A stretch of DNA of 64,000 bases from Zingiber officinale (taxonomy: Eukaryota > Streptophyta > Magnoliopsida > Zingiberales > Zingiberaceae): NCBI RefSeq assembly GCF_018446385.1, contig NC_056002.1, forward strand, positions 11,232,894-11,296,893, read 5' to 3'. A model generated the notes under the pieces. The model was not told where the DNA came from and did no database searches. It was given only the letters and a program-made list of their open reading frames with translations. Of the stretch, positions 1-64,000 are shown one piece after another. A program made the position numbers and the translations under genes. Position 1 is the first letter of the stretch. Every line of letters starts with the position of its first letter.

Positions 1-2880
1 TTGAACGTTAAGTTTGAATGCTAACTTGGTGAAACGTTGTCTACATAATAGCTTGGTAAATACATCAATAATTTGATCTTCCGTAGAGATGTAAGAAACC
101 AAAAGTTGTCAAGTCGTCACGCGCTCACAAACAAAATAAAAATCAATCTCTACATGCTTGGTGTAAGTATGAAAAATAGGATTTGTCACAAAATAAGTCG
201 CTCTAATATTATCACACCATATTTTAGGCATAGCAATTGGGAATAAGTGTAATTCCGAAAGAAGAGATTGTAGCTAAATAATTTCTGGCGTTGTATTAGC
301 AATAACTTTATATTCAGCTTCAGTACTTGAGCGAGAGACTGTAGGTTGCTTCTTTGAAAGCCAGGAAAAAAGATTTCGCCCAAGAAATATAACATATCCA
401 CTAGTAGAACGTCTATCTTCGGGAGATCCAGCCCAATCTGCATCACTGTAGGCAATCAACTCTCGTGAAGACTGCAATATAAAAGAGGACCATGTAGAAT
501 AATATTTTTGAGATATCGAAGAATTCTCTTAACACCTTCCCAATAATGTTCAGTAGGAGCATGCATAAATTGACAAGCACGATTCACAGCGAAAGTAATA
601 TCGAGTCGTGTAATTGTGACATATTATAGGACACCAACAATACTACGATAGATCTAGGAGTCAAACATTGACGACGGGACTAAAAATATCATTGAAGTCA
701 ATAACTGGCTGTTGATTAAAGCCTTTAGCTTTAAGGCGAGCTTTGTAATGTTCAATAGAACCATCTGCACGATGCTTAATTCGGTAAACTCATTTAGAGC
801 CCATAATATTCATAGATGGAGTACGAGGAACTAAGCTCCAGGTTGCATTGTGAAGAAGAGCATCAAATTCTATAGCTATCACATCACGCCAATTTGGATC
901 TTTGACTGTCTGTGTAAAACTAGAAGGTTCAACAAAATTTGATGAAGCAATAAGAGCACGTGGAAGAGGATAACGAGTGGAAACTGGTTGACATCGTGTA
1001 TAAATATCGCTTAGAGGAAACATCCGCCGAGGAATGTCATCATCAGAGCTACACGGAGATGAGTGGTCAGACAGATGAAAATCAGAACTAGAGAGTGAAT
1101 CACCACTAGTAGCTGAGTCTACAGGAACTTGTGGAAATGGAGTAAGACCCAAGATATCATCCCCCTTGTACTTTTAATATGTCCTGATGAATCAATATGT
1201 GGGACTTCTAGTATATTACTTGGTGACATTAGATAGTTGCCTTGATTATCTGAAGGAGAATCTGAGGGAGCGACTGCAAACAGAAATAAAGATTCATCAA
1301 AAGTAACATGTTGAGAAATATATATCCGATCGGTCGAAATATGGAGACAACAGTACCCATGATGCAAATTACTATAACCAAGGAAAACACATTGTAAAGA
1401 GCGAGGGTTTAACTTGTGTTTAGAGTAAGGTCATAGCCAAGGATAACATGCACAACCAAAGATACGAAAGAAGGAGTGATCTGTAAGATAATTATAAAGT
1501 CTTTTCAAGGGACACTTATTTTGAAATAGTGGAGTGGGTAAACGATTGATAAGGTAGACTGCGGTTTGGATGACATCATCCCAAAATTTAAGTGGAACCG
1601 AGATATGATTAAGAAGAGCTAAGGCAGTTTCAATCACATGACGATGTTTTCTCTCAACGGATCCATTTTGTTCAAGAGTATGGGGACAAGAGACTCGATG
1701 GATGATGCCAGAGGAAGTGAGATGACGATGAAACACTTAATACTCTCCACCCCAATCAGAATAAAGGGAGAGGATTTTACGATCAAAATAGCTCTTAACC
1801 TTTTTTTTAAAAGCGACAAAAAATATCAAAGAGATCAAACTTTCTTTTCATAGGAAAAATCCAAGTAAAGTGGCTAAATTGTTAATAAAAATAATATAAT
1901 AAAGAAAATCTTGATTAGATAGAATAGGAGCAGGACCCCACACATCAGAGTGAATAATTTCTAAAGAAAAACTAAAAGTGCGAGAAGAAGACACAAAAAG
2001 TAATTTATGAGATTTTGCTTTCATGTAAGCTTCATATAAATGAGAAGATACTAAAGAAATTGGTAAACCATAATGGTTAATGATATTCTGAACAACACGT
2101 AGAGACGGATGACTAAGACATGCGTGCCAAGAGAATTTATCAGTGTGTTCTCCAACAAAAGCATTAGTATAGGTGGGTTGAAGATGATAAAGGTCATCTT
2201 TATGCTTCCTCAGAGTAGAATATTTTCTATCATGGGATCCTTCACAAGACAATGATGAGGATGAAATTCAAATAATACATTATTATCAAGAGCAAATTGA
2301 CGCACAGAAAGTAAATTTTTTGTTATAGAAGAAACATGAAGAGTGTTGCGCATATGAAAAGTTCGACCGCATGAGTGAAAAGATATGTTTCCAATGTGAG
2401 CAATTTGTAAACCTGAGTTATTACCTATTTGTACCATATCGAGTCCATCATAAGACGAAGCTTCTGTGAGAATATTATATTCCGGTGTAATATGATGAGT
2501 TGTTTCAGAATCCGAATGTCATCCTGAGTTCTCAAGAGTCGATGAAACTATATTAGGAGAGATAGAATGTAAGAATACTCTAGAATGAGATGACTGGGTT
2601 GTAGAATGCTAAGAAGGTGGTGGCCGATTTAAAGACAGATGCGCTCCTTGTGAAATAGTTGGTTGTCCCAATGCTGCAGGACCAACAGTAAAATTTGAAT
2701 CAAATCTTTTAGGACATTGAATACCAATATGTCCAACTCTGAGATAAATTTAACATCTTCTCCAACTATAAGACCAATCAAATCTTCTAGAACAATGAAT
2801 ATCAGTATGACCAACGATGTAACAAATTTGACATCGGTCTAAACATTGCTTTTGGCCACATTGATGTCATTGAGTATCTG
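1..2880 (-). mobile_element. Ty1/Copia LTR retrotransposon fossil, internal part
   Basis: Read on the minus strand, the blocks follow Copia order. Gag-type zinc-knuckle remnants lie near 2690-2840, the protease/pre-integrase region near 2100-2440, integrase near 1430-2250, the start of reverse transcriptase near 600-900, and RNase H near 1-480. Recognisable pieces include an RNase H block with [17 protein letters not shown] and an integrase block with EQNGSVERKHRH. The order integrase before reverse transcriptase is the Copia hallmark. The element is old and badly broken, with roughly ten breaks, and the left end lies outside the window. No LTR was recognised. The lineage within Copia was not determined. 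Confidence 0.9.
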
Positions 2881-3613
2881 ACATCGAAAAGGATTAAAGT
2901 AGCGGTGATGGAACCCGGGTTGTCAATGCCAAAATCAGTAGTAAAGGATGTCGATATCAAAATCGGCAGTAAACGATGTCGACATCAAAATCAGCAGGAA
3001 AAGGAATTGGTGTTAATGTGTTGCTGCTTGGAAGAAGAGGAATTGTCTAGTTGCTGTTGTCGGCTGAAAGAGCAACTAGTTCTGGTGGAATGGAGTTGGC
3101 TTCTTGCTGGGAAAACAGGGAGAAGTTGTGGCTGGTGGTGGAAAACAGGAAGGAGAAATAAAGAAGGAACGTTTGCTAGGAGAAAAGATAAAAAATACTA
3201 CTGCCGTGGACTTATGTGAAGAGAAGAAGAAATTAGGAGAAAAGTAGAAAGGGGAAAGAGGAAGAGAGGGCTAACAAGAAATAATAGGTTGAGCGGAGGT
3301 GGCCATCGGCTGTCAGTTGTTGGTGAAGGAGGAAGCAATAAATATTGACGAGTAGACGAAAATAAAAATATAGGTACTAATGATCATAACTATGAGATTA
3401 TGAATAAATTAATAGGTAGAGAAAAGAAATAATATAAAAAAATTTTTATAATGCTATTATTAAAATTAATAGACTTATTTATACAAATTTTCTAAAATAA
3501 TAATAGAAAAATTAAATATATTATACAATCGTAATAATTATAAACATAATAATATAATAGACATAGAAATATTATTTTTCCTATTTTATTCATGTTGATC
3601 TTGATTGCGGATG
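2881..3613. other. stretch without a recognised gene
   Basis: This stretch may include leader or LTR sequence of the neighbouring Copia fossil. It contains a short direct repeat of a GATGTCGATATCAAAATC-like unit near 2945-2990 and is purine-rich from 3000 to 3350. An open frame at 2905-3219 has no recognisable domain and low-complexity composition, so I do not call it a gene. Confidence 0.4.
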
Positions 3614-3621
3614 GTCAATCC

Positions 3622-4262
3622 TAGGGATGTAAACAAGTCGAGTCGAGCCGAGTTTTGGAGTGTTCAAGCTTGTTTGATAAGATAACCAAGTCGAGTCAAG
3701 CCGAGCTTAAAATGAACCAAGCTTTTGAAATGAGTGTTCAAGCTTGGCTTGATTTATTTTTTATGAGCTTGAGTTTGTTTAAATCTTGGCTTGAATTTGG
3801 TTCATTTAGAAGTTATCAAGCTCTCAATTCAAGTTTGGCTTGAGCTTGGTTCGAGCTTGGCTTGAGCTTGGTTTAAGAGCTTGGTTTGAGCTTGATTCGT
3901 TTAGATGTTATCAAGCTCTCAATTTAAACTTGTTTGATTGTTTGAAACTTTTAATTATTTGATTAGTTATTAAGATTGATAATTTAAATTTATTTATTTA
4001 TTTTATAATTTTTTAGCATATTGAAAAGAGTTTTATTAATAAATATGGTTCATGAATATTGTTCACGAATATTGTTCATGAATATTGTTCATGAACATTA
4101 ACGAGCTGAACATATATATGTTCAAGCTTGTTTGTTTAGCTTAATGAGCTGTTCAAATTTATTTGTTTAATTAATCTAATGTATATTGAACAAACATAAA
4201 TAAATTTTTACCAAACCGAACACCAAGCTTGTTCACAAACGTTTGATTCATTTACAACCCTA
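3622..4262. mobile_element. non-autonomous hAT-type MITE (copy 1)
   Basis: The ends are inverted (TAGGGATGTAAA at the left, TTTACAACCCTA at the right) with one mismatch. The 8-bp flanks GTCAATCC (3614-3621) and ATCAATCC (4263-4270) differ at one base, which fits a hAT-size target duplication. The interior is rich in GAGCTTGG/CAAGCTTG motifs and has no coding capacity. A second copy lies at 28202-28760 and a very diverged relative near 6768-7168. Confidence 0.7.
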
Positions 4263-4271
4263 ATCAATCCT

Positions 4272-4480
4272 CCAAACCATTTTCCATGGTCGAATACCTA
4301 GTCCGCTCATGGGGCTTATCCGTCGCAGAGGCATCCAAGGTCTCCAAACTATCCCGATGTTGTTCTCAACTTCTTGAGACCCAGGGCTTCGAGGACTCCT
4401 ACCAAGAAGATCGTCGTTCTCTTCCCTGATTTCATTGTCTAAGATGTGAAGAATAATCTGGCATCGGGTCTCAACCGACA
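4272..4480 (+). pseudogene. mTERF family gene fragment
   Basis: A frame starting at 4287 reads MVEYLVRSWGLSVAEASKVS and then LLETQGFEDS. This resembles the N-terminal part of plant mitochondrial transcription termination factor (mTERF) proteins, which typically have FMVEYLVSTCGLS and FLKSQGFDD. A neighbouring frame continues the similarity with KKIVVLFPDF and DVKNNL, so the fragment carries a frameshift and at least one in-frame stop. Only about 65 codons of a family usually near 380 residues are present, so it is a truncated relic. mTERF genes often occur as clusters in plants, so a parent copy elsewhere is likely. Similarity was judged by eye. Confidence 0.55.
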
Positions 4481-4782
4481 GGCAGCGCTAAAGGATGGTG
4501 GCGGCAGTGAGGAAGGGGATGGCGGCGACAGCGGCAGCGGCAAGAGAGCAAAAGAAAATAAAAATGGAAAAAGTTGAAAAAAATTTAAAAAAAAAAAATG
4601 ATGGGAAAAATAAAGATATTAGGATTGCCATAATAGCGCTCGCCTACGGGAGTGCAGGGAAAGTTATGCAGCATAATAATAATAATATTATTATTATTAT
4701 ATTTAAATTTATCTGATAAATAAATTAAGAAAAAAAATTATTTACTAATGAACCGGCCGAACAAATACTATTAAATATTGAC

Positions 4783-4790
4783 TATAAATA
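4783..4790 (+). promoter_or_regulatory. TATA box candidate of the SAUR gene
   Basis: The motif TATAAATA lies 260 bp upstream of the SAUR start codon, in front of a pyrimidine-rich stretch that would be the 5' untranslated leader. Confidence 0.5.
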
Positions 4791-4906
4791 TGCCTTCTCC
4801 GGGAACTCCCCTCTCTCCCCTGTTTCAGTATTAAAAAAGGCTGCGTTCTTTTAATGTTGCTGCAGCAGCAACGACTGCTCCACATCTTCTCTTCTTCTCC
4901 TCGATC

Positions 4907-5005
4907 ATGTCGAATCTTCCCAAATCCCTCCGTGATGCTTCCTTGAATCTCTCCCACCTCTCCGTCTTCAGCTCCGATCCCTGGCCCTTCATTTCCTCCA
5001 ATTAA
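4907..5005 (+). other. upstream open reading frame in the SAUR leader
   Basis: A 32-codon frame (MSNLPKSLRDASLNLSHLSV..., ending at a TAA) lies between the TATA candidate and the SAUR ATG. It is out of frame with the SAUR and ends 44 bp before it. If transcription starts near 4815, ribosomes would meet this ATG first. Whether the peptide is conserved is unknown. Confidence 0.35.
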
Positions 5006-5049
5006 TCATTTCCCTGCTCTGCTTTCAATCATTTCAGAAATTCGACGGC

Positions 5050-5409
5050 ATGCCCGGGATCCACATGCAGATGCTGCACCGGGTGGCGATCGGCGGCGGA
5101 GGGGGGAGTAGGGGCTGCGCGGCGGTTCCTCCGCCGCCCAGGGGGTGGATGGCGGTCAGGGTGGGGAGCGAGGGGGAGGAGCAGCAGAGGTTCGTGGTGC
5201 CGGTGGGGTACCTGAACCATCCTCTGTTCCTGGCGCTGCTCCGCGCGGCCGAGGAAGAGTACGGCTTCCACCACTCCGGTGCCATCACCCTTCCCTGCCA
5301 CGTCGAGCACTTCCGCCGCGTCCAGGGCATCATCGACCGCGACACCTCCACCTCCGCCGATCACCGCCACCACCACCACCACCACTTCCATCTCTGTTTC
5401 AGAGCCTAA
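5050..5409 (+). CDS. SAUR (small auxin-up RNA) family protein
   Basis: A 119-residue intronless frame carries the SAUR core at about residues 31-97: GWMAVRVGSEGEEQQRFVVP, then YLNHPLFLALLRAAEEEYGF, then a piece matching ITLPC..HF. SAUR proteins are small auxin-induced regulators that inhibit PP2C.D phosphatases at the plasma membrane and so activate proton pumps for cell expansion. The glycine- and proline-rich N-terminus and the short acidic insert after VRVGSE resemble the SAUR32-like subgroup. A run of eight histidines at about residues 105-112 near the C-terminus is unusual. The frame is GC-rich, as is common for monocot single-exon genes. The family call is firm; the subgroup is inference. 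Confidence 0.92.
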   Translation: MPGIHMQMLHRVAIGGGGGSRGCAAVPPPPRGWMAVRVGSEGEEQQRFVVPVGYLNHPLFLALLRAAEEEYGFHHSGAITLPCHVEHFRRVQGIIDRDTSTSADHRHHHHHHFHLCFRA

Positions 5410-8368
5410 AATTTCCTTGCATGCAACAACAACAACAACAAAGAGGAAGAGGAACAAGGCTTAATTAATTAGGCAGTAATGAATTAGAAGTAGGCTTCTA
5501 ATTATAAAAAATAGTTAAGAGTTTAGTTTTCTTTTTTAATGTTTTGTTTCATCTTGTAAGATAACTATGAACAACTTGTTCTTTCTTAATTATATTAATT
5601 GGTTTTCAGTCATAAAATTAATGAATTATTAAAAAGAAAGTCAAAGTGGAGAATAAATTGGGTGCCAAGAAAGAAGTAAAGCTTCATCATATGCCTTTCA
5701 TTTATGCAATATTCCATAAGTTATACGAAGGGTGTCTTTATTTATATACATTTTATTCGAAGGGCTTATTTGTAGTAGTTAGTTAATAACTAGTCAATGG
5801 TGACCTTTACTTTTGTGAGAGGTCATAATTAATCAAACTATATTGGTCATCTTATGTCATTATGCAAAATTATATAAAATATTTTAGAATAATTAGTTTG
5901 TGCCAAAACTAATATAAACAACAAATGATTCATGCTCATTTATCTTGATATCTCTTTACTGTTTGTAATACATCAAAACACCCCTCGAGTCACTCTCGTA
6001 GGTCTCACGAAAGTGATCAATTAGATATTTCCTTGCTCTTGTGTTCTTGATCACCATAATACAAATGCACAAAAAAGAAATATACCTAGCACAAAGATCT
6101 ATTGGAAGTGTGTTTAATTTATTGTTCGAAGTGATTTTTTATAAGACTTGCACTCTTGATCAAGGATGAACAAGGGCTCATCCACTGAATGACTAGTTTG
6201 ATTAATGTTTATTGGCTTTATATGTTTAGTCAATAGTTGGATTAGGGTTCCAAGTCATATTGTTAGACTTATGACTTTGTCTTATTCAAGTGCCACTAAC
6301 ACTTTGCCAAATCTGAGGCTATGTGATGATATATATGTATAATCAACATTCATTTAAAATATAAGATTAATAAAATAAAATTGCACTCTCTATGATTAGT
6401 TAGAAGTACAGGGCAAACCAATAATAGTATATCATTAATTTAAAGATGAATTCATGAGGATTCTAAGCGTTAAGACTAAATAAATAATTATTTATTGGGG
6501 GTAGATGTGCTTTGTTAATTCCATATGTGAGAATTTAAGTAATTGTTAGCCTCTTGTTTAATTTTGTCTTATTTAAGAGCCAACGACCTTTTGCCAAATC
6601 TTAGTGTGTATGATGATAGGTAACCAACCTACATTTTTTAAAGTTTAATTGTAATAGTTAATTTGAATAGATTACAAGATCATTATTGCAAATGTTTGAA
6701 TAGGATTATATATATAGGATTGGGGTTAATAAATAAAGTCAAACAAAGCGTTGTGTTGTTAATGGTTGTTGATTTGATAAGACTAGACGAGCTTAAAATA
6801 AATCAAGCCGTGGTATTCAAATTTTGATTAGTTTCATTTTTAGTTTAAGCATAGTTTGAATTTAATTAAATGTTATCAAACACTTAATTCGTGTTTGTTT
6901 AATTTTTGAGTGAGTGATCTAGCTTGATATTATAATTTTTTATCCATTACAAGAGTATTTTTTTTTATTTACAAGTTTGATAAAAATGAATATAATTTAT
7001 AACTTTTGTGACGAATAATTCACAGTTTCTATTTACAAATATTAACAATCAAACATATTTATGCAATCAAGCTTGTTCATTTAATTTAACAAGTTATTTA
7101 AATTTATTTATTTAATTAACTTTATGTATATTAAATGAAATAATTCTTATCAAACTTATTTACCAACATTCAATGCACTCTTCCTCTCCTTTCTTATATT
7201 ACAAAGTAATTACTTACTTTACCATGATAATTCACATTCACATCATGAAAACTTATTGAAATAAATAAAGGAAAAAAAAACAAGAAATATAAATGCACTT
7301 GGTCCCCATCCCTTTTGTTCATATTTCAACATCGGCATCTTTGTCTCCTTCCTCCTAAATTCTCCCCCATCAAAACTCTACGAGGGTGACGGCTCAACTC
7401 AACAAAATCATGGGCAAAGAAATACGTTTAATTCAATTATTCAGTACCTTTGCATCAACACCTAACCACACGTATACACATATCACACACGACACATAAC
7501 TCTCCCTAAAGCAGGAGTAAACACTAAAGCAGCAAGGTAGACTTCCAACGAGGGGAGGTGCCGGAGATAAACTCGATCAAACTGTTCAGAAGGTGCCATA
7601 ATTGAAGTGTAGTTTGACTGCATGCATTTGGCCACGTACGTGGACTCGTTCCTGCTGGCCGACTCATGCATGCATGCATGTATAAGTCCACCTACGCAGG
7701 CCTACAGCTTAATTTCTGCGTACTGCGCCTATAGATTTTGTCTAAATTTGGCAGTAAAATGGATAGGCTTTGACTAATTGCAGCAGCGGTTCTATGCGTT
7801 AACTAGGTAATTAAGTAGGTCTAAGGTCCATGGAGTAGGTCAGGCATTGCTTTTCGATGCTTGGTTCTGAGTTTCATAAACAAATTTTTGGTGCAAATCT
7901 TATCAATGCATCTATTTTTTAAAATATTGAACGTATTCTCTTTGTTATTTTGTTAATTATTGCATTTGTTTTCATGTTAGATTTACTGATTTGTATAGTT
8001 GTATAGGACTTTTGAAGAAATGAATGGTAAATCCAAATCTTAGCAAGACATTGAAAATTAAAGATTTTAGACCTATAATCTAGATATCCCAACCAATAAA
8101 ATGTTACACTCAATAAAGATAGAATATATAAAATTTAAGTACATATGTTTATTGATTAATGACAAAAGCTACAAGGCCCACTCTATTGCTAGCATTAGCA
8201 TGTGGCAATTAATACAGGAGCAAGAAAAAACTTGCTCCTCTGTTGGTTCGCTACAAACTCACTGTTGGCGCATTACATCAATCTTTTTTGGAACAATATT
8301 GACAGGAAAAGGATACAAAGAATTCACTGGTTGTGGTCGATCCATACGCCAAGATATACAATTGAAGA
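5410..8368. other. AT-rich intergenic DNA
   Basis: No gene was recognised. The first 150 bases probably include the SAUR 3' untranslated region. Two diverged segments with TTTGCCAAATCT cores (about 6260-6320 and 6550-6620) look like an old duplication. A diverged hAT-MITE relative occupies about 6768-7168. The last 200 bases probably include the kinesin 3' untranslated region on the minus strand. Confidence 0.5.
6768..7168. repeat. diverged relative of the hAT-type MITE (copy 3)
   Basis: The segment follows the same order of motifs as the copies at 3622 and 28202: GATAAG, GAGCTTAAAAT, TTATCAA.C.CTTAATTC, CAAGCTTGTTCATTTA, and ATGTATATT followed by ACCAACATTC. It is much more diverged and its terminal repeats are no longer recognisable. 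Confidence 0.5.
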
Positions 8369-11300
8369 CTACCATTGCATCCAGCTGAAGGATCTTTTGT
8401 GAGTCTGCTGTACTGCGAAATTGAGCCCAAACATCTCTTTCATGGTCTCTTCTCCTTGCTCCACAAAGCCGACAAGCTTTGCAACGAGTGATGCACTCTC
8501 CTTTACGTGTTCGATATCAGTTTCAGTCCACATGAGCTGTGATAGTTGTATTCTCCTCTTCTTGGAGTTCAAGCTTATTCCCCACTTAGCATAAAGGCTC
8601 TCCCTTTCTTGAGGAGAGAATACCTTCCCAATCAGCTTGCATAGCCTATACCTCTCCTGACGAAGATATCTCATGCTGATAAAAATCGATATAAGAATAT
8701 TATAAGTACATCCGAGCATTTGAAAATATTAGCAAAAGAGACTAGTCATAGACATACCTTGAAGAAGGGTTTAATCGGCTGCCATCTTCAGCTACTATGC
8801 CACTAGCATTTCTATGGGAGAAAATGTTCTTGAGAAGGGACAACCTTCTGCATTCTACTTCCATGTAAAAGGAATCGGTTGTGTCGCCTTTGAAGAGTAG
8901 GAAGAAGCAACTTCTGTGCACCAAGGAGACATGGCATGCGTGCCACAGCTGGATGATCTCCTCTTGCTTTCTAAGGAACTCCAATTGCCATTGCAAAGGA
9001 GACTCCGGAGAACATGGAATTGCATTGAGTCCATCCTTTTGTTTCTCCTCACTTCCAATGGTTTCCAATTGGTGCCGTTGAGTTTCCTGAATTATATCAT
9101 AAATAAGTTGTAGGAATTATTGAATTACAACTTTCTTACTCGATTTTCTGACAATATTATTAGGAATTGTACTAAAAGGCATACCTGATCAGCAAAGAGT
9201 GGTTGCTCATTATTGCCATCAACGACATTCTTCACTTCTGTAGAAATAACATTAGCATCAATCTCTTTTTGAACAATTTCGTCAACATCTGCAGTCTTAG
9301 CCATGTTACTGAGAAGCACTTTTTCAGAAGCCTTAGATTCTTCTATCCAATCAGAAAATATACTGAGTCTGCATCCAACTCCCTTCGGCATTCCAGAAAT
9401 CCCCTTTGACAAAAATTTAGGTGTTGTCTCATGGTCTTGATCAGCATCTTCGAGCAAAGAGAAGACTGAATTGTTCATCAAACTTGCCATGCAACTGTTA
9501 CTTCTAGTTAGTATCGATTCTCGGGTGCTTATGACTTTTTTCACTGGATTTGATTGAGAAAATTCATCAGCTCCCAGCTTGTTCAAATTCTCATCTGCCC
9601 TATTTACACAATCTATACATCCTGCGTATTGTGGTGAAAATTTTTCGAGTGTATCCTCAGTCGGTGTAACCAAGCCCTCCCTTTCAGCATTCAGAGGATT
9701 AAACTCATTAGCTCTTCCATCACTCAAGGCATGTATCTCGACGCACCGAACTTCCTTGCAGTGCTCTTCAGAATCTTCTTCGATGATACCCTCTTTGGTC
9801 TGGTGCAGGGTAAGTTCATTTAAGGCAGGATTGCTAATTGTTCTACTGGGTGGAAGTTGATCATCCAAAGGCTCGTGGTAACTGAACTTATTAACTTGTA
9901 CTTGTGCATTACATCTCAAGTTGCCGATTTGTGGGTTTTGGTAGTCAATGCCAGAGAGACCAGAGATCGAAAATGTATCATCGCTGTTACTGCGTGCATG
10001 CAAATATGATGCCTGAGTGGATTCTTCCTAAGAAGAGGAAAAGAATCAAGGATTAGAAAAGCACAAGCAAACTCATAGAATGTATTTTTAGGCACAGGGA
10101 ATATTACCCATTGTCTTGATTGTTCATCCACTACAGCTTGAAGCAGATCATTAAGCCGAGATTGAGCAAAGTCTCTTTGCAGCATCAGTTCCTTGATTTT
10201 GCATTCCATCTAAATGAACAAGTCGATGAAAGAGTGTTGTCTGTTGATTCTATTAAATGAAATGAAAATTCAGCATGCACCAACAACATGAAAAAGAAGA
10301 TCACAGAGATAACCTTCTTAATCTGAGCATCTTTATCTTGAAGAACATCAGAATGATCGTTGGGTGTACTAAATCCTGCATGTCTTAGTTCGTTCTCCAA
10401 CCTAGAAATCTCTCTCTGCAGGTGCTTCATAAATGCCTTATCGGACATCATCACATTGACTTTTGCATTGGTGACTACTTGTTTGGCACAGCTTGCAAAC
10501 AAAAGGGTGTTCCTGGATTGCTCGATGTGGCTCCTTGCAGGGCTCATTGTGCAGATTATGGCAGTTCTTGCATTGCCGCCTAAGTAAGGTTGCAGTATGC
10601 GCGTCAACTTGGAATCTCTAAATGGAATGTGACCACTTCTCCCTTTACTGTTCATTTTTACAAAAGAAAGAGATCAAAACTAATGCAACAAAAAGAAAAA
10701 CAATAAAACACACATTGCTTAAACTTAATTCAGTAACCTTAGTTTGCGAATGACAGTTCCAAGTGTAAGCAAGCTTCTATTGATGTGGCAACCTTCTTTT
10801 ATCCGATTACTCGCAGATGACACTTGAGACGCTGCCCGTTCACTTCCTGCTAAATCTACAAAATTCTACCCAAACCAAAATCCTAAACCTCATGTTGGTT
10901 CAATCTTCATTAAAAACAGAACTAACAAGAGTGAGCATAATACCACAGAAGCTAAAAGGGTACTTGAACTGTCTTTACTCGTAAATTCACGAGCAGTGCT
11001 TTGAACAGTCTGTGATCACAAAAACATAACTAATTATCATCATTTTCCATTAAGTTGGGAAAAGTTACCTAAATGATGAAAGGGGCAAACCAATCTCAGT
11101 ATCTGATGAGATCGAGAGCTCATCTCATTCAAACTTGTCTCTCCAACTTGCCTTTGTGCTTCAAAAAAACACAAAGATTAAGGAGTATAATTATGTTTAT
11201 ACTTTATTATCAAGAAAACAACAAATCTTAGGCATTTCTCTGTAACTAATTATACCTGCACAGATTGCAAGAAGATCATTGAGATGCCATTGGTCCCTCA

Positions 11301-12161
11301 GTGTTTCCTCTGTAAGTTTATCTACAACAGTTCCTCTCTACATATACATGATTGTCATTCAATTGCATCCAATAAATAATAGAGAAAAAAAAGTTAGTTA
11401 AATCATTCTCTACCTCTGGATCATCAAGAAGTCTAAGAGGAAGACTGTCTGCAATCAGGAGATCTCTCACTGCTTCGTTGTATATCTCTATCGCCGAGAA
11501 TTTCAACACGTATTCTCGATCCCCATGCTATACAAAAAGAAATAAAAAATCAATCAATGAATGAACAATATTGTTACAAAGTTGAAGAAAATTCCCAATG
11601 TTTTGCACCCTTCTGATGTAATCGTAGATGTCATCCACAGTATGAGCAGTTATTCCACACATTGTGTAAGTTTTGCCACTGCTTGTTTGTCCATACGCGA
11701 ATATACTTGCTGCAGATGAAAATGTCAGATAAAAAGGAAGAAAGCCCTAACTTTCCATGAATAAACTTGCACACTTGTTCTTACCATTGATTCCATGGAG
11801 AACTGAAAGAGCTACTTCCTTGGCACCTTCATCATACACTTGCCTTGTGTCACATGCGCATCCAAACACTCTATCTAAGAATGTGCGTGTGTGTTTCGAA
11901 AAAGAAAGGTCAAGAAACAATCCAAAACAAAGTATTCAAGGGAAAAGAAGAAGCTTGTTTCGGTATCAATGGCGAAGACTGACCAAATGTGTAAGACGAG
12001 GGATACAGCGATCTCTCTGGGAGGTAGGGTTTGAAGACGACGGATGTACCGTCGACGCAATCCCAATCCGCGGGGTCATTCTTCTCGATCTCCTTGGCGT
12101 TGATCGGCCTCAGCCTGACGGAAACCAGGAACTTCTCCTCCGCCATTTCCTCGCTCCCCAT
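8369..12161 (-). CDS. kinesin-7 (KIN-7F-like) with C-terminal NACK/DUF3490 domain
   Basis: Plus-end-directed microtubule motor of the plant-expanded KIN-7 group. Thirteen coding exons join in frame to 913 residues: 11984-12161, 11785-11874, 11609-11709, 11414-11527, 11256-11337, 11091-11158, 10944-11009, 10738-10865, 10314-10647, 10108-10209, 9185-10027, 8758-9086 and 8369-8675, all with GT-AG borders. The N-terminal motor domain has the P-loop GQTSSGKT (96-103), switch I SSRSH (202-206) and switch II DLAGSE (237-242). A coiled-coil-prone region ([11 protein letters not shown]) follows, then a long poorly conserved linker in exon 11 (422-702). The last about 180 residues match the NACK C-terminal domain ([35 protein letters not shown]). 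Related KIN-7 proteins act in cell division and cytokinesis. The motor closely resembles Arabidopsis KIN-7F from memory. The gene looks intact. Confidence 0.93.
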
Positions 12162-12407
12162 CTTGCAATCCTTCCGTCAATCGATACCCGAGAACTACCG
12201 AGTAAAATCGAAAAGAGAACAACAACAACAACAAAAAATCACATTTTTAGTGCTTTGATCTTTTAAAAAACGAATTTTGCAGAGAATCAAAACCTGCGCG
12301 ATTGGATTCACCAAAGAAAGTGGCATTGGAAGAAGATGAGGAAGAAATGGTTCATTTCTTTCCTCTTCTTCTCCTCCAAAGAAGAGAGATTTGAAAGGAT
12401 AATCCGA

Positions 12408-12415
12408 TATTTATG
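12408..12415 (-). promoter_or_regulatory. TATA-like box candidate of the kinesin gene
   Basis: On the minus strand the motif is CATAAATA, about 250 bp upstream of the kinesin ATG, followed by a purine-rich leader. The position is plausible, but a 5' untranslated intron cannot be excluded. Confidence 0.3.
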
Positions 12416-13444
12416 GGCGATTATTAATAGCTTAATGTTAATTTTTTCCATTTTTTGGATTTTTAGGAGATGATAAATGAGGAGTTGGGATTGATGGTTA
12501 TGTGTAACTGGATGTGTGAATGAAATAAATGGAGAAAGAAAGAGTTAGAAAACAAAAGGAAAAAAAAGTAGTCTCATAACCTTCCATTTTATTTAGGTGG
12601 AGTGTCATTTCACTTCCAAATTTTTATTTTTATGTGCTTATTTAAAAATGCTTAAAGAGTTCCTACGCTTCAAAAATACTTCAGATACTTTAAGTTTATA
12701 TTGTTTTACATTTAAGACAAATTGATAATTTTAAATATTAAATCTGAATTAAGGTTTATATGGGAGCAATAACACGAAGCTGACACTTTAGCGGCCATTG
12801 AAATGGTCCCATACCCTCTAAAATGAAATAAACTATAAGGACATTTGCTCTACTGCATCGGTCAATGAGAAAGATTAAACACTCGGTCACACATTTTACA
12901 GTTATTGAATTAATCTCAAGATCTGTTAAACTAATTATCTTGAATTAAGTTTTATATGGGAGTAAAGAAGATATCTTGCATCCTATGGGATACATTTTAT
13001 CCTAATACAGTAATTTTCATTTGAAGAAGGTCAAATATCTAATAAATTATTTTATACTTATTAAAAATTCATCCCAAAATTTATTAAAATAAATACTCAT
13101 ATAAATATTATTAAAAATTCATCTCAAAATTTATTAAAATAAATACTCATATAAATATCAATAACTACGTAGGCTGAATTAAGGTTTATATTGTTAAATA
13201 AGATAATTGAGTTTTTAAAATGAATCAAATTATCAAAATAATTATTTGATTTTGATTTAATTATTTTTAAAATATATTTTATTATTATATTATATATGTG
13301 GAAGCAGAATGGCAGAATAATCTTTAGTTTTTATTAATTTTATTTGGGGTGGACTAGGAAATAAATAAAATTACTTTGTAAATGTAACCGAAATAGGAAA
13401 CTTTAATTAATTAGATAAGTTGACATTAGCTTAATATTCAACAA
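12416..13444. other. AT-rich intergenic DNA
   Basis: No gene was seen. A 50-bp unit (ATTCATCYCAAAATTTATTA core) is repeated twice in tandem at about 13059-13158. Segments beginning GAATTAAG.TTTATAT recur near 12747, 12943 and 13175, which suggests remnants of an old repeated element. Confidence 0.45.
13059..13158. repeat. two-copy 50-bp tandem repeat
   Basis: The segment TTAAAAATTCATC at 13061 recurs exactly 50 bp later and the remainder of the unit is nearly identical. Confidence 0.8.
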
Positions 13445-13517
13445 GCCCGTCTAGCTCAGTTGGTAGAGCGCAAGGCTCTTAACCTTGTGGTCGTGGGTTC
13501 GAGCCCCACGGTGGGCG
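13445..13517 (+). tRNA. tRNA-Lys (anticodon CTT)
   Basis: This 73-nt sequence folds as a standard cloverleaf. The acceptor stem GCCCGTC pairs with GGTGGGC (two G-T wobbles). The D-arm is AGCTCAGTTGGTAGAGC. The anticodon stem CAAGG/CCTTG carries the loop CTCTTAA with anticodon CTT, read as lysine (AAG codons). The T stem GTGGG/CCCAC carries TTCGAGC. Box A and box B are intact, no intron is present, and CCA is not encoded, as usual for nuclear tRNA genes. A CAACAA motif lies just upstream, as in many plant tRNA genes. Confidence 0.96.
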
Positions 13518-14302
13518 ATGTTTTTTCTTTTTCCTTCTCAGGAATCTCTATGCCCTCCATATTGCACATTCATCCTTTCCCGCGTTTATGGCCAGCTTTG
13601 AGCTAGCGAACATGGTGGTCTCCAAATACTCCAGACGATGAGCAACCTGCAAAGAGCTTCAGAATCAGTTCAAATACAAGAAGGAACCTGAATCGAGGCT
13701 CAATCTAGCGGATCAATTCCATGCAACATGTAAAAGAAGATGATGAGAAATTTGACAGAAAGAAGCTCCATGAACTTGAACAGTTACAGAAATCAGAAAT
13801 ATAATAGAATGTGAGAGACATTAATTAGTTGCTGGAATTTTCTTGCCTGATAGAAATTATTGAAACTGATCTATTTTTTTTGGCTGCCAATATGTTCAAT
13901 GATCTTCCGAATAGCACCAAAAACTGTTTAGTCCAAGTTTCTTAATTACTTCTAATGATTTTGATGGTTCACTTATGGATTTAGCGGTAGGAGAGACAAT
14001 CACAGACAAATTGTCTTTGACTAGCTATCTAGATCTATCGTTTCTAACAGGTTTGGAGTCTGATCCCCAAACACTAGATTCTTGTCGATTCTTCCTTCTC
14101 GAGGTTCACTACTAGAAGTTACATGATGATCATTGATGACGACTGATGGCTCCCCGAGCATGGCCTGGCCCTATAATTAGCTTGGTCTATTTTGATCTTA
14201 GCCAGGACAGTGCCATCTCGATCGAGAAGGAACAGTTGCAGACCAGCCCAGGTGATGTGTAGGCTCTCTGTGGCCAGGATGAAGGTGTAACCCCAGACAG
14301 GA
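13518..14302. other. intergenic stretch without a recognised gene
   Basis: Open frames on the minus strand around 14119-14449 give peptides such as YTFILATESLHITWAGLQLF, but no domain was recognised. The overlapping frames make a decayed repeat more likely than a gene. Confidence 0.4.
13521..13526 (+). terminator. RNA polymerase III terminator of tRNA-Lys
   Basis: A run of six T residues starts three bases after the tRNA. Confidence 0.75.
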
Positions 14303-15333
14303 TGAGCCCACACACCTCTCCTTCCACTGCAGCATTGTAAACCCACCATTTTTGTGGCGAATGACCTCGCGATCACTCATGATTAGTTCAAAGTAGTATG
14401 GTGTCGCATAGGAGGTGTCGAGAAGGAAGAGGAAGGACCGACTATACATGATGAATTGAGCTTTGAGGTAGGAGGGGTGGTTCTCGAGAGCTTAATATGA
14501 AATCTCAACTTTATTTTTATAAGTCATTAAACATGTATACTCTCTCTCAAACAAGCTCCGATTCCTAATCCGGCATGAATTATCATCTTGCTGAAAACGA
14601 CAATAGTCGCATAAGTTTGCCCTCATATGTCTCCCCTAAGACTTTGCATTGTGTCATGGTGGTAAAAAGTAATTCGTTCGTCCCCAGCATCTTCGCTAGT
14701 TCATTTTCAGGTCAATACGAAAGAGAAATCACGGATGACTATTAACCATGACAGTTGAATAGACACCCAACTATTAATAAGCATTTATCCTCCACACATG
14801 TCACACAATAGTTGCTTTTCAAATAATAAATGAAACAAAATCATATGTTAAGTTAAGAACACTTGATTCATTATAGACGAGCTAAGGTCACTTATCTAAC
14901 ACTCAATTCTCCATGCTTGGTGTAGATTTATAACAATAAATGATGAATGACTTGTAATGGCCCCCACGTGCTGATATAATTAGTTCATGTAAAGATGTTG
15001 CTGCTAATAGACCTGAGATCAATTCCCAACAAATGTGCAATGCTCTGTTGATTGTCTCAATCCCTCCTTGCATGTGCTATTATTACTAGATGAAAAGTCC
15101 CTCATGATTTACCTCCACCTCCCTTATAGACAGTGAAAGGTCATTCTAGAGGAGTAGCGCACACATCTATCCTTCCATTGTAGCATTGTAAACCCACCAT
15201 TTTGTGGCGAATGACCTTGCGATCACTCATGATTTGCTAAAGTATTATGGTGTCATATAGGAGGTGTCGAGAAGGAAGAGGAAGGACAGACTATACACGA
15301 TGAATTGAGCTTTGAGATAGTAGTAGTAGTAGT

Positions 15334-16143
15334 TGATCCGGTAATAAGGATGAGGGCCCCTCAGTAGCGGGGGGTCAACGACACGTGAAGGTCAAGGGTC
15401 AACGACACGGTCATGCCGAGCGGACTGGCAGACCATCCCCGGACATCCGGCTGACCGGGCACCCAGCCCGGGGCTCCCGGGCGGCCGAACGAAAGACAAC
15501 CCGACCATGGGGCGGGTTTCCGATGCTCAAGGTAAAAGAGTCTCTAAGCCGAGCGGCCGAGCCACAGGGCGAGAAGGCGCAATCTCATTCAAGCACACGA
15601 GCATGGCTTCCGCGCTGAGCGGCTGGCCCGCTCGGCCCGGAGATAAGTAATGGCGCAAAGAGACAAAAATGACAACTGATAACTTCGTCCTCGAGACACC
15701 TGCCGTCGACAAACAGCATGGTTGGCGGCAGGAGTGGACAGAGTATCGTACGGTGGAAGCTTCCACCGTCACATCCGGGATATGCTCGGACGATTGCGGA
15801 ATGACGTTAGACATGCTTTTCTGACACGACCTACTGAGGTATGTTTGGGGAAGCGTGCACGCATCGAGAAGCGTGCACGCATCGAGAAGCGTGCCCTCGC
15901 CTCCCCGGGGTTCTATATAAGGACCCTCAGACTTCGACGGAGGTATGTAATCTTGATCACTGTAGCCACAGTAATGTTACTCTGCTTCTTCGTTGCCTGA
16001 CTTGAGCGTCGGAGGGTCGTCGGAGGGAAACCCCTCCCGGCTCGGCTTCTTTGCAGGTTTTCCGGAGATCTACACCACCAGTCGAAAACAGCGGAGAGTG
16101 TCACGTCCCCAGCGTTCGTCGACTTAGCGCTCGTACAGGATCA
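15334..16143 (+). mobile_element. solo LTR of a Tat-like Ty3/Gypsy element
   Basis: The 810-bp sequence starts TGATCCGG and ends CAGGATCA. It is flanked by the 5-bp direct repeat GTAGT (15329-15333 and 16144-16148). A TATATAAGG motif near 15914 would be the LTR promoter. Both ends match the LTR of element B (54838-55627) read on the other strand, so it belongs to the same family. No internal sequence remains, which fits LTR-LTR recombination. A 15-bp unit with GCACGCATCGAGAAGCGT is duplicated near 15856-15890. Confidence 0.88.
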
Positions 16144-16158
16144 GTAGTAATAGTAGTA

Positions 16159-16191
16159 GAGGAGGAGGAGGAGGAGGAGGAGGAGGAGGAG
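16159..16191. repeat. GGA microsatellite
   Basis: About eleven GGA units directly follow the target-site duplication of the solo LTR. Confidence 0.9.
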
Positions 16192-16746
16192 ATGGTGGTG
16201 GTGGTTCTCTAGAACTTAACATGAAATCTCAACTTTTTATTTTATAAGTAATAAACGGATATACTCTCTCTCAGACAAGCTCCGATTCCTAAACCGGCAT
16301 GAAGCCTCATCTTGCTGAAAAAGACAATAGTCGCATAAGTTTGTCCATGATCATGTCTCTCCCCTAAGACTCTGCATCGGGTCATGGTGATAAAAGGTGA
16401 TTTGTTTGCCCCCAGCATTTCCATCAGCCTTTTTTCAGGTTAACACAGAAAAAAAAAATCACGGGTGACTATTAACTTTAACAGTTGAATAGCGCAAAGA
16501 GGAAGATAGGCATTCAACTAATAACCAGAATTTATTCTCTAGACATGACACACAATAGTTGCTTTTCAGACAATAAATGAAACAAAATCATATTTGAAGT
16601 TAGAACACTTGATTCATTATAAACGAGCTAAGGACACTTATCTAACACTCGATTCGCCATTCTTGGTGTAGATTTATAACAATAAATGATGAATGACTTG
16701 TAATAGCCCCACGAACTGATGCAGTTAGTTCATATAAGGATGTTAT

Positions 16747-17447
16747 CAGTGCCGGCCTTGAGGTGGTCAAGGTAGGGCCGGTGCACAAGGCCCATCTCCC
16801 TAGTAGGCCCCATTTTTTAAATTTTAAAATAAAGTTTTGATATTTTTCATAGTATTAACTAACATTTCTATGTCAATACAAAAGTTTAATTAAAAATGAT
16901 CTAGTTATAAATTATAAACTATTATGGACTTTTTTTTATAAAAGTGCTAAAACTTTGCCTTTTGCTTTTTGAACCTTTTCGCCCGTGCCCGTGCCCGTGC
17001 CCGTGCCCATGCCGACGTCGAGGCTGACGCCGAAGGCTCGACAAACTTTATAGGGGGTAGACTCACCGGTCACGCGAAGTTGTGAACGACAAACCCTAGT
17101 GATCTCGAGCGCCATCATCATAAATTCACAATTTTACAGTCACCTTTGGTCTTCGTGGTTGTTATCACAGCATTCGGTTGGCGTATCAGGTTTCCATTTC
17201 TACTTACGCATCTATGATCAATTGTTTTACTTAAATATGTTTGATTGGATTATACTTTCCATTGATTGTTAGTTTCAACATCAAATTAAAGTATTTTTTT
17301 TCTTTGAAATATGTGATTTTTGGATATCTAGGAATTAAGGTGGATAATTAAAGGGTGCACCGTAGGCATTATGCCATTAATATGTGATTTTAACATCAAT
17401 TGTTTTTTTTTTTGCACCGGATCCTTCAAAGTCTAGGGCCGACCCTG
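16747..17447. mobile_element. hAT-like non-autonomous DNA transposon
   Basis: The 701-bp element has imperfect terminal inverted repeats (CAGTGCCGGCCTTGAG and, on the opposite strand, CAGGGTCGGCCCTAGA). It is flanked by the perfect 8-bp repeat GATGTTAT (16739-16746 and 17448-17455). The undisturbed copy 1 of the surrounding duplication serves as an approximate empty site. It has no transposase frame. A short GCCCGT repeat array lies at about 16981-17010. Confidence 0.82.
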
Positions 17448-17878
17448 GATGTTATTGTAAATAGACTTTAAATCAATTTTCGGCAAATACAGAATGCTTC
17501 ATTGGTTGTCTTAACTCTTCCTTACTTATACTGTTGTTACTAGATGAAGCTCCAAGTGATTGATCTCCACCTCCCTTCCTGGCAGTGAGGGGTCATTATA
17601 GAGATGTAGCTGAGGTGGCAATTTCATTTTTGAGATCAATGAACAATGACATGTAATGGATATCTTTAATGCTAAGTGGGTGGGATTTGGCTTGTTTCAT
17701 TTCCTCCTATTGCCTTTGATTTGTGGGGTACATGGAGACTACGAAAGAAAGAGAAATGATCACTAAACCCTAACTTAATGCAAGACACTTGGATCATTTG
17801 ATGGAAGTACCTATCGATGTGACTATAGAATTAATCTTAGTGTCATTTTATATAGATTTAAACATTTGAATTTTAGTA

Positions 17879-18713
17879 AGATCCGGAAATGATGGGAGGT
17901 CCCACTAAAAATAAATTAAAGGAAGATCGACTGACGTAGAAGATAAAGTTAAACGGGAGAGTCAATTCGGTTGAGCGGACTGAGTATTACCGAGCGGATG
18001 GTACTAACTCAGGAGACAAGTACGTCGGGATCTCCCCGGATGGATAAAATTGCCCTCTGACAATAAAGAGAGCTAAGCAACAGGTGGTCTCACCGGCTGA
18101 GCTTCGCGTCTGGTCAGAGGGAGATAACCGACAAGGGTCAAGAAGCAAGGAAAGAGACAGGCCGATAGATCCAAAGGATATTGCCAAGAGGAGATAGCCT
18201 AGTCGAGCGGGCTTCGGCCGACTGCGCATGACCCCACCAAGGCATGTCCAACAGGTAATCAAAAGTTTCCAGGCTGTTACATCAAAGAACTGCATGGCTC
18301 CCTAAGAAAACATGTCTACGCTTTAGGATGCGTGCACGAATACTACAGTTGGTAAAAGACGACTGCGCTTGCCTGAGTGCCCCTGCCAACTCGTCCTAGA
18401 GTCAACACGGAGAAGGAAAATTACTGGTGACTATTAGTCTTTGGAATAATGATTGACGCATGAGAGAGACATTTGTACCTCATGTTGACAACACCTCATA
18501 TGTTAGCCACTATACCGTCTCGAGGGATGTGCACGAGCATTACAGTGACATTATAAAAAGGGGTTTCTATCTACAGCAAGAGGTATGCACAACTTATTTC
18601 TACACACTTATGCTATAGTTTTTGTCGTTTTAGATATCGTCGGAAAGCGTTAGAGGACCAACACTGGAAACCCCTTCTCGATCCGACGTTGACCTTCCCT
18701 ATTTTGTAGATCA
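17879..18713 (+). mobile_element. older solo-like LTR related to the Tat-like Gypsy family
   Basis: The left edge (ATCCGGAAATGATGGGAGG) aligns with the start of the solo LTR at 15334, and the right edge ends GTAGATCA. A TATAAAAAGGGG promoter motif lies near 18554. No matching target duplication was found, so the boundaries are approximate. It is clearly more diverged than the copy at 15334, and no internal region is attached. Confidence 0.6.
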
Positions 18714-19057
18714 CAAAAAGTCTTCATCAGGTCAAAGAGGGCTCTACATTCTCAATCACCGTCTTTGTTAATTTTGGATGGGATCATAGTAAAAAAATAA
18801 AAAATAAAATTACTGATAGATTAATATTAATAATTGAGAGAAGAAAGAATTAATACAACAGTTAAAAATTCACATATTTATTTTGTTGGTAAATTTAATG
18901 ACGTCCTTCTACTGTACACGTACATTTTATCTTCTCGCTGGGGGCTCCTGTACCGTATCGTACACAGAGCGATTCGAACGTTAAGCCATAAAACAGAATT
19001 GGTTCGAATTCAAACATTTTTTTTTTTGAAAAAAAAATGTTTATTTTTGGATCTGGT
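18714..19057. other. gap between the LTR and the next gene
   Basis: Nothing was recognised. The portion nearest 19057 would be the 3' untranslated region of the minus-strand gene. Confidence 0.4.
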
Positions 19058-20299
19058 TTATGGTGGGGCCACGGCTTCCGCGAACTTCTCCGCCCTGAGG
19101 GCGATTTCCGGTGGCAGCTTCACCTGCGACCTCTCTCCCCGCCGCCAATGTCGCCTGAAGTCGAACCCCAACGCGTCGGAGATCTCGTCGGGGTTCCAGC
19201 CTGCCCGCCTGAGTGAATCGGAGCAGCGATCGGCCTTCACCATCAGTGCGTCGAGCGCGGCCTCGGAGTCGATCGCCGCCTCCCATGGCTCATCGTCGGC
19301 GTCGAACATTCCAGAAGCGGGAACGCGGACGATCTCGTTGACGTCAGAATCGTCCCAGCCGGCGGAGCGAAGCACGGATCCGACGGCGTTCAGGTATCCA
19401 TCGACCCAGATCGGGAGCCGACTCGGCGGCTGGATCTCAACGAATTGCTCCGGATCTAGTTGCGTCGGTGACGCTGATCCGCAGGAGGAGGAGGAAGAGA
19501 ACGAGGAGGTGGAGAACGAGGATTTTCGGCGGTGGCGGTGGCTGCGGCGGTGGTTGGAGGCGGCGTCGCTCCAGAACTCGATCCAGCGGGGCGTGTTTCC
19601 GGGAACGGCGTCAAGGCTCCGTCTTGCGGGAGGCGGCTGAGGGGGCGGATTTAGGGGAACCGGAGAAGCGGTGTACAAGGCGGGTTCCCGCTGGAAGAAG
19701 TCGGCGAGGTGAAGGCCGCAGCTGAACAGTCTGTGCTCGTCGACGTAGAAGATGGGATTGCCGGCGAGGCAGGGGAAACAGGGAAGGTAGCACCGATCGA
19801 AGAGGGGGATGAGGATGGGGGTGCGGCGGAGTTCGGCGCGCGAGAGGCACATGGCCCGATCGGGGACGGTCGGGCGGCGGCCCCAGGCGCGTGGCCACAG
19901 CGCACCGCGGGCGACCTGGAGGGAGACAGCTGCCAGAGGGAGGTCGAGGGCAGCGCGGAGTCGGCGATGGGAGGAGCGCCAGTCGGGGAAGCCGGGAGCG
20001 GAGGGGAGGCCAAGGCTGAGAAGCGCGCGGAGGTCCGGGGGGAAGGAGAAACCTAGATGGCCCTCGATACCAGCGATCTCGGCTTCGGATAGGCCGGTGT
20101 TGACAGGGACAGAGGCGGCGCGGAGGCGGGCTAGGATCGATTCCGCGAGGGGGCGGAAGGACAGGAGGCCGCTGCGGTGGGAGTAGGAAACGGATAAGGA
20201 AGGGGACGCGGGAGCGGAGCAGGCGCGGGCTGAGAGGCGGCGTAGGCCAGCAGCGTGGGAGGTGGCGAGGCTAGACATCCGGCGATCGACGTCGACCAT
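19058..20299 (-). CDS. plant protein of unknown function with an SMI1/KNR4-like region
   Basis: A single GC-rich frame encodes 413 residues from the ATG at 20299. A longer frame reaches 20407, but a TATA-like run at 20347-20358 lies inside that extension, so I prefer 20299. Residues about 69-105 (GLSEAEIAGIEGHLGFSFPP and following) resemble the start of the SMI1/KNR4 (SUKH) fold, which often mediates protein binding. A conserved middle part contains CYLPCFPCLAGNPIFYVDEH near residues 168-190. A serine-rich stretch follows, then a C-terminal part with two AGW-D motifs (SAGWDDSDVNEI, RAGWNPDEISDAL). No signal peptide or membrane segment is apparent. It resembles an uncharacterised plant family known mainly from genome annotation. 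The gene is confident; the fold is inference and the role unknown. Confidence 0.85.
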   Translation of the reverse strand: MVDVDRRMSSLATSHAAGLRRLSARACSAPASPSLSVSYSHRSGLLSFRPLAESILARLRAASVPVNTGLSEAEIAGIEGHLGFSFPPDLRALLSLGLPSAPGFPDWRSSHRRLRAALDLPLAAVSLQVARGALWPRAWGRRPTVPDRAMCLSRAELRRTPILIPLFDRCYLPCFPCLAGNPIFYVDEHRLFSCGLHLADFFQREPALYTASPVPLNPPPQPPPARRSLDAVPGNTPRWIEFWSDAASNHRRSHRHRRKSSFSTSSFSSSSSCGSASPTQLDPEQFVEIQPPSRLPIWVDGYLNAVGSVLRSAGWDDSDVNEIVRVPASGMFDADDEPWEAAIDSEAALDALMVKADRCSDSLRRAGWNPDEISDALGFDFRRHWRRGERSQVKLPPEIALRAEKFAEAVAPP

Positions 20300-20346
20300 G
20301 GCGATGTATAAATTGAACGCATAGAAGGGAGACAGATGCGGCCTCG

Positions 20347-20358
20347 TTATATATATAT
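20347..20358 (-). promoter_or_regulatory. TATA box candidate of the SMI1/KNR4-like gene
   Basis: An alternating TATATATATATA run lies about 50 bp upstream of the chosen ATG on the minus strand. Confidence 0.5.
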
Positions 20359-20407
20359 GCGGGAACAGAGGGAAGACGAGTCTGCAGGAGTGGTGGACCA
20401 CCAACAC

Positions 20408-22109
20408 TGTGAGTCCTGATCCTTCTTTTATACTAATACTTTAACTAAAAAATTATAATTTTAAAATAAGAAAAAAAATATATATTATTTTAGAGTCTTG
20501 GACCCTAAAATTTACTTAAACTCTTAATTAAAATAATAAAGCTATAAATATTTTAATAAATTGGGAGTATAAGAAACTTCTCGGTCCTCCTCCATTACAA
20601 TGCATAGTAGCTTTCATAATAATAAAAAGTATATAATACATCTAATAATTATGGACAGCTTTGCGCATCATCATATTTCATACTTAATTTATATCAGTTC
20701 CTGTGTTTTCTGCGCCATGTTCACTGTTCTCAAACATCACCAGCCAGTCCATTGTTTGTGTTCACCAAATAGATTATAAAAAAAAATGGTTTGCAATAAT
20801 TTCCATGAATTTTATCAGAGTTTATGCGAAAGATTCTAGTTCAATTTGATCAAAAAAAATGTTCCATTGGATTTATTTGTTAATTTTACTATGAGTAATG
20901 ATGAAATAATCAGGTTAGGATTAAATGTTATTGAGTTCGAGTTTGATTTAGATCTACTTAATTGACACGATTTAGGTTAACATAAAATGATCCGATTATA
21001 ATATGTGAAGTAGTTTATAAATATTTTCAGATTAAATTTGAGTAAGATGTGCTAAGTTTAAAATAAATATATTTTAATAAAATCAATTTTTTTGGGATCG
21101 GATTCGGATTAAGCTCATGTTAAAATAAAAATATTTTTATAAATAAATCATTTCAAGTGGAATCGAATTCGAATTGAATTCAGAACATAAATCATTTTAG
21201 CTAGGTTCAAACCAAATACAAATAAACGAATTTGATTCGAATCAAACAATTTAACCTATAATATTTATCAGATCACATACTTACATTTTTGATATTACAA
21301 TTCGTCAATCCGCCAAATCAATCCGAATCCGAATCCGGCCTCCCCTCAGAACATTTTATGGAATACTAAAAATGCCCCCACATCAAGTTAGAATTCCCAG
21401 AATTATCCAAAATGCCATTGCATTGAAGTGATTGGCAATTGATGAGGAACGTCAGTCGCACTGTGATGTGGGCCGGGCCCAAACCCCACCTCGCCACGTG
21501 ACATCACGTGTGCTCATCCATCCAACAACTAAGCCCGGCCCATCTTTTCGTCTCTTCCAATAAAATAAAATAAAGCTCTAATTATTGTCATTCTTTAATA
21601 ATAATAAATTTTTTTCTTATTTTTTTTTCTGTCGGTTTACATTATTCAAAAGGAATTATTAATTCCATTGCAATTTATTTTCATCTATTAACTAAACCCT
21701 CCCACCTGATCGGACCCACCGATCTTATCTTGTTCGATTTATCAAAATCGAGGAGAGATTTTTGCTCACAATTAGACACACTCGATGTGCTTGGAGGAGT
21801 TCGACCTGAACTTTGGCTCATATATACTATTTTTTATAATTAAATTTTATATGCCAACAAATAAATTTATTTATAAATTATTCGTGATCATTAGCGTTAA
21901 GTTTATATATTATTTTAAAATTCAATTAATATAAAAGAGTTTTATTGAATCAAATATCAAACATGAATATCAAATCATTTACTAGTCAGCTCCATCGTTG
22001 GCATGTGGAACCAAGTGAGACGATTAGATGAGGCAAGGAGAGTCTATGCTTGTACTCCACCCCTGATTTGATCGGCTTGATGTGTAAATTTCACCTGCAA
22101 AACCTTCAC

Positions 22110-22164
<55 letters not shown>

Positions 22165-22412
22165 ATGATATTAAATATTTAATTTATGCTAATTAATTCG
22201 GATGACCGATCTAATCTTATAAAAATTTCCAACGATCATTATAATAAATTAGAAATAACTTACAACGGCCTACTTACTTACTAGGAGAGATGATAATTAT
22301 TAGATTAATAAAAAAAATTAAAATAAGATAATTAGCGATTAGTATAATAATTTTGGAATGGCTTGGTATGGAAGAAAGATCCTTAATCCATTTTTTTTTT
22401 CTGATGAGGGAA
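20408..22412. other. AT-rich intergenic DNA with a GC-box/G-box cluster
   Basis: No gene was recognised. A promoter-like cluster lies at 21460-21545: two CACGTG G-boxes at 21495-21500 and 21505-21510, with GGGCCGGGCCC and GGCCCAT motifs around them. A TTA microsatellite lies at 22110-22163. Confidence 0.5.
22110..22163. repeat. TTA microsatellite
   Basis: About 18 uninterrupted TTA units. Confidence 0.95.
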
Positions 22413-22735
22413 TAGTCCACAATCTAATTGTGGTCGATTGTAGTCACAATCCGATCCGGCCGTAATTAATTGCGCTCCTCCTACGTTCATCTTCTCACTC
22501 AAGTTATAGTTTAGTTTGGGACAGGTGGTAGAAGTCGTTGCCGTGGGCAGATGGCTGAGCTGTCGAGCGTCGAGTAGGACAACCTCCAAGCTTCGACCGT
22601 CTATCTCAATCTATCCAAACTACAACTTAAATCTATCCAAACTACAACTTAAATGAGAAGATGAACGTAAAAAAAATCACAATTAATTATGATAGAGTAA
22701 CAATCACAGTCCGATCACAATTAAATTATGGGCCG
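22413..22735. mobile_element. fold-back (MITE-like) element
   Basis: The two arms of about 100 bp are inverted copies. The left arm contains ACGTTCATCTTCTCACTCAA and the right arm, on the opposite strand, contains ACGTTCATCTTCTCATTTAA. The outer parts (CTAATTGTGGTCG and TTAATTGTGATCGG) also match. The loop holds a 22-bp unit (CTATCCAAACTACAACTTAA) repeated twice near 22609-22652. There is no coding capacity, and target duplications were not resolved. Confidence 0.6.
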
Positions 22736-23782
22736 GTCTCTTGAAAAATACACCTCTGTTTGCATTTATTTGCATTACCTCAGTAATTGCAATTAAATGA
22801 TTAATTCTTTAGGCGATATAAACATTATTTGTCTTTGTTTGTTAAGTCACAAAAAGTCTCCAAGTAGGAAAAAATGGAATCATCTCACTTATCCCAAGTA
22901 GGTTAACAAAAACACCTAAATTACAATTAGTGTGGTCAAGTTATAACTTAGATAGGCCTACTTCGCCTTCGGTCTATGAGTTTGAAGAATGCGAATGCAA
23001 GAGTTTTATATTAGTTTATTCAATTAGAATGAATTCTTCTTATTGATCAACTCATGGTTGCAAAAGGTAAAAGACGAATATGCTCATGGTGTCTCTTCGG
23101 AGACATCCGATAAAATTGATTGATCAACTCATGGTATCATTTGTAGAGGTTAGACTCCTCAAGGGGTTAGGTCCTTAGAGTTATGATGAGTGATTAGATC
23201 CTCTAAGAAATTAACAACATATATAAGGTTTGAATACCAACTATAATACATTGCTAGACTTTTTCTTCCAATAGAAAATTTATAAATGTTGGCAACTTGA
23301 ATGAATATCAACCCTTTTTAATTTATCTGGATGGCAAGTGTAAAACTTTTATGGGACCAAACTAATTATATTCAAAATTTATCGGTTCAAAAAATTAAAT
23401 ATCTAAATTATATATATATATATACATATAACCTAATTTAGCGTGGTTGAAAGGTTCACTTTAGTGGAATTGATCTGCTGTATTAAATTTGACTAACTTG
23501 AATTGAGTTGAATTTGTTTGTCGAACTAATAACTTTTGCTACAGTAGTAATGATCATATATTATCAAGAGAACACCTTAAATGCAATGATGATCATATAT
23601 CATCATATTAATATTTTTAAGAAATTATCTTTGTTAATTAATTGCATTTTACATTGTTATGGGTCCTCTTATAAATCGTATTTAATATTATTAGCTTTAT
23701 TATAATTTGAAAAGAATATTTTGATTAAAAAATATTATTTTTTTATATTAGTAAAACCCTAGGAGACTCCAAAAAAAAAAAA
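22736..23782. other. AT-rich intergenic DNA
   Basis: No gene or clear element was seen. It ends in an A-rich stretch at the left boundary of the giant inverted repeat. Confidence 0.4.
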
Positions 23783-24805
23783 CGGCAAATTACAAAAGGG
23801 CGCATGTATATTTCTAAATTTATCAAAAGATACACGTTAATTTAGAATTTATCAAAGATTGCGCATTTTTAAATGCATTTTCCATTTTATTCTTATGACA
23901 AATCTGACTTTTTTCTTTTATATGTCGTTTCTCACTCTCTCTTCTACATGCAATCAATCTTATTTTTCCTCTTCTCTTTCTTCTCTTTTTTTTTTTCATG
24001 TGTGTATGCATAATATAAGTCTGATATACAAATCATATCAGGTCCATGACGTTTAGAGTTTAGTTAATTTTTTGATAACATTTTAATATATTTGGAGAAA
24101 TTGAAATAATCAATAAATAACATATTTAAACTCTTTACCACCCCAGAAATCGACAGAAACTGATCAATTATTTATTTATCTTCTAAGGATGTGTAAAATT
24201 GTAATAATGATGAATCAACAAAAATCTCATGCGTGGGCCCGATATGAATCTTATCAGGCTCATGTTAGACCTGATGTGAATCATATCAGGCTCACGTTAG
24301 GCCTGATATGTTAAACCTGATATGATTTATATCAAACCCAATGTATGGGGATTTTTGCTAATTTTTTTCTTATTATATTTTAAGACCTTTTAGAAGTCAA
24401 ACTAAATAATGAATATCATATTTGAACTCCTTGCAACATTAGAAATCCAATGGAACTGAAATGAGCACAATCGGAGCTCTCTAAGTCCATCATTAGATTT
24501 TTGACCAAAATCTAATAATGGACCTAGAGATCAAAAATCTAATGATGGACTTAGAGAGCTCTGATTGCGCTCATTTCGGTTCCCGTGGATTTATGATGTC
24601 ACAAGAAGTTCAAATATGTTATACATTATTTATTTTAACTTCTAGAAGGTGTTAAAATATAATAAGAAACAATAAAAAATAAAAACCTCCACGTTGGACC
24701 TAATATGAATCATATCAGACCCGTGTTGGGTCTGATAAGGAATCATATCAAACCTAATGTGGGTCTAATAAATTTCAAAAGTGATAATCCAAGAAAATCG
24801 ATAAT

Positions 24806-25445
24806 TAAAGGTTTTAGTTTTGAAGATGACAGACTTATGTATGAAAATTAAGCAAAGGAACCCATAGCTGATTCCAGGATCCTTGCATTATGTCACAGTG
24901 CAATTCTTGAACTAGATGAGAAAACTGGTGGCTTTACTTATAAAGCAGAATCACAAGATGAAGTTGGATTTCTTGTTGCTGCCAAAGAATTTGGCTTTGA
25001 GTTTTGTAAGAGGACTCAATCTAATGTATTCATTAGGGAGAAATATTCATCTTCTCAAAAAAAAAAAAATGTGGAACCACCACATCAGCGGCCCCCCTAG
25101 AGCCAGTCCCACGGATATGGAGGGAGGTAAATGCAGGTACACAGGTGGAAAGTGCATAGCGGAGACGTTAACCCCAGGCAGTGACACCCCGGGGATCGAC
25201 CCCTGGACCTTTCAGCCACAGAACCATGCACTCCCCATCTGTGCTACGCCCTGGGGACAATATTCATCTTCTCAAGATCTTATTGAGAGGTAACAATTTA
25301 GTTTATATGTTTTAATCAACATGTTTTCTTTTTTATAAAGATCTTGGTGACTTGATATTTTATTCTGATGTAGGGAATTCAAGATTCTCAATCGGTTGGA
25401 ATTCAACAACAAAAGGAAGAGAATGTCTGTAATTGTGAGTGATGC
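24806..25445 (+). pseudogene. P4-ATPase (phospholipid flippase, ALA-like) fragment, left arm
   Basis: Translated pieces match the nucleotide-binding region of plant aminophospholipid ATPases: KGFSFEDDRLM, RILALCHSAI, EKTGGFTYKAESQDEVGFLV, AAKEFGFEFCKRTQSNVF, and after a short intron EFKILNRLEFNNKRKRMSVI. Intact ALA proteins have about 1,100-1,200 residues; only about 110 are represented here, without the catalytic DKTGT motif. An in-frame stop lies near the start and a SINE (25057-25258) splits the first exon. Exon and intron order is retained, so the fragment came from genomic DNA rather than mRNA. A matching inverted copy lies at 27240-27740. Confidence 0.85.
25057..25258 (-). mobile_element. 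tRNA-derived SINE
   Basis: The 202-bp insertion is flanked by the 15-bp target duplication AATATTCATCTTCTC (25042-25056 and 25259-25273). On the minus strand it starts GTCCCCAGGGCGTAGCACAG and contains a box A-like segment (CGTAGCACAGATGGGGAG) and a box B-like segment (GGGTCGATCCCC). It ends in a run of T residues next to the duplication. This is the layout of plant SINEs with a T-rich tail, such as Au-type elements. It interrupts the flippase fragment in one arm only. Confidence 0.85.
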
Positions 25446-25939
25446 AAGTAGAAATTTTTCTTCTTTGCAACGGCATTGAGGATTTTTTTGTGACTCGAGA
25501 TGTAGTTTGTGTGAATTATGTCTTTAGTCAGATCTGAAATCACATCATGTAAGTGGCAAATATGAATTGAATTGTTAATGATATTTGATTTTTAAAAAAA
25601 AATTTTTTTATTGAGCATCATCATATTTTAGCTTTTGGAAGGTCTTAAAATTTAATCAGAAATAACCGACAAAAATCCCAACAGACCCAACGTAGACCTG
25701 ATATGGAATCATATCCGACCCAACATATATTAAACCCAATATATGAGGATTTTTATCAATTTTTTCTTATTATATTTTAACATCTTCTAGAAATCAAAAT
25801 AAACAATAGATAATATATTTAAACTCCTTGCAAGATGCTATCTATCATTTATTTTAACTTTAAAAAGTGTTAAAATATAATAAAAAATAATCAACAAAAA
25901 AACCTCCTCGTGCCTGATATAATTCATATCAGGCTCACA

Positions 25940-26590
25940 CATGACGATTTAGATTATTACGGTGTTAAGGGGATTAATGGAATTCTGATATTAAAGGGTT
26001 ATTTCAATTTAATTAATCTAATTAAATAATCTAACTGATCTAATTAATCTAATTAACCAAACTACCCTAATTCATCAAAGTATTCTAATTAATTCAATTA
26101 AATTAATCTAAACAATCTAACTAATTTAATTTAACTCGTTAATTCAATGTAATTAATTTAATTAATTTAATTATCCAAATTAAGCTAACTAATCTAATTA
26201 ATTCAATTTATTTAATCTAATTAATTGAATTAAACTAACTAATCTAATTCATGTAATTACCTTAACTAATCTAAATAATTTAATATAATTAATCTAATTA
26301 ACTAACTTAACATAATTAATTTAATTAACCTAATCAATCTAACTATTTTAATTAATCTAATTCAATTATTTTAATTAATCAAATTAAACTTAGCATTTTA
26401 ACCTATCTAATTAAACAAATTAACCTAACTAATCTAATTAACTGAATTAAATTAACTAATCTAAATAATCTAATTAATTCTATTTAATTAATCCAATTAT
26501 TATATTAGTTGAATTAAATTAATTAGTTAGGTTAGATCAGTTAAATTGAATTAATTAGATTAGTTAAATTGAACCCTAATCTATACTCTA
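25940..26590. repeat. low-complexity AATTAATCTAA spacer
   Basis: Degenerate repetition of TTAATCTAATTAA-like words forms the centre of the giant inverted repeat and has no coding capacity. Confidence 0.75.
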
Positions 26591-27239
26591 TACCCTATAA
26601 CTTTATTTCATATTATGCCTATGTTTGACCTCATATCATGCTCAACGTAGAGATTTTTGACGATTCTATATTATTACATTTTAACACCTCTGAATAGTTG
26701 AAATAAATAATGGATTATATATTTAAACTCCTCACAACTTCATAAATCCATAGAAGCTGAAATGAGTGCAATGGAAGCTCTCTAGGTCCATCAGTAGGTT
26801 TTGACCGAAACTCACTTATGGACCTAGAAAGCTCTGATTACATTCATTTTAGTTCATGTGGATTTCTAATATTGTAAGGAGTTCAAATGCACTATTTATT
26901 ATTTATTTTGACTTCTAGAAAGTGTTAAAATATAATAAAAAATAATCAGTAAAAACTTTTACGTTGGACCTGGTATGATTCCATATCATGCGTACGTTGG
27001 ACCTGTTATGATTCATCTCAAGCCCATGCATGGAGATTTTTCTCAATTCTTCCTGATTAAATCTTAAAACTTTCCAATAGCCAAAATATGATGTTGCTCA
27101 ATAAAAATAATATTTTTTTTAAAAAATAAATATCAATAACAATTCAATTCGTATTTACCATCTACATCAGTGATTTCAGATCTAACTAAAGACATAATTC
27201 ACACAAACTACATCTCCAACCACAAAAAAATCCTTTGTA

Positions 27240-27740
27240 TAAAAGTTAGACATCTATCAACACCTTTGCAAAGAAGAAAAATTCCTACTTGCATCACACA
27301 CAATTATAAATATTATCTTCCTTTTGGTGTTGAATTCCAACAGATTGAGAATCTTGAATTCCCTACGTTAGAATAAAATATCAAGTCACCAAGATCTTTA
27401 TAAAAAAAAAGAAAATATGTTAATTAAAACATATAAATTAAATTGTTACCTCACAATAAGATCTTGAGAAGATCAATATTTCTCCCTAATGAATACACTA
27501 GACTGAGTCATCTTACAAAACTCAAAGCCAAATTCTTTGGCAACAACAATAAATGCAACTTCATCTAGTGATTCTGCTTCATAAGTAAAGCCATCAGTTT
27601 TCTCATTTGGTTCAGGAATTGCACTATGACATAATGTAAGGATCCTGAAGAACAGAATAATAGTATCAGCTGTGGGGTTCCTTTTCTTAATTTTCATACA
27701 TATGTCTGTCATCTTCAAAACTAAAACCTTTATTCACTGA
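27240..27740 (-). pseudogene. P4-ATPase (phospholipid flippase, ALA-like) fragment, right arm
   Basis: On the minus strand the pieces RILTLCHSAIPEPNEKTDGF, TYEAESLDEVAFIVVAKEFG and FEFCKMTQSSVFIREKY match flippases slightly better than the left-arm copy. After an intron with a CAG-like acceptor comes EFKILNLLEFNTKRK. It is the inverted counterpart of the fragment at 24806-25445 and lacks the SINE. It is truncated at both ends and lacks the phosphorylation motif, so it cannot encode a working pump. Confidence 0.85.
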
Positions 27741-28201
27741 TTTTCTTGGATTATTACTTTTGAAATTTATTAGGCCTACGTTGGACCTGATATAATTTCA
27801 TATCAAGCCTAACATGGATCTGATATGATTCATATCAATCCCAACGTAGAGGTTTTTTTGTTAATTGCTTCTTATTATATTTTAACACCTTTTAGAAGTC
27901 AAATTAAATAATGGATAGCATATTTGAACTCTTTGCAACATCAGAAATCCACGGGAATTGAAATGAGCGCAATCAGAGCTCTCTAGGTCCATCATTAGAT
28001 TTTGACATATCCATTATTTATTTTAACTTCTAAAAAGTGTCAAAATATAATACAAAAGAATCAGCAAAAAAACCTATATGTTGGATCTGATATGATTCAT
28101 ATCAGGCTCACGCATGAGGATTTTTGTCGATTCATCATTATTACAATTTTACACCTTCTTAGAAACCGAAATAAATAATTGATCAGTTTGTCGATTTCTA
28201 G

Positions 28202-28760
28202 TAGGGCTGTAAACAAACCGAGCCGAGCTTTGAGGTGTTCAAGCTTGTTTGATAAGGTAACCAAGCCGAGCCGAGCTTAAAATGAACCAAGCTTTTAAAA
28301 TGAGTGTTCAAGCTTGGCTTGGTTTAATTTTTATGAACTTGAGTTTGTTTAAAACTTGACTTGAGATTGATTCATTTAAATGTTATCAAGCTCTCAATTC
28401 AAGCTTGGCTTGAGCTTGGTTCGAGCTTGGTTCATTTAGATATTATCAAACTCTCAATTCAAATTTGTTTGATTATTTGAAACTTTTAATTGTTTAATTG
28501 ATTATTGAACTTGATAATTTAAATTTATTTATTTATTTAGCATATTGAAAAGAGTTTTATTAATGAATATGGTTCGTGAACGTTGTTCACGAACGTTAAC
28601 AAGCTTAGCACATATGTGTTCAAGTTTGTTTGTTTAGCTTAATAAACTATTCAAGTTTGTTTGTTTAATTAATCTTATGTATATTGAACAAACATAAACA
28701 AGCTCTTACCAAACCGAACACCAAGCTTATTCACGAACGTTTGATTCATTTATAGTCATA
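28202..28760. mobile_element. non-autonomous hAT-type MITE (copy 2)
   Basis: It is about 80 percent similar by eye to the copy at 3622-4262 over its length. It starts TAGGGCTGTAAAC and ends in a decayed TTTATAGTCATA. The flanks ATTTCTAG (28194-28201) and ATTTTTGG (28761-28768) may be an aged 8-bp target duplication. It interrupts the right arm of the giant inverted repeat. Confidence 0.65.
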
Positions 28761-29368
28761 ATTTTTGGAGTTGTAAAAAATTTAAATATGTTATTTACTG
28801 ATTATTTCAACTTTTCCAAATGTATTAAAATGTTATAAAAAATAATTAAATTCTAAACATCGTGAGTCTTATATGATTTGTATATTAGACCTATATTATA
28901 CATGCACACATAGAGGGGAAAAAAAAAGGAGGAAAGAGAAGGGAGGAAAAATAAAATTGATTGCATAGAGAGAAAATAAAAGAGAGAGAAAATAAAAGAG
29001 AGAGTGAGAAATAAATGAAAAAAAATCAAATTTATTAGAAAAGTATAATGAAAAATACATTTAAAAATATACATTTTTTATAAATATTCTTTTAATAAAT
29101 TTAAAAATTTAAATCCGTCCTTTGATAAATTTTAGTAAAAAAATATCTTTACTCTTAGTTAGGAGCAGGCTGAAAGTTACCGTGCCACTTTTCCATAAAG
29201 AGGAAAGGAAGTCTCCTGATCTCTTCCCATCGATAACGCAACGACCGTCGCCGCAGCCGGCATTCCACATCTCCGCCCCTCTCCCAAGAGAGAGAGAGAG
29301 GGGAGGAGTAGGAGGAGGCGGATCCGACGCCGATCTCCAGCGGCCTCGCCCCGATAGGGCTCCTCAAG

Positions 29369-29608
29369 ATGCGATCGTTGTCGCCCGACTCCGACCACGA
29401 GGAGGCGTGGCTCCACCGACAAGCGATCCACCGCGTCCGCCGGCGCAGCGTCACCGACGAGGAACTAGACAAGCTGCGGGGATGCATCGACCTCGGTTTC
29501 AGCTTCGACGAAGTCGCGTTCGCCGACGTCGCTCGGGCGCAGAGGTTCTCGGAGACGCTCCCGGCGCTCGATCTCTACTACGCCGTCCTCCGCCTCCACC
29601 TCGCCTGA
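29369..29608 (+). CDS. small DUF1685 family protein
   Basis: A complete 79-residue GC-rich frame carries the DUF1685 signature at about residues 29-76: TDEELDKLRGCIDLGFSFDE, then FSETLPALDLYYAV. DUF1685 is a plant-specific family without an established biochemical role. The conserved acidic TDEEL..L.G..DLGF segment followed by TLPALDL is its hallmark. The arginine-rich stretch HRVRRR just before it is typical. It is short for the family, so an additional upstream or downstream exon is possible, although the frame begins with an ATG and ends in a natural stop after the domain. Confidence 0.75.
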   Translation: MRSLSPDSDHEEAWLHRQAIHRVRRRSVTDEELDKLRGCIDLGFSFDEVAFADVARAQRFSETLPALDLYYAVLRLHLA

Positions 29609-29942
29609 ATCCGACGACACCGTTCCTGTGCCTTTCTCCTTCTTCTCTCTAGGTACCGATTCCGGGACCACCATCTCGATTCCCCACTAAACTTCGATTT
29701 TCAGAGGCGGATGCTAAAGGAGCAGTAGGCGATAGTTCTCCGCATAATATTTCCATGCGGGAAATTCTCACACGTCGGATCGAGGTGGTCTTATTTGAAC
29801 GGCCGTTCAGCCTGACTACCGACCAAATCGGAGAACGATAACGTGGAGAATTAAATGCGCGTGAAAAAAACTTTATTAAAATATTTGGAATGGAATAAAA
29901 ACAATGTAATTTACCTGAAGCTAATAATCATAAAAAAAACAA

Positions 29943-29978
<36 letters not shown>

Positions 29979-30583
29979 ATTAAAAAAAATGGAAAAATGT
30001 ATGCGGTAAAATGTTTTTCTCTGATTTCTTGTGCTGTTTTTGCAAAATGAATAACAAAACAAATTAGTGGAGTTTTTGTGACACGGCAGAGGCCGCTGAA
30101 CTCGAACCCAAGTGGCTGCTTAAGCGGTGAACCCAAGTGGTGAGCCCAAGTGGTCGCTTCCCCCGTGCGCCAACGCCGCTGAACTCGAACCGCTCCAACT
30201 CAAGTGAAGTCACATTGATCATATGAATTTAAATTATGATATTAATTACCTCTACTCCATCAATTTTATTTGCTAAGTCCAAGATATTAAGAATTTAAAT
30301 GTAATTGATTTTATTTGCTAGGTGCATGATATGAGAGTTATTTTTCATCTGTTGGGTTTGAATCAATTAAATCAATTAACAGAATCATATCCTTATACAC
30401 AAATGGAGTGGATATTAAAGATATAACTAACTATAAACTGAATGCATTGTGCTGCATTAGATAGTGCATCAAATTCACCAAAAAAGAATAACTTAGAGGA
30501 AGCGATTCAAAGTTATTAAGATTAATAGGAAACAGTTTACAGATAGAATCTATCAACTGTATTGATTTTTCAGTAAAAATACC
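29609..30583. other. intergenic stretch
   Basis: It probably holds the 3' untranslated region of the DUF1685 gene. An AAT microsatellite lies at 29942-29975. A short repetitive segment at 30088-30200 repeats GCCGCTGAACTCGAAC twice and CCCAAGTGG three times. No gene was recognised. Confidence 0.45.
29942..29975. repeat. AAT microsatellite
   Basis: About eleven AAT units. Confidence 0.95.
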
Positions 30584-30676
30584 TCATAAATGTTCAGTTG
30601 CATCTCTAATGTTGTAAGGAAAATAAATGGTTCCATCAAAATTTCTCATCCTTCTCCCTTCGGGGCCAACGTATGC
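30584..30676 (-). other. orphan exon-like segment downstream of the cyclophilin gene
   Basis: After a good acceptor (CCACTGCAG) a 30-codon frame reads AYVGPEGRRMRNFDGTIYFP, continues YNIRDATEHL and stops. The codon pattern looks protein-like, but I do not recognise the family. It could be an alternative last exon of the cyclophilin-40 transcript, the last exon of another minus-strand gene, or a relic. Confidence 0.3.
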
Positions 30677-30970
30677 CTGCAGTGGCAAAGAAGGTACAAA
30701 AGATGTAAAAAAAACATAAAAACAAAAACTAATACCTGAAATCTTTTAAACTAATCAAAATGACTAAGTGAACCGTTTATTTACAAAAACAAGGCACAGG
30801 AATTCAGAGCTCAAACTTTTGAGCTATCCATATACTTCAGGAAGAAAAAGAACATGTCATTAGAGGTGGTGAACTGGGATGCTTTTTCCTATGAACACTA
30901 AATCAATTCAAATGGAAAAAAAATAATAATAATGTAAGAAGTGTTGCTGGAAAAAAAAATGATGATTAAC

Positions 30971-33900
30971 CTAGTCATCGTTGCCATTGGACTTGGCAGA
31001 GGGTTGGAACATTCTCGAGTAAGCCCGTCGCTCCTTGTCTCGTCGATCAGCAATCTGTATATAACTTAGGGTGAGAGATGAAGATCCAGTTGTGGAGTTG
31101 GGCAAAAAAGGTTCTACAGATTGGCATTTACTTGCCTTCTTCTTTGCGGCGGCCAGCTCTTTCTTAATAGCTCCTAAGAATTTGAAGAAAAAATTGAGTC
31201 AAAATCTTTCTAATTCAATAGGTGAATGCTTGTACAATAAAAAATATTCGGTACCATCATTAGGCTCTAATTCAAGTGCTCTAAGGAAGCTCTCCACTGC
31301 AGCATCCACGTCGTTTAGTGCACTGTGAGCCTAACAGAGTTCGATAGGAGCAGTCACTGATTAATAAGTAATTATGTTAATTATATCTACACATAGAGAA
31401 CAAACCTAACAAATAAACATAGAGGATCAATTTCCCCAAGTTCTTTTAATTAGATAATATGGATTTTCAGTGAGCACTCTATGTCATAAAGCAGTAGTGG
31501 CTTGTTGATTATAATGAGTCATTACTGATTTGCAGTACCTAGAAAAGTTGGAGGAAATTTAATTATACTAGAAACAAGAAAATGATAGGGTAAATAGGAA
31601 TGTTACAGTACCAATAGATCCATAATAACAGAGATTGTTGTTCAACTAACAAATATATCCATGAATGATTGGCAAAAAAGATGAAAAATTCAGTCATTGG
31701 ATCATCAAAAAGAATAAAACTAACCTGACCTTGCCGAAAATAAGCTTTCGCATTTGCCTCTTTTTCACGTATTGCAAAATCAGCATCTAACAAAGCACCT
31801 TCCAAGTCTCGTAGCTTTAACTTGCAAGCCTAATAAACAAAATTATTGAGCATGGAGCTGCAAAAAATATTATAGTAATTGATGGTTTTTGAGATATTAC
31901 AGAATTAGCAATTATTTAGAAATTGTCATCTATCTAATTCAAGAGAAACCTTATAGAGAGAAACAATTGGCCACTAAAAATATCAGAAAAGAAATTTCAT
32001 TAAGTAAAAAGTCTGTGATTACCAAACTGTAATCAGTCTATTGTATTTTTTATAAATAAAATGGTTAGACAAATCCAGAGCAGTACTAAGAGTTTAACAT
32101 ATTCAAATAATTTAGACCTCACAGCTAAACTACTTCGTTCAGGTGGGAATAGGTTTTGGACCATGGAAATCAGAATACAAGACTATGTAAGAGTATACTG
32201 GCCTTTTATGTTTGCATCGCTAATATACAACTGATGCCAAAAATTACCCCAAACAGTGAGAACATCTCAATATTAAAGTTAAAGGGGCAATGATCATAAA
32301 TGTAAATGCTAGTTTAGTCATCAATAACTTGCAGTAATTTCCAGTTCTCCAAACAGAACAAGATGATAAATTAGTTCTTACAAATCTTGGACAGATTAAA
32401 AAATCATTGGCAATCACTTTCTTGACTAATTCAAGTTTGTGCATTCAAAATATTTTATAGTATAATGAGAGAAGATGGACACAGATGCAAAACTTACGGA
32501 ACTATTTGTTAGAATAATTGACTTTGTCTTGCGCAACAACAAACTCTTTGCTGCAAAATAGAATCTCAAGAATATTTAAATGTAAATTAAGAAAGGCCAA
32601 GTTCAATAGCACAAAAAGAACTCCAGGTAGCAGTTGCGTGCCTTCATCAATCTCCTCTTTTTCCCAGCATACATCCAAGTAGCGCAAAGATTTTCTGTAC
32701 TTTCTAAGAGCCATCTTATAGTCTTTTTTCTGCATGGAGTACAATTTCATAAATCTGAATCACATAAATAACATACAGAGAGATTTAAGAAAATAAAAAT
32801 GTCCAATACAATATAAGGTGGATGCTCAGATGGACAAGACCGATATACTATATTATTCATTTGCTTACATAATCATTGAAAAAAAATGAAACAATGAAAG
32901 CAGTAGCAAAGCATGGCCAGAATATGATACAAATTTCACCTTGAAGTTATCATTTCCAAATGTTTTGGCAGATTCCACAACATTCATCCACCAAGAAACC
33001 TCATTTGGCTTTTCATCCAAGTCATTTGGCCAGTCAGGATACAAGTCTCCATCCTTAAAGAAGTTTGACACACAATCATCAGCCCCTTCAGGAAGTTCTC
33101 CGCAATCAGCAATCACTACATCAATAGTGGGGCGATCAGCCTCACCAACAGGAGTGTGCTCAATTGAACGAACAACTCCCATGCCTTTAAGAACTTTCCC
33201 AAACACAACATGTTTTCCATCTAGATGAGTTGTTCTAGTAGTAGTGATAAAGAACTGGGATCCATTTGTGTTAGGACCAGAATTTGCCATTGAAAGCATT
33301 CCTTTTCTTTCATGTTTCATGACAAAATTCTCATCCTCAAATTTTAAACCATAGATGGATTCTCCCCCAGTTCCATCACCAGCAGATATATCTCCCCCTT
33401 GTATCATGAAACCTTTGATGACACGATGAAAACATGAACCCTGAAACAAACAATTACAATGTAATCCAATTAAAATTTTTTAAAAAAAATGTCAGAGATA
33501 ATGTTATTTTCAATCTGGTCTTTCACTTGTGATTCCTTCCTTTTAAAATGGCAATAACAGAGAGAAGATTCATACATGAACCTCACTTAAGGAACAGAAA
33601 GATACCTTTGTGTCAAGAAATTAATATCAAGAGAAATCATGTCAAGGCAAACTGTCTATTCTAAAATGAAAATTGAAGAATTCGGAGCATTATGAATGCA
33701 GTGCCTAATTCAATCCATCAACAACACAAAGTGCTTTGTGCACAAAAATAAGTCAAAATTGTCGACTACAAAAGTGTCTAGTCTTGGAGCACGGTGAGTA
33801 GAATTGCTAGAACAAAGCAAGACAAGCATCAGTACTAATCATAACCTCAGTTCCTTCAATTTCAGGCAGATAATTAGTATGGAACAAAAAACTCATTCAT

Positions 33901-35267
33901 TAAAGCAAATGAACTTTAATTTTATACCAAAACTTCAGTAAGACAAGTGCCTCGTATTCAAGCTTAAAGTATACAACTGTATCACAAAAATAAATAACAC
34001 CATGGAACACATTGAACAAAATCTAATGTCAACTAGAAAGTATGCACAGATATTAACTGGCGCAAAATATTGGAACATTGAAAAACTTGTATTCATATAT
34101 CAACTGGAAGATATAGATAATTGAAAATATGAACTTTTCCTAAATTCTATGTACAAACGAAAATCAAACTCCTTCCACTCTAGAACCTCATGATTGTTAC
34201 ACAGATCTGCGCCTATCAAAGTAACGTGTAATCTACAACTCTGTAATCATTTGTTAAACAGACCATTATTCAGTGAGCACAACAATTTTAATGTAGCTCA
34301 TTAAAGCAAGAATATACTGATCCCTTGGCAGTTAATCAATGTTTTTTTTAGCATAATCCTTACTGCAATATGCATAAATCCTTACTGAAAAGGAGTCCAT
34401 GGTATGCAAGAAAAAAAAATGAAAGCATCTCATTGAACTTTATCATTACTAAGATAGTTATAGCAAATTGGGTAAGTATCTACCTCATAGAAGACAGAAG
34501 ACAGAAACCGTATAAATATGAACTTAGATTATTGAGAAAGATAATTCTACCATATTAGATAAATTATATATCATAGCAGAAATGACAAAGAAAACAAATA
34601 CAGAGTTTCTATTTTTCAGAAATATTGCAAATGTCTAATATTTAATATCCCTTCTAGTTTACTAGTATATGGTCCTCAAGAATGTGTTTCCCAATAATTT
34701 TTCCTACTTTCGGCATCCGTAGTTTCTTTCCTGAAACTCATCAGAAATTCCAGGAGAAATATGGAAGTGAAAAAGAAATCCAAAAGGATAACAAAGAAAA
34801 GACAGCAATAAAGGAAGATGATTTCATGGCGTCTGAATATTCCAGTACTCCCCACAGGCTCCACTGACGAACCCACAGCAGTACCACTACAAATCCTACG
34901 AAAAGACAACAATACCCTGGTCCCGACCGAGTAACCGCCACAAAGCCCACGCCTCTCGCTCGTGATTCCGCAACATCTCAAGGGGCAAAAGAATCAACGA
35001 CGGAGGACATGGAAACAAATGGGAGAGAGATTAAGATAACGAGGGAAGAACCTTGAAGTGGAGCGGAACGTCTGCGGCGGGCCCAACGCCCTTCTCCCCG
35101 GTGCACAGCGCCCTAAAGTTATTCGCCGTCCGCGGCACCACGTCAGCGAAGAGCTCCACCACGATCCTCCCCTCCACCTCGCCGCCGATACTGATGTCCA
35201 AGTAGCAGCGCGGGTTCGAAATCGCCTCCGCCACCGTGGTCCGGGAGTTCACCTCGCCCTGCTCCAT
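30971..35267 (-). CDS. CYP40: cyclophilin-40 peptidyl-prolyl isomerase with TPR repeats
   Basis: A cytosolic HSP90 co-chaperone; in Arabidopsis its homologue (SQUINT) promotes microRNA function and phase change. Eight exons join in frame to 386 residues: 35052-35267, 32940-33440, 32642-32729, 32498-32550, 31725-31829, 31255-31330, 31136-31173 and 30971-31054. The cyclophilin domain (about 20-190) keeps the catalytic run [14 protein letters not shown] (76-89) and [14 protein letters not shown]. At the cyclosporin-contact tryptophan position it has His149 (LDGKH), as is usual for Cyp40. The TPR part starts near residue 240 ([20 protein letters not shown]) and includes [26 protein letters not shown] and AYFRQGQ. 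The introns after exons 3 and 7 appear to start with GC, not GT. A 1.6-kb first intron holds nothing recognised. The gene looks intact. Confidence 0.93.
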
Positions 35268-35367
35268 CTCGATCGGAGACGAAACCCTAAATCTTCGGGA
35301 GCCGCCTTCGTCGTCACGGCGACCGCCTGCTTGATTCGATTCAAATCAGAGAAGAAAGAAGGCTTAC

Positions 35368-35375
35368 TATTTATA
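35368..35375 (-). promoter_or_regulatory. TATA box candidate of CYP40
   Basis: TATAAATA on the minus strand, about 100 bp upstream of the start codon. Confidence 0.55.
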
Positions 35376-35427
35376 ATAAATAGCACACCCATCAGGAGTG
35401 GATAATAATATTAATGAGCAGCAGCGG

Positions 35428-35430
<3 letters not shown>

Positions 35431-35475
<45 letters not shown>
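35431..35475. repeat. TAA microsatellite
   Basis: Fifteen TAA units in the CYP40 upstream region. Confidence 0.95.
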
Positions 35476-35477
<2 letters not shown>

Positions 35478-35604
35478 GGACAATTGATATTATAAAATAT
35501 ATTTTAAAAATATCCATTATTTCCACTATTAGTTAAAAGGACACTTCATTTTAAAAACATATTAAAAGATACTTCATCGTACGTTTAGAATAAAAATATT
35601 TTTA

Positions 35605-35971
35605 GAGAAAATTATGATTTTAGCTTGTAACTTATATTTTTTCAATTTTAATCATGAGTCAATTTATATTTTTAATCCTGTAACTTATAATATTTTTCAA
35701 TTTTAATTTTTTTTCTCTAGAATTGAAATTTTTTAAGGTAAAATGATGAGTTGTAAATTGAATTTGGAGATTTTGATTTTTTATAACCCATGTGTTTTTT
35801 ATATTCCAACCACAAAGTAGATATTTTCCGTTGAAAATTTTTAATTTTGGAGAAAAAAATGACTGAAATTGAAAAATATTACAAGTTACAAGACTAAGAA
35901 CGTAAATTAACTTATAACATGACTAAAATTGAAAAAGATCCAAGTTACAGGACTGGAAATATAATTTTCTC
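35605..35971. mobile_element. Mutator-type MITE
   Basis: A 367-bp palindromic element with arms of about 115 bp. The ends are GAGAAAATTATGATTTTAGC and, on the opposite strand, GAGAAAATTATATTTCCAGT. It is flanked by a perfect 9-bp repeat ATATTTTTA (35596-35604 and 35972-35980), the target-duplication size of Mutator elements. Inside, CTTGTAACTT and TTTTTCAATTTTA motifs recur. It has no coding capacity and lies about 340 bp upstream of the CYP40 start codon. Confidence 0.85.
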
Positions 35972-36234
35972 ATATTTTTATTCCAACAGTGTAAAGTAAT
36001 TATACAGCTAGTGTAATCTTTTATATTTTTCGTAATAATCTTTTATCTTTTTCTATTTAATGTTATTAATTACACACAGAAAGTATTTTTATCTTAATTT
36101 CTTTATATTTAATGATAGATAGAGTATTGTTCTTTATTTTTTCTTCCCCTTATTAAATATCTTAATCTTTTTCTTTTTTTTTTTTTTATTATTTTATCGA
36201 TTTATTACTAATATGTACGATGTCAATGTCATAC
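35972..36234. other. AT-rich gap
   Basis: Nothing was recognised between the MITE and the first Gypsy LTR remnant. Confidence 0.4.
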
Positions 36235-36469
36235 CTTGAGCCGGACGGGTGGCTCACTCGGCCCGATCTCTTGCCGACTGGGCTGATCATACGCTGGTTC
36301 ATCCAGACAGCCGGTCAGATAGTGGTTCCTCTGATCGACCGATATAGCCTTTTCCCGCTCAGGTCGTGCGGACAAGTCTTGCTTATATCTTAGTGTTGAT
36401 CGCCTTGACTTTGACCTACACCGTGACAATTGACCCATGCCAGGTAGACTCCTCCTTATCACTGCATCA
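36235..36469 (-). repeat. partial 3' LTR of element A
   Basis: On the minus strand it starts TGATGCAGTGATAAGG directly after a polypurine tract (GAGGGGGAGACTTA). This parallels TGATCCGGTAATAAGG in the solo LTR at 15334. Only about 235 bp is present, against about 800 bp for the related LTRs. Confidence 0.6.
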
Positions 36470-37520
36470 TAAGTCTCCCCCTCAAGTCTAGTTGAAAGAC
36501 GCTGCAAGTTCAACTGACTGGACAAGTGGTGCCTTAGGCAATTTTCAAGTCCGAGCAGACTGTTCTCGTCCGATCGGACAGTGCTCGGTCCTTAATTGCC
36601 GATTGACTCATAAGCCAACGCCACTCGAGTTCATTTTGTCGTTGCCAAGTTCAACCTTATGATCCATTCTTCGCGCCGATCGGGGCGATGAGCAGCAACA
36701 CCTGGCAAATTATCGTCCTCTCCTTGCGCTTTCTTGGGCGAGCGCGGTCTCGACTGACGTCATCTAAATTTCTCGAAGACCGTGCAAATCCTTGATAATT
36801 ATGGTCGAGCACACGAACATACCTTTTAATTAAGTGACTTAAATGTTGCCCGATGACCGAAGGACACGTGTCTCACACTGCCGCCGCACGCTCGATGTGG
36901 TAGGCGGATATCCGCTTGCGACGCGACATACGCCTTTTCAAATTCAACGGTTGGATTTGCTTCTAGGTTTTCATAATTCTGGATCAGACGATTGAGGTTG
37001 ACCGACCGCGAGGTTTATAACCCTCGCGTGTGTCATCGTAAAGTTCATTTCATGTGCCTTCGTCTTTGAGCTTCATGTCGACTCCTTGCTTCTTCTTCCT
37101 CTCCGACGACTGTTTCTGTAAGCTTCCATTTCCTCACTCCAATTTTGTCGTTGTTCTTAGCGTTCTCTCTGTCAATCGAACTTTCTCGTTGTTTCCTGTC
37201 GACCTTTGTTTTCTATGGCAAGCTCCTTGCAACCTCTCATCTTCGTCCCTAAGCTCTGGTACACGTCCATCGAGTCCAAGTTTGGCAGAGGCGACGCTGA
37301 GAGCTTGAGAGCCTCTTTTGAAATTCCACCTGGTTATCAAATCGGCCTTCCTTCGGCCTTCGACCATCCGAACGATTTGCCTCCGAGTTTTGTATTTAGG
37401 GACCAATTTACCATCGGTCTGCGATTCCCTGTCCACCCCTTCTTTTCAGCAGTCTATAAATACTTTCTTATTTCTCTCCACCAATTAGTCCTGAATTCCT
37501 TTAGGTTGCTATGTGGGGTT

Positions 37521-39033
37521 TGTTAGGACCAAAAGTAGCTAGAGGGGGGGGGGTGAATAGCTCGTCGCGTTCGCTCGGTGCTTGGCGTTGATTGTTTCTT
37601 CAAGAATATGCAGCGGAAAATACAGAAACAAATACACCCACGCTAACACTAGGATTTTACTTGGTATCCACCTCCAAAGGAGGTGACTAATCCAAGGATC
37701 CACACCACGCACGCACCCTCCACTATGAAACACTCCTTTTCGGTAACTACCGAGGGCGGAGAAGCCCTACAAGACTCTCAGTACAAGAAGAAAGGAAAGG
37801 GAAACAAAATACAAGCACAAAGCTTACAATGAATGCAGAAAACCCTAACCCTAGCTTCTCTTCTTGCCTTTGATCCGCCTCTTGACTCGGAGAGCTTCCA
37901 AGAACCTTCAAGAACCTTCACGAGCTGGCGAGAGCTCTGGAGTGAATCGATGAAAAGCGATGCCGCAGCCATCGACGCCTGCAGCTATAAACGACATTAA
38001 CGGTCGGATCCCGATCGATTCGAATATTCCCAATCGATCGGGAGGCTTTGGATCGATCCACGGATCGATCCGAGCGCCTGTTCTGAACGAACCACGGATC
38101 GATCCACGGATCGATCCGGCGCTTATCGCGGAGGGCCCCCAATCGATCCATCGATCGATTGGGACCTCTGATCGATCCACGGATCGATCCGAGTCTCTGA
38201 GGGACAGTCGGATCGATCCACCGATCGATCCAGCGCTGGATCGATCCATCGATCGATCCAAAGACTTGATTTTGTCCAAACCAAGTCCTAAACCTCTCAA
38301 ACCAACATCCGGTCAACTTGAACTGTTGGTATGTCATGCCTAGCATCTAGTCACTCCCTTGACCTGCTAGGACTCCCTTACCAAGTGTCCGGTCAATCCC
38401 TTTGACCCACTTGGACTTTTCTCTGTGCCAAGTATCCGGTCAATCCCTTTGACCTACTTGGACTTTTCTTTCATGCCAAGTATCCAGTCAATCCTTTGAC
38501 CTACTTGGACTTCCCAACACCAGATGTCCGATCATCCTTGATCCATCTGGATTTTCCCTTGCCTGGCTTCACTCACCAGGACTTTCACCTAGCTTCACTC
38601 ACTAGGGTTTTCCATCTGCCTAGCTTCACTCACTAGGACTTTCACCTGGCTTCACTCACCAGGATTTTCCATCTGCCTAGCTTCACTCACTAGGACTTTC
38701 ACCTGGCTTCACTCACCAGGATTTCCATCTGCCTAGCTTCACTCACTAGGACTTTCACCTGGCTTCACTCACCAGGATTTCCATCTGCCTAGCTTCACTC
38801 ACTAGGACTTTCACCTGGCTTCACTCACCAGGATTTTTCATCTGCCTAGCTTCACTCACTAGGACTTCCTTCTGCCTAACATCCCAGTTAGGACTTCCCA
38901 GTCAAGTATCCGGTCAACCTTGACCTACTTGACTCTTCTTCAATTAACATCTTATTGTCAAACATCTAAACCCAAACCAAGACTCAGCTTGGTCAAACAG
39001 GTCAACCTTGACCTGAGGGATGTTGCACCAACA
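37521..39033 (-). repeat. 3' LTR of element C
   Basis: On the minus strand it begins TGTTGGTGCAACATCCC and ends GGTCCTAACA. It contains a cluster of short palindromes (about 38011-38261) and a tandem array with CTTCACTCACTAGGACTTTC units (about 38562-38880). Confidence 0.9.
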
Positions 39034-41443
39034 ATCTCCCCCTTTTTGATGTTTGACAATACCACAATAACACTTACAATCCCATATGTAAGTTAGGCTA
39101 ATCCCATAACCTCCTTCTTCATGCCACTAGGTAATGAAAGCATAAATTAAGCTCTTCATTCTCCCCCTAAGAGGGCAAACTCCCTCTAGGTAATGAAAGC
39201 CTAACTTACTCCCTTTCATGAGTCCTTTCATTCTCCCCCTATGACCTTCCCATAGGTAATGAAGGCCTAAACTTAACCATACATTCTCCCCCTATTGGCA
39301 CACATCAACCCATCGTTGGACACACATCAACCTATGCTCCAATTCTGGGCACACTTCCAACAAATCCATTTGTTGAAGACTCTCCCCCTGAAGAGTTGCT
39401 CATCGTGATCACAACTTCACTCATTGTGATCACCCGATAATGAGATCCCATAACCGTCATTATCACCTTAACTTCTCCCTCAATGTTGACAAATACCCAA
39501 CCTTGAGCATTTTCAACCACTTGAGTGTCCACTTGAAATAATGAGGATATCCACTCCCCATTTCTCCCCATTTCAAGTTTAAATGCTCAACCTTGAGCAA
39601 GTTCACAACAGAAGGTTAACCACCTTCCAAGGTTCATGAAAAATAATTGTCATGTCTTTAAAGAGTCCCTCCCCCTAAAGACATGGTGGTAACTTCTGTC
39701 ATTGCACCAACAATGACTTGGAATCCCTAAAACATTAGGAAACCCAAATTTAGAAGTTTTGAGGTTCAAATATTCAAAATTTGAAACAACCTCAACCTAA
39801 ACTTCTACTTAGTCTTCCTTAACCAATCCATCATTGTTTTCGCATGAAAACACCCTTTTTATGGATACAAATGTATTTTTAGGGGTTTGGAATGGTTACC
39901 TAGACTCAAAGAGGTTCAAAGATGCTGAAATCAAACCTTCCCAGCCAAAATCAGCAACTTGGATCGATTGGAGTTGGGTTCCAATCGATTGAACCTTTCT
40001 GAATCGATCCACTGATCGATTCAGACTCCCTGGATCGATCGGCTGATCGATCCAGCGAGCTTCTGCTCGCGGGAATTGCCGTTTGAATCGATCCATGGAT
40101 CGATTCAGGAACTCCAATCGATCCATGGATCGATCGGAGCTCTGATAGTTGCTGAAATTCCATTTCAGTCAACTTCAGAAACCCCTAGAAAATTCTACAA
40201 AAATCCAAAAACTATGAAATTTCGTGTAGACATTATTTAGGGCGTTTACAATCACGGAAAAATAGTTTTCTATGAAAATACTTCATATTTTCAAAGATTG
40301 ACACAAACTTGAAAACTTGCAAAAACTTTAGTGTTTCTCTTCAAGTTTGTGTCTAACTATTCAATGGTGATTACTATCAAAAGATAGCCTTCACCAAGGT
40401 TTTCCAAAAACATTTTAAAAACATTTTCAAAACCAATATCCCATCACATTCCTTGGGCTTAATGCACATGACTTGTACATTAGCTTTCCCAATGATGGGG
40501 AAACACATAACTATGTGTTTTGATGAATTTAAAACTCAAAGGAATGCACTAAATCAACATCTTGAGTTTTGTTCATCATCCTAACATCTCACTTGTATCT
40601 AATGTGCACTAAAACACATACAAGTCACCTTATAGTCTTTGTGAGATGTAGATTTTGGTTTTACCCTAATCTAGGGATCATGCATATCTATCTAGGCATT
40701 TTAGAGATATTAGACATCCACCTAGGATGTCACTTGTTAATAAGTGTTGTTAAATTCTATTTGTCCTTAATTACAAGGAATTAAACTAATGCATGATAAT
40801 GTTATGGCATACATCAAAATAAAATAACTTTCAAAAGAAAGATTCCTATAACTACATGATGTATGAATGTCATGACATGGTATTTTTGAGTTTTTCATAG
40901 TAAAACATGAATGCAAAAATAGACATGATGTCATGGCATGTGATAGGCAAACAATCATGGCAAGATTTAGCATAAATAAAATATACCTAGATTAACTATC
41001 TAAGTATCCTTAAAGTCTTAGCTAAACTTACAACTTAAACCTAGATTGCCCTAAAGTGCTTCAAGAGAATGCCAAAACCTAAATTGGCATTTCTAATTTC
41101 CTTGATTTAATGTATGCCAATTGAAAATAAACATGTCCTCAAATGTTGGCATATTCCATTTTTCCTCAAGAGTGATTACATAAATCAAGGCCCGGATTGC
41201 CTTAAATTTCCAAGAGAATACCAATATCCCAACTTGGTATTTCTCAAGGTTTTCCAAATTTGTGCCATTTAAGATAAAATCAACTTTTCACCATTAGGCA
41301 CATTTTACTCTTTCAATGAGTAAATAATAATTCCATTTCATTTTCAAAGGTTAACAAAAACCTTGAAAATGCTCCTTGAGTGTCAATTTCCTCAAAGTTG
41401 GGTTAACTACCCTTCTAATAGGAGTTGACACTCTCTAACCCAT
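39034..41443. other. non-coding interior of element C
   Basis: No reading frame with recognisable retroviral enzyme motifs was seen on either strand. A second cluster of GATCGATC-type palindromes lies at about 39957-40140. The rest is AT-rich with many short repeats of the CCTAGATT and CAAAACTT type. Confidence 0.6.
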
Positions 41444-43225
41444 CTATGGGGTAGAGAAGATGCTCCTAGGAACCCAACACCTATTGGTGCTCCTTGGATG
41501 CTCTAGGTACTCACTAGGGATAACTTCCCTATATACCTTCCTAGTGACCTTGTTGGGCTTCTTAGAAGCCTTGGTCACATTTTCTAGGTCAACTCTAGGG
41601 ATAGCCTCCCTTGTAACCTTGTTCGTGACTTTCTTAGACTTCTTAGAAGTCTTAGTCACTTTGGTTGCAAAGATACTTCTAGGGATATCTTCCCTTGTAT
41701 CCTTGACTTGACCTCTAGACTTAGGGTTCGTTCCATAACTATATGGAACCCTATGATAACTAGGCACATCCTTCTTAGCTTTTGGTTTGTATCCCAAACC
41801 TTTATGGCCATTGGATGGCTTTGATTTTCCTAAACCTAAGTTATGCTCACGTTGCCCTAATAGGATATTTTCCATCATTTTTAGGGTCTTCTCCATTTTA
41901 TCAAGTCTTGACCTCAAGACTTGATTTTCTCTCACTAAGTCCTTAGTATTTGTTCCATGAGCATTTTTGTTTCTAGGCTTGTATCTTAAATCCTTAGAGT
42001 TATCGCCTAGGTTTTTACCTACATTCCTAGCCTTAGGGATAGTAGTTTTGGCATGTAGGGCCACATGCTTTTCCTTAAATCCCTCATGCTTCCTATTCTT
42101 ATGGTAAATCGCATTAAAATGATAAAAATTTGACCTAGCATGCTTTTTACCATTTTGCAAGGGAATAGGCTCAATGAAAGTTACCTTCCTTTTTACCTTG
42201 GAGGCTCCCCCTTGACTGGTACCTCCTTGAGCCGTGACCACCTTCTTCCCCTTGGGGCATTGACTTCGGTAATGCCCTTTTTGGTTGCAAGAAAAGCACA
42301 CAATGTGCTCCTTGCTCCTTTTTATTCCGGGGATGGTCTCCTTGGGCTTCGCCTTGCCCTTTTGTGCCACTTGGCCCTTCTTCTTGACCAATTTAGGGCA
42401 CTTGCTCTTGTAGTGCCCATGTTCCCTACACTCAAAGCATATAATATGATTTTTACTTTTAATTGAAATATTTATACCTTTGCTTGTAGGGGTGGCATCT
42501 TTCCCTTTGGATCCGGAGGTAGAAGCTTCCTCTTGATCCGATCTTGATTCTCCTCCATTTGATTTTTCTTGATTCGTGGAGGTAGAAGCTTCTTCTTCAA
42601 TCTCTTCATCTCTTGACCTGGATGTAGAAGCTTCTCCTTCTTCTTGATCCGGTGTCACCAAGGATTGCTCCCCCTCAATCCTAGAGGTGGAGGCTTCATC
42701 ATCTTGAATATGAAACAAGGAGTATGCTCCCTCCTTGTTCCCTTCGTTGCATTCCCTTGAGGATGAAGCTTCTTGGATCTCCTCTTTTTCGGAGGTTGAG
42801 CATCTCTCAACCTCGGAGCCCTCCTCTTGGTCTTGCTCCAAAGAGTCACCCTCTCTGGATATTTCTTGCTCTTGTACAGTGGAGGGGATCTCTTCATGAA
42901 GCTTGGCCAATTTGCTCCATAGTTCCTTTGCATCTTCAAATTCTCCAATTTTGCAGAGGATGGTGCTTGGCAATAAATTGACCAAAAGCTTGGTCACTTT
43001 GTCATTGGCCTCGCACCTTTGGACTTGCTCTTGGCTCCACTTGCTCCTTTTGAGTACTTTGCCCTTGGAATTTGTGGGAGCTTCAAAACCTTCCATAAGA
43101 GCAAACCATTGCTCTATCTCCATCATAAGAAAATTTTCGATTCTTGATTTCCAAGAATCGAAGCTTGTAGATGAATATGGTGGAGCCACCCTTGTATCAA
43201 ATCCAAGTCCATCTTGGAATTGCAT
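41444..43225 (-). mobile_element. gag frame of element C
   Basis: The 593-codon frame begins MQFQDGLGFDTRVAPPYSST and includes the gag-like core WKSRIENFLMMEIEQWFALM and FEDAKELWSKLAKLHEE. It has an acidic serine- and glutamate-rich middle and two CCHC zinc knuckles (CFECREHGHYKSKC and CFSCNQKGHYRSQC). The C-terminal part is lysine-rich and basic. The paired knuckles and long acidic linker fit SIRE-type Copia gag. The frame looks whole. It would package RNA into virus-like particles if enzymes were supplied by another element. Confidence 0.85.
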
Positions 43226-43345
43226 CTTGAAGTTGAGCTTCTTGAAATCTTTGACTTTTGATGAATTTGCTTCAACTTCTTCACCCTCTAGCTTTTCTTG
43301 TTATACTTGACCCTTCCGGCGATGATTCCGGTGAAGAGCGGTCTC

Positions 43346-43357
43346 GCTCTGATACCA
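43346..43357 (-). other. primer binding site of element C
   Basis: TGGTATCAGAGC, two bases inside the 5' LTR, matches the 3' end of plant initiator tRNA-Met in complement. Confidence 0.9.
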
Positions 43358-43359
43358 CT

Positions 43360-44995
43360 TGTTAGGACCAAAAGTAGCTAGAGGGGGGGGGTGAATAGCT
43401 CGTCGCGTTCGCTCGGTGCTTGGCGTTGATTGTTTCTTCAAGAATATGCAGCGGAAAATACAGAAACAAATACACCCACGCTAACACTAGGATTTTACTT
43501 GGTATCCACCTCCAAAGGAGGTGACTAATCCAAGGATCCACACCACGCACGCACCCTCCACTATGAAACACTCCTTTTCGGTAACTACCGAGGGCGGAGA
43601 AGCCCTACAAGACTCTCAGTACAAGAAGAAAGGAAAGGGAAACAAAATACAAGCACAAAGCTTACAATGAATGCAGAAAACCCTAACCCTAGCTTCTCTT
43701 CTTGCCTTTGATCCGCCTCTTGACTCGGAGAGCTTCCAAGAACCTTCAAGAACTGGCGATCACGAGCTTTGAGAGTGCTGTAGAGGAGCTGGCGAAGATC
43801 TAAGATGAAACGGTAAAGCGATGCCGCAGCCATCGCACGCCTGCAGCTATAAACGACACCAACGGTCGGATCCCGATCGATTCGAATATTCCCAATCGAT
43901 CGGGGAGGCTTTGGATCGATCCACGGATCGATCCAGAGCGCCTCTGTGCTCTGGAAAAACGCCTGAATCGATCCACGGATCGATCCAGCGCTTATCGCGC
44001 GAAGCAGCAGCGTCCCAATCGATCCACTGATCGATTGGGACCTCTGGATCGATCAACGGATCGATCCAGAGGCTCTCTGTTCGCTGGGACAGGTCTGGAT
44101 CGATCCACTGATCGATCCAGAGCCTGGATCGATCCAGAGCCTGGATCGATCCACTGATCGATCCAGCACTTGATTTTTATCCAAACCAAGTCCTAAACCT
44201 CCCAAACCAACATCCGGTCAACCTTGACCTGTTGGTATGTCATGCCTAGCATCTAGTCACTCCCTTGACCTGCTAGGACTCCCTTACCAAGTGTCCGGTC
44301 AATCCCTTTGACCCACTTGGACTTTTCTCTGTGCCAAGTATCCGGTCAATCCCTTTGACCTACTTGGACTCTTCTTTCGTGCCAAGTATCCAGTCAATCC
44401 TTTGACCTACTTGGACTTCCCAGCACCAGATGTCCGATCATCCTTGATCCATCTGGATTTTCCCTTGCCTGGCTTCACTCACCAGGACTTTCACCTAGCT
44501 TCACTCACCAGGATTTTCCATCTGCCTAGCTTCACTCACTAGGACTTTCACCTGGCTTCACTCACCAGGATTTTCCATCTGCCTAGCTTCACTCACTAGG
44601 ACTTTCACCTGGCTTCACTCACCAGGATTTCCATCTGCCTAGCTTCACTCACTAGGACTTTCACCTGGCTTCACTCACTAGGATTTCCATCTGCCTAGCT
44701 TTACTCACTAGGACTTTCACCTGGCTTCACTCACCAGGATTTCCATCTGCCTAGCTTCACTCACTAGGACTTTCACCTGGCTTCACTCACCAGGATTTTC
44801 CATCTGCCTAGCTTCACTCACTAGGACTTCCTTCTGCCTAACATCCCAGTTAGGACTTCCCAGTCAAGTATCCGGTCAACCTTGACCTACTTGACTCTTC
44901 TTCAATTAACATCTTATTGTCAAACATCTAAACCCAAACCAAGACTCAGCTTGGTCAAACAGGTCAACCTTGACCTGAGGGATGTTGCACCAACA
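43360..44995 (-). repeat. 5' LTR of element C
   Basis: It is nearly identical to the 3' LTR except for expansion of the palindrome cluster (about 43871-44166) and the CTTCACTCAC array (about 44468-44840), which accounts for the 120-bp length difference. Confidence 0.9.
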
Positions 44996-47280
44996 GGGTT
45001 GTCATCCTTTTCCGTCTGCACGACATTCCTTTGACCCCCTTAACTCTTCCACTACTTCTACTATCCTAAATTGTCCGAGCCGAAGACCTTCCTCTTCCAA
45101 GCCCAAGTGGGTTTGGTCTTCTTCGATAAGATGCCCTCCTCCAATAAGCATTGGAAGGACTACTATTTTTTTTGTTAAATTCCCCGAGTGGCTCGATTTC
45201 TTGACCGGCTGGCAACTTAAAGTGGCGAACCCGCTGGAACTCAAGAAGTATAGGAGTTGATCGGACTACCTCCATGCGGCTTCACACTTGGCCGGTCAGA
45301 AGTACCACATTCACAAGTTGCTGCATAAGGGAGTCCTCTACGTGTTCGTCTTGAGCCCGATCAACACAAAGCTCCCGTCCAGCCTAGGTATGCTCTCATT
45401 CTTCTCATTCGTTGAATCTAATTGATTTTTCTCCTTTTTTGCAGTTCACATCATGCTAAGGGCGTGTCTGGCTGGCAAGAGCAAACTTACGGACGCAGAG
45501 ATCAATGCTGCGCCCGTAGCCGAACTGGAGAGTCATGGCTTGCAACCAGTCGGCTCGTAAGAAGATCTGCTTGGAGAGAGCGCGGGAGTGCCAGCGCAAG
45601 GGAGTGAAGGGGTGGCCAGCTGGATGGCTACTAGTGAAGCGATGGGCATAGTGAATCCTCCACTAGAACTACTCTCGATGACTCTGGTCGACAGGGCCTC
45701 GAAATCGGCTTCTTCCGAGGAGCCGCTGATCAGCCGAAAGAGGCGCTGTGGGGAGGCCGCCTCCCGATCCGCTTCCTCCGCGATGCGATCCCCATCTAGG
45801 ACCAACCCGCGCCTTCCTTCTGAGTAGGGTGAAACCTCTACGCCTGCTTCTCAAACGGCGGTCATTCCCCATACGTCCCTATCGTCCGATCGAACGCCTT
45901 ACCTATCCGAGCTGCCACAAGGAACCATCTGCGCGCCATCGGTCGCTTTCATACCGCCTCCACTGCCGAAGGCTCAGAAGTCTTACATCCGACCGGCGTA
46001 AACGTCTCAGTCGGTTGGCAAAGCAACTCAGCCTCATCTGCTTTGAGTGGCCGACATCATATAACGACGGTCATCCATCTACCTACGAACGAGTGGCGCG
46101 ACTCCGATAGCGCTAAATCCCGACCCCCCGAGTACCAAATAATTATCCAAGGGCCACTCGCACAGATATGGGCCGACGCCCAAGCTCGAGCGGTGGTCAT
46201 ACCTCCAGGGGTGCTTGCCGACAGTCATACCCAGATGTCCACTGGGGTAAGTATTTTATTTGTATGTTCCTATTTATCATCGCTCAGCCTTAATAAATTT
46301 TTTGCTTCCTCGTAGTATTGGGTAGAAAGTCTCACCATGTGCCAAAGGCTCGCATTTTTGGAGCAAGAAGTTAAACAACTGTGTGCCCTGAGCGGCCAGG
46401 CATCGGCTTCTCAAGCATAGCTAGAGCAAATAAGCACTGAGATGGCTCAAATAAGGGTCGATCTGAGTAAGAGCTCGGAGCAGCTGGAGGCAGAGAAGAG
46501 CAAAGGTGCCAAGCAGACTGCTCAATTGGCTCGGCTTGATAAACATGCCGACTCCTTCGAGTCCAAGATTAACTTGGCCAACACAGGAAGCTCCGAGCCA
46601 TCGAGGACTTAGAGATAAAAAATAAGGAGTTTTGGGTGCTGGCTCAAAACATAAAGGATATGGAGGCCTCGCTAAATGCTGAGAGGGAGAGAAGGTCAGC
46701 CGAACACTCTGCCACGAAGACCCAGCTCATCGCCAAAGATGAAGAGTTAGCCAAGTTGAAGGAAGAGTTGAATGCCTCCTGAACGACCTTAGAGACTTAT
46801 CAGGGAGCCAAGTCGAGCAAATTTGAGCTGCAAAAGAAAGCCTACCTCTGCTAGGACGCTTTCAACGACAGGGTCACCGACCAGGCTCTTCGCCTCTTCA
46901 ACCTCGTGATCAATGGGGCGCTCGACCAACTTAGGGACGGCGGCTACATTCCGGTTACTCTGACCAACAAGGTCATCAGCCGAGACAAGCTGACTAAGTC
47001 GCTACCCGACGATGTTTTAGATTATCTTGAGTGAGCTTGTTCGTGCAAGTTTTGATTTTGCAATTTTTTGAAGTATCAATGAATGATCGTTTGTCCGGCG
47101 AACCCTTGATTATTTGTCCCCTTCTTGTCGTTCGACATTTTTGGTTCAACTTGCATTTAGTTCATGCATAGTCGCGCAAACTTGAGCAAATTTGAGAGTT
47201 GCTTATACCCCTTAGTGCGGCTTTGTGATCTTCCTATCGACAATGGGCTATCTGTCTTCATAGCCGATGGATCAGTTCCG

Positions 47281-47560
47281 GGTTTAAGGTCGTCGTTCGA
47301 CTGTTGATGGCGATAAGGGTTTAAGATCACCACTCTATCGTTGATGACGACAAAGGTTTAAGGTCGCCCCTCTACCGTTGATGGCAACAAGGGTTTAAGG
47401 TCGCCGCTCGACCATTGATGTCAACAAGGGTTTAAGGTTGTCGCTCGACCATTATGACAATAAGGGTTTAAGGTCACTGCTCGACTGTTGATGGCGACAA
47501 GAGTTTAAGGTCGCTGCTCGACCATTGATGTCGATAAGGGTTTAAGGTCACCGCTCAACC
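47281..47560. repeat. 37-bp tandem array in element A
   Basis: About 7.5 imperfect units, each starting GGTTTAAGGTCGC.GCTCGA, spaced 36-38 bp. It lies between the aORF end and the pol remnants. Confidence 0.85.
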
Positions 47561-50011
47561 GTTGGTGAAGACTGGAATTTATAGCCGCCGCTTGACTTTT
47601 AATTTGATCGATCGGCTCAAGAGTTAGAAAACTTTCGTTGTTTATTTATGTCTGTCTTGCACCCAGAAGGCATATACACAAGTACATTTACATTTGCTTA
47701 TGCACCTCTCACCTAGACCTATAGGGTTGGAGGTGATTCGTGCTCTATGGTCGCTCGAGCCGTCTACCATCTTCATTTTCCAAGTAGTAGGCTCCCGAAC
47801 AGAGTTTCTGCACAATTTTGTAGAGTCCCACCCATGGTGCCTCGAGCTTAGTGATGTCACCGGCTGGCTTGATTTTCTTCCACACCAGATCGCCGACCTA
47901 GAAAGACCTCGGGATCATCCTTCAGTTGTAGTTCTGCCTCATCCCTTGTCGGTATGACATTAGCAGGACGAGAACTTTATCCCGTGATTCATCCACCAAG
48001 TCGAGCTCCATTAACCTCCGCTTGACATTTCCTTCATCGTAGAGTTGCACCCGGTTGGATTCTACTCCAACCTCTACGGGGACCACTGCTTCTCCTCCAT
48101 ACACCAGCTGGAATGGTGTTACGCCGGTCACCTCTTGTGGAGTCGTGCGAAATGCTCATAAGACACTCGGGAGCTCATCGACCCAGTTGCCCCAGGCGAG
48201 GTCGAGTCGAGCTCGTAAGCCTCTAAGGATCTCCCAGTTTGCGACTTCCGCCTAGTCGTTGCTTTGGGGGTAGCCCACTGAAGTGAAGGTTTGCTGGATG
48301 TCATAGCCTTCGCACTGCTCCCTGAGCCTCCGACCCCTGAACTGGCTCCTATTATCTGAGACAAGTCAGTGGGGGATACCAAACCAACACAAGATGTTCT
48401 GCCAAATGGATTTGATGACCATCTGCTCACTTATCCTTGCTAGTGGCTCGACCTTCACCCACTTTGAGAAAGTAGTCCACTGCGACGGGCAGGAACCTCC
48501 GTTGACCCGTCGCCATGGGAAATGGTCTCACGATGTCCATGCCCCATTGGTCGAACGGACAAGACACCATGGATGTCTTCATCTCCTCGGTTGGTTGGTG
48601 CAGGATGTTGTGATATCTTGGCAGGACAGACATGTGGCTACTGTCCGAGCGGCATCTTCTTAGAGAGTTGGCCAAAAATATCCGGCCAGGAGGATCTTTC
48701 GAGGCATCGAACGACCGCCCAAATAACTTCCACAGGAGCCAAGAGGTACTTCTTGGAGTATATACTTCATATCCTCCGGGCCCACACATTTAAGCAGCGG
48801 CCTTGAGAAAAATCTCTTATAAAGTTGGTCTCCGATCAGGGTGAATCTTCCGACCCTCTTCTTTAATAGTCGTGTTGCCTCCTGGTCAGCCTGAGTGCTA
48901 CCCGATCAAAGGAATTCAATCAGCAACGTTCTCCAATCGCTTGAGAAGACCACTCCCTCCATCCGGTCGATGTGTGCCACCACTGAAACCTGTTCGATCA
49001 GCTGGTTGATCACGATTGGCGATAATGAACTAGATAATTTAGCCAGTTCATCTACTACTTTAATTGTCCGATTGGGGGACCTTCTGTACAGTGACCTCTA
49101 GAAAATTTGTCTTCAGCTTCTCGAAAGCTTCTGCATATAACTTGAGTCGGGAGTTGCTAATCTCCAACTTCCTTGATAACTGTTGGGCGGTCAACTGAGA
49201 GTCTGAGTGAATGAGGACTTTTGTGGCTCCGACATGCCGCACTGTCTATAAGCCGACTATTAAGGCTTCATACTCGGCTTCATTGTTGGTGAGCCTATAA
49301 TCCAGCCAGACGGAAAGTTGCATCTGGTCTTCCCATGGTGAAATGAGCAAAATATCGATCCTGCTTCCTTGTCGGGTAGACGAGCTGTCAACATATATTC
49401 TCCAAGTTGCTTCTGGCTCGGCGTTCTGGACTTCTGTGATGAAATCAACCAAGGTCTGATCTTTGATCGCCGTTCAGGGTTGATATTGAATATTAAACTC
49501 ACTTAGTTCGGCTGTCTATTTGATCAATCACCCGGACGCTTCCAGGTTGAGGAGGACTCTTCCCAGGGCGCTGTTGGTCATCACGATGATCTGGTGAGCC
49601 AAGAAGTATGGGCGAAGTCTCCGAGCAGCTAACACCAGCGCATAAGTCAACTTTTCAAGACAGGTGTAGTGGGACTCTGCATCTTTCAATATGTAGCTCA
49701 GAAAATACACGGGCTGTTGTTCAGGGCCGTTTTACTTTACTAATGTCGAACCAACCGCATACTCGATGGTCGACAAATAGATCCAGAGTGGCTCTCCAAC
49801 ACTCAGCTTAGCTAATACAAGCAATGAGTTTAGGTACTTCTTAAGCTCTTCTAACGCCCAGTCGCACTCCGCATCCCATTCAAACTTTGTAGCTCGACGC
49901 AGAACCTTGAACAATGGATGACTTCGATCGAATGACTTAGAGATGAACCTAGACAGTGCGGTGATCTATCCGGTCAGCCATTAGACCTCCTTCAAGTTGT
50001 GGGGCGGGGCA

Positions 50012-50302
50012 TGTAAAATACAACACCCAAATATTAATTAAATAATAAGATTATTTGAGAAATAATCTTATTAGAATTTTTATAAATTTTTTAGGATTTA
50101 AACAGAACCCGTATGATGTATGTTAAAGGGATAAATTATTGGGCTAGGGGAAAGCCTGCTTAAGCTATCCTATTTAAACGAGGAAATGTTTAATTTTTCT
50201 ATTTATTTTCTTTTCCTTCGTTTCTCCCGTGCCCTAAGCCCGACGTTGCCTCTCCCTTCTTCTCTCTCGGTTCCAGCTGCCCCACCGCCGCCCTCTCCAC
50301 CC

Positions 50303-50344
<42 letters not shown>

Positions 50345-50822
50345 GCATGAAGTTGTTTCCCCTCTCCTCTGCTCTTCGAAGCTCGACACCCGCCTCCACC
50401 CCGATCGCGTCGGCAGCCCGAGCCCTCTCGCCTCTGCTTCGATTCTCGTCTCCTTCCCTCTGCCCTAGCGCCAACCGACCCCTTCCTTCGCCTTCCACGC
50501 TAGCACAAATTTGTCACCGACCCTTCGTATGAGGTCAGATCGACAACCTGGAGACCAACTAGCTCCTGTTTTCCTCGATTCCCCTTCGAGCCTTGCTCTA
50601 GCGCCGCCTTGCGACATTGCTCACACCACCGCCTTGCTTCTCCTTTGTTGAAGTTGTATCACGGTCACCAGTGCCAGCACCCAGCGGTGGCCAGCCGCGT
50701 GACCACCGACAACCTTTCATCGGATCTGGACAACCTTCATCACATTTGGATAACAAATTTACAAGGTTCGTCACCTCTGTGAACTTCCGCCAAAGAGGAG
50801 AAGCATTGGTAATAAAACCTCC
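50012..50822 (+). mobile_element. LTR-like sequence E (chromovirus-like), partial
   Basis: It begins TGTAAAATACAACACCC exactly where element A stops. A perfect 13-bp stem hairpin (AATAAGATTATTT, loop GAG) follows at 50044-50072, then a pyrimidine-rich part with a CT microsatellite (about 50304-50341). The opening with a TAATTAAATAATAAGATTA motif resembles LTRs of Tekay/Del chromoviruses from memory. It stops at element D, so the right end is not visible and the call is tentative. Confidence 0.4.
50304..50341. repeat. CT microsatellite
   Basis: About 18 CT units inside sequence E. Confidence 0.9.
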
Positions 50823-52108
50823 TGTTGGTGCAATCGACTTCTAGGGTTTCGATGTTTGACAATATGACCAAGGGTTGACCCAAATAGGACTTGATGTTTG
50901 GGAGAGAGAACTCTAGTCAGGACTAGATGACTAGCAAAGGTAAGTCCTAACCAAAGGCTAGGCAAAGTGGAAGTCCCGGTGAGTGAAGCCGGACCCTAGT
51001 GAGTGAAGCTAGGTGGTGGAAGTCCCGATGAGTGAAGTCGGACCCTAGTGAGTGAAGCTAGGTGGTGGAAGTCCTGGTGAGTGAAGTCGGGCCCTAGTGA
51101 GTGAAGCTAGGTGGAGGAAGTCCTGGTGAGTGAAGCCAGGCAATGGAAGTCCTAGTAAGTGAAGCTAGGCAACCCTAGGGAGGTAACCCTAGGTTATACT
51201 TGAATTCTGTTGACACTGTTTTTTGTGCTAACTCAAAGTTGCAGGGAAGTTTATCTAGGTCGACGGGCTGACCAGGTAGCTAACATGAAGTCTAGACGGG
51301 TTGATGGGCTGACCGGACGTCTGACAGGTAAGTTGAGGTAAGTCACTGGAGGGGAGTGACTGTGAGGACGCGTTCCCGGGAAGGGAACATTAGGCGTCGA
51401 TCCAACTTATATCCATTTCGAAAATCTAAGTTGAGATCGTGACTAGATTTCGGTCTCGAGGAGACGGAATCTAATTAATACTTATTCCTTATATAAATTG
51501 TACTAACACTTTATTTTGTAAGGTAGTTTTGTATTTTGCTTCGGACTAACGTTTTCTTGCAAGTTGCTGGAAAACATAGGTCTGGGCGCCCAAAAGGGAT
51601 CCGAGTGCCCGGAATGCAAAGTATATCCTCTTGCCGCGTCGCCACGTGGAGCTTCATGGTTGGCTGGGCTACGTCACACTCCAGGCGCCCGAAAGGGATC
51701 CAGGCATCTAGAGCCTCCTATATAAAGAGGATGTGCCCTGGAACAAATAATCAACTGACAACAAAGCCTTCCAAAGCTTGCTTTGCTGTGCTGTGCTCCT
51801 GCGACGCTAAAGCTTCTCCGACACCGCGCTATTTCCTTTCATTTTTAATTATTGTCGATATTTAATCTTCTTAAGTATTCTTGTACTTTCAATTTATAAA
51901 AACTTATTCGAATTGCTAGTAGATTGTCCAACGAAAGCACTCGACGAGTGCGGGCCTTGGAGTAGGAGTCGACCAAGGCTCCGAACCAAGTAAAAAATTA
52001 CTTGTGTTAGCGTTGCTTTAATTTTATTTTTTCCGCTGCGTACTCGATCTTTGTTTCTACTTTTTAAATCGATATTCACCCCCCTCTATCGACTTTCATG
52101 ATCCAACA
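50823..52108 (+). repeat. 5' LTR of element D
   Basis: It runs TGTTGGTGCAATC...GATCCAACA over 1,286 bp. It has an array of AGTGAGTGAAGCTAGG-type units at about 50970-51180, the reverse complement of the array in the LTRs of element C. Confidence 0.82.
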
Positions 52109-53289
52109 AGTGGTATCAGAGCGGGTACCGCTTTGAATTGGTGCAACCACCAATCGAGCAAGGGGGGTTCTTTTTAAAGAAAAATAGATATTATTTGTCT
52201 TTAATTACGTCTTTCATTTTTTTCCCTCCAAACTCATTTTCGAAAAAGTCATTTTCATCTTTTTACCATTAGTCAATATTAGAAAAATAATGTATTTTTC
52301 AAAATTTGAAATAATATTATTGTTAATATTTTATTTTTTAAAAAAATTATCAATTTTTTTCTCCATATTTCCTTATCTCCCATAGTGCTTACCCCAAGAC
52401 AAAGTCTAGGAAATTGCCTCTTGTCTATTTTTTTTTTTTTTGCATATACCAATGTATATTCAAGAAGGGCAGAGCATCCACGAACCACCACCATACGATC
52501 AAGAAGATTTCAACTACTGGAGGCGAAGAATGGAATGTTTCTTAGGAAGTCAAGATTTTGATAAGTGGCTGATATTGAGAAAATCTTCTCAGGACATAGA
52601 ATTGAACGAAAATGTAAGTAAACTTATTTGTAATATTTTACCTAACAATATTTTATACAGACTATAAAAGTACAAGAATGCATATGAGCTTTGGACCCAG
52701 TTGATCAAGCTTCACGAGGAGCCGATGGAGCTAGAGGATCAAGTCGAACTAGAGTTCGGATATGAGTTCGAATCCCCAAAGTCATCTTCAGAATCAGACC
52801 AAACAAGCTTTATGGCCTTAATGGAACAAGAAGAGGTGGAAGGATCTGAATCAGAGGTAGAACAAAAGTCAGAATTCGAATCTGAGACGACGGTGGACAA
52901 GGAGGAGAATCCTAACAAGGATTCTAAAGGTAAATTTGAAAATTCAAAAATTAAATATCATTTAATATGTTTTAAATGCAGTGAAAGAGGGCATTACAAA
53001 AGTAAGTGTCTCACCTATAAGACTCGAACAACACAACCAGAGGTAAAAGAGAAGTCGACACCTAAAGTTCAAAAAGGGAAGGAGCATATCCAATGCTTCA
53101 ATTGCAAAAAGATGGTCACTACAAACTTCAATGCTCATAAAGAAGACCCAATGATTCAGGGGGAGCAAAGGTTAGTAAGTTTACTATACATGAAAATCTA
53201 TTTTTTTTCAACACATGTTAGTAAATTAGATAATTATCATTGCTCTAGGTTGGATTTACCTCAACAATTAGATGTGCATGCTTAACCAA

Positions 53290-54837
53290 CTAAATTAACT
53301 AATAAAAATCTAAAGTATAATTTAGAATATAATTCTTTAATCTTTAAAATTTCATATTCAAGGCTTAGGAAATTAGAAAAACAAATCAATTTTTTAAAAA
53401 ATAAAATTCATAAACAAGAATAGATAATTAAGTCATTAAATCTAGACTTGAATCACAAGTCTAAACCAAATCTAAGATATAATGAAATTAATCAACAGAT
53501 ATAATTCAAATAATTTAATTAATTTAAAATTAAATTAAAAACTTAAACTTAAATTTAAATTAAAAATTAAATCTTAACTAAAACTAATCTTAATTATAAA
53601 AAAATCTTAAAAGAAAAATTAATAATTTAGGGGGAGGCTCCAGAATAACTGGTACCTCCAAAACTAACTTACCCGAAAGGGTAACCAAAAACTAACCTAC
53701 CAGGTAGGGTAATTAGGACTAGTTTAAAAAGGGACAATAGTTTAACTTGACTTACGGTATTGGTGAAATTTTAGATGATAGTACGTTAGGGAAAGTATGT
53801 CTATGCATGTCTAGGAAGATATGACTTCGACCTGGTGCATTTGGCTTAGTGGAACTAACCGAAGCTACCCCTTACGGATCCTAACTAGTTTGACTAAGGT
53901 TTTGTACTAAGTTCAGTGGATAGGACTATTTGAAAAACTTCGAAGACATGGTTACTCTAATGATGTCCAAATGACTCATCATAGCCCAAAAGTTTATCTA
54001 GAGAATGCCTATTTGTTGAGCCCAAAGCTAAATCTGAATTTAACACAAAGTTAAACCAACCCTAAAATTGAACATAACTTCATCTCACGAAAATTATAGG
54101 TTTCCCTGATTGAAAACATAGATCAGGTGAGATGACTAGCGACTTCGAACCGAATCAAGTCAAATCGAATCGAATCGAATCAAATCAAATCGAACCGAAT
54201 CGAATCGAACCAAGTCGATCAAATTAAATTAAAATTAAAATAAAATAAAAAAAAATTAAAATTAAAATTAAAATTTTAAACTAAACTAAATCAAATTAAA
54301 TTACTTTACAAAAATTTTAACTTAAAAATTATTTTAAAAATTATTTTAACTTAAAAATTACATTAAACATTATTTTAAATTAAAAATTTACATAGAAAAT
54401 TTATTTTAACTTATTTTTAAAATTATTTTAAAATTCATTTTAACTAAAAAATTATTTTTAAAAAAACAATTATATTAAAAAATATTTTAAAAATTATTTT
54501 AACATAAAAAATTGTTTTAAAACATTATTTTAAAAATTAACTTAAAAATTTATTTTTAAAAAAAAATTAACTGAAAAATTATTCTAAAAATTATTTTAAA
54601 ATTAACTTAAAAATTCTTTTAAAAATGTATTTTAAAAAACATTAAAAATCATTTTAAAATTTCTTTTAAAAAATCTTTTAAAAATGTATTTTAAAAAAAA
54701 CTTTAAAAATCATTTTAAAAAATTCTTTTAAAATTTGCTTTAAAACTTTAAAAACCATTTTCTTTTATTTTTTTTTTAAAAAATGTATTTTAAAACTTTA
54801 AAAATCATTTTAAAATTCTTTTAAAACCTTTGCAAAT
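53290..54837. other. AT-rich interior of element D
   Basis: A segment with TGGTACCTCCAAAACTAAC resembles the spacer after gag in this family. The rest is low-complexity: AATCGAATCGAATC at about 54150-54215 and TTTTAAAAATT-type repeats at 54240-54830. No coding sequence was recognised. Confidence 0.5.
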
Positions 54838-55627
54838 TGATCCTGTCCGAATGCTGAATCAACGGACGCTGGGTACGTGGCGCTCCCCGGCTGCTGACGT
54901 GGATCTTCGACTGGTTGCACGAACCTCCTGCGAACCTGCACAGAAGTCGGGCCGGGAAGGGGTTCCCGACGTCGACCCTCCGACGCTCAAGTCAGGTAAG
55001 CAAGTAGTGAAAAAAGTGGCTCCAAAGGTGTTCCACGCGTACCTCCGGCGAAGTTTAAGGCTCTTTATATAGAGCGATGGAGAAGCGAGTGTACACCTAC
55101 CGAGGTGTACACGTGTCAGCGGCCCATACCCCAGTAAGGACTTGTCAGTGAGCTTACCTGACCCATACTGCTACAGTCCAAGCATGTCCTCGATGGGACA
55201 GCGGAACCCCCTGTCATAAGATTTGCAGTATGGCCTACATGTGGAACATACCCGCTGTCAGAAAAAGATGTCCCTTGTCCTTTTGCCCTTACTCCCGGTT
55301 GAGAGTCCGACCGGCCGGCTTCCGCGACATTCGGCCGGACGTATGCGGTAGTTTACTTGGGGAGATTCTTACTCACGTGCTTTGTGGAGACTGTTAGCAG
55401 TGCTACCTGATGGCTTTGGCCGAGCGTGCAATCCGATCGGCCCTGCGATCTTGTCCGCTGAGCGCCGGAACCCTGACTTTCGACGAGACACCTTCAACCA
55501 TCAACTAGACACCGGCCGGCCGCCCGACCAGTCGAACCCGCCCCTCTCCGCCCGGCCATCTGCTACTTTGACTTCCACGTGGCGTTGACTCCTCCGGACG
55601 GGGGCCCCTGCTCTTACAACCGGATCA
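54838..55627 (-). repeat. 3' LTR of element B
   Basis: A 790-bp LTR reading TGATCCGG...CAGGATCA on the minus strand, with a TATATAAAG motif near 55060. It matches the ends of the solo LTR at 15334-16143. A purine tract (GAAGGGGAGGCAAG) abuts it. Confidence 0.88.
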
Positions 55628-55996
55628 CTTGCCTCCCCTTCAAGTCTAGTCGAAGGAGGTGATTAGTCCGACTGACTGGACTACTAGCCTAGCCGAGCGG
55701 CATCTTCAGGAACTCCTCTTCCGATCGGCTTCCTGCAGGGATGGCCTTGTAAGGTTGGTCAACAGCAACCTTCCTCGGATCTCCTCGTAACCCGTGCCAA
55801 TCTTCAACATTAAGGCTGAGCATACGCTCATTAAATGCATCGAATGACCAAACGCCACGTGGCGAACTGTCGTCATCATATGGCTGCGGCGGTGTGGTGC
55901 TTTGATGGGATCGAGGCAGTTCGAAATGGACGGCGCGATGTGCGCTTTGATTCCCGTGACCTGGATCCAACGGTGGAGGTCGCCCGGTCTCCACCC

Positions 55997-56003
55997 TATA
56001 AAA
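55997..56003 (+). promoter_or_regulatory. TATA box candidate of the antisense ORF in element B
   Basis: TATAAAA lies about 280 bp upstream of the ATG at 56284. The sequence just before it (CTGGATCCAACGGTGGAGGT) has a recognisable counterpart before the TTTATAA near 37015 in element A. Confidence 0.45.
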
Positions 56004-56283
56004 TCTTCATTTGCTCCGCCGTTGCCTCACTCCTCCTTGCGCGTGCCCCCAGTTATTCGTCTCGTTCTAGAGCTCCGGCGATCGTGTTCTCCTGCTTTCG
56101 TTGATCCTCGGTGTTCTTCCCTCGATCCTCTTTTTTTTCCCGTAAGATTCTCTCCTTTTCTTTCTCGTCTCCGGTACTTTCTTCGCATTTCTTTCCCCAG
56201 TTTTCGCTTCCAGGGTGCTCTTTTCACTTGATACCGTCTTTCTTCTACCTTTCTGCCTTTTTGATTTCTCCCGCTCGGATCAT

Positions 56284-58464
56284 GGCTAGTTCTTCTCATC
56301 CTGAAGACCAGTCCCTCGGTCCATGGTACACTACCATGCAGTTTCGATTCGAACAGCGGGACTTCGATGTTCTGATAGACAATTTTGAAATCCCAGAAGA
56401 TTTCAAAATTCCTTCCGCGACCAGTTTACCGTCGGTCTGTGTTTCCCTGTACATCCGTTCATCATAGATGTTTGTAATTTTTTCGGTGTGCCGCTCGGCA
56501 GTCTGGTACCCAACACCTTTCGTCTCCTCTGTGGTATTGTTGTTTTGTTCAAGATTCACAACATCCCCCTCCGACCGGAGGTCTTTTTTTATTTCTATTA
56601 TCCCAAGCAAGCTAAGCCGGGCACTTTCATGTTCCAAGCTCGGCCAGGCTTAGTCTTCTTCAACAAACTACCCTCTTCCAATAAACATTGGAAGGAGTAT
56701 TTTTTCTACATCCGTATGCCTGATCGGGCCAACTTCCCGACCCAGTGGCAGGTCAGCCTACCCCCCACTCCCGAGCTGAAGAAATTCAAGACCCGACCGG
56801 ACTACCTCCATGCTGCAAATATGCTAGTCGGTCTGTGCTTTAACATCAATAAGCTTCTTCACGAAGGAGTGATGTATATCTTCGGCTTGAGTCCCATACA
56901 GACTCCTCTTCCGACCAGCTTCGGTAAGAATTTTACTTCGGCGTTTGCTTTGATTGCTAACTGATTTTTCTCCTTTCCTTTGCAGCGGACATCGTCATGG
57001 AGTCGGTGATGGCCGACATTCTGAAGAGAAAGGCGGCGGCGCTCGAAGCCGCTGCAGCCAAAGAAATGGAAGCGCTGGGTATCCATCCGGTCGGATCCCA
57101 TGAAGGAGAAAGCGGGACTCAGGCTGAGTCAACCGCTCCGACTTCTCAACAGAACGTGGCAAGCGTAGCCACTCCCAGCGGAGGACAAACTGCCCCTGAA
57201 GAAGGTTCCGCTCGGGAAGAGGGACAACCTCTACAAAAGAGGCGCCGAGTGGAGACTCCCCTTCGATCGGCTACCTCCGCGATCCAACCATCCGAGCGGG
57301 TCACTGCGACTGCTCGGGGCAAGGAGCCAGAGGTCGAAGCCATTTCGTCCGACCGGACGCCTTCTGAATGGGACGAGCCGGCTGCTCCAATTGAGGTTTC
57401 TCCGGTCAGCACCCTTCCGCCCGCTCGTCACTCAGTCCAGCGCTCAACCATTCATTCCCAGTTTTCTACGCCGGCTTCTGATCCCCTTCCGACCGCCGGT
57501 CGGACGACCCCCGGTCATGGCCGCACGATTCGGGTCACTCTTCATCTCCCGACTGAAGAGCTGCTGCCAGAGGCCGACCGACCAACCGCGCCCGAGCACA
57601 CCATTACCTTGAAAGGGCCCCTAGCTGAGATGTGGGCTGATGCTCGGGCACGCATCGCGCTGATCCCCCTCCGAAACTTGGCCAATAGCCACATGTAGGA
57701 GGCCACGGGGGTAAGTTCACTTTCTCCGAAGTTTTGTATGCATTCTTTCCGATCGGCCACTAACAATTCTAATTTTCTTTTGCCAGAGATGGGTGGAGGA
57801 GATTGCAGTCTCCAACCGCCTAGCCATGGTGGATGAAGAACTGAGACAACTAAAGGCGGCAGTCGGTCCGTCCGGCTCTCACGGCCCTTCATATTCTGAG
57901 CTGCAAAAGGAGCTGAAGAAAGCTCAAGCTTTGTTGGCGGCCGAGCAAAAAAAGACGGTCGATCAGGCCCATGTCTTGGCCGAGTTCGAGCGACAAGTCA
58001 AGTCGCTCGACACAAAAATAACCTTCGCCACCACTCAGAAAAACACGGTCATTTCCGATTTAGAAAAGAAGAACGTGGAGACTCGGGGCTTGGAGCTGAA
58101 GGTAAAGGAGCTGACGGAGCAGCTGGACAAGGAGAAGGTGGGCCGCTCGGCCGACGCCACCAAGCATAAGGACGAGCTGACCACTTTGCAGGAATCCCTC
58201 GCTGCATCTCAATTGGCCTTCAAAGAGCACCAAGAGGCCGAGCCGAGTCGGGTTGCTGCTCTGAGACAGGGCTACATCCGCTCGCCCGAATTCTCGGCGA
58301 AAATCTGCGAGCGGATGTACACAGCTTTCGACTTGGCTTTGACCGCCACCATGACATATCTAAAGTTTCAGGGCCTTCTTCCGGAGTCCACTACTATTCC
58401 AGCCGGCGATCAGGTGGCGCTTCTGGATAACATCCCCAAGACCCTTTATGATTACATTGAGTAG
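56284..58464 (+). other. antisense ORF region (aORF) of Gypsy element B
   Basis: This is part of the fossil retroelement, read opposite to pol. It contains a gypsy-type transposase-like domain (pieces such as FFYFYYPKQAKPGTF and NKLPSSNKHWKEYFFYIRMP), a low-complexity middle with ERVTATARGKEPEVEAISSD, and a coiled-coil-like C-terminal block (LEKKNVETRGLELKVKELTE) ending TLYDYIE. GT-AG intron-like gaps lie at 56924-56985 (62 bp) and 57711-57786 (76 bp), each with a pyrimidine tract before the AG. It has a few breaks. Extra antisense ORFs of this kind are known in Tat-lineage elements and their function is unknown. Confidence 0.7.
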
Positions 58465-58820
58465 CCGTCGGTAGATGTAGTTGGGCCGCTAGGCCAAAAA
58501 GTGATCCTTTTTTGTACTTAGGCCGCTCAGCCTAAAGTTTTAATTTTAATGCAACATTTCCCTTTCGCGTACTTTGTCCTTTTGCTAGTTAATGTGTGTT
58601 GTCCGCTCGCCTATTATGAGGTGTAAGTATTTGTCGTTGCCCTTCCGCTCGGCTAAATATGTAATATTTCCAATATGCAACATTCCGCTTTGATAGCAAA
58701 GATCGCTCGCTAGACACCGATGAAGTACCTTTGGGTACTGGGCCGAGCGGAACGTAGAGACGATTGAACGATATTGCCGGCGAGTTTCTTGGACAATTGC
58801 ATCCTTTTTATTGGCCTCTT
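58465..58820. other. spacer after the aORF of element B
   Basis: Non-coding sequence with several CCGCTCGG motifs, probably including the aORF 3' end signals. Confidence 0.4.
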
Positions 58821-59095
58821 CCGCTCGGAGGGTTTATAGACGCCGGCTCGTCTCTCGATATTTAACGTCGGAGCTCGACGGTCTTCCGCTCGGAGGGTTT
58901 ATAGACGCCGGCTCGTCTCTCGATATTTAACGTCGGAGCTCAACGGTCTTCCGCTCGGAGGGTTTATAGACGCCGGCTCGTCTCTCGATATTTAACGTCG
59001 GAGCTCGACGGTCTTCCGCTCGGAGGGTTTATAGACGCCGACTCGTCTCTCGATATTTAACGTCGGAGCTCGACAGTCTTCCGCTCGGGGGGTTT
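58821..59095. repeat. 65-bp tandem array in element B
   Basis: Four full units and a partial fifth begin CCGCTCGGAGGGTTTATAGA at 58821, 58886, 58951, 59016 and 59081, and are nearly identical. Confidence 0.95.
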
Positions 59096-62000
59096 GCCAT
59101 TCTTCAATTATTTTGGCTTCCTGCGTTACAATGGCATGGGCGACTAGAATATACACGAAAATGAGTTACATCAGTGCACCTTTCACCTAGCTCTATAAGG
59201 CTGGAGATGATTTGCACTCCATGGCCGATCCAGCTGCCGTCCGTCTTCATCCTCCAAATAGTAAGTGCCCGAGCGGAGCTTTTCGATGATTTTGAAAGGA
59301 CCCGCCCACGGAGCTTCTAGCTTGCCGACGTCGCCGACCGACTTCACTTTCTTCCAGACAAGATCGCCGACCTGGAATGATCTTGGGATTATGCGCCGGT
59401 TGTAATTCTGCTTCATCCTTTGACGGTACGCCATCAGCCGGACGGATGCCTTGGCTCTCTCTTCTTCGACCAAATCCAGCTCCATGTTCCTCCGCTCGGC
59501 GTTGTTGTCATCATAATTCTGGATCCGACTGGACTCGACGCCAACTTCGACAGGAATAACTGCTTCGCCGCCATACACCAGATGGAAGGGTGTGACTCCA
59601 GTCCCTTCCTTCGGGGTCGTTCGGATGGCCCATAAGACGCCGGACACCTCATCCACCCAGCTTCCTCCCATATGGTCGAGCCGAACGCGCAAAATACGAA
59701 GAATTTCCCGATTGGCTACTTCGGCTTGACCATTGCTTTGGGGATATGCCACGGACGTGAAATGTTGCTCGATGCCATAGTTTTTGCACCAATCTTCGAG
59801 CAACTTTCTTGTGAATTGTCGCCCATTATCGGAGATAAGCCGACGGGGGATGCCGAATCGACAGATGATGTTCTGCCAAATAAATTTCTTGACCATCTGC
59901 TCGGTGATCTTGGCTAGCGGCTCGGCCTCCACCCACTTGGAAAAATAATCAACCGCCACCAATAAAAATTTCCGCTGTCCGGTCGCCATAGGAAACGGAC
60001 CCACAATATCCATTCCCCATTGGTCGAACGGACAAGAGACAGTAGCGGCCTTCATTTCCTCCGCCGGTCGGTGAGAGAAATTATGATACCTTTGACAAGA
60101 AAGGCACGTCGCGACTGTCTGAGCGGCGTCTGCTTGTAAAGTTGGCCAAAAGTATCCGGCCAGCAGTATCTTTTTAGCTAGTGATCGCCCGCCCGGATGA
60201 CCCCCGCACGATCCTTGATGCACTTCTTGAAGGATGTATGCCACATCTTCTGAACTCACGCATTTCAGAAGCGGGCGGGAGAAAGTCTTCTTGTATAGCT
60301 GATCTCCAATGAGCGTGAACCGACCGGCTCTCCTCCTCAGTAGCTGGGCCTCATCCCGATCGGACGATGTAGCACCCGAGCGGAGGAACTCCATGATGGG
60401 TGTCCGCCAGTCGCTCGGAAATGTGAGGCCCTCCATCCGGTCGACGTACGCCACCAAAGATACTTGTTCAATTGGCTGTTGGATGGCGATCGGCGTTATT
60501 GAGCTTGTAAGTTTGGCCAACTCGTCAGCCGCTTGGTTCTCCGCTCGGGGTATCTTCTGGATAATAACTTCTCTAAAGTCGGCCCTGAGTTTCTCGAAGG
60601 CTTGAGCGTAAAGCTTGAGCCGAGCGTTGTTGATTTCAAAAGTACCTGTGAGCTGCTGAGCGGCCAATTGGGAGTCTGAATGTAGCGTTACCCGTCCAGC
60701 CCCTACATGCCGGGCGGCCTGTAAACCAGCTATAAGAGCTTCGTATTCTGCCTCATTATTTGTAGCTCTATAATCCAGCCGGACGGATAAGTGCATCTTC
60801 TCTTCTTGGGGAGACAACAATAATACACCAATACTACTCCCGAGTCGAGTGGACGATCCGTCTACAAATACCTTCCACATGGCTTCGGGCTTGGGCCTTT
60901 GTACCTCGGTGACGAAATCCGCCAAGGACTGCGCTTTTATCGCCGGCCGGGGCTAGTATTGAATGTCGAACTCACTTAATTCCGTTGTCCATTTGATGAG
61001 CCGTCCGGATGCTTCTGGATTCAGCAATATTCGTCCGAGCGGACTATTAGTTTTGACAATAATGGTATGCGCCAGGAAATATGGGCGAAGGCGTCGAGCG
61101 GCGAGGACCAAAGCGAAAGCAAGTTTCTCGAGCCCGGTGTAGCGAGATTCAGCATCTTTTAAAATATGGCTCAGAAAATACTCAGGCTCTTCTCCGCTCG
61201 GCCTTACTAATGCTGAGCCAACGGCTTGTTCAGTAGAAGATAAGTAGATACAAAGTGGCTCGCCTGCAGCCGACTTGGCTAATACCGGGAGAGAGTTCAG
61301 ATATGCCTTCAAATCTTCGAACGCCCGATCGCATTGTTCGTCCCAGTGAAACTTGGTGGCTTTGCGTAAGATTTTGAAAAAAGGTATGCTCCGGTCGGCG
61401 GTTTTTGAGATGAATCTGGACAGAGCAGTTATCCGACCGGTCAAGCGCTGCACTTCCCTCAAATTTCTTGGGGGTGGCATGTCTTGTAGAGCTTTCACCT
61501 TGCTGGGATTGGCTTCGATGCCCCGCTCGGTCACTATGTAACCTAAGAAGCGCCCTCCTTTTGCTCCGAACAGGCACTTCTGGGGATTTAGCTTGACTCC
61601 ATATTTGCGTAGCGTTCGGAAGGTTTCCTCCATGTCTTTGAAGAGATCGGCCGCTCGGACGGACTTGATGAGAATGTCGTCCACGTACACTTCCAGATTT
61701 CGCCCGATCTGCTCTCTGAATACTTTATTCATCAAGCGCTGATATGTGGCTCCCGCATTCTTCAATCCGAACGACATCACATTATAGCAATAGGTGTCGT
61801 CGGCCGTCACGAAGCTGACTTTTTCTCGATCTTCACGGGCGAGCGGCACTTGATGATAGCCTTGATAAGCGTCGAGCATACATATTAATTCGCAGCCGGC
61901 CGTAGAGTCCACTAGCTGATCGATCCGGGGCAGAGGATAAAAGTCTTTCGGGCAAGCTTTGTTGAGATCCCGAAAATCTATGCATACTCTCCACTTGTTG

Positions 62001-63143
62001 TCCGGCTTGGAGACTAATACTACGTTCGCCAGCCAGCTCGGAAACTGCACCTCGCGTATATGGCCGGCTTCCAGAAGCTTCTCCACCTCCGCCCGGATGA
62101 TGGCATTCTGCTCGGCGCTAAAATCTCTTTTTCTCTGCTTTACTGGCCGAGCGTCCGGTCGGACGTGGAGCTCATGCTGCGCAATACTTGGTGAAATTCC
62201 GGGTAGCTCATGTGTCGACCAGACGAAGACATCATGGTTTCTTCGGAGGCATTGGATCACCTCCTTTTTCTGATTTGCCTCTAGATCGGACGCGATGAAT
62301 GTCGTGGCCTCCGATCGGGTCGGGTGTATTTGCACTTCCTCTTTTTCTTCGTAAACTAAAGAGGGAGGCTTTTCAGTTATAGCATTCACCTCGATCCGTG
62401 GCGACTTCCGAGCGGAATTTGCTTCTGCTCGGACCATTTCGACATAGCATCACCGAGCTGCCAGTTGATCTCCCCGTACTTCTCCCACTTTGTCTTCGAC
62501 AGGGAACTTGATCTACTGGTGGAAGGTGGAGACGGCCGCCCGGAACTCGCTGAGCGCCGGTCGTCCCAAAATGACGTTGTATGACGAGGGAGAGTCGACC
62601 ACCACGAAGTTTGCTGTCCGCGTCCTCCTGAGCGGCTCTTCTCCCAGTGAAATAGCCATCCGGATTTGTCCGACCGGCAGGACTTCATTGCCCGTAAACC
62701 CGTAGAGGGGGGTTGTCATGGGCAGCAGCTCGGCGCGGTCAATTTGTAGTTGATCGAACGCCTTTTTGAATATTATGTTGACCGAACTTCCTGTGTCAAT
62801 AAAAATGCGATGAATAGTGTAGTTGGCTATTACCGCTTTGATGAGCAGAGCGTCGTCGTGGGGCACTTCAACTCCTTCCAAGTCCCCCGGCCCAAAACTG
62901 ATTTCGGGTCCGTTCGCCCGTTCCTGGCTGCAGCCGACCGCATGGATCTGGAGCTGCCGGACCCTCGCCTTCCTTGCTCGGTTGGAATCTCCTCCGGTCG
63001 GCCCGCCAGCAATAATGTTGATCTCGCCTCGGGAAGTATTACTTCTATTTTCTTCTTCCCGAGCGAATGGTCGGGACCGTTCTCTTGACATTCGGCGATT
63101 CTCCAGCCTCGGAGAACGATGACGATCGGGAGTCTGTTGTTGT

Positions 63144-64000
63144 TGTTAGGATCCTTCGTACGGAGGCTAGAGAGGGGGGTGTGAATAGCCGACCTCAAAT
63201 TCGCTTTCTTTCTACAAATCGAGTTAGCAGCGGAAATAAAACAGTAGAAAGGAAACGGTGAGAAGATCAAACCTCAAACTCGATGGATGTAACGAGGTTC
63301 GGAGATGAACTCCTACTCCTCGGCGTGTCCGTAAGGTGGACGAAGCCTACCAATCCGTCGGTGGATGAGTCCCCGGAGAACCGACTAATACAATATACTC
63401 CTTCTGGGTGGAGAAACCTCACCACAATGTTTCTTGCACAAGCAAGATAGGAGTACAACAAATACAAGAAAGCAAAAAACAATATGAAACACTTGCTTGC
63501 CTTTCTTGTTGACTGGAGTGATGAAGCAGCAGCTTCACACCAGCAGCAGCTGACGAGAATCCAGTCGAGAAGCTCACGCGAAGCTTCAGCTGCGAGGAGC
63601 TCAGCAAAGCTCTGATAGCAGGTAAGAGCAGAAGCTCTAGAGCACAAGAACAGAAGTTCTAAGGAGGAAGCAGTGGCAGCAACGAAGCCCTGTAGCTTCT
63701 TTTATACCTGCGAAGAAAAACACGAAGGAATATAGCCGTTGCGTCGCAACGGCTAGTGCCCTGATCGGTCCACAGACCGATCAGGAGTGTGCCTGATCGG
63801 TCCACAGATCGATCAGCGCTTTCTCGAACTCCGCTAGCTTCGATCGTGCTCGATCGGTCGTGGGGACCAATCAGTATGGCCGATCGGCGACCGATCAGGC
63901 TTATTGAGTGCGGCCTCGCACTCGAGATATCGCTGATCGGTCTTGCACCGATCGGGCTCCATCGATCGGTCCCGCACCGACCGCGGTAAGCTCACGTAAT
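63144..64000 (-). mobile_element. SIRE-like LTR F, runs off the window
   Basis: It starts TGTTAGGATCC and continues with CTAGAGAGGGGGGTGTGAAT, the same layout as the LTRs of element C (TGTTAGGACC then CTAGAGGGGGGGGGGTGAAT). It has a cluster of GATCGGTCCACAGACCGATC palindromes at about 63768-63985. It interrupts element B next to a TTG repeat. The right end is outside the window, so it is unknown whether this is a solo LTR or a full element. Confidence 0.7.

Follow-up and report, generated by a model that had tools for sequence, protein, structure and literature searches.

A probable split antisense gene with its own TATA box, conserved among Tat/Retand-type Gypsy elements of Zingiber officinale

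In the window, the whole 64,000-nt stretch of Zingiber officinale DNA analysed here, the antisense region of a Gypsy element (element B) very probably holds a conserved accessory gene of Tat/Retand-type elements, in which three exons, two spliceosomal introns and an internal TATA promoter of its own are predicted to yield a protein of about 700 residues. At the DNA level, the gene structure was found together with its conservation in three families (A, B and C), selection on the spliced frame, a TATA box kept in B and C, and zero spliced copies at the scanned sites. The points against this reading are a weak splice-site test in B, the lack of a clear TATA box in A and an intron 1 that is read through in one subfamily of C. 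The observation of the first-pass annotation, an antisense gene with two introns and a TATA box mirrored in elements A and B, was confirmed and is stronger than originally claimed; its interpretation is supported overall by the sequences compared.

Element B lies on the minus strand in the internal order pol, 65-bp repeats, antisense region and 3' LTR (Table 1). Its pol domains follow the Gypsy order: a protease-like domain scoring below the curated cut-off, reverse transcriptase with RT_RNaseH, RVT_3/RNase_H and integrase. A second RNase H domain is a mark of Tat elements. Reverse transcriptase, RNase H and integrase are encoded on the minus strand and the gene on the plus strand, which bears out the earlier claim that the gene runs opposite to pol. 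The 3' LTR is about 791 bp long, and on its outer side homology to the loci L002-L008 starts at 54833-54838. The region between pol and the 3' LTR (55628-59182, about 3.6 kb) is inside the range of 2.9-6.6 kb given by PMC11963269. An antisense TRP28 ORF is present in this region in B and in two loci of family C. Judged by its domain order with two RNase H domains, the length of this region, the antisense TRP28 and the tandem repeats, B is classed as a Tat/Retand-type Gypsy element. A probable mate of its LTR is found at C17:11304165-11304914 (97% over 750 bp). The right flank of the window was also considered as the place of the 5' LTR and was rejected, nested-element-like sequence being found there instead. 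Past position 64000, element B seems to be interrupted by another nested element (L059), where a second copy of the stretch 63143-64000, 87% identical, occurs farther on.

Table 1. Features of elements B and A in the window
Feature	Positions	Strand	Remarks
3' LTR of element B	54837..55627	-	inner edge at window ~55627, where six LTR-only matches stop (query 827-830)
TATA box TATAAAA	55997..56003	+	internal region; 285 nt before ATG 56282; ~370 nt inward of 3' LTR
Candidate 5'-UTR intron GTAAG...CCCAG, 59 nt, weak	56142..56200	+	kept in most B copies
Exon 1 of B, Transposase_28 (TRP28, PF04195)	56282..56923	+	E 5.6e-7 for 56389-56922; window copy frameshifted, ~55 nt missing
Intron 1 of B, 62 nt, phase 1	56924..56985	+	branch-point-like CTAAC 29 nt from end
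Exon 2 of B, linker with basic cluster QKRRR	56986..57710	+	stop at 57696-57698 in window copy
Intron 2 of B, 76 nt, phase 0	57711..57786	+	branch-point-like CTAAC 27 nt from end
Exon 3 of B, coiled-coil-like, weak SMC-model match	57787..58464	+	runs to stop codon 58464
65-bp tandem repeats, 4.3 copies	58817..59095	.	between antisense gene and pol of element B
pol of element B	59183..63145	-	protease-like, RT, two RNase H domains, integrase; several open stretches
Exon 1 of A, first part, ahead of nested insertion	37215..37523	+	48% identity, 105 aligned residues
LTR element nested in A exon 1	37520..44995	.	repeats 37520-39033 and 43359-44995
Exon 1 of A, second part, stops and frame change	44998..45387	+	alignment to B gene
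Intron 1 of A, 57 nt, phase 1	45388..45444	+	same residue as B
Exon 2 of A, stops	45445..46246	+	alignment to B gene
Intron 2 of A, 69 nt, phase 0	46247..46315	+	same residue as B
Exon 3 of A, stops and frame change	46316..47032	+	alignment to B gene

Both gaps of the B gene begin with GT and end with AG exactly where the first-pass annotation had placed them. The predicted protein consists of an N-terminal TRP28 domain, a linker with the basic cluster and a C-terminal coiled-coil-like part. Coiled coils easily match SMC-type models, and the SMC matches of exon 3 (E 0.0044 in B, 6.4e-5 in C) are far below the curated cut-offs. A search for relatives of the antisense protein by sequence in the PDB returned none at E 0.1, and a scan of IMG/VR gave 14 pattern matches with no true relative among them. 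A single-sequence AlphaFold prediction of the TRP28 exon had a mean pLDDT of 38.9 and was discarded.

The genome of the window (3.09 Gb, 211 contigs) was the scope of all genome scans. The first search yielded 7,579 B candidates, of which 40 were scored, and 24,226 TRP28 candidates, of which 150 were scored. The B alignment holds 21 copies, namely the window's and the best 20 of the other 39. Among them exon 1 measures 697 nt in 11, exon 2 725 nt in 16 and exon 3 678 nt in 10, and from these modal lengths phases 1 and 0 follow for introns 1 and 2, which are 62 nt long in 21/21 and 76 nt long in 18/21, respectively. The window's own copy is dead through the exon 1 frameshift and the stop late in exon 2, and the spliced frame is open throughout in two of the 21. 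In the four copies with exons of 697/725/678 nt, the spliced frame contains 0-2 stops, versus 6-24 if either intron or both are left in.

A further candidate intron in the 5'-UTR of B has well-kept ends (G 20/21, T 20/21, A 19/21, G 21/21 copies) and a core diversity of 0.18. No YTRAY word was found when searched for in it, and GTAAG was absent from all 10 upstream stretches of family C inspected for such an intron; support for this intron is thin. The candidate spans two diverged leader variants among the 21 B copies. These copies split into leader/promoter variants (55701-56281 of the window, and L039-L058), and one group shares only about 78-79% identity with the window's leader, yet the exon 2 attached to it is 95-98% identical. 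This mismatch suggests recombination between subfamilies, possibly by template switching.

In element A, pol aligns to the pol of B in the same orientation, and its gene is likewise opposite to pol. The two gaps of A also agree with the earlier description, starting with GT and ending with AG. The A gene starts at ATG 37215, its exon 1 is split by a nested LTR element, and its pieces are 31-65% identical to B, both introns lying at matching residues. The window's copy of A is dead, with several stops besides the nested insertion. The repeats of the nested element are about 1.6 kb long and about 90% identical, with tandem repeats within. The claim of a TATA-like motif upstream of both genes stood for B, which has TATAAAA, and less well for A, which has no clear box: TATAWA is missing from the 615 nt before its ATG, and the TATA-like word present, TTTATAACC at 37014, is weak. 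The A sequence also contains a GTAAGC...TTAG stretch from 37118, which is short (43 nt).

Family C was recovered with the exon 1 Pfam profile as the only query, so that its loci were picked regardless of introns or TATA box. The C alignment comprises 29 of the best 30 TRP28 loci; in the one left out the match ended inside exon 1, yet this locus was counted in the TATAWA tally below. Compared with B, exon 1 of C is 27-38% identical (45% in one short match) and exon 3 about 21% over 149 residues; at two loci the C gene is antisense to a pol 57-71% identical to that of B. Intron 1 of C interrupts the same codon in the same phase as in B. Intron 2 was seen in six of eight downstream stretches, the motif search having missed two, and in the one copy measured its distance in residues after the [K/Q]G motif equals that of A and B. 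The three families thus have both introns at identical residues and phases, which makes the gaps more than chance.

The first-pass annotation proposed that across copies GT, AG and the TATA motif should be better kept than their surroundings, and the 29 loci of family C bear this out. In intron 1 of C, the diversity of GT/AG is 0.052 versus 0.300 in the intron core, a value matched or undercut in a fraction of 0.00125 of random 4-site draws. The individual bases are G in 29/29, T in 28/29, A in 28/28 and G in 26/28 copies, the acceptor being deleted in one copy. The TATA 9-mer has a diversity of 0.045, compared with 0.258 upstream and 0.344 downstream, and is the lowest of 316 windows. TATAWA occurs at most 450 nt before the ATG in 27/30 loci, compared with 18% in shuffled sequence, and lies 131-146 nt before the ATG in 24/30.

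In family B, the same proposal held in part. TATAAAA is invariant there (diversity 0 in 21 copies versus 0.187 in 40 nt of flank), ranking 26 of 630 seven-nt windows. The splice sites point in the same direction, with a GT/AG diversity of 0.036 against 0.127 in the intron core, a signal that is weak alone, 0.068 of random eight-site draws being as low. GT-AG is intact in 20/21 copies at intron 1 and in 18/21 at intron 2. When the splice bases were left free in the genome scan of B, the matches listed had GT at the donor and AG at the acceptor, with two exceptions each. In each of the four introns of A and B, a YTRAY word lies 26-29 nt before the end, and pyrimidine makes up 70-85%, as counted without a shuffle control.

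The coding signal follows the joined frame. Among the 21 B copies, diversity is 0.048 at codon positions 1 and 2 and 0.124 at position 3 (p 7e-32), next to 0.127 in the intron core, and the codon-position signal is present in all three exons. Across 210 pairs of B copies, dN/dS spans 0.11-0.68 with a median of 0.22; in the 120 pairs whose dS exceeds 0.2 the median is 0.18. In exon 1 of C, diversity at the three codon positions is 0.146/0.102/0.370 (p 3e-47, 29 loci). Codon positions and dN/dS show selection on the spliced frame; the signal is diluted because the copies carry neutral decay since insertion.

Retroelements copied through RNA are expected to lose introns. Intron loss was looked for with exon-exon junction patterns allowing one mismatch, a setting that diverged copies escape; the scans covered intron 1 of B and introns 1 and 2 of C, the exon-1 side of C being without a donor scan of its own. 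For intron 1 of B, the genome scan found 0 spliced junctions versus 1,131 acceptors and 1,367 donors. For C it found 0 versus 169 intron-bearing sites at intron 1 and 0 versus 160 at intron 2. Within the limits of the patterns, no copy was found that derives from spliced antisense RNA turned back into DNA. The counts fit the earlier claim that introns reading CT-AC on the sense RNA are spared from removal before reverse transcription.

The spliceosome does not use CT...AC. The introns would persist because in the genomic RNA that serves reverse transcriptase they stand as CT...AC and are retained, and every new insertion would then arrive with the complete split gene. On the other strand, host RNA polymerase II would start at the internal TATA box, and the antisense transcript would be spliced and translated into the protein of about 700 residues. 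The spliced antisense mRNA, having neither LTRs nor a primer site, could not become a new copy. The protein may work in the nucleus on the expression or integration of the element; such a nuclear, regulatory role is suggested by the nuclear protein of Grande and by the DNA binding predicted for TRP28 in published work.

The strongest of the other explanations, still rather unlikely, makes splicing a regulated switch, in which keeping intron 1 would give a short TRP28-only protein and removing it the full coiled-coil protein. In 10/21 copies, the unspliced reading of B ends inside intron 1 at residue 245, a little beyond the TRP28 exon, and in 11/21 damage in exon 1 brings an earlier stop; and HTLV-1 makes both spliced and unspliced antisense hbz (PMC10186651). 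Family C speaks against a general switch of this kind, since in 14/29 copies the frame continued into intron 1 meets no stop there (in 15/29 it does) and one subfamily reads through it. In this subfamily of two loci (L070 and L071), intron 1 is 87 nt long, stop-free and in frame, with the weaker donor GTGAAT, and in one of the two, exons 1 and 2 share one open frame of 826 codons. Elsewhere the length of intron 1 shifts the frame, as it does in 28/29 C copies. L070/L071 may be spliced optionally, or intron 1 may be turning into exon there.

Clearly unlikely is the proposal that the product is the antisense RNA as such, pairing with the genomic RNA and feeding or buffering small-RNA silencing, with the protein secondary. 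In its favour, the gene is convergent with pol and the idea was put forward in PMC7264820; against it, the codon-position signal in the three exons of B and a dN/dS of about 0.2 imply that the protein matters. RNA and protein roles could coexist. Recent capture of a host gene together with its introns, in place of an old gene of the element, is very improbable: host genes typically have introns and a TATA box, but the acceptor of B intron 1 occurs at 1,131 places, matching introns are found in the divergent A and C, and PMC11963269 reports similarity to TRP28 as confined to transposable elements. That the GT-AG pairs at the gaps arose by chance between independent antisense ORFs, translated singly or never, is scarcely credible, for although the survey in PMC11963269 gives antisense ORFs one at a time by ORF finder and the ORF listing of the window likewise has separate, unjoined frames, residue and phase are identical in three families, the splice dinucleotides of C vary much less than the intron core and the frame joined over both gaps has a dN/dS of about 0.2. 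The RNA-only, host-capture and chance-ORF readings are all put below the explanation by an accessory gene.

For a wider form of the accessory-gene explanation, the chances appear about even. Across flowering plants, the Retand lineage would carry one ancient three-exon antisense gene, with the TRP28 and SMC-like ORFs as its exons, the introns preserved for a very long time by an orientation that hides them from the copied RNA, and splicing possibly acting as a switch between short TRP28 and full coiled-coil products. Novel here are the conservation of the split structure and its age when set against family divergence, the zero detected intron loss and the suggestion that separately listed ORFs are exons. 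The gene provides a natural case of introns kept by orientation, with 0 spliced junctions versus 1,460 intron-bearing acceptors in two families, and the idea that antisense introns are invisible to retrotransposition becomes directly testable. Surveys of unspliced antisense ORFs may have cut one gene into pieces, and the antisense gene of Retand elements needs re-annotation of its conservation, length and domains ahead of functional work.

In Ogre and EVADE, the introns are located on the sense RNA. Among published systems, the closest are the antisense TRP28 ORFs that Vicient (2025, PMC11963269) reported for 97% of Retand clusters, placed between pol and the 3' LTR, with tandem repeats in about half of the clusters and Smc-like antisense domains in some. 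These ORFs, obtained by ORF finder, resemble the B gene in orientation, region, TRP28 domain and tandem repeats, and DNA binding by TRP28 has been predicted in published work (PMC11963269/PMC7264820). The main text of PMC11963269 does not contain "intron" and has "splic" only in a reference title. Unlike in that survey, TRP28 and the coiled-coil part are here exons of a single predicted gene, and TRP28 and SMC-like antisense ORFs annotated one by one elsewhere may have the same relation. A literature search covering mostly titles and abstract openings, with Gomez-Orte 2013 outside its coverage, turned up no account of conserved introns in antisense genes of this kind, and the consulted part of PMC3091746 has nothing on gene23 or introns. 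The first-pass annotation regarded extra antisense ORFs as known and the introns and promoter as new; TRP28 ORFs are indeed published and the introns are without a report found, but a promoter of its own was already described for Grande (PMC7264820).

Gene23 of maize Grande (Gomez-Orte 2013), as described in the citing papers PMC7264820 and PMC11963269, is antisense, has its own promoter and encodes a nuclear protein; compared through these papers, it shares with the B gene its orientation, place and own promoter. A look for antisense and spliced transcripts is called for in PMC7264820. The antisense genes of deltaretroviruses are alike in being spliced antisense accessory genes of an LTR retroelement, hbz of HTLV-1 also encoding a nuclear protein; hbz differs in its TATA-less promoter in the 3' LTR and its unrelated protein, and belongs to a different family that works alike (PMC10186651). 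Ogre and EVADE, notable exceptions among plant LTR retrotransposons in having functional introns and subgenomic RNAs made by alternative splicing (PMC12786077), resemble the present elements in their introns and differ in that the introns here are antisense.
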